This document shows positions 1 through 64,000 of a stretch of 64,000 nucleotides of DNA, piece after piece. Every line of letters starts with the position of its first letter. Within the stretch, counting starts at the first letter, position 1. Both the position numbers and the translations under genes were made by a program. The DNA is taken from the NCBI GenBank assembly GCA_023362775.1, contig JALMGJ010000003.1, positions 46,889,916 through 46,953,915 on the forward strand. The letters are read 5' to 3'. The notes under the pieces were generated by a model. The model did not search any database. It saw only the letters and a list, made by a program, of their open reading frames with translations, and was not told where the DNA came from. Source of the stretch: Charina bottae (lineage: Eukaryota > Chordata > Lepidosauria > Squamata > Charinaidae).

Positions 1-1324
1 TCTGGGGCAGTGCAACCCCATCCAGGACCAACCCACAGCCACTCCATCTTACTAGGGTTCAGGTGGTATTTATGTGATTTAGTTTTCTCATATACTCATA
101 TGGCCTAAAGCATGATACCTTTCATGTTGCCACAGAAGCATAGCATAGCATTTACATTTTTTTGTTTGTTTTTATTTTTAATGGCTCTAATGAACAAAAT
201 TCTGTATCTGAAGAATACATAAAACATCTAAGTCTGGCTTGGGTAGGGTTGCCATTTTTCTCTTTAAAATTATGAAACTTATCATTGGGTATTTTAAAAA
301 TACATTTATTTTTTTACCAGTGTGTCTGTTGCAAGGATTTTTATGTGTATGTGTTGCAAGGATTTTCCACATTCTACCTTTTCGATGTAGTGTTTATATT
401 AACTAGAAATATCACAGGGTTTGCAGTCATATGAAAGACGTAAGGGCCCGCATGTTTCAGTCAGTGATCACTGCCACATACTGAGTGAACATCTAGAAAC
501 ATTCAAGGACTCCAGGAAATCAAATACAAAGTCCTCATCCTGCCCTTGCTGCACATTTAGTATATCATACTGTATTTATAGTGAAAGTGATACGAAGATA
601 CAGCTGACAGCCCTGGCAAAAAAAAATATGCCAACCTCACATTAATCCTCTTAGTAGACTCATCAACTTGATACAGGATGGAGATTTAGCAACAACTGTC
701 CAGTCTTACTGGTGATTGGTCAATTATGTGGCAAAAAAGCATAGTCAGGGACAGAGGAAATGTCACAAAAGCCCAAATCCTATTTCTTTAATCATTTTAT
801 TTCTATGTTAACCAAAGGAGAACTGTGTTTGCAGTAATTCTGTGCATCACAAATCTTATGAATCATAATGCATACCAGTAAGCCAAGAAGGCATTCAACC
901 TTTTAAAATTTAACCCAGGCTTAATTTAACCTAGCAACAAGAAATAAACTCTTGGTATCTACTGCTTAAAAGTAAACACTGTTTTATATATATAAAAAGA
1001 AAGAAATAGTATTATTCCTTATCAAATAACACAAAGTACAAGTATTAAAATACATTTCAATTGACCATAGGGGGGAAATAGGGGATCTAATTTCTGTAAT
1101 ACTTTACTTTTTGTAAGGGTGCATATTCATATAACGGTGTTGATGCATCAGTGAATAAGATGCTAAGTGGAACAAAAATAGCTTCAAAGCTGGCAAGTGC
1201 CTGGCTCTGGAATGGAAAGCGTTGAATTTGTTTTAAATGAAGAACAGCACTGGGATTGCTTTCTTAGAAAATGTGTTATATTGCCAAGGAGCACAAACAA
1301 GATGAGCAACCTCCATGATCTTAC
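1..1324. other. Last CACHD1 intron (partial), no feature seen
   Basis: AT-rich intronic sequence. I searched for the final CACHD1 coding exon on the minus strand and did not find it. Short ORFs here have no recognisable similarity. Confidence 0.6.
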
Positions 1325-1426
1325 CATGATCACTTTCTGTTCCTGATCGTCCCCAGTAACGGCGTCTACGTTCAGGACTGTGGGCGTGCCGTTCAATAAC
1401 TGCTGCTATAAACCGAGTGTTACTGA
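1325..1426 (-). CDS. CACHD1: CACHD1 window exon 23 (cytoplasmic tail, penultimate exon)
   Basis: The exon encodes [20 protein letters not shown] then [13 protein letters not shown]. It is an Arg-rich cytoplasmic segment. The acceptor is GTAG and the donor is GTAAGA. The remaining tail (expected to begin GYSTMSPQED and end with the stop codon) is not encoded between 1 and 1324, so the last exon lies left of the window. Confidence 0.95.
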
Positions 1427-4400
1427 CTACAGTGAGCAGAAGAAAGAAAAAGAGAGAAAAGGGATAACCTCATATATTCATCAAGCAGATCACTTTTAAG
1501 GCATTATAAAATAGCTGCTGATTACAGTGTTGTCAAATTCCAAAACTGGTCAAACTTCTAAACCATAGTATGAAAGAACAATAACTAATTTTGAATAATT
1601 TTGAAAATTATTTAGAACCAATTTGGTAACAAAATGCATCTAGAACTGTCTTTAGAGTGTATTAAAATACAATACTTTTTGCAAAACTGCAGGAGATACT
1701 AGTGGTAGTTAAATCCTGGTAAGGAAAACACAGGAACATATATAGAATAACAGCTGTGGATTCCATCTGCTACATTTACATATAGTTTTCAAACCAGTCA
1801 TTTATTTGCAAGAGGTGGATGGGTGGATCTTACTTAACACTGGATATTACACAGTTCTTGAAAGCAAAGCGCGGAAATCAGCAACTCAAAGGCAACTAGA
1901 TTTCATGAACTGTCATCTAAGAATTGTCTAAGCCTGGATGCCAAGTATATGTTCTATAGCATATTTGGTCTTTAGAAGAAAACATTAAGATAGCAAGTGG
2001 TGGAGCAAAATAATGGAAAAAGGGATAAAGCCCTGCTCATAAATCACTGAGGTAAGAACTCAGTGAATTGGGTGTGAGCGAGTCAATAATTTTTTTACAG
2101 TTATATTCAGTCTGTAGAAAGGCAGCAATATACAGCCTCGCTTCAGGACTCCTTTCAAAATGACGGGGGCCAAAACTGTAAAGCACTTTGCCCTCTTGAA
2201 ATGATTACAGAGGTGAATAATGCTACATGTTTGTAGCGAGAAAGGCTGCAGGAAAAAAAAATATCCATGCAGCCTCTCCCCATGTTTTTCTGCCCAACTC
2301 CAACCAGAATGGGATTGCTAAATACTCACTGATTCCTCTGTCTTCATGACTGTCCTCATCCCTTTCATCTCTCTCATTCTCCAGGTTGGACATGCGGACT
2401 GACATTTCTACACACCGTTACAAACAGAAAAATGCAACTATTAAAGAGAAAGAAGTTGCATTAGCCTGTAAGAGTGCAATGTTTTGGAAATGGCCCTGGG
2501 TTGCCCCTTTTTGAAGGACAAGGTAGCAGAGGCCTAGAAACTGTATAGCAAACTATTTGAATATTTTGGTTGAGGCTATGGCATAAAGCTGTTAGCTTCT
2601 CTACCTACCTACCTACCTACCTACCTACCTACCTACCTACCTCTCTCTTTTGAGCCAGCAATATAAATGTACCACTTAAGCGTAAAATATACATGACTCA
2701 GCAATATTCATAAAATTCTGTGAAATAGCAGCTATGGAGTCCTTGGTGCTCTCCGAGCTTGGTTGTTTGCTTGCAGACTTTTCATTACCCAACTAGGTAA
2801 CGTCATCAGTGCACAACCAAGTGCAACAACCAAGCTCAGAGAGCAACAAGGACTCCACAGTTCAACCCTGAGCTACAGATATTCTCTTCTATGGGAAATA
2901 ATAGCTCTTTTAGAAATGTTGCAAAGGGATGGCCATGATTAAATATTTTTCTTTCCACTTATGGTAACACTTTCATAACTCCTCTTTGTGTTTCCCAATT
3001 ATTTTTACAACATCAGTTAATATTTTTATGGAACTACATAGATCAATGCTAGAAAATGGTTAGAATTATAATCAGCAGTAATGTGCTCTGTTTTGAGTTT
3101 TATTATTAAGAAGGCAAAATGCTAAACAGTGAGCACTATAATGTGTTTATAAAAAAGGATATGCCTAAAAAATGCTATTTTGTTTTCTGTTCAACTTGAG
3201 TAAAACAATGGACTTAGAACTTTTTAAAAATCACTAAAGGTGACAGTGAAGAAAGTGGCACCATAAGGCATGCACATCTACCCTAAAAAACTAATTGCAC
3301 ATCTGACATACTCTAGAATCAGCTGAACAGAATAAATATTTACAAGATTCTAGGAAAGACTCAATAAAGTCAGTGCAACTGTGTCTTCTATATCCAGCAG
3401 AGGGCAGTGGTGCCTATTCTACATTAGCATGAATAAAATGTACTTTGTAGGACATATGCTTATAAATCGACTTGAGGTTATCAGGAGTGCACCAAATCAA
3501 ACAGTCAGAGCCAGAAAACATAATTCTACTCCATAAGCAAAACATTTATTTAGCTTACCTTGTGCCGCAAGTGGAGACATGTGCTGGTGACTTCGGCGGT
3601 GGATCTGGTGACGATAGGCATAGACTGCGAGAACCAACACCATTATGCATCCCATAATACCTCCTGCTACAGGACCAACTGGAGCACTTTTTATCATGTT
3701 CAAAGCTATCACCTCATCTCCTTTCATTTCAGAGGGAGAAAAAAATGAAAGGAGTATGAAAATCTCCTTCAGAAGTTCAAATCCTGTAAGAATGATCTAG
3801 ATAATCGCTAGACTATGGATGCTGCCCAAAGTCTAATTTTGGTGACAAAGATACTCCTAAGAGGAAATCATGCCAGTTTTCAAAATGAGATATGCGTCCA
3901 TTCCACTGCTCCATGTAAGGTATTCTTACATAAGAACATATTAAAAATTATGAAAAATTGTTGTTATATTATTAATAATGGTTGAATGTTGTTACGAATA
4001 CACTAAATTCCTATTCTGATCAACATAGTTCATTGTGCTTCAATGCACTTCATCTTACAGATTGCATGGGCTAGAAAGCATCTCTTATACAGGATTAGTC
4101 CAATATATTCTGCTTCCCCAGCCAAAATTCCCTTCTGATTAAAAAAAAAAAATGCTGGGCCAGAGTTTCACACCACATGCTTCTTCCCCTGATACCCATA
4201 AAAACATGGTTGGGTTGTTTATGTAGATCAGCCCTTCTCAACTTTTTGACCCTGGAGGAACCCTTGAGATATTTTTCAGGCCTCGGGGAACCCCTGCACA
4301 TTCAGGCTCAAATATAGGCCAGAAGTTGCAAAATTATTATATTTGTTTCACGTGTAGGCCTGTATGTATGTATGTATGTATGTATGTATGTATGTATGTA

Positions 4401-7400
4401 TGTATGTATGTATTTATTTATTTGTCAAAATTTCTCTGCCGCCCATCTCGTATACGACGACTCTATATATGCATTAACAGCATTCTTAAACTAAAAATAG
4501 AATGAAACTTGCCTCTTTAATGTGCAGTTGCCCAGATTTGAAATATTTTTTTTAATAAATCATGATCTCTCAGGGAACCCCTAGTGACCTCTTGTGGAAT
4601 CCTAGGATTCCACGGAACTCTGGTTGAGAAACCCTGCTGTAGATTATCCAGACCAGATCTCAATGCATAAAAAGATCCAAAGCCATCCTTACCAATGGAT
4701 CCCATGTCATCCGCATAGGGGCTTTTGGCACCCACAATACCACCAAAGCATTCTTTCTGAAGAGCACAATAGGATTTGTCAAGATGAGTTTTTCCATCAC
4801 TGTCCACCATGCACCACTCACAGTCTAAGACACCAAAACAATCTCTGCAAGATAAGGAAATGGCAGTGAAAATTTACTTGTTACAAGATTAAGTAACTTG
4901 AGACAAACACATTTGGGAAGCCAGTCTTAAAGTTTTCCAGGTTAAGGATCTCCTTTTCCTGAAAGTAGAACAAGACAATTTCTGTTATTGCTACCAGTGG
5001 TATCCTGATTAAAATTTGAGACCTCAAGCAACAGTTTGCATAATGTCCACCCAAGAATCCCCAAAGGAATGATTGTCCAGCATCTCTTCAGGCTCTAGGT
5101 TCGGGCAAGCTGCTCTAATTTAATTTCCTCACTGTTGTACAAATCATTTAAAAGGCTTTGTAACTTTCAGTGGATAGAATCTGGATCTGCAAAGAAGAAG
5201 TGCAGTAAGTTTACTAGGTTAAATAAAGATAAATACAAATTCAACTGATTTTTTAAAATTCTACATGCAGTTAAAAAATCTTCCTTGTTGATTTCTTTAA
5301 AGGGAAAAACAATGTAACTTACCCACTCTCCATTCTTTGATTACACTGTGTATTGATACACTGAGGAAGAGCATCCTGTAGGCTGGGATCCACAGCAGTA
5401 AAAGTCAGAGGTTCCTGATGGACTTCACAACTAGGGTTCCTAAAATTTGGAAAACAGTATGCAAAAATTAGATTTCCAAAACTCACTAAATGGTTATGTT
5501 ACTTTATTATCTGAATGATTACCCTTAAAACATTGTAATTGTCCATCTAACAGCATAAACAATATATGTTAGCATAAAATTATTAATAAGTTGTTAGCTA
5601 TACATACCTGCTTTCTGCATTGGTAAGGTTGCCTGTACATTCATTGACTTCTAAAGGACACTCACAAGGGCATTCACATTCATTCTGTTCCATTCTTCAG
5701 GAAGAAAATAAAGAATAAATATTTATTATCTCTCACTGCTTTTTTTACTCCCTGTATATCTTGTATGGTGGGCTACAAAACAATTTTAGTGTCAGATAGG
5801 ACCATCTATTCTAATGAATTTCAAAGATGCTTTATAATATATTCTCTTTTTTCAGTGTTGTTTAGTTATATTGAGCTTATTACTAATGCAATTGCTGGAA
5901 ATACAGTATACATAAAGAGTCCTTTCCATATTTTACAAAGATTTCAAAGCCCATAGTAACTAAAATGATATCACCATGAAGTGCACAAAGAGGCCATAAG
6001 GACTATAACATTCTCTCCTCTATAGCTCAGTAATACGGTAAATTCACGAGAAGTAGCATGTAACTACTACAATTAGTAGTCATTAGTAGCCTCATTTTCA
6101 ACAAATGTGGAAAATCCTCCTTTAATACCTCAAGCAGTTGGTAGCAGCAAAATCCAGAGTTTAACTTAGCATTATCCACAATCTCTCATCATTCAGCTTC
6201 ATTGGATGTTGCTGGGTTTCAGTATAAGAGAAGGTGGAAACTCTCTGCATCCTGATTCTTCTCACCAGGCCTGTTTTCATCATGGGCCTTTTAACTTTTT
6301 AAAACTAAGCAACTTTAAAGGTAAAGTCTTTTCTATTCTTTATTCTCTGTAATATCGTTTTTGACAGAAGGTGGCCAAGCCTCACCACCAGAGTAGTCCA
6401 AAGAAAGCTAGCACCATAGATTATAGGTCATCTGGCCACAGTATATGATGCATTTCCACTATACTGAGGGAAATGTATAAAGCTTCATCCTGAACCAGAC
6501 TTAACCTGTACAGATTTAAACCAGACTGACTGAATTCACCCATTAGCTTATCCACTCAGAGATAATATATAGACTGAAAGCATTTCTAGGCAGAGGTAGG
6601 CAGGAACTCTTCACTGTCAAAGAAACTAAACGGGGGCAACAAGCAATCTCTAATTCAGTCCTTTTGGTCCTATCCCACAAAAAGGCCACAGCACATGTGC
6701 TGACTGACAGGCTGTAAGAAATGTAAACTAGTAGTAAAGGAGAAGACATGGCTTCTGCTACACACAGCTGAGCCTTGCCTCAGAGACGTACAGCTCTGGT
6801 CTGGTGATCCAATAGTTACCTGACAAGCAGGTGAGGATATGTGATACACCTGCTCCTTCAATATAATAAGAGGGAGTACAGCCCTGTCTTCTAAGGCAGC
6901 TGCCACAAAAAGGAAATCAATTTGTTAACTACACAACAGCATATGGCTACTATTCTGGAAGAAAGCGGGAGAATCTGCTGGACATTGCAAATCGAGTGTT
7001 TGGATGTCAAAATGACCAGGTATAGCTAGAAATGTTTTGCTTCTTCGTTACACAGAATATTGAGATGTACATTATATAGTAAATAAGCAGTGCGCCTAGG
7101 CATTTTGTAAATAAGACTTAACATGCCTATGAGTCACATGCTGTTTCATTCAGCTACTGTAAACCAAATGCACATTACCTAAGGCCCTGCAATCCCTCCA
7201 TTTTAAACAAGTACAATCCAATCATAGCAGCTCATTTGTTCTCTTACCTGTGACAGTTGAGACAGAGCCTGTCTACCATACTACAGGCACAGAAGGCAAG
7301 TGAGTCACAGGTTTCATTTACTATTCCAACAAAGGCATTGGTTCCAGGTATTCTTGTCAGCTTGTATTTAGAACAATGGCTGCCATGCACAAGATTTGTC

Positions 7401-10400
7401 AGATCACCCTAGGGGGAAGGAAAACCTATCAGACATGTGGCGGAAAACATGTTTCCCAATGAAGTGAATGGTTCTTCTTACTGCAAATGTTATCTGCTAG
7501 ACTGTAGGCCTAGAGTGTCCCACTAAATGAACTCTCATCAACAGGACATCCAAATATTTTAACTTACAGATTAGCCCAACCAGATAAAAACACAAACTGT
7601 ATGGAATAAATTATTCTGACTAAAGCAATGTAAAATAACTGGATGTCATATAGTGGAATATACATCTCATTTGTTATCTTACCTTTTGAAAACAATTTTT
7701 GTAAATCAAGAAAGAATCATAAGGCCCTATCACCATCTTCAGCAAGCTTCTGATTCAAAGAATAATGCTGAAATAGCAATAATCTATTATATAGTTTCCC
7801 CCACCTCTCCCACTCATTAGAGAAGGAAGAATTAGATTCAGTATCTGGGATACACTTCATTTCAAATGCAAGCATAAATGTCCACTTATATTAACCTTGT
7901 TCATTAATGCACTCAAATAATAATACTATAATTACAGAGTGTCCCATACTCCATTTCAGATATGCATCCAAGCACTCTGTTGGATCCCAGCAAAGAGCCA
8001 GTTCGGTCTAGTGGTGAAGGTGCTGGGCTAGAAACCAGGAGTCTGTGAGTTCTAGTCCCGCCTTAGGCATGAAAGCCGGCTGGGTGACCTTGGGCCAGTC
8101 ACTCCCTCTCAGCCCAGCTCACCTCACAGGGTTGTTGTTGTGGGGAAAATAGGAGGAGGAAGGAATATTAGGTATGTTCGCTGCCTTGAGTTATTTATAA
8201 AAATAATAAAGGCGGGATAAAAATTAAAAAATAAATAAAATAAATAAAATAAAAAGGCTCATCTAATCCAGCACCCTGTTCTCCACAGTGGTCAACCTCT
8301 TGAGATGTTTACATAAGGTGTACAGCATCCTCCTGCTGCTGTTTTCTTGCAACAGGTTATTAGGACAAGGTGCCTCTGATCATGAAGATGACATATAATC
8401 ATTGTAAGGAACTAATACTTCTTTTCATTTCAAGTTTAAACGTCCTCAGTGCCTTTTCTCATAGGGAAAATATACCAGACCTCTGATATTTTTAGTTGCC
8501 ACGTTTTTCTAGTTTTGCAACAGCCTTTGAAATGCAGTGAGAAAAACTGTGCACAATATTTTAAATATGGTTCCACCATTGATTTATATACAGTAGCTAA
8601 AGAATATTACATTTGCTATAGGATGCTAGCTAAAATATCAAATCTATGGTTTGCTCTGCACAGCTGAAGTAGTAACCTTTAGACTAACTTAATGCCACTT
8701 TCACAACTGAATGCCCTCTACATGAGTTTCATACTACCAGTCAGGTAGGCTATTGTATGGAATGATATCAGGTATAGTTTCCATGTTCCCAAAGGTGCAT
8801 GGAAAGCATGCAGATTCATAACATTCTCAGGAACTTATACTGAGACCTGCTGTTTTGGCAGTACCCCTGTAGTAAAGAAAATACGTGTTTCAGCACTGAA
8901 GCTGCAGAGCCGATGCAAATCCAAAATCATGTAATTTGCTAATTGCATTTTTTAAATTTTGGTTACTGACTGGGATATAGCAGCCTGCCTAAAAGTTCAC
9001 CCACAACACCTAAGCATTTAAGAGATATGAATAAATTGCCCCATGATCTACTATTCGTCTGCCAGACCACTGCTGCAAAATAGGTGGTTGGTATATTGTC
9101 TCTAATAGAAGCTAAACAACATTCTATTCAGATATAAGCAGTTCAATGACTGGCTTATACTAAATTAAAACAAACGTACCATCAGGCTAGTATTAAATTT
9201 ATAAAATCTCTGGACAGTTCTGTCACTGAAACTGTTACACAAATTTTTCTTCACAAAGTTTGGATGATTTAGGATATCATTTGCCACCAGAGGTTCCTAC
9301 AAATAAAAAATATATAAGAATGTTAACAGTTTTATAGTTTTACAAAGTATCAACAGTGTATTTCTCTTGTTAAATTAACAGTTATATAGGTAGTCCTCGG
9401 GTTACGGTGGAAATTGGGACTGGAATTTCCATCGCTAAGCAATGCAGTCATAAAGCGCGACGTCACGTGACTGCATCACTTAGCGACAGCCATCCCGGCA
9501 GTCCCAGTTGCTGTCTTAACCCCAGGACCATGCAGGTCATTAAGTGGGAGGAGGTGGAAGTCCCAAACAAGCAGGCTGGTGGATGCATGGGTGCTGCGGG
9601 GCACCGCAGGCAGGCACTCCAGAGTTTGGGCAGGTGCTGTGGGTGGGCAGGGGTGCCGCAGGTAGGCACTACGGAGCATGGGTGGCCGAAAAAGCAGTGG
9701 GAGCTGGAGTAACTTCCAATTTCCTGCTGGCTTCCCCATTCACTTTGCTTGTGGGAAGCCAGTAGGGAACATCGGAAATCACAATCATGTAACCGCAGCT
9801 TGCTGCAACATCGTAACTGCAAGCTGGCCACCAAGCGCCTGAATTACAGTCATGTAACTGTGGGGATGCTGCAATGGCTGCAACTACGCAGACAGGTTGT
9901 AAGTTCCCATCGTTTAGTGCTGTCGTAACACTGAACGGTCGCCGAACGTGTGGTCATAACTCGAGGACTACCCATATATCAAAGCATCATGATGCAGCCA
10001 AACCTTGTGTGTAATATGCTGTTGTTCTACTGGAGCATGGCCTTTAGGATCAATAAGAGTTGGATGTGCCACAAGATACCCTCTATCTTCCATAATAAAG
10101 CACCTATCAAAAAGCAAACAGTAAAAGAAATCATAGATCAGAATCTCAATCTTATATACACTTACCATAGAAAGCAATGGTTAGTATTTCTGAGTAGAGC
10201 TGCACTGTAAGCATAATTTTATCAGGAGACTATTGGGGTGTATTGGAGGGCTTGGTGGGAGTTAAAGGGGGAAAGGGAAGCAGTTTACCTCCCAAAGGTC
10301 TCTTGTTCCAATTTCTAATCTTATTTTGCAAAACAAAACAAAAATTGTACCATGATCAACAGCACAATCTCAAAGTGCTGTGCTTGGGAAGACAGAAAAT

Positions 10401-13400
10401 ACCCTGCAGGCTGCCCCTTCTTACAGTATAGGCTGCTTCTGGAGCAGGAGATACTGTATATAGTGCTTCATGTTCTTTCGTTCTAGCTTTCTTTGCTAGA
10501 AATTGCATTCTCCCTTCCTTTTTTACTATTTGTCTTGTCTTCAGCAACTATTTCTTCTCATTGCTCAATCTAGTGCAGACCAGAGTTCCTTTCCTCCAGC
10601 TCATTCTGAAGCTTAAGAATCAGATGATAGTCGGACAGAAGCAGAGAGGAGGCAACATAGGTAATACGCCTACAGACAATAGGCCAGTGCAGAGGGAACT
10701 CTGGCAATGGTTAGTGCTGATCATTTAATGCACTGATGTAGGAGGAAAAGAGCCGATCTCGGGTTGCCAGACTGGAAACCAAGCAATTCTTCAGATCTGA
10801 ATAAGCATTACAGGTCATCCTGACATAATATGTTTTTGTTCCCCATATTTTCATTCTCATGCAATATTCAATTTAGTTTTCCAATTTTATACACCTATTA
10901 TATTATTCGTGTCAGAAGCATCACAGTTAAAAAACATACTATAGAGCATAGCTTTCCAAACTGTGTGTCGCGACACTTTAGTGCAGAGCTTTCCAAACTG
11001 TGTGTCGCGACACAAAAGTGTGTCGCCACACACAGTCTGGTGTGTCGCCACACAACACGCAGCGCTTCCGGGTTTTCCCGCGGCGACACACCAACTGCAG
11101 CGCACAAAACCCAAAAGTGGCAGCAGCGCTTCCGGGTTTTTGCGAGTTGCCGCAAATACGGCACTTCCGGGTTTTCCCACGATGACACACCAACACCGGT
11201 TGGTGTGTCGCCGCGGGAAAAACTTTGGAAAGCCCTGCTTTAGTGTGTCGCGAAGTGGCGGCGGTGTGCACAGCGGCGGCGTGGGGTTGCGCGGCGGTGG
11301 CAGCGACGACAGCAGCGGCACACCATCAGCGCTTCCGCATTTTAGCGAGGCCACCACTGCCGCCGCCACCATGCACGCCCCCGCGCGCCGCCGTGCGCGC
11401 CCCCGCGCTGCCGTTGGTGTGTCACCAACAGCGGCAGTTTGGAAAGCACTGCTATAGAGCATAACATTTAAAATGTGAAATATACAAGTTAAAATATATA
11501 ACAACTAGACAAAACTTGCCCAAAAACTGGCAACATTAATTGCGTTCTGTCACACTGTCATGAGATCCCCAAGTGTGCATTGATCAGGGCACAAAGGACA
11601 AGTGTACATATGTGTTGCTGTCTGCAAGTCTCCACAATCGCAAAGAGCAGAGGTCACCGGACAGCCCCATTTATTCAGAGTATCTCTAGATCTTGTTATT
11701 CCCGTGCGCAGTCTATTCAGCGATTTCCAAACTTCCCAGCTTTCGTCAAAACCAGGTGCCAGCTCCTCTGCTGGTTCCATCCAGTGTTGGTTCTCTGTAG
11801 CTTTCCATAGGTCCATTCTGCTTTTAAATTCATCAAAATCTTCCGTTGATCTAACGAAACCCTTCCTGGGTTTTAATCTCTGAGGAGCTGGTGGTAGGCC
11901 GTAAAGAGGGTGTTGTTTGGATATTGATGATTGAAGCCTCTCTTTATATGCTGCTGCTTCTCTACGAACAGCAGGTGGGGCAATACCTGCTAGATGGTAG
12001 ATCTTATCTAGAGGGGTAGGTTTCACCTATACCCCTATATACCTATACCCCTATTAAATATACCCTTAATATATTTCATAAATCAAATAACCACTTGGAT
12101 TAGAAAAGCAAATGCCACTGGGAACTAGTTAATTTCTAAATTGCATTGCAAGCTATTGTCTTCTTGACATAGATTAAAAGACTTTCAGAGTTAAGATTTT
12201 TACTATTTTAATTTTTCTTCTGACATCTACAATTTCTTTCAGACTTAATGACTTTAAACGGTAATGTAGTGAATTGAAAGAAAGTATATATATAAAAAAG
12301 GAAATTGTAAACTAAGTATAAAATTAAAGCAAAGAGACAATATATAATTTTACCTTATTTTATTGCCTCCATCTTGGTTACAAACTGGTAGCAGGTCCAT
12401 TAGTACTTTGTAGAAATACCGCAGAGTAAAATCAATGCCCATCACAGCAACAGAATGGCCAGAAGACATCTGTGAGCTACAATCATAAGAAGCACAAGTA
12501 GATCTTTTGAGAGACATAGAATTAAGAAAATCGCCAAAATGTTGCATAAGTGTCCACAGAATCAATTATTTAAATCAGTAAGGAATCTTCTCTCTGACTT
12601 CGCAAATTATAGCCTATTAACCTTGGACTTTCACAAACAATAGGAGCAAGCATTCATAGCTTTATTCACCTCAGCAAATTCTCCTTCAGAGAACAAAACA
12701 AAACAAACAAAAACTTACCAGAAACAGCTTTGTACAGTATGTGTCTATATATGTATGCATGTGTCTGTATTTCCTGCCTTCTACTGCATACCATTCAAGG
12801 TGGCAACCAATACAAAGCCAAAACAATAAATTAAAATAAATATAACAGAAAACCAAGAACAAGGGGAAAAAGCAATTGCAAGAAAGCAATATAGTAAAAA
12901 GCAGGCAGATAAAATAGATGAGAGTCCTGCAATGCTTTGGACTTCCTGTAGAAGAGGTGCTTCGGAATATATGGCAGGAGGAACAATCAGCTTCTGTGAC
13001 TCATTAAAGCCTCTGTGTCTTTTTTTCAGAAGTATGTGGCTGCTGCAGGGAGGCTTTCTCTGCAACTGCCTGATCCCAGAAAAAGATGCAGCTGCGTTAA
13101 AGACTTACACTCTGGTGCTGTAGTTGCCTCCTATGCACTGTATTCTGAAACACCTCTTCCAAATCAAATCTGAAACCGTGCAGAGTCATACAATCGATAG
13201 CATACTTATACCAGCAGTAAGTAAATAGAAAGCTTTTAAGTAATCCATAAAAGACCTCCAGGGATGGTGCCAACCTCTGAAGCAGAGAATTCATCAATTT
13301 GGCTGCAGTTACAACATGTTGGTAAGCAATGGCTAATTTCACATGACAATCTAAGCCACCAATCTGTTTAAATGGATTTTCAATTAGCTGGTTAATACAT

Positions 13401-16056
13401 TCTACTAGATTGTAAGCCTTACCATATTGTGATAGTTTACCAACCACATTATGCTAAGCCAAAATCAAACAAATAGCTTATTGGGATGTGTTAATGTGTA
13501 TTTTTTTCAGTAGACAATATCGTAAGATTCAATTGATATGTCAGGATGGAAAAATAGTGAATTAATTAACTGATATGAAATAGCAATTGGCAGGGTGTCT
13601 TCACCTTTATTTCTTTCCAATCATATCAGAAAATATCACCTACATGAAAAAAATATGAGATATGTCACCAATTTTCTTTAAAACTGAATTAAAGTTTCAC
13701 TTGGCCAAATCTTTGTTAAGTGAATCAAGGCAACCATTTTAGGATTAGTGAGGCATGTCCTAATGCAAATTAGAATTTTACACCACTCATCTCTTGAGTC
13801 TTATACATTTAACAATGCATCAGCACATTGAGCAGAATACTGTTTTATTTTTTAATTTTTTTTAAATTGGGTATCACACTCTTATGCCCTACATTTCTTA
13901 ATCTGAACCAAATTCCTGGCCAACTTACTAGCACAGATAGGAAATGCCCAACTCACATATTACCTAATGTGAATAAAAGGAAGACAGGACAAGACAAGGA
14001 AAGTTGGGGTGTAGTTCTAGGAATTCTCAGGAAACTATATAAGCATGTACTTTCCCGAACATTTGCTATAGCCAAGTGAAGAGTTACGCAGGGAAAAAAA
14101 CAAAGCACATTTAATTTAATGGAAAACCCTGGTAAAAGAGCTTAAAGTTAAAAAACAAACCCAACATTTGTATCTACCAGACTATTGAAATCCAACAAGA
14201 AAGGCAGTACCGTAACACTTTTTAAAAAACTGCACTACAATTTATCCGGTATTCCCTGGCAATGCACAGAACTCTCATCTCTCAGAAAACCTTGTTTTTC
14301 AGCATCCCTTATACCAGAGCTTTCCAAACTTTTCATGTTGGTGACACACTTTTTAGACATGCATCATTTCACGACACACTCTTACAGCAGGGCACAAGGC
14401 AGGCACTAGGACCTGCGTGGAATCCTGGCAGGGCTCGGAGGCAACAGCAGCCGGGACACACCCAGACACTGCAGCCGACACACTAACATGTCGCGACACA
14501 GAGTTTGGAAAGCTCTGCCTTATACTCTTGTATAAATAACTAGACACATGAGAAGTAAAATACAATCTGTTTATAGCATTTTTAAATCAAAACCTGATCT
14601 TTGCTAAACCTTATAAAAATATAACACAGCTGCTTTGTCAAAGTTGTAAGGGCAATTGGCTTTTGCTTTTCTGAAATTGGTACTGGTCTTCATTAAAATG
14701 ATGCTAGATAAACTTCAAAAAAAGAAGAAGAAGAAGGGCTGAAATGTAAACAAGAACCCAAAGCCATAAATAGAATCCCTGGGCTCATCACAGCCTCCAG
14801 GTCCCCCACAGCATTCCATCAGCTACAGAAATATAGACGCCTTATGCGGGTAGATGCTGTTTAAAGAATCAGATTCGTTTCAGCTTGTGGGGAACTGCAT
14901 GGCCTTCAGACCTTCTGCCTATTAAAATTCTTCACAGCTTTTCACTTCCTCCCATCATGAGAAAGAGAATATAAATTCCCTGTAAAGATACTACAATTCC
15001 AAGTAGCTGAAAGGTCAAAAGCTTTGGTTTAGGAATGAATATGGACACCTAATTGCCCATCAAATTGGTCAGAAAATTTGGATTTAAACCTGAAATCAGC
15101 TTATATTCAAATGTTCCTTTAGGGGATAAAATTTGGCTGGTGGATAAAAGTATATTTTCTGAAAAGATAATTGTATCAGGATTGCCTTGTCAAACTATAT
15201 TTTTCGTTGCAGTAGATGCTAGAATGCAAAAGATAGGTCCTTTTCTGGCAAAAAGATCTGGTTTTTATACGTTACCCCAGAATAAAAAGGTAAAGGTACC
15301 CCCCGCACATTTGTGCAGTCGTGTCCGACTCTAGGGGCCGGTGCTCATCTCCGTTTGTTAGCCAAAGAGCCAGCATTGTCCGAAGACGCTTCCACGGTCA
15401 TGTGGCCGCATGACACGCACGGAACGCTGTTACCTACCCACCAAAGTGGTACCTATTCATCTACTTGCATTTGCATGCTTTCGAATTGCTAGGTTGGCAA
15501 GAGCTGGAGCTAGTGCGGGAGCTCACTCCGCACGCAGGGCTAGGGATTCGAACCTCCGAACTTGTGATCTTCCGATCGACAAGCCTGGCGTCTTACCCGC
15601 TGAGCCACCACGCCCCCCTACCCCAGAATGCTGTAACACAAATCTGGTGCAATGTTAAGCATCAATTGTTCTCTCCTAAGTTACGGGGGGGGGGGGGGGG
15701 GACAAGTTGTAATTGAAACTTAAAGGAAATAAAACAGCAATATGGACCGAAGCATCCCTAAATCAGTGGGAAATAGTTATCCCAAGCAGAAACCTTTACC
15801 ATCTTTATATAAGGCATACCTGAAATATGAAATAGACACACACATGCTGTAGCCAAAAATCTGGAGGAGTCTAGTATCCCCCTTTCAGACTAATTCACTT
15901 TATCAAAGGCATACACTTTTGTGATGCATCTTATTCAGTGAGGTGCAGCTCATGAAAGCTTAGGACTTTTGATAAAACGTGTTAGTCTGAAAAGGGGCTA
16001 TCGGACTCCTCCTGATTTTTGGCTAACATAGAGTAACAGGGCTCTCCTCCTATAAC

Positions 16057-16107
<51 letters not shown>

Positions 16108-19100
16108 GTGTGTGTGTGTGTGTGTTTTCCTCATGAACCATTGATGGCATAGATTCCCACCAATATAGCCTGTTTCTGAACTTGGATGGCATGTATACCA
16201 CACACAATTTTACTCTGTTGTGCATTCTGAGCCACTCCTCCTTCCCACTCCCCCCCCCCCACCTCTGCAAAAATCTGGCATATTATATCAAATTGGAGCC
16301 CAGGCAGAGAGTGAAAGCACAATAACCAAAGACTCTAGGAAGTAAAGACTATTTTATATATTCTTTAATTCTATGTTCTCTGTACTGTTGTAGTGCCATT
16401 TTGTTTTTTCGTTTTTTTTTTTATTATTAAGTTTTATTAGGTTTTTAGGTATACAAAGCTCTCGTTTTTTCGTTTTTTAATTAGGTGGGTTCTACATTGT
16501 ATTTTTTTTTTCTATATAAGCCACCAAATTGTTTAATTACAGTGGCATAGAAATATGTTAGATAAATGATTAAATTCCCTGCAGTGGGAGCAACACTTTC
16601 CTACGGCCATTTTTACATGGCATCATGTTCATTCCCCAAACCCTCCAAAGCATTTTGAAGCCAGCCATGTGATTATCTCCATTATCTCCATTCCCACCAA
16701 TTTCAGAAGACTCAAGGACGGCATGGGATACTTTGAGCCAAACAGCGTTCCCTCCAGCCAACTAAAAAGATAATGCAAAAACCATCATCAATCAGTATCC
16801 CACCCCCTGAGCTATAGCTGCCCCTAAGTAAGAAAAGTTCCCTAACAGAAAGGATAAAAATTAAATTGCTAGCCTCCATTGAAAATTGTGCATTTGTCTG
16901 ACTTCTTGACAAGAAATTTGAGTTGCTGTTACATGGAACAAGCTGCTTGCTCACTAAATGTCATTCTTCCTGCATATAAATTTTGACTGAAATCTGTGAC
17001 AATGCTAGGAATTCAAACCATACAGTTTTTTCATACTATGAAATTGAGTAGAAACTAATCAGACGATTAAGACTTGGCCCCCTATACAATTGCCTAGGCA
17101 AGCTACTAGAGTTCAGGTGATGAGAGGAGTGGTGAGACCATTCCCATGGGACCTACCTCCAAACCCCATGAATCTCCAGCACTGCTACTATTACCAGAAG
17201 GAGATGCCCCAGGAGTATTGCGAGAAGGAGATGCCCCAGGAAGGTACCATAGGAACACAGTGGTACAATAGTCATGGTAATTGGCATAAATGCCATGTGT
17301 TGAAAGCTCTTAGGATTCATCCAATTTCAACCATATCTAACAAATCAGCCTTTCTCAACTTGTATCAGCCTTGTGAGGTAGCCCAGACAAGACGCATGTC
17401 CAGATGAACTAATTCTACTTTATGGTAAGGTTACATTAACAGAATCTTGCAAATCTGAAAGTACATTTCTCCCTCATCACCTTTACAGCCCAAGAAACTA
17501 GGAAGGGTCCCTTCTGAGATGTTTGCCACACCCACATTACTTTTGTGGGCTAAGCTGCTGCTTATCCAACCGTCCCCCTGGCTGTGGCTCTTCCCTGTCT
17601 CCCAAGGTCATTCCCACATACCACTACATCTTGCCACCCCCCAGATGTGATTATTCCCACATAACATTTTTATATTATCATGAAGACTCTCCACCCACCC
17701 AACTACTAAATGAGGCACATCATGACCATCTAAACAAGCGTTAGCCATACACAAGCCTGAGAATTTAAACTGGAGGCACAGGTCCTTAAAGATATTGGGT
17801 ATGTATTCTGTATATTGAAGCTTAAAAGATGCAGAAGTAGCAACAGCAGCTGTGAATACATGATAATATCTTGCCCAGATGTGGAGGTCTGCTGATACCC
17901 ATATTTTACTCCATAGCTCAAGATTGCATATTGTTGCCTTAGCAACTGACACATGAAAGGGCCATAAAAGACTGTCTTCTAAAGCCTATACTTGCATGTA
18001 TTTACAACAATGTGCAGAAGGGGGGGGAAATCTTCCCTCAGTCATCTGCTACTATTAGAGTACCTGAAAAATTCTGGTGAAAGTATATAGGAGTGCACTG
18101 CTGAAGGCTTCTCTCCAATATGCTTGCAGATAGATCACATTTTCACAATACACCATTTAGGGCAGGAGCAACACTCCCTGTGAAATACTCTGGTTCAAGG
18201 ACTTCATTTTGGCATGGAAATGCAGGAGATTGGACCCAGGCCCTTTTGCATGCAAAGCCCAGATACAGACTTCTTTCATGCCCAGACAAAAGCCCCCTCC
18301 CTCTAACCTGAAACGTGCTTAAACATTCCAGATTCCACTTCACTAGCAATCACGTCACATGTATGCAAAGTTCCACACCTTCCACAAGAGCCAACAGTAG
18401 TTAAATATGGTAGTCTTTTAACTTATCCAAAAGAAGATCAGGGTGGCACACAGGAACTGGCCCAATTAGCCAATCTAGCCTCCAGATCTTTTGGACTACA
18501 ACTCCCATTCCTCTCAGCTATCATACTCAAAGATCAGAGACTACAGGAGTATGTAGTCTGAAAGATTTGGAGGGCTAAAAATGTATGCTATATTTTCTGA
18601 AGATATCATATGCCAGCCCTCTAGTACAGGGCTTTCCAAACTTTTGCTGTTGGCGACACACCAACAGCCGCCGTGCTTTTGGGATTTTGCGCGCCATGGC
18701 GGCGGCGTCCTGGGTTGTTGCGCGACACACTTGGGCCCCCCAGGCGACACAGTACTGTGTCGCGACACAGAGTTTGGAAAGCCTTGCTCTAGTACATAGC
18801 TTTCCAAACTGTGTGTCGCGCCACTTGAGTGTGTCATGACACAACCCAGAAGTGGACGTGCGCGGGGGCTTCGCTGTGCACGGCGGCGGTGGCCGCGATG
18901 CGCCATCAGCGCTTCCGCGTTTTAGCGGAAAACACGAGGCCACTGCCGCTGCCGCCGCGTACCCCCCACCGCCGCCATGCGTGCCCCCGCCGCCATGCGC
19001 GCCCCTGCACCGCTGTTGGTGTGTCGCCAACGGCGGCAGTTTGGAAAGCACTGCTCTAGTACCTAGTCCAAGGTATGTTGTAAATTCTATAGGGACATTA

Positions 19101-22100
19101 GGTCAATCCACATTTGTCCCTAATAGATAAATTAATTATCCCTAATTAGATAAATTCCCTGAGAGTCCAGATAATTTTTATGTAAACTATCTTCTTCAGG
19201 ATCTAAAGCCATACATTACATGTGCAGTAGCTAAATTTTGTGTTGCTGCAATGAAAGTAAGACAAAACCGGTTAAAGAAGTAATCACCTTTGTTTTAAAT
19301 ATTATTTTTGAATTGATATATCTTAATTAATACATTGTTAGGGGATATATATTTTTTATTTTATACCTATTAATGTTTTAGATTTACATCACCTGGGTAA
19401 CAAATGTATCAATATAGTAATAAATGTGTGAATGCTATATTATTATATGATTTATTTTACTAGTTGATAGCATATTTTACTAGTTGATAGCATAAATAAG
19501 ATAAAAATAAATAAATATTATTGTATCTATTTGCTTCACTCTGTTTTTGTTCTTTTAAATGTTGCTGGTCATTGACCAAATAAATATTGATTGATTGATT
19601 GATTGATTGATTGAAGATACTCCAGAGGTGTTAGGGCTACAGCTCCCAGAAATCCTGGCCAATCAAGTCAGAATCTGGAGGGGAGCAGTTTAGGAAAGAC
19701 AGTTATATAACATAAAGTACAGCTCTGGATTTTACTTTTAGTTCACATAAAGTTTGGATTCCAGTGTGGTGCTTATGGTACTCATATGTCACAGCTACTT
19801 CTCTTGGCACTTACCAGGCTCATGCCTTCATTAAGAAGCTCTTAATTAAAAATAAATAAATGGGTAGCTTTTAAAAAAAAATTCGTTCAGTTGTGTCCGA
19901 TGCTTGGACATTGCCTGGACAAGTCCCTGCAGTTTTCTTGGCAAGGTTTTTCAGAAGTGGTTTACCACTGTCTGCTTCCTAGGGCTCAGAGAAAGTGACT
20001 GGCCCAAGGTCTCCCAGCTGGCTTTGTGCCTAGGCGGGACTAGAACTCATGGTCTCCCAGTTTCTAGCCTGATGCCTTAACCACTACACCAAACGGGCTC
20101 TCTAAATGGGTAGCTAGTATAATACAAAACAAAGCAGAGTCACAAGCATGATCTTTATTTCCAAGAATGTTACAGAATCTGCATATACTCTAGAGCAGGG
20201 GTCCCCAACCTTTTTGGCACCAGGGACTGGTTTCATGGAAGACAATTTTTCCACGGACTGGGGGTGGGGGATGGTTTCGGGATGATCCAAGTGCATTACG
20301 CTACAGGCAGCAGCTGGAGTTCAGGCGGCTGGAGTTCGGGCAATGGAGGTGCGCACGGCCAGGCTTCGATTTTCATGCCGTTTGCAAGCGGTAGCCAATC
20401 GGGCCTCACACTGCTCGGCCCGCCTCTCTAGCCTCCTTTGCCACATGCTGATAGGCGTAGGTGCTTCTGCTTCCTGGTCTCCTCCTATCAGCTGCTCCGG
20501 TTCAGGCTCGGCTTTCGTGCCTTCCCCGCCTCTTCCTGTTATCGGCTCCTCTTCTTCCGAGTCGGAGACCAGCATGGCAGCGAGGGAAGACTCATTCCGG
20601 GCAGTGCGGCCCAGTTCCTAACAGACCACAGACGGGTACTGGTCCACTGCCCGGGGGTTGGGGACCCCTGTTCTAGAGGCATTTTTAGAGAATAAAAATA
20701 GAAAGCTTTCTTTGGAAGTACGCCCACATGGCCAGGGGAAAAATGCCAGAGATAAGCTGAGGTGGTACAGAACATTATTTAAGATCAGCAAGAGAGAGAG
20801 AGGGCAAGAAGACCAACATCACCAGTTTGCCTTCTGGTCAATGGGTAATTTGGGAGAGACTATTTTGTAGTTTTGTATGGCTGTGAGAGTTGGACCATAA
20901 GGAAGGCTGAGCGCCGAAGAATTGATGCTTTCGAGCTGTGGTGCTGGAGAAGACTCTTAAGAGTCCCTTGGACTGCAAGGAAGTCAAATCAGTCAATCCT
21001 AAAGGAAATCACCCCTGACTGCTCATTGGAAGGACAGATGCTGAAGCTGAAGCTCAAATACTTTGGCCACCTAATGCGAAGAGAGGACTCACTGGAAAAG
21101 ACCCTGATGCTGGGAAAGACTGAAGGCAAAAGGAGAAGGGGACGGCAGAGGATGAGATGGTTAGATAGCATCACCGATGTAACAAATATGAATTTGAGTA
21201 AATTCCGGGTGACAGTGGAGGACAGGAAGGCCTGGCGTGCTATGGTCCATGAGGTCACGAAGAGTCGGACACGACTAAAGGACTGAACAACAACAATTTT
21301 GTAGTTCATAAATTCAACATTACCAATCTATCTGCTGCCTCCCAAAGGTTAAGAAACACTGATCTAATTGATCTTTACATAAATGGCTAGCTGGGCTAAT
21401 TTATTTGGAGATCAACATATGATCATAACCACCAAGTACAATTTTTACCTTGAGGAATGCACGGTATGACTGATGGTAACCACATAGCCCGCTCCTCCAA
21501 CATCTAAATATGGCCCAGTGAAGGTAATTAATCCTGGATTGGCCACTGCATGGAGGTACCTATCAGAAACAAAATAATCACCTTTAATATAATAGAATAA
21601 TTTCACATAACAAAAAATCTTGTAATATATGAGCTAGACCACTGGAATACAGAAAATTTTATGAATCCATGCACGTGCAGGCAATGTTTAAAATCAGTTG
21701 AAGTCACCTAATCCCTCTGGAACCCCATGTTCCATTTCAAATCTCTATCCTGTATTTCATGTTTTTTTTAAAGCCAGATATTTTTAGGATTGGAATGTGT
21801 CAATAATATAATGATGAATCCATAATTCCTGAAAGGTGACAGAGAAGCTTCAGAAGCAAAATTGGTGAGGATCATTTCAGAGAACTGTCCTAATGAACAG
21901 TAGCACTGAAAATATGAATGGCATTTTTCCTGTTTCAAGAATCTTTTCTGGAAATATTTAGAGCTTTGATATTTCTTGCTATTGTTGGGACAACCCTTCC
22001 ACTACCCCCCACTTCTGAACTTTTCTAATTTAAACAGGGTGGCTATAGCTACCTTGTTATAATTGGGTATGTAGAAATACCTGAACTCTAAAGAGAAGAG

Positions 22101-25100
22101 TGGTAAAGAAATAGTTATATCAATTCTCCTATACTCTGCTGTTGCAAAGGATAAAAACAAGGAAGAAGTGGATTGGCAGAAGTGACTGACAGCATGAGAA
22201 GCAGGGGCAGGCATCCTGCATTAGGTTAAATTCATTGGCTTCTGCTTTGATTAGCAGAATGGCTTAGTTCTCACAGAGCATGTGGAATGGAACACATTTA
22301 GGAGTTTCCTCATGGTTATTATCTCATTTACAGTGTATACAAAACATTGTCTTAAGCCAAGCTTGTGCATAATTAATAGATGACTTAAAGTGGGATTACA
22401 GCATAGGAAATCTGCACTACGGGAAAAGTGCTCCTCAAATGGTGTGAGAAGCAACAATGCCACAAGGATCTGAAATTCATAAAGAGAACCACATAAGATA
22501 AGTGCCAATGCATTTTTTTTAAACAACAGATTTTAGTATCCGTATGTATTTTTCTTTATTTGCTGCTGCACCAAAGGGCGAAGAAACAGAATTTGCCTTT
22601 TAAAAAGCAAGCAGCTAATCAAAATTTAAAACATTAACACATACTATACCATTTCACTTGAAGATATTTCATCCATCAGGGATTTATTTCTATAAATCCA
22701 TCACGGAATATTCACTCTCATTCAGCATTATCAGCCTCAATGGTTTTCTTAAACCTTTCATAATGGGATCCTAAAACTCACCATTGTCTCCTAGTGGGAT
22801 CAAATGCTTTGTCCATGAGGGAACCAGGATAAATTCTGAGCACCCCATTGGGCGTTGCTATGTAACGGCGGACAATGTAACTGTTCAAGCTACTCATTTC
22901 CATTTGTGTCATCCATTCATCTGTGACGTGACTGGTAGCCATTACTTCATTTCTGACAGAGAACTGCAAAACAAAGACAGACCTAGCAGGGTTCCTTTAA
23001 AACTTGACTGAAAAGATAATAAGCCGCTTGCAGAGTTTCTTACAGATTCATCAGAGATAATCCAAACCCAATTACTACTTTAAAATCTTCTCACACCAGA
23101 TGGATCTAGCAAATTTTAATTTTTTTAAAGTAAATCCTAACACTAATGAAATACTGTTGCCAGTATTCACAATATTTAATGTTTTACTTTGAGTGAATCT
23201 AAATCCTTATTGTACTTTTAATTTTCTATACCTTTAGAAATGAAGAGCGTTTGGTTTTTTTCAGTGTTTGTAACACTGACCTGATCTTCATATTGCTCAC
23301 GCTATGATCTGACAAAGCTATTTTTTCTGCTAGTAAAAACTGCTGTTTGTTTTACTTAGATAAACAATTAGGGAGCATGATCCTAAATCATTACTTTGGA
23401 AATCCATTTTGGAATATAGCTGGCTTAGATTCTTTTTAAAAATGCCTTAGTCAATATTGTTCTTTCTAGTTCAAGCAAAAAATAGTCCAACTTTAAACGT
23501 ACTAAATTTTTCATGTTGCCAAGAATGAAGTACTCCTGACCTCAAAAATTAACTAAAAAAATCGAACAAAGAACAAAAAAAGAGGTACAACCCAAAAGAA
23601 CTATAATAAAATCAGCTATCTGATCAAACAAGAATCTAAAAACCTAGCCAAATATTCATCAGGTCCTCAAAACCCAGTTGCTCCTTTCAAATCTCACACC
23701 AAAGAGTCTCAACAAATAGCCCAAAATGTCTGAGGAGGGAAGCATCATAAAAATACGGAAGGCAAATGGGCAGAAAAACATACTTTCAGCCCAGGGTTGG
23801 CAATGAGACGGGTGTTGTCACTGAGGTAGGCTGTATAGTGTTCCACCATCCTCTTGGTCTCGGGCTGACTTAGGTGTTCATATGGAGACGAAAAACCACC
23901 TGCAGATAACATCACTGTAGGGCTTTCTGGAAAGACAGCACAGATAAATGGTTTAAATCACGAAACGTCCCCTAGAACCCAGTCATAGCATTGTAAACCG
24001 CCCAGAGTTCCCTTGCGGGGAGATGGAGCAGTATATAAATTGAAACATAAATAAATAAATAAATAAATAAATAGCAAGCCCCCGTTACCTAGTTGGAGGC
24101 AGAATTGCGATATATGAGCATGAGTAATTTAAGAAAAAAAATCTCAAATGGAATACTGTTGTGCTTGTCACCACCAGGGTGTACTGTTGTAGCAATACTG
24201 TACTACTTAACAACATTCTCTTAATTCCCTACCATTTCTAACTAACAAGGAGAAGACTGAAACATAAGAAACACCTATCATGCTTCAGGATGTTATAGGG
24301 AAATGGAGTAGCTGGTGGGGGGGGATGGCAGACAGCTACCTAGGCTGTAATAATGTGAAGTCCCTTCAATTCAGTCTCAACTCCTGTTGACTTAATGAGC
24401 ATGTCCATTCCATTTTCTTGGTAACAGTGTGAAACTGGTTTGCCTTTGACTTCTTCTGGAATATTAGTTTCAATTTCCTTGGCTAGCCTCAAGTCCTGGA
24501 ATTCCCAGGGGGTATCCCACCCGAATACTAACTACATCACGCTTAGCACACAAGCCCAGAAAGGGTCATCCAGATGCTACCACTCGCTGAGGTGGTATTA
24601 ATGTATAGATAAGAAGATTAGCTTATTTTAGGCTCCTTCCACAATCAGTCCACCTTATAGTAGTAGTAAATATTTACAAAGTATCCATTCATGGAAAAAC
24701 AGCTGTCAAAAGCCAACTGGATCGTCAGGAATAAGCCTGGATCTATACTGTAGAATGTTAGTTCTGGTGTACTGAGAATGCCAGCAAATTCTCACCAGTC
24801 TCTGATTGCCAACTGATGTAGAGGAAAGTCAGTGCTGATCAGCTAAGAACAATAGAGATGGTAGTCTGGCAGGCACTGTAATTTTTCAGTGTGTGCATCA
24901 ACATTCCCCAATCTAGTGATATCCAGATGCCCTGGAATTCCACTCCCATAATTCTCATTCCAGCATCTGGAAGCCACCAAGTAGAAAAGTACTGGTGTAC
25001 ACGCTATTTAACATAACATGTTGAATGGAAAAAATAAGCTGGCAATCTTTTTTCCTCATCTTCATACTGTTTATTAATCTTCCTTTAAATGGATAGCAAT

Positions 25101-28100
25101 AATCATTACAACAAACCATTTTTGTGAATAGTTTTCAAACAAGCATTTAACTATGCATGTTTAAGGGACAACAGGAAAGAGGCTGAGAAAGTCTTTACAC
25201 AAGGAATTAATTAAAATGTAAGAAAAAAATGTAAAACTATATGGTGAAAAAAAATTGTTTCAAAAACAATTTATTATTTCTACAAGTTTAAATTTCCTTT
25301 TTCAGCATGACCTGGAGCAAACTTCTAAAATGAATGTGCCTGATTTTACCATATAAATCTATTCTGATTTCTTAAAAAAAAAAAAAAAAAAGACAATGCT
25401 CCACTGAATTCAAAAGTTTTAAACACTTTTTAATGTCTCTGAACTTGCCAATTAAAAATATTTCAAAGTCTATTCTCTCCAGAGTTCTGGCTTCTTTTTA
25501 GAAGGATTGACAGTATTAAATATTTATAGCTAGGAATACAATCTGCATAATTCCAAAATTACTAGGATACGCCATGACTGGCATGGACTTCAATGTTTTC
25601 ATGTTATTGCTAATGATTTATCTGACAGCCAGGAGAATCAAGCTCAGCTTTGAAATAGTATAACAATACTACTCATACTTAACACATTCTGTTTTCTGGA
25701 AGGTAAGTTATGCAGCTGTCTGTTTCCAAGGTATATTTATTTTACAACTTTTTAAAAACAAAGAAATAGACAATCCCAAGACACTTCATTTCACTTGTAC
25801 ATTCAACCAATTTGCAGCATGGTCCATTTGACCAACAGCTGCTGGAATTCACTAAAATAGGGTGACTGAAAGGAAGACAAGCCTTATACTGAATGAGACC
25901 CATCGGCCTTCTGGCTTAGTGTTGTTGATACTGACTGCCAGCAGTTCCCCAATGTTTCAAGCTAGTTTGTCTAACCCTCTCTGAAGATGCCAAGGACTGA
26001 ACCTAAGGTCTTCTGCATACAAAAGAATGATATGATTCTCCCTGTCACTTTATTATCCATTAAGAACATTTAATTATATGCCAGACTAAGGCAATCCTAC
26101 TGAAAACAGAGGCACGAAGTCTCTTAGTCAAATAGTGGGATTAGAAGAAAAAGATGTATCAAGATAAAATGTGCAGGACTAAAGTCTTATCTGTTTATTT
26201 TCATTTCTTGCTGATGGGGGAAAAATCACTTTTCTATATGCTTTCATCTTGACATCTCCCAAAACCTAATTCTCTGGGTTCTGAGCTCTATCATCTTTAG
26301 GCTAGCTGGGAAGCTCAGCAATGCAATTTCTGTGTTTGACTAAAATTGTGGAACCTCTCCCAACCAGACCGAATTAAAACTTTGACAATCTCTCTTTATA
26401 TACACTCCATAAATTTTCACTGGGCTCCCATGATTGGTAACAATTCTGTCCTGATGCATAAACTAATAATTCCAACATGTGGACCCCAGATGTTGTTGAA
26501 ATACAACTCCCATCAATCCAAACCAGTCGATGTCAGAAATGATGGGTGCTATGGTCTACCAATATCTGGGGACAGAAGTTCAAGAAGTAGTATTAGCTCA
26601 ACTGAGCTGGCAATTTCTCCAAAACTACGTAACACAAGCTCATAGGATTGATGTCTGTAGCTTGAATCATGTCAACTGGATTTCTATTTTCTCAGTGGAA
26701 ACGTTTCGCTCCTTATCCAAGGAGCTTCTTCAGTCTGAGCAAAGTTGGTAAGGGAATCCTAAATATGTTTATTTATCTATTTAAATTTAATATTTAGGAT
26801 TCCCTTACCAACTTTGCTCAGACTGAAGAAGCTCCTTGGATAAGGAGCGAAACGTTTCCACTGAGAAAATAGAAATCCAGTTGACATGATTCAAGCTACA
26901 GACAATTCCACCTGGATGACTGAGAACCTTCATAGAGACATAGGATTGATGGTTTCCTTGTCCCCAGTATTAACAAAGAGATGGATACTTCCTTTAGTAT
27001 GTTTTAATATTTAGTCTACAGGATTAGTGTCTAAGACTGGGACAAAAATCCTGGAATTAGTGTCCTAGATTTGATTAAAAGGCAAGGAGATGCTTATTAT
27101 ATATTGCACAAGTACCAAAGAGCCATAAGGAACAATTGGTCTCCACTGTTAAAAGAGAGGCCAAAGTGATAGTCTTTGGGCTAAGATCAAGGGTAGTATT
27201 GAGTGTGTTTAACACAAGCTCAGTTCAGAAAAGTTTGGGATTATGATGATGATGTATTTCATTTCTTTAAGGCCTTTTTTGAAAATTATAATATAGTTCA
27301 TACTTTCAAAAGCTACCTGGAAGGTAATCTAAAAGACAGTCTGGTCCTGGAATAATTGTTATCCTAAAATGATTGAAATCATACCTGAAGGATTTCAAAA
27401 CTGCATAAACAGTCATTCTGGTAACTTATCAGAGCTATTTGAACTTACATAATAATGGATAGGACAGAATTTAGGAAAAAAATGCTTTACCTAAGGTTGC
27501 CAGTTGTTTGAAATGCAGACAAGCATTGGGCTGGCCTAAGAGATCCAGACGATGATAAAGGAGTTTACTACTGGGTACGGTGTTGAGATTTTTAAGTTGT
27601 CTAACAGGTATTTCTGGTTGTATTACAACTATACACAAAATGAAGGATGTATCCTGAACCTAAAATATAAAAATGCATGATTTAATAAGGAAAGCATTGT
27701 ATTTCAAATTAGGAAGCAAATCTGAAAGGTTTATAAACATTTTAATGCAAGTAAACTTTTCTGATTCACATTTTAAAAGACTGGCACTTTCTTTCTTTCT
27801 CTTAGGCTCTTTAAGATTTGTGATTTTCCAATTTATTTATAAGAGTGTGGGTTATACAATATTCTGGATCAATTCTCCAAATTAATTAATTAACGATTTA
27901 GTTAATAAACTATCAAATCGTGACCAATACAGACTTGACATTTTTTATCTGAGAATCAATTGAAATGTTCAAAATTAACATGATCAATCCTCGCAGCAAT
28001 CTTTCTTCACTGGAATTCATCACATTAATTTCTGAAGATTGGATGACACAGCAGTCATAAACAGGCATACCTATAAGCAGTGTTTATTTTTTAAAATTTA

Positions 28101-31100
28101 CATGGTACTTACACCAGACTTAAATCCTGATACTGAATGGCCATGAGGCATGTAATAGACTCCAATTGCTTGGGAATCTAAGAAAAAGAATGCCTGTTTT
28201 GCTGCAATTAAAAAGTGCCTTCAGCTTCAGTATATTATCATATCTTCAAGTGTCACTTACCATTTTCCAGGCATAACTCACATTGTAGGCATCTTTCCCA
28301 ATTTCACGCAATTTGTTGACATGCCAAGACAGTGACGAATTCACCGGGACTGTAATAAGTTGACTGCCGAGAGGGAGGCTAAGTTGGCAACAAATAACAC
28401 CCATCAACTACTTAAAATGGGAAACAAACTCAGTACTGGTTTTTACTTTAAAGTGAGATCACTCAGGGAAGGGCTGCACGGAATTTATTTTTAATTAAAA
28501 TAGAAATAGGCTGCTTTGCTACATCCTATTTACTGTTCATACTCAAAGCCAGAATGCTGGCTCTGATCATATGAATTGGTTGCAGATGAAAAATTTCAGT
28601 GCCAATATAAGGGGAATTAAGCCACCAAATGCGCTGGTTGCAGCAGAAATGGTACAGCTGGTTCCCTAGTTATACACATGGGCAAACGACAGTATTTCAC
28701 CTCATCCAATAGATAATGCACTCCTTCAAGGGAAAGAAAGGCCCAAGCAACAAGCAGGGCCTCACTTCTTCATGGCGAAGGGGAAGGCATTTCCACCAGC
28801 CAAGCTCCATTCACATTAAAGGGGCTGAAGGAGTCTTGAAAGGAGGCCCACAAAAGATAGAGCCTGCAATCTCCTTGGGGCTGGCAGAGGGCACTGTCCT
28901 TTCTGCAACAGTCCACTGTCTCTCTCTGCTGGGTGCAGGGGGGCGATGGAATCCTCCTCCTCTCCTCCACCAATCACTTCACTCGCCTGCATGTGTTGCT
29001 TTGCCACTAATGCTTAAGATGCAAGGCAGCAGTATAGTGTCCCCACTACACTCAAAAGAATATTGAAGTTTATTGTTCTTGCCTTCCTCAGGCTTCAAGT
29101 GCCAGGAAAGACACTTGCAGCCACAATCTGCAATACGTGACCGAGACAGATGGTGTACAGATGTCTTTTTCAGCAGAGATAGAGGGAAGAGCAGCAGCAT
29201 TAAGAAATAATAGAAGACCAAAATTGGCAAGACTCAATAGTACTGTCCAGACACCCTTGCCTTTTTCTTTTACAACCAATCATTTCCACATTATTTTAGG
29301 ACTTGTGGTTCTATTCTGTGTGCGTGAAGCAGAAGATAAAGCCAATAATGCAAGAAACTAGACAGCAGCAACGATAGAAATGATGGAAATGTTGAATTGC
29401 TCATCACGTAAGGCATTTAGGATCCCACACCACAAGTGGGTCTGGACAAGTAGCTTGACTTGAGCCTACAAATTATCTACAGAAATGTAGTTCCTGCCAA
29501 AGAAGCAACATGAGCTTGGACTTGTCTACACTTTGACAGGCTATAGCATTTTAAAGTCTCCTTTAAAGAGCAGCACCACAATATTCCATTTAGAGAGAAT
29601 TATAAGCATTCTTATAATTATAATTATATAATTATAATTCTTATAATTATAATGAGGGGCATGGTGGCTCAGCGGGTAAGACGCCAGGCTTATCGATCAG
29701 AAGATCACAAGTTCGGAGGTTCGAATCCCTAGCCCCACGTGATGGAGTGAGCTCCCGCACTCGCCCCAGCTCTTGCCAACCTAGCAATTCGAAAGCATGC
29801 AAATGCAAGTAGATGAATAGGTACCACTTCAGTGGGAAGGTAACAGCGTTCTGCGTGTGTCATGCCGGCCACATGACAGCGGAAGCGTCTTCGGACAACG
29901 CTGGCTCTTCGGCTAACAAACGGAGATGAGCACCAGCCCCTAGAGTTGGACACGACTGCACAAATGTGCGGGGGGAACCTTTACCTTTACCTTTATAAGC
30001 ATTCAGTTGTCCAGGCAATTTACTGATGTGTCCTAGAACTCTTCCAGATAGTATCTGAGGAGCTACCTTTCAATAATTCACACAAAGTTTTCTAAAATAT
30101 AATTTATCCCATTCCCCCAAAAGACTTATAATGGCAGTACAGTTGTTCTACTGTAAATCTTATTGGTAAAGTTAAATGGTTGGTAGGTTTACAGCTTTGA
30201 AACTGAAGAGTATTACTTTCACTGCAATTATAAATATATTATGGTGTGTATTGATTTTATTAATTTTGGATAATTGTACCTGCTGCTTAAGTTTTAGCCC
30301 AGGGGGTGTTACAAATGAATCAATTTTTGTTTGCTTGTTGTTTCACTTGAAAACCTGAATGTTTGTGCTGCTTTGGGGGGGGGGGTTGTCTGTACCCATA
30401 AAGATGTAAATCACATATGGAGCTCTATACTAAGTTGTACAACACTTGGGATACGGAGGCCAAAGGGGAGAGCACATCAGCACCTGCCTTAAACTCCTTA
30501 AATCAAATGAGTCTGAGATGGTACTGAAGCTCTGAAGTCCCCTTTTTGCCTTCAAAGCTGAAACACTCTTCTATATTTCCAAGTTTTGTGCTATCACCTT
30601 AATCCAGAGCTTTCCAAACTCTGTGTGGCGACACAAAAGTGTGTCGCCACACACAGTCTGGTGTGTCGCCACACAACCCGGAAGCGCTGATCATCATCAG
30701 CGCTTCCGGGTTTTCCCGCGGCGACACACCAATGGCGGTGCGCAAAAACCTGAAAGCGGCAGCAGCGCTTCCGGGTTTTTGCGCGCTGCTGCAACGGCGG
30801 CACTTCTGGGTTTTCCCGCGGCGACACACCAACAGCAGTTGGTGTGTCGCCGCGGGAAAACTTTGGAAAGCCCTGCCTTAATCTCTTCTGTGACCCTAAG
30901 TAACTCACTTCTTCCATTTTCCAAATTGCACATGTAGGCTAAGAAAACTCATCTACATCACAGAGGTGGTGTGAAGATTGTGATGTGAAGATTAAAGTTT
31001 GCAAGGATACTCTGAAGATGAAAAGCAAAGTATGATTCCAATTATTTTATAACAGGGATTTGAACCATGAATGGTAAAATGAGAGCTGAAGGCATTTGTG

Positions 31101-34100
31101 AATGGTAAAACATACCCTGTAAATAGCAAAGAAAACATAAACTAATTAACTTCCTGGCCAAATTTAAAGATTAACTGCTAAATGTGGCCCTGATGACAAA
31201 CAGCAATAAACCAGGGAGGTCAAGAGAGGCTAAAAATCATCTACTTGTAAGACATCATAGATTAGCTTAATGCCCACTGTTTTTTTTTATGTAATACTCC
31301 ACAGGAGATAAAGGCTTTATTTATATTTATTTATACAGTTATTGTACAGATAGAAGTTGAACTATTTTTTCCCAGGCCCAAACACCATTATTTTAAATCT
31401 ACATCTAAAGCCAAGGAGCTATGAAGCAAGAAGACTTCACTTTAGTTTTCTGCACTAAATTCAATAATCTTATGTCTTGCCTTTTGTGATTGCAGTGAAA
31501 AAAACATCACTACTTTTGGCAGCTCAACATTAGAGGCAGTTTAAATCAGCCCAATGAACTGCTGAGAAAAACTACTAAGAACTTAATTTCTGCGGGTGAT
31601 TTAAGTAAGCATACACTAAGTTTGTATAAAGCAGCAACTCAAAATCTTACCTGAGGATATTCTGTCGAACCAGTTCAAATTTTGGAATATTCTCATAATG
31701 TATTATATCTGTGTGAAGTGGTGGTTCAGAAAGTAAGTAGGGTCTGGTAAGAGAGGGATGCATAAGAGTATACCCTAAAAATAAAAAGAGAGATTGTCAT
31801 ACATGATCTTTTGTATACATTTATTATATTTATTATATTTATTGGAAGGACAGAAAATGTCAAATTAAAAGTTAATGGTTACTCCTACAATGAAACTGCA
31901 TTATCTTCCTATACAATGAGAATTATACTGTTACATTACCTTTATCATCAATCAGAAATGTGTACGAAGCTAAAGAATCTTGGTAATAGGTAACATCTTC
32001 CAGAATATAGGCCAAATTAACATCCACTCCAACAATTCCTAACAGCAGGTTTCCAAAGTAACATGGTTTGCTGACAGTCATTATCAGGCCTGTTAAAAAA
32101 ATAAAAAGCACATACCAATATTTAGTAATAGGAAATCTAGAGCACCTGAGAACAAGCAGCTTATGATTCAGCAGGACTTCCAAAATAACTACATGTAAGA
32201 TTTCAGCCTTAATGGCTGGGGAAATCCACCAATCCCTTTCGTTAACATGACCCACAATCCATCAGGACAGCACCATTTGCCAGTCTTGTTTCAGGGACTG
32301 GCAATGAGGGGTGCCCAGCTTTCAAGAGCATACTTTTTGGTTGCTTCAAGGACTGACAGACCATGCATGAACTCGGCCATTAGGAATGGACCTTAAAAAT
32401 GGGTGCGTAAGGTTGAAGCCTAAATACTATAGCTTTTTTCTAAAATAATTTTAGCCATTTTAGTTATCAATTTGATTGTAATTTTCATGCCAATTGGGAT
32501 GGTGGGGCTGGGGGGGGGGTGAGAACAGGCCATGTCATGGGCTAATCTGGTTCAATCCATTCTGTCATCACATAATTATGCCTATCAACAGAATTAGAGT
32601 AAAAGTTTACATTTCTAAACAAAAGGGAAGCTGTATTTTCTCAAAAGCATTGGATGAAAGGAGTAATGCAATATTTTCAACTGATTAAAAGATGGGCATA
32701 ATTCATTTTACAGTAAGCTGAGGAATCATGGCCACTGCATTCAAATGAAAGTTCAAAAACAGCCAAGAATTAGTATTATTTCGGAAAAAAGTACTGTATA
32801 AGGATTTGCATTGCAAATGAATGTTTACTTTCTCTGGGTATTCCTATAACATTATACATATTCCCCTGTTCCCCTCCAAACCAACACTAAAACTGATACT
32901 TCACTTCCCAAAAGACAGCAACAATTCTGAATAATATATTGTACTATACATAAGGGTATTAGAAGAAAGGAAATTATAATTAATTATATGTATATATTTA
33001 CATCCCCCTTTGTCTCAGGTAGATCAAGACAGCATGCACTGGAGTCCCAGACTAATCCAGGCACTCCCTGAACACATCTAAACCTGTTTAGCTTCAATAA
33101 AATCATTGCATCACATCTCCAGTTTTTGGAAAACAAGCTGCTTCATTACATTCTTTCTGACAAAGGAAATGCCAGTGAAGCAACTGATATGGAGCTCTAA
33201 ATTATAAACGTACAAAAATTTTGGAAGGTCTTGGAGCTTAGAGCTTTGGAAAGTTTATCCTACCTACTAACCCAGAGCTTTCCAAACTTTTCATGTTGGT
33301 GACACACTTTTTAGACATGCATCATTTCGCGACACACTCCTACAGTAGGGCACAAGGCAGGCACTAGGACCTGAGCGGAATCACAGGAGGTTTGGAGGCA
33401 GCCAGGCACAAGGCAAGCACTAGGACCTGCGTGGAATCCTGGCAGGGCTTGGAGGCAGCAGCAGCTGCCACACACCCAGACACTGCAGCCAACACACTAA
33501 TGTGTCCCGACACACAGTTTGGAAAGCTATGTACTAACCAGTTAAAATTGCCACTCTCCTGATAGTATAGAAGAGTTTTCCAGAATATTCTTACTAATCT
33601 GTTCTGCTGTCACATCAGAAAAATATCTAGAAGCAAGCTGCCATTTCAGATGGAACTTGGACATTTGTAACAAAAAACCTGATTATCCTCAATAAATGGC
33701 ATACAGGTTTGAATGAAGTTGCATACCTCCAGAAGTGACTTCAAAATTCCTCAATACATTTATGTACCCTCTTTCTTGCACACACACAACATATGCATAA
33801 CCAGTAACTTTAATAAACAAACTGTACAAAACGTATCTTCCACAATTATATACAGTAGTGATTCTGACTCTGTGGTCCATACTGTCCACCACAGCCATCT
33901 GTATTTCCCAAGAACCTCCTTGCTATCTCAGTCCCTGTCTCCCTGTGTCCAGAGCAAAGCCATTTGCCACCTCAAGTCTCTCATTTCCCATGTTCACTGC
34001 CATTCAGTTCCACTGATGCCATATAGCTCCTCCAGAGCAAAGTAATACAACTTACACTCTGTGAAAAGATACCTCTCTCTGGAGATCTCTCTCACTGATA

Positions 34101-37100
34101 TGAAAGACTTATTATTCAAGGAGTTCAATCTAAACATTATAGATCAGCAAGTTTGTGTTAAGAGCTATCATTAGTACATGGCTATTATTCCATGTGGTAC
34201 ACAAAATAACTCAAATGGTAAATACATTCTTTTAGATTTAAAATGTCTGTAAAATTACCAAATGCAACTGTAATTATCTTATTTACTGAAAAACATACAG
34301 TCCCGTGTTCTTAAAAATGAAAGCATAGGGAAGGGGTCTTTCCTTGCTTTTTTATTTACCAAGGCTTCAATGCCACTAAATTCCCATAGGCTCTAAGTGG
34401 CTTGCAGAATGCCACAAGGCTTAAACTACAAATAAAAAAACCCAACACATAACACCCCACATCCCATGGCAGTGCCATCTTGCAAGGACAGACTAAATCA
34501 CCACATCCTGACCTAAGTCTTTGCAGCTGTTTGGAAACCCAATAAAGCAGAAGAGGACTAGATATCTGGAGGTAAGCTGTTCCAAAGGACAGCCAAGATG
34601 GCTAGCCCTCAGGGTATTCCTTGAAAGAAAGGACCCTCAGCCAGCTCCCTTCCCTGATCTCTCTGGGTGGTCAGATTCAATCTGGAGAAGGCAGTCTCAT
34701 AAGTATCCAGGCCCCAAGCCATTAAGAGCTTTAATGGTGACAATCAGCACTTTGAATGGCATCCAGGTTTAAGAGGGAGGTTCTGAATTTTCTGAATGTT
34801 TATTCAGGGATCCATGACTGCAAAAAGTTTGAGAAACACAGACATACAGCTTTTTAAAGTTAAGCCCTGCAATTTAAAACCTGTATATTCTGCATTTCCA
34901 AAGTTTCAAGATGCTTTCAATAGTATAAAAACAACAGCCATGAAAAATCAACACAAAAACATCAATAGCTCCAGAAACACTGGGCATTCCAGAAGAGAGA
35001 TGCTTTACACCCTTTCTTTAAAGCTACAGAGCTGAAGCAAAGCTGAAGCCATCATTACACAGACTATTGCACAACCTTGATACAACTAAGATATAGGCTT
35101 TCCTCTCTTGTCATTTTCACCGTTACTTCACTGTTATGATGGCACATAGAACAGGGACTACATTTATCTGAGGTCCAAACTACGAAGTACATTAAAAAAC
35201 ATAATATTGCTGATGAATAGTCTGGGCATGTTCCTACATTCTAATATATCTGTTAAAAGTCAAGAAGCAATGATGGGGAGGAGAAATGATTTAATTTCCC
35301 CATCTTGTATGCTATATATTCCTGATCTGGATCAGGAGCCCTCCTGACTTACTTTTGAATAAAGCACGACTACACAGAGCTATATTGGGGTGCGGTGGCT
35401 CAGTGGGTAAGACACCAGGCTTGTCGATCAGAAGATCATAAGTTCGGATGTTCGACGATCCGAAGATCATAAGTTCGGATGTTCGAATCCCTAGTCCCGC
35501 GTGATGGAGTGAGCTCCCGCACTAGCCCCAGCTCTTGCCAACCTAGCAATTCGAAAGCATGCAAATGCAAGTAGATAAATAGGTACCACTTCAGTGGGTA
35601 GGTAACAGTGTTCCGCGTGCGTCATGCGGCCACATGACCATGGAAGTGTCTTTGGACAACACTGGCTCTTCGGCTAACAAACGGAGATGAGCACCGGCCC
35701 CTAGAGTCAGACACAACTGCACAAATGTGCGGGGGTAACCTTTACCTTTACCTACACAGAGTTACATACGGTAAATTTAATGTAGCATGTAGTTTGACTT
35801 TAAGTTATCCTCATGGTGTGATCAAATATAAAGTAGTCTGTACTAGAAGTGATAAAAGTGTGGCTCAAAATAATGATAAGCTTATTTTTTTTAAAAAAGG
35901 GGGAGTAGTTTATATATCAGTTAAAGTTAATAAAAGAAGCTCCCACCCACTGTTGTAACTTAACTATCCAGGAACTTGCAGCAACCTGAACCTCATAATA
36001 TGCTTACCACAGGAAAAATGTATCTTGCATAATTTTGGTAGTGGAGATTACCACCATCCTTTCTGAGCTGAACTTCATCTGGTTTGAGCCACCCAGTAGA
36101 TTTAACACTGATTAAGAACCAAAGTGGCTATTTTTAGGTTGCTGACTGATAACCTCTAATACCAAAAGTCTAGATAAGCCTCAAAGCACCATATTAAAAA
36201 ACATCAATGAGGAATCCAGAAGAATAGAAGCTTAGCACTACACATAATTTCATGGCTGCATTTTGAGTAAAATCATTCAACAGCAAGATCCACCTCCAAT
36301 GTTAGCTATTCAAGTCCCATTATTAGAATTACATTACTTTGGTACAATGAGAGGCCCAAAATAATTTGTTAATTTTTAAACATAGGAAGATATGGATGTA
36401 GATCTACTGAGTGGGTTTTCTAACAAAACAGGAGACAATGTTCTTGTGATCAAGCCACCACAGTGGCTGCTTAAATTTCTTTCTTGACCATCAATTCTCT
36501 CCTGGATTCCCCTTTCCATAAACTAGGTTTCCTCCACACAAGTTTCTAATACATTTACCCATATAAATACACGTCTAACATTCCACAAAGATGAGCTGTA
36601 TTAAAAAAAAGAAGCAAGCTATATTGACCACTGGTATCTTTCAGTGCACAGAAATAGTCCAAGCTATTTCTGCAGGGCAAAAAAAAGGTGTTTCACATTC
36701 ACGACTGTCCTGACCAGAGAACATCTTTCTTACTATCCCTCATTTGGAGGACAAACCCCTGGTTGAACTTCCACCCCCTCAGCCTCATTAAAATCAAACA
36801 ACTCCTTATTCTTACTGCCGACAGAAAGCTTCATTTGGCCTAGGTGTCATACTGACTTCCCCTGCGAGCCTCAGGTAGCCATAATACAGCAGAAGATAGA
36901 AAACCCCTCCCCTATATACTTCTCCTGGTCAAAACTGCCCTTCATGACATAATTTATGTTCAACAAAAGTATCACTCAGAATGTAATTACGTGCATATGA
37001 GCACTACCTAGTTAGTTGGCTAGGTTTTTGGAGACAATGGATCAAAACAAAGAATTTTTTCAAAATTCAAACAAGTACAAGTACAAGTACAAAATACAGA

Positions 37101-40100
37101 TGCCTTTTAAATGTCACATTACCCCAATCTGCTGTTCAACAGACCTCCTAAACAACATTTTTATTGTAGTGCCGCCATGAATGCCCTTAATTCACGAGGC
37201 ATGTAAAAACACTACACGTGCCTTTCCATTGCTTTTTAAAAGGATGACGCTCTTACCATCTCCCATTTCATCAGAAAAGGGCAAACTGAAGACGGCTTCA
37301 TCAATCATGTGGTTTGGGAGATTTGTATAAAACCGTCCGACTGTGGTTTCCAAATTGCTCAGCTGGTTCAGGACCATCATACTGCCCTTAGTTACAGGAA
37401 AAGCTGTTCGATCTGGCACTCCATACTTTGCTGAGTTTTGTTCTGCTAGATCTCGAAGAAATGCTAATTCTTTTAAGCCTGTCACTCCCTCTGCAAAAAG
37501 AGACGTTGCACATAAATGGAGAGGAAAATCAAAGCACGTAGTTTATGAAATTGTACTGAGCGCTCAAATGTGGAAATTATAAACTAGTCATTAGACAACT
37601 CAGTACATATATGAAAAAATAATTTTATTAGTATAGGCCATGCCTTCTGGAAATACTGAATACACAACTGAAAGAGCCTTAGCATTCCAAACACATCTTA
37701 CCATTCATGAGAGCATAAGTAAGGATCATTACAGAGTTGTTAAGCAAACTATTTTCTTCATTGATGACCCGAAGTGTTGTCTTTTTACTATCTTCAGTTG
37801 AATCCCTTGATGTTATTCCAGCTGATAAGTAAATTATGACTGTATCCGTGTCTAAGAAATATAAGAAGAGACCTGATGCACATATAATCTAACATACTAT
37901 GAAGTATTTGCAATAGTACATTGTCAATATTAAAATCACGGTTGTAATAAGTTGACTAGATTTCTCTTTGTCTTCAAAATACTCAAAGTTCTATTCCATC
38001 CAAAATTTAATGTCTCTAATTTTGGCACCCAATAAAAGAAACCTAAGTAGGCCAATGTTGGCCTAATTTCACCACCAAATTAAACAGAAATAAGCTAGTT
38101 ATCTAAGGTTACCTTCAAAAGACTGCTATGTATATATATTCCTCAGAATATTATACAACATCTAAAGTAAAAATATACCATCTTGTATTAACAATTCCTT
38201 TGTATTAACTTTCCATTTTTAGACTGGGGGATAAAGATTTAGGATCTCAATAAGGCAGTTAAGCTAGAGGAAAGGCAGAGTGTGTTCTCATCTTCTCTTT
38301 TTGATATAAAAAGACCACCTTTCTATTTTACTTTTCTACATACATGCATTTACTTTAGCCCTTTGACTGAGAAAGCAGGAAATATTTGTAAAAGAAGTAA
38401 AAAGCGGTGCATGTTTTTTAAACCATCCTTTTCAATACAATACCTTTGAGGGGAAAACACTTCAACCAAATTAACTTTGGATAATTTTAAGAATGCTATT
38501 TTCTGATGATGATGATTTATTAAATTTATATGCCTTCAATACAATACCTTTGAGGGGAAAACACTTCAACCAAATTAACTTTGGATAATTTTAAGAATGC
38601 TATTTTCTGATGATGATATTTATTAAATTTATATGCCACCCAACTCCCAGAAAGTCTGGGCGGTTTATAATTGTTAAAACATTTAAAAAGCAGAAAACAA
38701 TACAGAAAACACAAAAACAGCCCAAGACAAAGGGACAACGATGGCAGAGGGGAACAGAAAGGAAGAAGGGGGCATCAATCGTCCTCTCCAAAGGCCTGGG
38801 CGAAGAGCCAGGTCTTTAAGGCCCTTTGAAATTCCAGTAGGGTGGGGGCTGTTCAAATTTTGGGGAGGGGGGGAAACCTCATTCCAGAGGGCAGGTGCTG
38901 CTACCGAGAAGGCGCGCTTCTGGGGTCCTGGTAGGTGGCATTGTTTCATTGATGGAACCCAGAGCGTGCCAGCCCTGCCAGATCGAACTGCTAAGCAGCA
39001 TTCCTATGGCTTCCTCACAACCACTAAACAACAGCTCATGGAAAAACGTTCTGTGAGTCAGTGCCTGGAGAACACGCCATTAAGGGAATATAATTGACAT
39101 CAAATGGGTTGCCAAACACTACTATTATTAATATTCTCATAGCAGTAGTCTCCCTAGTTATGCTTTGATAACCAAAAATTGTTCTTAATTGCAATTATAT
39201 GCATCTTAATTTTTTTTACACATCTACCAACTTAGAATTTGGTGTACTCCAGTGTTTTCAGCCTCTCAACATTAATTTTCTACCATCAGCTAACTATTGC
39301 CTGCTGTTTTTTCCCTTGACTTACTGAATTACAGTAAAAGTTGCATGCCGATTTATAATTTTTGAAAGTCTCATGATGTCCCTAGAATTAAAGGAATTTA
39401 AGGAGCTAAATTAATTAGAGGATGTCCCTGTTTTTAATAGCTGAAAGGTATAAAAATGCCATATTTTCAGTGTCATTTCTTATCTCTTGTGCCAGGTATT
39501 TCTCAACAACGTTTTGCATCATAAATTTCCATTCAGTGGATTTGTTGAGGTACACGTTGAGCCTGCTGAGAAAGCAGGATGTTAAAAAGTCTCACAGTAT
39601 ACAAGACCAACCAGTTTTGTACTAGAAATGACAACAATCAAGAAGGTTGTTTATAAGGAAATGGAAGCACTTTGAACATCCTCTTCTGGAATGACCAAGC
39701 AGCATACCTCCTCAGTAATATAGCCTATGCTAATCTACAATACCTCAGATGCAAAACAAAGGGAGATGCTTCCAGAGTGCACTTTAAAAACCGTATGTAT
39801 GTATGTATGTATGTATGTATGTATGTATGTATGTAGAGAGAAAAATGCTTCTAATCTTGAGCTCATCTCAAAGCAATCGACTTTGTATGCAATGGATCAA
39901 TTTTTCACACCCAAAATGTGTGAAAAATGTAATCGTCGTTCATGCAAATGACACAGATTGCTGTAATGGTGTACTTTCCTATCTAACAGACATTCAGGAA
40001 TACAAACACCTCCTCCTGCTTAGTCTGCTTTAAGGAGTTGACTCATTATGCTATTAAATGAGCTGCATTATTTTTCAGGCTCATGTGGAAGCCTGAAGGG

Positions 40101-40414
40101 GCTGCTTTAATAAATAGCAGAAAATATTGTGCTTACACAAGGTCTGAAGGCGTTCTTCCAAATAATTTTTAGGTGTGCACGATCATAATTCATCATATAT
40201 CTGGAAGGCTTCCCTGCAGGGTTTTTGGGTGGGCTTTAAAAAAAATTGCAATTCCAGAGTACATCCAGATTGCACTGCCAAAATTAAGGATCAAAACTAC
40301 CCATTTTCAGTGACAAAATTTTATACATACAGTATGCAACACCGACTGTTTCAGAAATGAGAACTCCAGAATGAATGAATGAATGAATGAATGAATGAAT
40401 GAATGAATGAATGA

Positions 40415-40445
<31 letters not shown>

Positions 40446-43400
40446 GTGTTTCTCCTTCACTCACACAGAAGTTTCTCCTTCAGATCATGCCAGTCTGGTT
40501 GTTCCAGGGCTGATCAGTCAGTTTCCCAGAAATTAATCTGACTTCTGGAAACCTACCAGGCTACCCCCAGAGCAACCAGATCAGTGTATTCCAGAGAAGA
40601 AAAGGAAAAGGATTGCTACCGGCTTTCTTCCAGATACATTGGCGAGGCCCACCTGCTTAGCTTTGTGCTGGAACTACAGTACATTTCATTCCTCCACATT
40701 ATTCTTTAGACTCCCTTATACAGTACATGTGGTCTTTGTACAATTATAAATATTAATTGGTATAATTAAACTTGGATGAAGCTAGGCAAGGTTGTCCATA
40801 GTTAGTACTTGGATGGGAGGCTACTAGGACATAACAAGGCTGTGTGTTTGAAAAAACACTTGAAGAAATGGAACAGCAAACAACTTCCATACTGTATCAC
40901 CATCCTGTACTTTTATGTTACTAACAGTATCTTGTAATCATTAAGGGATGAGAAATGATAAAGAAAGGTTAGTAGGTGGTGACAATAAATGAAGTTTCTT
41001 TGGGTTGCCGCAAAGACTAAGCTAAAAACAAAGCATTTCCCAAGTAATAATTCTAGTATTTAAAATGTTCTCTTCTCTTCTGCCCTGTTAAAAAGAAAAA
41101 TCCAGATCAAACAAGGAAGGAGAATGAATAAAAGATCAGGTGTAAAGATATTAATATTGTGTAACAATACACCTACTTGCTTGAAGTTTAGTGCTATTGT
41201 TTGTATTTCGCATCAATTGAAATGCTTTCTGAAATCCTGCTGCATGCTGGGTAGGGCTGTCAGATGATTTGATATTGCTAACAAAGGTGGACATTTTCCT
41301 TTTTGTCTCACTGGTGGCAGGAGACAGAAATGTCTTGTAGCACTGATCCAAGGAACAAGTTCTTACGGTGTCTGCCACAGTTAACACAGAGATCTGAAGA
41401 AGAAGAAAAGAAAATTACCTCCTGTTTAGAATTCCCTCTACAGCACACAGTATAATAAGACAATAGAAAAGTCTATTTGATTTTAAAATTCAATTGTTGA
41501 ATCAAAAATACTTAAGGTATAAATCTATCAAACTTGAGTATAGTTAGACTTATGAAAGATCTGGTGTTGGCCTTTATTTGTCAACAAAGTATTAATCCAT
41601 TTCTTATGTAAAATGTTTGCAATAATACTGAATCAGAAACTGTCACTGAATTTCCAGGTCCTAGCAATGAAAACATAGATCACAATAGGATATTATTTTA
41701 GGGAATAGATTATTTTAAGGAACAGGAAGGAGTGGAGACCCTAAGTTTTATGAGGCCCTTGAATGAAATTCAAAGAAACCATCTTATTTGCAGTAACTAT
41801 GGAAGTAAGTTTGTTTATAGACAAGTAAGTCCATCTTTTTCTCCAGAATACGTATCAGCAAGAGGCTATAAGTACACATGCCATAGAGTCTCTCCTCCAA
41901 CGCCACTTCCAAAATTCAGTATGAAAGGAACTAAAGCTGTCTCATCTTATTTTTTTCTCTTCTTCTCTGAGATATTCAGATTATACCCAAACCTCCTTCA
42001 ACTTTGCCTTGCCATATTTGAAGCTTGAGAGAAAGAGAGTGAGGAACAACTAATACTGGCTCCTGAACAGCTTTTGAGCACTTCCATAGCAAACTAATGA
42101 ATGACAGGTAGGCTGACCATACATCCCATTTTGAACAGGACAGTCCCGTTTTTTTTAACATTTCCGGACCGTCCCGTTATTTTAATATAAAAGTCAATTT
42201 TGTCCAGTTTTTTAAGAAACCTGTCAGGAACTAGCCTGTCCCTGCTGCCAGGCCAGACTCCAAGAGCCGGAACCGAGAGCCGGAAGTAGCTGGAGCAGCA
42301 CGAAAGAGCCAGAGCAGCTGACTGGAGGGAACCAGGAAGAGGAATCGCCTCCGCCTATCAGCGGAGGCAAAGGAGGTGGGAGAGGCAGGCCGAGCAGCGC
42401 GATAGGCGGAGGTGATTCCTCTTCCAGGTTCCCTCCAATCAGCTGCTCTCTCTCTTTTGCGCCGCTCAAGCTACTTCCAGTTCTCGGTTCCTCTTGTCCC
42501 GTTTTTGTCTCAAGGAAATATGGTCATCCTAATGACAAGGCAATCCTAAGCTTCTGTGGTAGCGGTTGAGTGAAGAGGCAAATCATTTGCCACTTCTTCT
42601 TTTTTTAATAAGAATTTTATTAAGTTTAAAGCAAAGATAAAAACTACAAACAAACAAAAAACTACAAGAAAAAGAAAAAGAAAGAAACTAAAAAGTGAGA
42701 AACACAAGAAGAAAAGAATTTTAAAGATTACATAAAGAGGTGACTTCCGACTTTTAACAGCAAGAATATATAGCAATTTGCATAATCAAACCCTTACTCT
42801 ATATCAAACCAAAATCCCATTATTTCTATAAATCATTCCATTAGCACATTATGAAAATCACTAAATACAATTGTTCCCTCTCCTTACATTAAAAGAAAAA
42901 GAAACATATAAACCTCCTAATCAACTTCCTCCCCCAAAGACAACATTTACTTAATTATTTCCTTCCTACCACTATTCTATACATTTCTGTCTACTACAGT
43001 GCTTTCCAAACTGCCGCCGTTGGCGACACACCAATGGCGGTGGCGGCAGCGCACCGCACGGCGGTGCGGGGGGGTGCGTGGCAGCAGCGTGCACGGTGGT
43101 GGCAGCGGCCTCTCTAAAACGCGGAAGCGCTGATGGAGCGGCACTGCCATTTGTCGCGACACACCGTTTGGAAAGCTATGGTCTACTATAATAGAAATCA
43201 AACTTAAAAAATGTATAAATTGTCTACTTTTATAATTAATAATACTATAACAATCTTAACCTTATTAACCCTAAAACCAAACAATTATTATTATACCTTA
43301 TAAGTCTTAACTAATCATTAAGAATAAAAACAAACCTTTAAAACAATCCAATTAATCTTAATCCAAATCGTTAAAAAAGAATAGAATCATACAAGCCTTA

Positions 43401-46400
43401 AAAGCAGTCCAAATAAACATTCTTAAATCTTTACCCCACTTCAAAATATACCAGAGCGTTTACATATCTCCATAATACACACAAGGCATCTTTCATAAAA
43501 AAATCAAACAGCCCAACTGCCCCCCTTAGAAACTCAGACTTCTCAGCAGAAAACCTCCCACAAAGCAAAGTCTCTTTTTTCCCATAACATTCCACCGGAA
43601 AAACAATTCCATTTGTGATTTGCGATTCGGTCTGTGCTTTTAACTCCTTCAGCACCAAAATCTGGTCGTCATCATCCGGCACAACAAAAGCTTCAATTTT
43701 GCTGTCAGTAGAAACATCTCCATCTTCACTAGAATCAACTTTTTCCACAACCCCCTCAACCAGATGAAACATTTTAAAGCTGATATTTTCTACAATGTCC
43801 CAGATATCTTGAATAATAGCTTGACAGGAATCAGAGAAAATCTGTTTGATCTCACAAGGAAGCTCAGAGAATGTCTGCTTAAAATCCTCCATGTTACAGG
43901 CAGTAGATTATGGCGCCCCCTAGATCAGGGGTCGGCAAACTTTTTATGCCGGGAGCCATTTTGACATGCTCGTGCACATTTTGAAATGCTCGAGAGCCAG
44001 GGGGCGGGGGCCAATCGCGTGGAAGGGGGCGGGGTTTGCGGGCAGGGGCCAATCACGTGGAAAGGGGCGGGGTTTGCAGGCGGGAGCCAATCACACGGCT
44101 TATTGGGGCAGGTGGGAGGGCGAATCTGTTTGGGAGGGTCGGGGGTCCTCCTCGGCGAGCCCGGCCTCCAGAGCGGGGCATGTCTGGCCGGGCAGAGCGG
44201 GCGCAGGGGAGCCGCACAGGCGCTGAGGGGGGCGGGCCCGGCGGCGGAGGCCCGGGCCGCCCACCCACCCCGCCCGCTTGCCTGCCTGCTTGCCTCCCTC
44301 CGGAGGGGGCCCGGCGGAGGAGGAGGAGGCCCGGGCCGCCCGCCCACCCACTCGCCCGCCCGCTCACTCGCTTACCTGCCTGCTTGCCTCCCTCCGCGAG
44401 GCCCCCCGCTGCCTTCCCGGGATCCAAGCCGGAGAGAAAGGGCGGCGGCGGGGCCGCGCTACCGGAGCGCCCGAGTGCCAGACAGGCAGCTCCGCCCACG
44501 CGCCTTCCACGCAATCGGCCCGTGAGGACCGACCAGGGAAGGCGCGCGGGCGGAGCTCCCGTCCCGCTGCACCCCAGCCGGAGCGCCCGAGTGCCAGGCA
44601 GGCAGCTCCGCCCGCACGCCTTCCCTGGCTGGTCCTCGCGGGCCGCCGGCGATGCACCCGTCCCGCTGCACCTCTCCAGCTCATCGGCCACCCGCCGCAG
44701 CGTCTCGGCCGTGCGGCTGGGGGGCAGCGCCGCATCTCCCAGCCGGTGCTGCAGGTAGTCGCCCAGCAGCTGCGCTGTCTCCTCTAGCAGCGCGCCCAGC
44801 ATGGCGACGCTCTCCTGCCTGCCTGGCAAGCGCTTGGGGGGGGCGGCGGCGGCCGTTGCAACGCGGGCGGAGGAAGAGGTGGCGGCGGCGACCAACCAAC
44901 TTCCCCACCCGCCGACCTCGAAGAAGCGCTGCCCGACTCTGGAAGGCTCCCGAGGGCAGGAGGAGGAAGAATCAATCGCCCTCCTCCAGCGCCGGCCCTC
45001 AGAGTTTGGGGGCGGGATCCAATCGCGTGGAAGGGGCAGGGGTGAGTTCAGCTGCGGAAGAGCCACACTCAAGGGGCCAAAGAGCCGCATCTGGCTCATG
45101 AGCCGCCATTTCCGACCCTTGCCCTAGATACTTAACTGGCAAAAGTAGGAGTTAATAGAAGATTTCTGGCAATGTTTACAAAAGTAAAAGTGGTAAGGGA
45201 CAACTTCCCAGAGAAAGTAGCAACAGAGAGCTGATGATTCAAAACAGCAGATTCAACATGTAGGGAAAAATCAAATTGTTCAAATTCAGTACAAAAATAA
45301 TAGCAGTCCTCCTTAATATTTAAATGGTGAAACAAGCCAAAACTTTGAAAGATTTTTAAAAATTAATCCAAAAAAATAATGATAAGCACCAAGAGAGAAC
45401 GCTTCTCCTTGCTGTACAAAGCCTCTCTTGGGGTACATAAACTTAAAAAAATATAAATTGGGTGATTTAGGAATGAGGTGGTTCGACTTAGTGTCCCTTT
45501 AAGACTACAGCGCAGTTTGGAAATGATGTCGTCCCAGCCTCCCGGCGTCTCTTACCGGATTATCACTAATGCTGTTCACGATCCTCTGGCTGCGAGGCGC
45601 CGTTCTGGAGTACAAATGGGATGATTCTGAGCGTTTTCTGTCCATGAAATTGCTCTAGGGCTTCAGGAAAAGCCTGCCTGAGCCCATAAAAAAGCCACGT
45701 TGTCAGATCTGCCTGCGGAGCTCGCGGGCACAGCTGTTCAGTCGGCCATATCCCCACCGGAAGTCCATCATTTGCCACTTCTAAAGTCCCTCAGGTTAAG
45801 GATTTCCAGCTCAGGTGGCATGCATGTTGAGTAGACTTACTTTTCCTTTTCACCAGCTGAGTTTCTATTTTTCTTTCCCACTGATATCAAAGGAATAGAC
45901 ATTCTTTCTGCCAAACTGAGACTGGGGTAAAGAAGAGGACCACCCTACAGGTTCATTAGGCAATGGAGATATTCTGTTTCCTGTCCCTCCCCCTCTGAAT
46001 ATTTGGGGTCCAAGCAGACAACAGGGGACTTTACACTAATAGAACCTTCTGTGTAGCTTTACACTCGTAGAACCTTCTGCGGGCAATTATTTATTTATTT
46101 ATTTATTCGATTTATCAACGCCCAACTCCCTCAAGGGGACTCTTGTATATGATTCATCCCAGCACCAATCCCATTCCCAAAGTTGTTCTTTCTCCCAATA
46201 CTTTTGCCACCTAGGCAAACATCTGAAGGATGTTCTGACTTACCATTCTGAGTTAACTCACCTTATCATGTTCATCTATTGAGTTCAGAATAACCTGGGC
46301 TGCATCTTTAGCAATCTGCAGTTGTGTTTCTGTAACTGAAGCTCCATGATCTATAATAACAGCTACATGCTTAGACTGAGGTCTAACTGTAGAGACGTAG

Positions 46401-49400
46401 ACAGGCCTAAAAATAAAGTTACAGGATGCTGCACTTTAAATTGATGAAGAGAATTATAAGAGAGTGGAGTCAAGAAGTTTCTTGCATTGTCCAAAGACAT
46501 TCATTGAATTAACTGTGTGCTAAACTTATGTTTATGGACTTATTTTGGTTTTAGCAAATTACAGATCAGCCATTGACTTGCTTGCTTTCCAGAGCACCTC
46601 ATTTCTAAAAACTGCAATAATAGTGACATACCAGGATTTTTGAGAGGACAAAAATGGTAAAGAATTAGAAGGGCAATGTTCTGGCCAGAATTAGCTGAAC
46701 AGCAGTTTGATTGGCATGCCAACAGTACAACCCTAAAAATCTTTACTCAGAAGTAAAGATATAAAATTTCTGGACATTTTAAATAACTATAAAAATTTTC
46801 TTCCTGTTCCCCACCCACAAAGCTGGAAATGTTGGGGATAAAATATGGCAATAATTTTTAAAGCATCCTTTACAAATAGTCACTTTGTTACTTCACAGCG
46901 TGTTATTATATTTGCTAATTAAATCTTTATTAATTTTGCTTTAAAAAGTTTTCAGTTTTTGTTCCAAGCAAAGCTACATCCTGCTCAACCTCAAGGAATA
47001 TAGCAAGTCTATGCTTTTGCATGTTCAAGGGATGCAGGCAAAAAAGTAACCCTGAAAACAGTAGAAACAATTGGCATTGTAGCAACCCCAAAAGATGATT
47101 TTCTTCAGATACAGAATGCATTGATTATCATTGGAAAAAAGCCAAGCATTCAGACAAGCTTCTCTATCCTTTCACATTAGTTTATTTTTACAGTTAAGTC
47201 TATTTCCAAACATAGATCAATCATATGTTGACTATTTTATCATTTAAAAAAGGAAATAATAAGAAATTTTTCATAATTTATATTCCCCCCAAATGTTGCC
47301 CTTCATGTTTCTATTCAGAAATCCTATTGTATTCTGTCCTCTTACTTCCATGTAAGTAGATGCCAGCTGATGCCTTCTACAATCCATCACCTCCAACTTT
47401 AATCCAACTATACTGGGATGAGTTATACTGATTTATCTTAATACAGCCTTTGGTATCCACTTTAGTAATAGTACAACTAATGATAGTGTTTAGATCATTA
47501 GAAACATTTTTTACGAATAATCACTTTCATAAAATAGAATTGTAACATAGCCTGTTGGCATCATCTGATGCACTGATTCTGAATTAGGCAGAGAAATTAA
47601 TACAATATAATATAGTTGCTGGCATGTTAAAAGACTGTGTAAGGAGTGTAAAATTGTATTACTGCATTAGGCTTAAGGTTTTTTTTTTCATCATGAATAA
47701 AAGTCTGATGTCAAGACCAACTTTTCTATTAGCAGTGTGGAATGTAAACCATATAGGACATGCTATGCAACACTTTTATCTGCAGAAACTACTTTTTAAA
47801 GGGTTTATTAAATTTTTTAACAGCATAGAATATTTCCATGTTAAAAATGGCATAAGGGAGGACAGGACAATTGCCGTTTATTTTCTCCTGGATTGAGAAT
47901 CTAAAAGAAACTACAGGTGGTTCTTGTTTAACAACCACTCGTTCAGCAACCGTTCAAAATTTGTGATGGCACTGAATGAGTGGTAGTTATGACCAGTCCT
48001 CGAAGTTTCAGCTGTTGCAGCACCCCATCGTCACGGCAGGAAGTCAGAAGTCACGATTGCGTGAGGTCCTCACTTAACAACCGTAAACCAGGGGCTGCCA
48101 GAACTGCGGTCATTGAGTGGCGTGGTCACATGACATTGCGCTTTATGACTGCATCACTTAGCAATGGAAATTCCAGTCCCAATTATGGTCGTTAAGCGAG
48201 GACTACCTGTAATGTTAATGGAGGAAATTAAAAAGGCAATCTGTATCTCATACACTGGAAGATGGTGGTAGGCTAAACTCTGCATCATGCTACTCTTCTC
48301 ATATGACAAGACTAGAAGCTAAATTCTCTACTGGAATGATATTACTAATACAAGCTATTTATATCTGCAAAATGCTTATACCAAAATCATACCTGCTGCG
48401 GTGTTCATAATTGCCTTTACATCGGAATTTGTGAGCTGGAAACACAGTAAAAATGCCTTCTTCTGAACTAAAGTACTGCCATTTAATTCCAGGATTTGAT
48501 TTCAAATTGTCAGCAAGGACTATTAAAAATAGAATAAAATAGAAAAGGAAATTAACAGTATTATAAGAAGAGGGAAAAAACAACTTACACGCTGTTTAAA
48601 AGTTTCCTTAGTACAGCACCAGGTTGTCTGAAATGATACATCATCTAGATTACTTTCAGCAGGAACATATGTGAATGTCCAATTGCCATTAACCATCAGC
48701 CTACTTTATTTTCATGTGTTTAATAACCTATGATGCATGATGTTGCCCTCATTAAACTCGGTACATAGTTCCTACTGTTATTCTTTTCAGCAAATATTAA
48801 GGTCCAGAGGCTACATCCAGAACTGCAAGACCCAATGCTGAGATAAACCAACAAATCTGCAAGATTATCCTATGGAATAAAGAATAAGGGTGACTTCCTT
48901 GGAGGAAAATTTTGGTATCCTGTATCTCAGATTTTATACCGTTACGACAGAACATATATTTGCAAAATAACAGGGAGGTTATGCTATGCTAATATGTGAA
49001 ACAAAGGAACTTTACAAACCTTTCTGATAATGGACAAAAAAACACATTAAGGAAACCAAATTTTAGGATTTGAGAATAATCGGCTTGCATTCCTGCCTCT
49101 GAACTAGAATGAAAATGTTCATCCAAATAGAGGTTATATCATCTGCTGTATTTTAGTGCTGCTATTATAGAGTTCAATTTGCTAGAATATTAACAAGCAG
49201 ACAGTTATAAGGGAAATAGATTTGGTTGATTTAAAAAAGGAACAAGGCAGCTCTCCAGTCAAGAATATTTTAGAAATGGCTGAGGAACACTAAGATGTTG
49301 GTGACCCATGCAGCTCACAAAGCCCTTGATGCGTCATGGTGACAGTTACACATTTTCCTTCCTGTGGCTATGTAGATACTGATCATTTCATAGACAGTCA

Positions 49401-52400
49401 ACCTTTCCACTAGACCACTTGGTGTCTTGCTACTGCAAAAAGCAGAGGCAAAGAAAGATATCTAATAAGCAACTGATTATCAGCATGCTTAAGTAAAATT
49501 CTTCATGGGTAGCAGAAATGCAGGCCTTAAAATCCCAGCATTCCACTGCAAAGTATACAACCTCTTCCCCAATAGCCCCAAATGAATGTTCAAGAGTTGA
49601 TGTTGGCTGGAAAATAAGTTGTCAGAGGAGGAATGAAGGAATCAATCTTGCTTGAGACCCTAACGATTCATATATAAGGAAGGTGACCTGACTTCTGCAA
49701 AAACTTTGAACAGGGACACTCCAGTTGAGATGGTGGGGATATATTCTCACAGTTCCTACTTGTTCCAATTCATACATCTTACAGATCATACATATTCCAG
49801 TTTACCCAATGATAAAATGGGACTCCTTTGTAAACAACATTAAATGTACATTAAAGAGTAGGTAATAATTCAAATCCATGTTCAAACGATAGCTATGTAT
49901 TTACGTTATATCAAGTTTCTTCTTCATTTCTCACTTTTGTCACATTCCCAATTTAAATGGTTATGTTTCTTCTTTCCCCCCCCCAAGTATAACTCTTTCT
50001 CCAGGTGTCAAAAATCCATTAGAAACAGACGACTTCCTTCTATTTTCCACTAGAGTAATTCCCACAGGGAAAAGATTCAGGTTTCCTTCACTGAAATGAA
50101 GAGGGAATGTAGTTCTAAAAGTTGGCTTTCTGGCATGACTGTGGCATGTTTTAAGATTTGCATTCTAGCTTCAAATCAACTGCACCTATTAAATATATTT
50201 CTTAAACAAAATGATAGAAGTAATGTTAGATGTGATGAAGCTTTCTTCCCCTTTCATGTAAATGCATGTTCATGTACACATATTGCACACATGAGACAGT
50301 ATTATTCTCATCTTACAAATACAGAGCTAGGAACAGAAAAATGTAGAGTAATTTCTCCAAAAGCTCAGAGTGAGAAAAGCAGCAGAGCAAGTAATATAAG
50401 CTTTGGGAATTTCCTCCTAACTCCAAGTTCAAGTTACTAGCTCATTCTCACTCATTTTCATAGACTGAACTTCCTTAATTATTCAAATAGAACCTTTTCA
50501 AGTATTGGCTTTTAATTTATGGAGTGAGACATGATTTTAGTTGATATTTGAGCCTGGAGAAGAAACAGCTGTTAGATACATTTTGCCTCTTAAACACAAG
50601 CTATATTATTAGTGTTTATTTATTTAGTCTTTCTTAGACTAAATGATAATAAAAGAAAAATAAGTTAGGTTAAGAAACAGAACTCCTGTATGCCCAGTAA
50701 GGCCAGAGTTAAAACTACAGTAGTTATTGATCCCAATATTAATATTATTTAATAGATGTTAATTTAAAAAAAACAAGTATGCCAAATGGCCTTTAACCAC
50801 AAATTCACTTCTAAAAAAGACCCTAGTTATTTAAAATACAGCCATTAAAAAAGAAAACCACGAAGGCCTTGATCCAGATACACACATATGTGCATTCACC
50901 AGACTCTGGCAGGTCTAAAAGCAGTAATTACACCAAGGATTCTCAAACTGTTCAGTATCATGCCCCTTTTGGATTTTTTAAGAAACCTCCCACCACAGTG
51001 TCCATTAAATCCATCCACAATTTTGCACAAGCATTAAAGTACTCATTGGGTCTTCACTTCCCATCTTCCTAGTGATCTGCCACCAAGCTTCCTACCACAC
51101 AACCACGGATCTTCCTGCATATCCACCAATCTTCTCAGCACCTTCCCATCAGCCCATGATCTTCCCGCACACCTACCAATCTTCAGAGCACCTTCCCTGC
51201 CTCCCTCCCATCAGCCTGCCCAACCCCGGTAATCTTTCAAGTCCATGAGATTGTCATTCTAAAATTACCGGTTCTTTTGTGCTAATAATTTTTCTGAAAA
51301 TTCCATAGTTTCGCACTCCCCTTTGGAATCACCCAGAAGCAAGGCATGCTCTCAGAGATGACGGTATGATCTGATAATGAATGCAAAGAGACCGCAATTG
51401 CCCAAGAAGAAGATATAGCCACTTCTTCCTTATATCACTACAGCAGAAAGCATTACCCACACAGCTGAACTTACTTTGTAGTTAAATGATTGTTTCATTA
51501 GAGCAGTGCTTTCCAAAGTTTTCCCGCGGCGACACACCAACCGCCGTTGGTGTGTCGCCGCGGGAAAACCAGGAAGTGCCGCCGTTGCGGCAGCGCGCAA
51601 AAGCCCGGAAGCGCTGCTGCCGCTTTCGGTTTTTGCGCACCGCCGTTGGTGTGTCGCCGCAGGAAAACCCTGAAGCTCTGATGATGATCAGCGCTTCCGG
51701 GCTGTGTGGCGACACACCAGACTGTGTGTGGCGACACACTTTTGTTTGGAAAGCTCTGCATTAGAGTGTGTACTGTCTGTTTATATGCTTCTGCACATTG
51801 CCTATTGCCAAGCATACTAATGAATGGAACATAGTTTATGTTTCTATGGCAGGTTACTACGATGGCTGTAACTGCGGCTACTACTAAGCCACAGCCAGCT
51901 CAACCTCAAGTATCTGGCAACGGTGCTTAGCTACCTTGCTCTTTATACCACCAGAGAACACACAGGATGAGGGAATTAATGATTTGCTCCTTACTGCTTT
52001 GCAGCATCACTTGTATAATCGCTGGAAAGCATCCGGCAACTCCACAGCCCAGCTGGATCAGATGGGAAGCAACTTGGGGCCTTCCTGACCTTACAGAACT
52101 ACTGGCTCAGGCTAGACTCTGCTCTCCAAGAAATATGCCTGCTAGAGTAATTGCTTTGCTGAACCCTGACTAAAGCTTTATCGTGCTGACAGTGCTGCCT
52201 GAACTATTTCTTTGCTAAGCTCAACAGCCTCCTGGCTAGAAATCCAGTCATTCACTAGATCAACACAAACTTTACAGTATAGCAGTTACTTTTAAGAATA
52301 AGCCAGAGAAAGGGAGGGGCTTTTGAAAAACACATACACACCCAACATTTCTTCCTTTCAGTGACTTCTGAGAGATGAAAGAATTTCCCATTCACAACAA

Positions 52401-55400
52401 AGGCAGGAAGTATTATCCTCAGTCTGAACTGGATTTGTCCCAGTATTGTATAAATGCCTACGTGACCAAACTATGATGTTACCAAAGTATTACATGAACT
52501 GATTCTTGGTAACCTACTATCTCCGCATGAAGGAACCTATGTAAAATATTATACCAAAATACCAGATGATTGCTCTAAGATAAATACAACAACGTTAAGC
52601 AAGAGAGTGTTTCTCATAATAATTTAAGTGGTTTTGGTTTTGCAAGACAGAGATTCTACTTGGCATAAGTAAAAATACTCAGGGTATTAAACATGTAACC
52701 TTAAATATGCATGTACTTAAAGCCTAAATTATGACAACCCTATAAATCAAATAGCCACTCACAGCAAGAATTTACACACTTTTTTTTTGCTTGTCCCTGC
52801 TATAAGATTAAAGCTCCAGCAATGGAAGATCAGACATGAAAACTCAGGCCCAATCTTATAACACAAGGCACAGCTGAGGCATCTTAATTTAAACCTGGAA
52901 CGAACCTATGCCAGTGTTAGATATAAAAGCTACAGGTCCAATGGTATAGAAGATTTCCACTTCTGCAATAGATTTGGCAGAGAACATTAGGCAAAAGATC
53001 ATCCAAGGAACAAATTTTTATATCTTTGCTAGATATTTGTTAGAATATGAAATCCACTTGTACCACAAAGCTTGCTAATTTCAAGATAACAACATCATGC
53101 CAAAGCTGTTTATGTGGTCTTTGGCAGCAGATTCAAATTTAAATCTGGTTGCTAAAGCACTATTTGACTGTATCTGCAGACTATTTCATTTCAGACAAAA
53201 ATACATATGTAAACACATATGTAAAAACTATTTGATTTTGAATTGCTTTTTCTGCTTCTGCTACCAGTGCAGAATCGTTCTCCTAAAAGAACAATCTCCT
53301 TTTGATTGTATCTACAGAGCATTGATAATATGTATATATGTATGTATAAACATATGGAACTGGTACTGCTCTCTTTCCAGCTTCTGGCACCCAGCATTGA
53401 TACTCAAGAGTAACTTATTAAAGTAACTGTTGTGTAACAAGTAATTATGCCCTGTTTTTAGTACATGTTGGCACTGAAGATGAATTCATTAATTGTTTCA
53501 ATATGTTTTGTGTCTTGGAAGTGTTATCCTTATATACTGAATATTATTTTCATAAAACTGTCTTTATAGAAGGTTCGCTTTTGGTTCTGTCTTCCGCACC
53601 TTGAATGAAATTTATAGCAAGCAAGAACTAGTATCATTTTGTGCAAGATTTTGTAAACCTTTATTATGAGTCCAAAGGGACTCCAGGTTATAGACTTGCT
53701 CCTTCAGGGGAAGTGCCATCAAAACATACTGGACAAACAGCAACTCCATCTTGCTTGGTTTCAACTTCAGCCCGTTTTGTCCCATCCAAATCCCAATGGC
53801 CTCCAAGCTCACGATCAAAGCTTCCACAGTATTTCCAGTCTGGGCAGGGTTGGCAATGTATAGCTAGTATCATTACATTTTGGAATGCTAAGAGTCAGAC
53901 TCAAATTAATCATGCTACTGAACAAGAGTCAAATGTCTTACTACTAAAAAAAGAGTGAAGAGTTGTGTGGTCTAACATAGATGGTTTTGAACCTAAAGAC
54001 TCTGGATGCTACTGGACTCTGTCCCTGGCCAATATGTCTAATTATTATAGATGAGAGAGGATACAGATAATCTAGAGACCCAAATTGGTAAGCACTGTTT
54101 TTCACTAGAGCATCAATTAAATATATAATACAGTAGATATATACATGCACAAGACAGCAGATATTTACACATACTGAACTAAGGAGAAACAAAATAAACA
54201 AAGGAGAAAAAACAATTATGAAGAACTCCTAATATTAGACATGAAACACTGTACATCTATTTCCCCAGAAATCATTTCCACAGGATTTTTGTAAACTCTT
54301 TTAACCAGTCAATGCAACCCTACAGCATAGATACACCCAATTCCAACATGGCATAATTTTTTGGCTTCCAACAATATGAGTTTTTCCCCCTGAAATAATC
54401 TTACTACAAGACATTCATTAGATATTATTGGATAGATTTACATGCAAGAACTATACTATATTGCTAGACAGTGTCCAACACTAGAAAGAGAAAATAAATC
54501 TACTTTGCTTAACCTCTAGCTTATTAATGATTACAAGGTTCATGCAGCATCTGGCATAAAATTACAACTGGAAATCACAGCAGAGTTTTATACAGACATC
54601 AGTTAGCGAGTGATTCTTGAAGTAAAATACAGCTTGACAAACACAGTTACAACTTGAAAACACAGTTAGCTTGCAACACCTTTGTCTGTCTCTTGTGAGT
54701 ATGGAACTTCTCCCCAAACTGGTTTTGTTATAGATACTGGAAGATATTAATGTGCAGAGATGCATTTTAGAGATTAAAGGGGGTGGAATGAGGAAAAATA
54801 GAGCCCTAAATCACATCTCTTAGGGTTTCCAGCAAGGAAGAAAGTGGGGCATCTCTGCGGGGAATTCTTGCAGTTGAGGAGATGGAAAATAAAAGTGCAC
54901 CTGAAGGGAGGAAGAAAGCATATTTTTTAGCTGAAATAGTCCCTGCTTATCTCACAAAAAACTATACACTGTGGTCATAGAAAAATAAGCACAGGTTTAT
55001 GGCAAAATTGGTAGTTTTCCCAAGGGAAGGCAAAATGAACTCAACTAGCTGAAGGGAGGGGGGGAAAGCTCAGAATTTTCCAAAGATAAGGAAGAAAGCA
55101 ATTAACTGTGTAAGCCTCTTTAACTTTCCGGGACAATATCTGTTTGAAAAGTGACCACATTATTCAAGAAGTAGACAATGGTTTCCCCTATAGATTTCAT
55201 GTTATAATCTTTTATCTTAAAGGGAGGGGGGAATTACTCTCTTTCTTCCTCAAAGACAAAACACATAGAAAAGAATAAATTCTAAACAGGAACAACAAAA
55301 AGGTGAGTACTCACATCTTTTCTCCCTGTTCTCTAAAAAAAGGTTCATAGGAGAATAATGCTTCCTTTGAACCTCAATTGAAACAAGCTAAGGTACAATT

Positions 55401-57151: not shown

Positions 57152-57589
57152 CTGAAATGAACCCAAGAGAAAAATAAATTAGACAAATAAGCATATACAC
57201 TTGTTTCAATTTTTTATAGGGAAAGACAGTTTTTCCTCCATTGCTGCCAATAGCCTTAAATACAGAGAAGACTGGTCAACTTGATTTACAAATAAAGAGG
57301 CATCTTGGAAACAGACATCAAATAAGTGGAAGACAACACAAAATCTATCTAAAAGATCTGTTTAATAGTGGGATATATCAGCCACAATTGAAAGAAGAAA
57401 AGCGTTGATTTGTAGCAAATTCTACAATACATAATTTTCATTTAAATGGAATAAATGTTCTGCAGGAAAGAATTCCAACTGCAGGGAATTTTCACCTGGT
57501 CTGAGGGGGGCCTCTTCTTTCTGACCCAAACTTTCTTCTTTAGAGGAAGGGGTTTCTTTTTCGTTAGCAGAAGTATAGCAAGTTGCAAA

Positions 57590-57626
57590 AGGATCCCCGT
57601 TGGGGGAGATGGGCGGTAATATAAAT

Positions 57627-57675
<49 letters not shown>
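57590..57675 (+). mobile_element. LINE 3' tail with (TAAA)n
   Basis: The text 'ggagatgggcggtaatataa' followed by (TAAA)n is another CR1/L2-type tail remnant, without coding sequence. Confidence 0.6.
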
Positions 57676-57679
<4 letters not shown>

Positions 57680-60334
57680 CAAATCCAGATTTGAGTCATG
57701 GTATGAGAGGTACAAGGACTTTTAACCCTTTGATACCTACAAAGATCCCTAGACTCCTATCTACACTGGGGGGAAAGTCTCTGTTGGGAAGTGTCTTTCA
57801 GTTGCAAGTTGCAGGTATAGGAAAACAAAGCAAATTAGAGAAAATGAGGGTAGCTTTATAATTTTATCCCTGATCCAAAAAGAGCCAGCATCCAAATTTT
57901 GCCTCTGATCCAAATCAAGCCTAAAATCTTCATTGGAGTGAACAGATTTTCTTCTTTCAATATAAATATCAGTTGACATCTTATGTGTGTATGAGGCTGG
58001 ATGGGAAAGCATGGGGTGGCTTTTATGTATGTATGACAACAACATATACAGAGATGGATGTGCAGAGATGGCATGCATGAATGTTTGGGATGGCAAGGAA
58101 GGGAATGGAAAAAGAATGTGCTGTCAGTAGAATAAAACATAAAAGTTCAATAGATTAATTGGGCTTTAGGGCACAAAATTAGGGCTTGACATTTCCTGTG
58201 TTCTCTGCTAAGAGCCAGAAAATATGGACTATCCCACTGCAAAATTTCTTCCCAAATCAACATTAGTAGCAGGATGGTATGATGGTGGAACACAACTGCA
58301 GTTTTGGACATTCCATACAATCCAATCTTCAATAATTTGCCGATGAAATTTTGTTCCGCACTATGAAAGATTAGTTTTCCATTATTTATCTATGGTAATA
58401 CATGATCAGAATCAAAGAAGGATGAAATTATGGGAAGGTAAGTTAGATTGGCTTTTACTGAATTTTCAAAACAAAAATTGTTGAAAACAAATTCAGAATT
58501 TCTCGGATCTGAACTATAATGATATGCAAGATCACTTTAAAAAATCAAAAGCATTCCCAACCTTTTATACATTCACTCATCTTCCAAAGGATATTGTAAA
58601 GAAGGAAGGAAAAGCATAAGTCCGTTTTGCAATATCCCTTAACAGGTAACGAAGACCATTAATCTGCACATTCCAATGTGTAATATGGTTGCATTCTTGC
58701 ACACAATTATATTTATGTAAGAATTGACTGAATAAAATGAGCTATGCATTCCTCAGCCCAATCAAGCTTACTTAGAATTAAGTCAAATTTATCTTGCCTG
58801 GATATACATTTCCCCATAGCAGTTAGGGTGAGGTGCTACAGATTTGTATAGGGACCTTCTATGCATCCCAAAAAACTGTCCTCTATAAAATTACTAAACC
58901 TGCTATCATAGTTAATACCTCTGACTAAATCCTGAATAATTAAGTATATCCTTTGCCTAAAAAGTGTACTCACTCGCATTAACATACAATACTTGTAAAA
59001 GCTAAGTATATATCACATACAAAACAAAGAATGAATTCTCAATTTACAGCAATAGTATTTAGACTACACAAAGTTGTTAACAATTCAAAATGTACCTTTT
59101 TACAACAATGGGGGGAAAGGTTTTGGTGGTAAATAGTTTCTGCAATCTGAAATGATGCTTAATATTGGCTTCAAGAGAAAATAACATCCATCCCCACCCC
59201 AAATGGTCTTTTCTCCTCCTTTTCTTTTTCTGTACTACAGTATGTGAAAACTCTTCCTTCTGGATTCACTTTAATGAACAACTGGTCGAAACTGCATCCC
59301 GAGGGGGAAAACAGAACTGTGACTCCCACTTTGATCTCTTCCCCATGGAGAAATTCGCTCCCTGCCTAGCTTGCAAGATGTTCATTTGATTGACGTTTGC
59401 TCTGATGTGCAAAGCGCTTTGAACTTCAGACATTTAATTCCCATCAGGCAGCAGTCATTTTTATTCTCCTTCAACAAGATTTACAAGCAGAAGATCAGCA
59501 AATGGAGAAGATAAAATAAATTTGCAGAAGCTTTGAATCTTACATCAAAATAGTGTTCGTGTAAGCTCCAACTGGATTTTATTCAGCCACTATTCACAAG
59601 TAAATCAACTTGTATGCAGTTTCAGTTTTATAAAATGAAGAAAGAGAAATGGGCATATCAAAATGCTACTCATCAGCTGAATGTGATTACTATGTTAAGA
59701 TCCCCTGTTATTTTGCCATTCATTCTTTAAATTTCTGTGAAGATGTTTCATTCTCCTCTTCCCCAAGACCAGCTAGAGAACAAAATCATTCAAAAACCAC
59801 AGCTTTCTTTAGAATGCTGAAACTAATATGTTTTATTAATGGCCAGCCATGTTCTTGTAATCAATATTTTATTTGCATACTGCAGAACTAAAATAAATAA
59901 AGCAAACAGCATTTTTTAAAAGTTCCAAGTATATAAGCTAATAATGGAGGCCTGATTTGAAGGCATATAAGCACAGTAACCAACATTCATCTGACTAACT
60001 AAGGGACTATCCAAACATCTGGATAAAAGAAACACAGTTCTATGGCATTACCCGGATACTGGATTCAGCATAAGAACACCTGATGCTAGGAATTCTGTTG
60101 TATCATCAAATTCATTTAGCAATTAGGGGGAGCTGAGCTGAGAGGGAGTAATAATAACTCTGCAGTGGCATGCCCTTGCTCTACCATAAATGCATCCTGT
60201 GCTAAATATTGGCAATCATGTCCTTCCCTAAATTTTACACTATTTCCATAAACACCACCAAACATGTCCAATAGTTAGTGATTATGGAAATTGTAACTCA
60301 AAATATATGCAGGGTACCAGGTGGTTTATGTTTA
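57676..60334. other. CACHD1 intron, no feature seen
   Basis: AT-rich intron upstream of window exon 1. The missing upstream CACHD1 exon was searched for on the minus strand and not found. Confidence 0.5.
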
Positions 60335-60342
60335 ATATATCC

Positions 60343-60649
60343 CAGGGTTTCTCATCCAGGGTTCTGTGGAACCCTAGGGTTCCACGAGAGGTCACTAGGG
60401 GTTCCCTGGGAGATCACGATTTATTTAAAAACTATTTCAAACTCAGGCAACTTCACATTAAAGAGGTACGTTTGCTTCTTTCTTTTTAGTTTAAGAACAC
60501 TGTTAATGCATATACACAGGCCTACACATGAAACGAATATAATAATTTTGTAACTTCTGGCCTATATTTGAGCTTGAATGTACAGGGGTTCCCAAGGCCT
60601 GAAAAATATTTCAAGGGTTCCTCCAGGGTCAAAAGGTTGAGAAAGGCTG
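60343..60649. mobile_element. Non-autonomous hAT element, TIR CAGGGTTTCTCATCC
   Basis: The ends are CAGGGTTTCTCATCCAGGG and GGTTGAGAAAGGCTG. The 8-bp flanks are ATATATCC (60335-60342) and ATCTATCC (60650-60657), with one mismatch. It is the same family as 4229-4636 in the opposite orientation and lacks the microsatellite insertion. Confidence 0.88.
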
Positions 60650-60657
60650 ATCTATCC

Positions 60658-61461
60658 TATGCCTTTCTTATCCTACAAATTAGGCTGGATCACATAAATC
60701 CAGATGACCACTAAACGACAGCAAAGAGTTAAATTTTCTAAATCTGTTTGCTGTTATCTAATAGTTCCCAGATTTCTGCAGCCCAGACATTGTAGCCCTA
60801 AATTAAATCCTACAGTTTAACTTGTGCCTAACCCTATATATATAGTCCCCAAATTTACAAGATCATCAGACTTTCCTAACCTCTGCAACTATCTTCGCAT
60901 AGAGTTGAGATTATCCTGTACTAAAACCAAACCATTGTAGCATTCCTGACAATGTAACTGCATAAACAACTTGAAAGATTGGTATAGGAATTTCCTTATC
61001 TCTTCATTTCACAGCCGACAAGAGGACAGGTAAACAAAAGAAAGAGCTGTGATAAAGCTAAGCTGCAATAGCAAATATTTAAGCAGCTATTTTATAAGAG
61101 TGAGCCAGGCCACTTCTGAAGGAATTAGTGTAAATGATCTTCAAAAATAGATCTATAGGTTTACCTATGTCAATATTACATTAAGGTATCCAAGGCAGAG
61201 TGGTCAAGTAATAAGTTATAGAGTTAAATATTTCTCCAGTGCAGTTTTTTCATCAAATGAGATAAATAAAAGCAATACTTAAGATAAATCTTTTTTTAAA
61301 AAAAAATCATTAACATTAATTAAAGTACAGAAAACAAAATTTAGGCACATGTATGTTGAGTGTATCAGTTACCAAGGATTTAATGTGCTACCAATTTTAA
61401 AATTCTCAATAATTATCTTAAGATATTTAATAGTTTTAAATAGGTCTATAGTAGACACGAT
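60658..61461. other. CACHD1 intron, no feature seen
   Basis: No recognisable element. Confidence 0.5.
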
Positions 61462-61675
61462 GGCCATTCTGGAGTAGTGGTTAAAGGTGCTGGACTAGAA
61501 GTTAAGAGGCTATGACTTCTAGTCCTGCCTTAGGTCTGGAAACCAGATGGGTGACTCTGGGCCAGTCACTCTACCTTGGCTTTATAAGGGTGGCAATGGC
61601 AAAGCACTTCTGAAAATTTTGCCAAGAAATGTGCATGGACTTGGCCATGCAGTTGCCAGGAATCAAGACCGAGTT
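61462..61675 (+). mobile_element. tRNA-derived SINE with BovB-like tail
   Basis: The head is 'gtagtggttaaaggtgctgg' with 'tgacttctagtcctgcctta'. It is followed by 'gccaagaaatgtgcatggac', the same tail type as 19870-20102 (reversed) and 62397-62500. Confidence 0.8.
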
Positions 61676-62396
61676 CCAAAATAAAGAACAATGCATCCAA
61701 AATGCACTGGGCAATCAAAACAAAACATCTATAAAGCATTCAGCACAGTTTAATCTGGTTAATTTTCCTGGAAAAAAAACCTCCACAGGAGTATCCCGTA
61801 TTATTTAGCTAGTTCTACAAAATTCTTTCTAGCATGCATAAAACATTTGGCTCCTTTTTCTCTGGGCTAGAAAGAAAGAACAAACCTTGTTATCCCAGCT
61901 ATCTCTTCCAGCTCTAAGGAGCAAAAAAAACAAAACCCTGGAGTAGTATTTCTGAATGATGAAGAATACAATTGATTTTGTAGATGTGTACCTCAAGTCT
62001 TTCCATCTTGCAGTATTTTTTCAGATTCTGTGAATGGTCACGGGTTGTTTCCCAGAACTACATGAAATGAACAACTGCAGTGCGGTACAAATACCTCTAC
62101 TCCAGCTTTTAGAACTGTTATGTATTCCCTGTTCGCAATTCAAACATATTTACTGATTTCTGTACAGCTACTTCAAAGCCTCCAGTGAGTGCGTCTGGAC
62201 GCACGCCTGAATAGTAGCTCCTTTAAGATTAGTCTCTGCTATTTTTGGCATGGCTTAAAATAAGATGGGACAGGTGAGGTTTTGATCTTCTCAAAACTGC
62301 CATTATAAACCAATTCAAGTCTATTAAAATATACAAATAATATAATTATTTGTAGTAGTTTTGCATTTGTAGCAGTTTATCATTATAATTCAGGAA

Positions 62397-62500
62397 GAAG
62401 GCAATGGCAAACCACTTCTTAAAAACCTGGCCAAGAAAACTGCAGGGACTTGTCCAGGCAGTCTCTGAGAATTGGACACGATTGAACGGATTTAAAAAAA
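62397..62500 (+). mobile_element. 5'-truncated SINE (BovB-type tail)
   Basis: Only the 3' part remains ('ggcaatggcaaaccacttct' to 'gacacgattgaacggattt' and A-run). A perfect 18-bp duplication ATCATTATAATTCAGGAA flanks it (62379-62396, 62501-62518). Confidence 0.88.
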
Positions 62501-62649
62501 ATCATTATAATTCAGGAAATCTTAAGCTAGTAAAACAGAAGCATGTTTTTATATGACTGCCTAAAAGTCGTATGTTTATAGGAAACTCACTTGCAGACCC
62601 TGGCAGATGTCTGCTCAGACACTGACAATTAGTGCAATACATAACTGCA

Positions 62650-64000
62650 ATAACCAATGTGAATCCAAGATGGTGACCAGGAGCGAACGCTGACTGCTAC
62701 TGCTCCGAGGGGGTGGGGGGAGACTGCTGACTTTTTCTGAGCCCTGACTCCCATCCCCCACTTTGCTGCTTGCTGGTTGGGGTTTTTGGGGAGAGAGACT
62801 ATCAAGGGCATCCCAGCCTTATACCTGTGTGCCAGTTGTTGGAGCCCCCCGGATGGAACAGCAGAACGCGGCGGAGCGCGACAGCCCTCGCAGACTCCCA
62901 CGGACCATGGCAGTGCAGGAGCACTTAGCGGTGCAGCAGCGTGGAACAGTGGGCCAGGGTTTTGGGGGAGAGACTTTTGAGCCCCCCCCCGGCCTTATAC
63001 TGTGTACTGGTGTTGAGGAGCCCCCCGGATAGAGCAGCGGGACGCAGCGGGGCCTGGCGGTGCAGAGGAACCTTGACGGCGCAGGAGAGCTTGGAGGTGT
63101 GGTGCGGCAGCCTTTGGCAGCATGAACAGTGGGCCGGGCGCTCTCCGGGTGCAGTCCTTGGTGGCACGACCAGTGAAGCGGTGGGGTGGCTGATGTGCCC
63201 CCAGTGCGGTGGATCAGCAGGGCGATGAGCCCCCAGTGCAGCGGGCCGGCTTCGGTGGTGGCAAAATCCGGCGCAGTAAAGTGGACTGGGTGGCATGGCA
63301 GAGCTCGGCGACACGGTAGACCGGCCTGGCGGCCTCCTAGCACAACAAATCAGTGCGGGGGAAGTGGACCCCGATAACAAAGTCAGCGCAGTGGAGCGAA
63401 GCTTGGTGACAGGGGATATGAACTCTGGGGACTTTAGATCTCTTTACCAGAGCCCCTGGACTCTAGGCTCCTCTTCCAGTGCCCCCTGGACAAAGACCTG
63501 GGGTGGTGGTGGGGGGACGGCAAACCTTCATGGTCCCTGGCCCCTTCTAACAGCCCCCTGGATAAGGAGGGAGGATTGTGGGGGAGCATGGTCTGCGGAA
63601 CCCAACAATCCTAACAATCTCAACCAATTAAATTGGCCACCCCCAAATTAATTAAGGCAGGAGAGGGTTCCAGGGGTCCCTTAGTGTGAATGTGGTACTC
63701 CCCCCGTGGGTGAGAGACACGAGAAGGGGATCCAGGATTTTATGATTGTGCATAAGAGTACCCACCCCTGAGTGAGAGACAGGCGGTGGGTAGGAGTGGC
63801 TGAGGTGCCCCTCTTCGACTAGTGAGAGAGGTTGGGGGGGCACAATGGGGTGTGTGGGTGGTGGTCAGGACCCAACAGTGCCGAGAGCGAGAGCTGGTGC
63901 ACTGGGGGGACTGCCATCACCCAAGGGTGACTGTGTGTGAAAGGATGGATGTATGGGGTAAGGGACCCTTGTTTAAACCCAAGATTTCCAGACGTTCAGG
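62650..64000 (+). mobile_element. GC-rich tandem-monomer region, LINE 5' UTR-like (runs off window)
   Basis: A sharp change from AT-rich intron to GC-rich sequence begins after about 62650 near 'ccaagatggtgaccaggagc', which resembles the start of L1-type LINEs. Monomers of about 176-180 bp follow in tandem. 'ccccccggat(g/a)(g/a)a(a/g)cagc' occurs at about 62844 and 63021, and 'aacagtgggcc' at 62945 and 63125. The last part (63380-64000) is G-rich without monomers. No convincing ORF1 is reached. It sits in a CACHD1 intron, so it is not the gene's own promoter. Confidence 0.5.

Follow-up and report, generated by a model that had tools for sequence, protein, structure and literature searches.

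A non-autonomous hAT family in a snake genome carries the start of BCL2L10, very probably captured once, amplified and shortened in steps

The 64-kb stretch of DNA analyzed here (the window) contains a non-autonomous hAT-type element that encloses the beginning of a host gene, BCL2L10, and close relatives of this element are found throughout the genome of the same snake. We consider it very likely that a piece of BCL2L10 exon 1 was captured a single time by a snake non-autonomous hAT, which was then mobilized in trans and amplified while the captured piece was truncated stepwise from its 3′ side. The core of the initial annotation, that a hAT-like element with a captured BCL2L10 start and upstream DNA has been spreading in a reptile genome, is borne out by an alignment to the native gene and by a count of copies.

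The element occupies positions 43926..45121 of the window (1196 bp, 72% G+C, no strand assigned). The near-inverted ends and perfect 8-bp duplications first reported for it are both present: the left terminal inverted repeat, CAGGGGTCGG (43926..43935, plus strand), pairs with the right one, CCGACCCTTG (45112..45121, minus strand), at nine of the first ten bases, and the target site duplication CCCTAGAT is identical over all 8 bp at 43918..43925 and 45122..45129 (both plus strand). Terminal inverted repeats in the hAT superfamily span 5–27 bp by definition (PMC3517528, in its available text), and the short repeats of the window copy agree with this. Inside the left end lie two copies of a 43-nt subterminal repeat (CCAATC.CGTGGAA..GGGGCGGGG; 43993..44073, plus strand), a third copy of which is found close to the right end (45001..45043, plus strand). 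An element-specific repeat, present twice (44462..44671, plus strand), directly adjoins the captured BCL2L10 DNA on its 3′ side.

The insertion sits in an intron of CACHD1, a minus-strand gene, between the open stretch of the exon lying 5′ of the element (46256..46435, corresponding to residues 228–279 of human chain 8s7c_A) and that of the next exon (41154..41414, residues 277–354). A further CACHD1 open stretch is found at 37195..37542 (minus strand, residues 395–481). The captured ATG is oriented in the sense of CACHD1. There is no second copy of the BCL2L10-bearing element in the 64-kb window, where the sole other end-like match, at 20196 with three mismatches, belongs to a different element. 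This second, unrelated hAT-like element (20196..20670) has perfect inverted ends, CAGGGGTCCCCAACC, flanks that are alike at seven of eight positions (CTCTAGAG and TTCTAGAG) and an acidic open frame on the minus strand. The window also holds an open frame at 20849..21283 (plus strand), for which Pfam gave nothing and which resembles the 3′-terminal part of a BovB LINE, and a 158-codon open frame adjoining the insertion (43434..43907, minus strand, ATG at 43892), which has no Pfam family above the cut-off and is possibly part of another transposon. Related repeats whose translations have phrases in common occur at about 10.9–11.5, 18.6–19.0, 30.5–30.9 and 51.4–51.9 kb. In all, Pfam returned nothing above its curated cut-off for eight window and transposon frames, and an Rfam scan of the window returned 0 families. 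Element DNA patterns had 0 matches in viral contigs in two runs, which says little because that collection holds no reptile DNA.

The captured BCL2L10 DNA is 225 bp long (44672..44896, minus strand) and corresponds to native positions −100 to +130, counted from the A of the ATG. A nucleotide alignment with BCL2L10, which the initial annotation had proposed, was made with the host's native gene and gives 92.6% identity over 231 columns. The coding part consists of the ATG and codons 2–43 (44673..44802, minus strand), and is preceded by captured DNA 5′ of the start codon (44803..44896, minus strand) that represents 5′ UTR and perhaps proximal promoter. As the native match starts at −100, about 100 bp of DNA upstream of the ATG were carried along. 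Since the window copy stops at codon 43, the BH1–BH3 region, BH2 and the membrane anchor are absent from it.

That a minus-strand ATG and about 44 codons starting at 44802 match BCL2L10 is confirmed at the protein level. In tblastn with 24 squamate BCL2L10 N-termini the element scored 77.0 bits, against a maximum of 28.9 in 200 dinucleotide shuffles. When the window was searched by tblastn with 58 BCL2L10 proteins, collected as matches to an approximate chicken sequence with one herpesvirus match omitted, the top score went to the boa Candoia aspera (E 1e-20). The likeness had been described as one to avian NR-13/BCL2L10; the gene was correctly named, but snake and worm-lizard proteins are closer than avian ones. 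A search of a 5.8-billion-protein database with the fragment, slightly extended by neighboring sequence, yielded 38 candidates, 15 of them with E ≤ 1, and all 15 are squamate BCL2L10. The top match in the PDB is also BCL2L10, at an E-value (0.021) that is weak by itself, and Pfam recognizes Bcl-2 neither in these 44 residues nor in the 348-residue frame to which they belong. The similarity does stop at ELER, as had been observed, but the R of this motif is made by the junction, since the match covers just the first two bases of codon 44 (native GAGAGC, element GAGAGG). The open frame of 348 codons, previously thought significant, is barely above chance, being equaled in 19 of 500 dinucleotide shuffles, and we rejected it as the sign of a gene.

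Protein comparison can be misled by DNA as G+C-rich and low in complexity as this element, and the likeness might then be accidental, or the segment might be ancestral sequence of the transposon family itself and not BCL2L10. Such an explanation has next to no probability. Chance similarity is ruled out by the gap between the element's bit score and those of the shuffles, the DNA identity to the native gene includes the upstream region, and longer copies of the element extend the match to codon 127. Within what was searchable, the segment is thus similar to a BCL2L10 first exon and is not the family's own ancestral sequence, the two points on which the initial annotation would have failed.

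The donor of the captured fragment is the host's own BCL2L10. The genome searched was the window's own assembly (1.804 Gb in 278 contigs, with the window at C201:46889916-46953915), in which the native exon 1 lies at C2:16698232-16698639 and exon 2 at C2:16690429-16690557. When the protein encoded by this exon 1 was compared with 60 BCL2L10 proteins, that of Candoia aspera came closest, at 97.8% identity, which makes a boa-like snake the probable host. No element ends were found around the native locus, so that the parental DNA, on C2, lies outside the element, as is required of a Pack-TIR. A search of the assembly with the Candoia protein gave 787 candidates, of which the best 150 were scored and all 150 match. 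These 150 comprise the native exons, six copies that reach about residue 127, at least about 30 that reach about residue 95, and shorter ones, and among them residues 136–178 occur only in the native gene.

Copies that carry the fragment, whose number the initial annotation had wished to see counted, are abundant: the 3′ junction of the window copy alone is found at 293 places genome-wide (142 forward and 151 reverse, using a 29-base pattern with up to three mismatches), against 0 for a reversed-pattern control. In a search with the full element, the best 40 of 5683 candidates were scored, and all 40 span the captured fragment. Fifty-nine copies (L001–L028 and L030–L060) were studied individually; these are the top-scoring ones and not a random sample. 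Under a strict test both ends are present in 45 of the 59, with lengths from 844 to 2905 bp, and the captured DNA is accordingly enclosed by both ends of a single element, a further requirement for a Pack-TIR. In ten copies an end was unrecognized or lay beyond the fetched stretch, and four with irregular ends were left out of the duplication count (one of these has 8/8 matching positions, two have 7/8 and one 3/8).

The target site duplications are perfect over 8 bp in 42 of the 45 two-ended copies and alike at seven of eight positions in the remaining three. Thirty-nine of the 42 perfect duplications are distinct, as in a multicopy Pack-TIR, and 39 of the 42 have the form nnnTAnnn, with a central TA. 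Among 28 copies, 20 are two-ended, all 20 have perfect duplications and 19 of these have the central TA. Distinct, perfect duplications at so many places indicate true transposition. Two copies on C110, at about 6.77 and 6.46 Mb (L032 and L033), have an identical duplication, GTCTAAAG, and are inverted relative to each other at a distance of 310 kb; they are one insertion, duplicated together with the surrounding genome segment.

These counts bear on whether the fragment instead entered an element that was already inserted, by gap filling at this place only and without transposition. Most animal cases in print are indeed single-copy (PMC8277862, as far as its available text goes), but a junction repeated at 293 places and flanked by distinct duplications is incompatible with such an origin; we rejected single-copy gap filling for the BCL2L10-bearing family and regard it as extremely improbable for the copy in the window. 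Gap repair could, on the other hand, have brought about the initial capture event itself.

All 59 copies fall into four classes according to the 3′ breakpoint of the captured piece, at about codons 127, 94, 61 and 43. In class 1 (n = 6, about codon 127) the 3′ edge varies from +363 to +405, with three copies at +382 and the others at +363, +376 and +405. The edge is more uniform in class 2 (n = 13, about codon 94), at +283 in 11 copies and +281 in two, and lies at +182 in all 12 copies of class 3 (about codon 61). Class 4, the shortest, includes the window copy (n = 28, about codon 43) and has its edge at +130 in 27 copies and at +128 in one. On the 5′ side, 52 of the 59 copies, from all four classes, share an edge at native −100, and the other seven have it elsewhere. 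In the copies displayed, at most six per class, the sequence past the breakpoint differs between classes and is common within a class, except for the class-1 copy L031. At the class-1 junction, an in-frame TGA directly follows codon 127.

Compared with the native gene, the class consensus sequences carry E46K in classes 1–3 (class 4 ends before E46), G23D in classes 2–4, and P2L together with a silent change in codon 9 (ACA9) in classes 2 and 4. This nesting is consistent with a single captured piece of about 483 bp that was later truncated. It could be argued instead that related elements captured BCL2L10 separately, once for each 3′ breakpoint class, as each of the four breakpoints is followed by different sequence and, in a tree of the 231-bp region, all 12 class-3 copies form a clade of their own (support 99/98). 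Separate captures would hardly be expected to share one 5′ edge, or the derived changes E46K and G23D, across classes, and we judge several captures very unlikely. A single capture and the order of truncation are what the shared edge and nested changes suggest. The tree itself is poorly resolved, with 35 of 57 inner branches weak, classes 2 and 4 mixed, and one class-1 copy (L030) placed away from the other five, which the native gene joins (94/86). Gene conversion or repeated truncation may thus have occurred.

The mean divergence of copies from their class consensus is 3.9, 2.5, 3.1 and 2.6% for classes 1 to 4, respectively, and such low values point to a young family. Horizontal transfer is a known trait of hAT elements, and the host gene is matched by the copies at just 90.5–96.4%, so the captured piece might have come from another squamate with a horizontally transferred transposon. 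Against this, the native gene groups in the tree with five of the six class-1 copies, and DNA comparison within the host genome places the longest versions in that genome. Acquisition from another squamate is therefore unlikely in our view, and a capture within the snake lineage remains the preferred reading.

We propose that the family arose as follows. Most simply, a single capture at the DNA level would have taken about 483 bp of host BCL2L10 exon 1, from −100 to codon 127, probably by template switching or gap repair. A transposase acting in trans would then have moved and amplified the element; a hAT partner gene with ends CAGGGGTCGGCAAACT is predicted. Rearrangements inside copies may subsequently have removed more and more of the captured piece at the 3′ side, so that it ended near codon 94, then 61, then 43. 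At least the codon-43 form, to which the window copy belongs, appears to have spread to about 300 places, and some copies of this shortest class would additionally have gained a WDR46-like exon with flanking intron sequence.

This last step concerns a 115-nt exon-like insert that is present at seven of 60 loci (L005, L008, L009, L010, L017, L022 and L026), all of the shortest class, and is 97–100% alike among them. It is preceded by AG in five of the seven loci and followed by GT in six. Against the PDB, its translation best matches human WDR46 (E 0.0016), followed by the fungal Utp7, which we take to be the WDR46 counterpart, at an E-value of 3.8 that is not significant alone; Pfam found nothing in this exon. 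The insert thus looks like part of a second gene, WDR46-like as judged from one PDB match, and its intron-like flanks indicate that DNA, not processed RNA, was captured. Its presence in some shortest-class copies suggests that the family took up host DNA more than once. Seven copies (L016, L020, L021, L023, L025, L027 and L028) share a different block of 1.1 kb inside the element, 98–99% alike and lower in G+C than the rest, that is perhaps another captured host region.

A separate matter is whether the captured start is under selection, with the upstream region and ATG giving rise to chimeric transcripts or to a short protein that contains BH4. In 26 of the 28 copies of the shortest class the reading frame stays intact over the whole captured piece (counted by eye in the translations), the CpG observed/expected ratio is 0.80 in the element against 0.35 in the window, and the window copy lies in the sense of CACHD1. 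In addition, ratios of non-synonymous to synonymous private changes are 1.38, 1.27, 1.57 and 1.47 in classes 1–4, below the 1.94, 2.01, 2.15 and 1.99 expected under a CpG-weighted neutral model with weights of our own choosing. This deficit, judged from the raw ratios, speaks mildly against pure neutrality in every class; classes 1–3 were ranked by protein similarity, which favors a deficit. On the other side, young copies retain frames regardless, stop codons are present in 3/6, 1/13, 1/12 and 0/28 copies of classes 1–4, and CpG transitions account for 210 of the 310 private coding changes, a pattern expected where DNA is methylated and decaying. Nor was any chimeric protein found among the 38 candidates from the 5.8-billion-protein database, and the 348-codon frame is marginal. 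Selection for the BCL2L10 start is on balance quite unlikely, and the pattern of changes suggests that the captured fragment is passenger DNA with no selected function.

Gene capture by hAT elements in animals is published, so that the kind of event described here is already known. The initial annotation considered it rare in vertebrates, which does not hold: across 100 animal genomes, Tan et al. (2021) reported 370 Pack-TIRs, and hATs account for 208 of these (PMC8277862, available text). The same text lists four multicopy animal Pack-TIRs, three in a frog and one in an alligator. For such multicopy cases it proposes that replication forks switched and the elements then transposed, whereas single copies are put down to gap filling (PMC8277862). 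The BCL2L10-bearing family is of the multicopy kind. It shares with animal hAT Pack-TIRs the hAT-type ends, 8-bp duplications that are distinct at each place and a piece of host DNA inside, and in Pack-hAT-N8_XT of Xenopus the piece is likewise from a 5′ gene region, the CAPSL 5′ UTR; however, that element is given at three places (PMC8277862, available text), whereas in the snake family one junction alone is found at 293, the truncations form four nested classes, and some copies hold another gene-like insert. What is new lies in the copy number, the staged erosion and this second insert. Our literature search found no report of BCL2L10 in a transposon, nor of a Pack element in a snake.

Among vertebrates, the Helitrons of bats have also spread captured starts of host genes to high copy number, although these are rolling-circle elements and leave no target duplications. 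The Pack-MULEs and Pack-TYPE elements of plants (see PMC8903248) are likewise non-autonomous, multiply exon pieces, and have G+C-rich inserts and 5′ gene ends; the present case differs in its vertebrate host, its hAT superfamily and the stepwise erosion of the captured piece during expansion. With regard to the ends, there is a resemblance to Mar MITEs of Drosophila, in the Buster group of hATs, whose terminal repeat CAG(G/A)GGTAGGC is similar to CAGGGGTCGG and whose duplications have the same nnnTAnnn form, the Buster consensus (PMC3517528). Membership of the snake family in this group is suggested by its duplications, 39 of 42 perfect ones having that form. Mar MITEs derive from internal deletion of their own transposase element, and capture of host genes is not mentioned in the available text (PMC3517528).

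More broadly, the family may still be alive and shuffling genes, having first taken up the BCL2L10 5′ end (upstream DNA, start codon and BH4 region), and then WDR46-like and other DNA. It would have seeded a start codon with upstream sequence at no fewer than about 300 places, some of them intronic and in the sense of the gene as in CACHD1, with chimeric transcripts and short BCL2L10-derived products arising from some copies. We offer this wider picture tentatively and hold it to be doubtful as a whole. A more immediate consequence is a trap for annotation, as hundreds of loci that lack the gene nevertheless show a BCL2L10-like start.

Cut-and-paste gene capture in animals has so far been recorded mostly as single, dead events. 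Here a single genome contains the donor, the capture in its longest form, three derivatives of decreasing length and some 300 amplified end products, which makes capture, erosion and spread open to dating and testing. With such a family in hand, one can test whether animal hATs are able to behave like the Pack elements of plants on a large scale.
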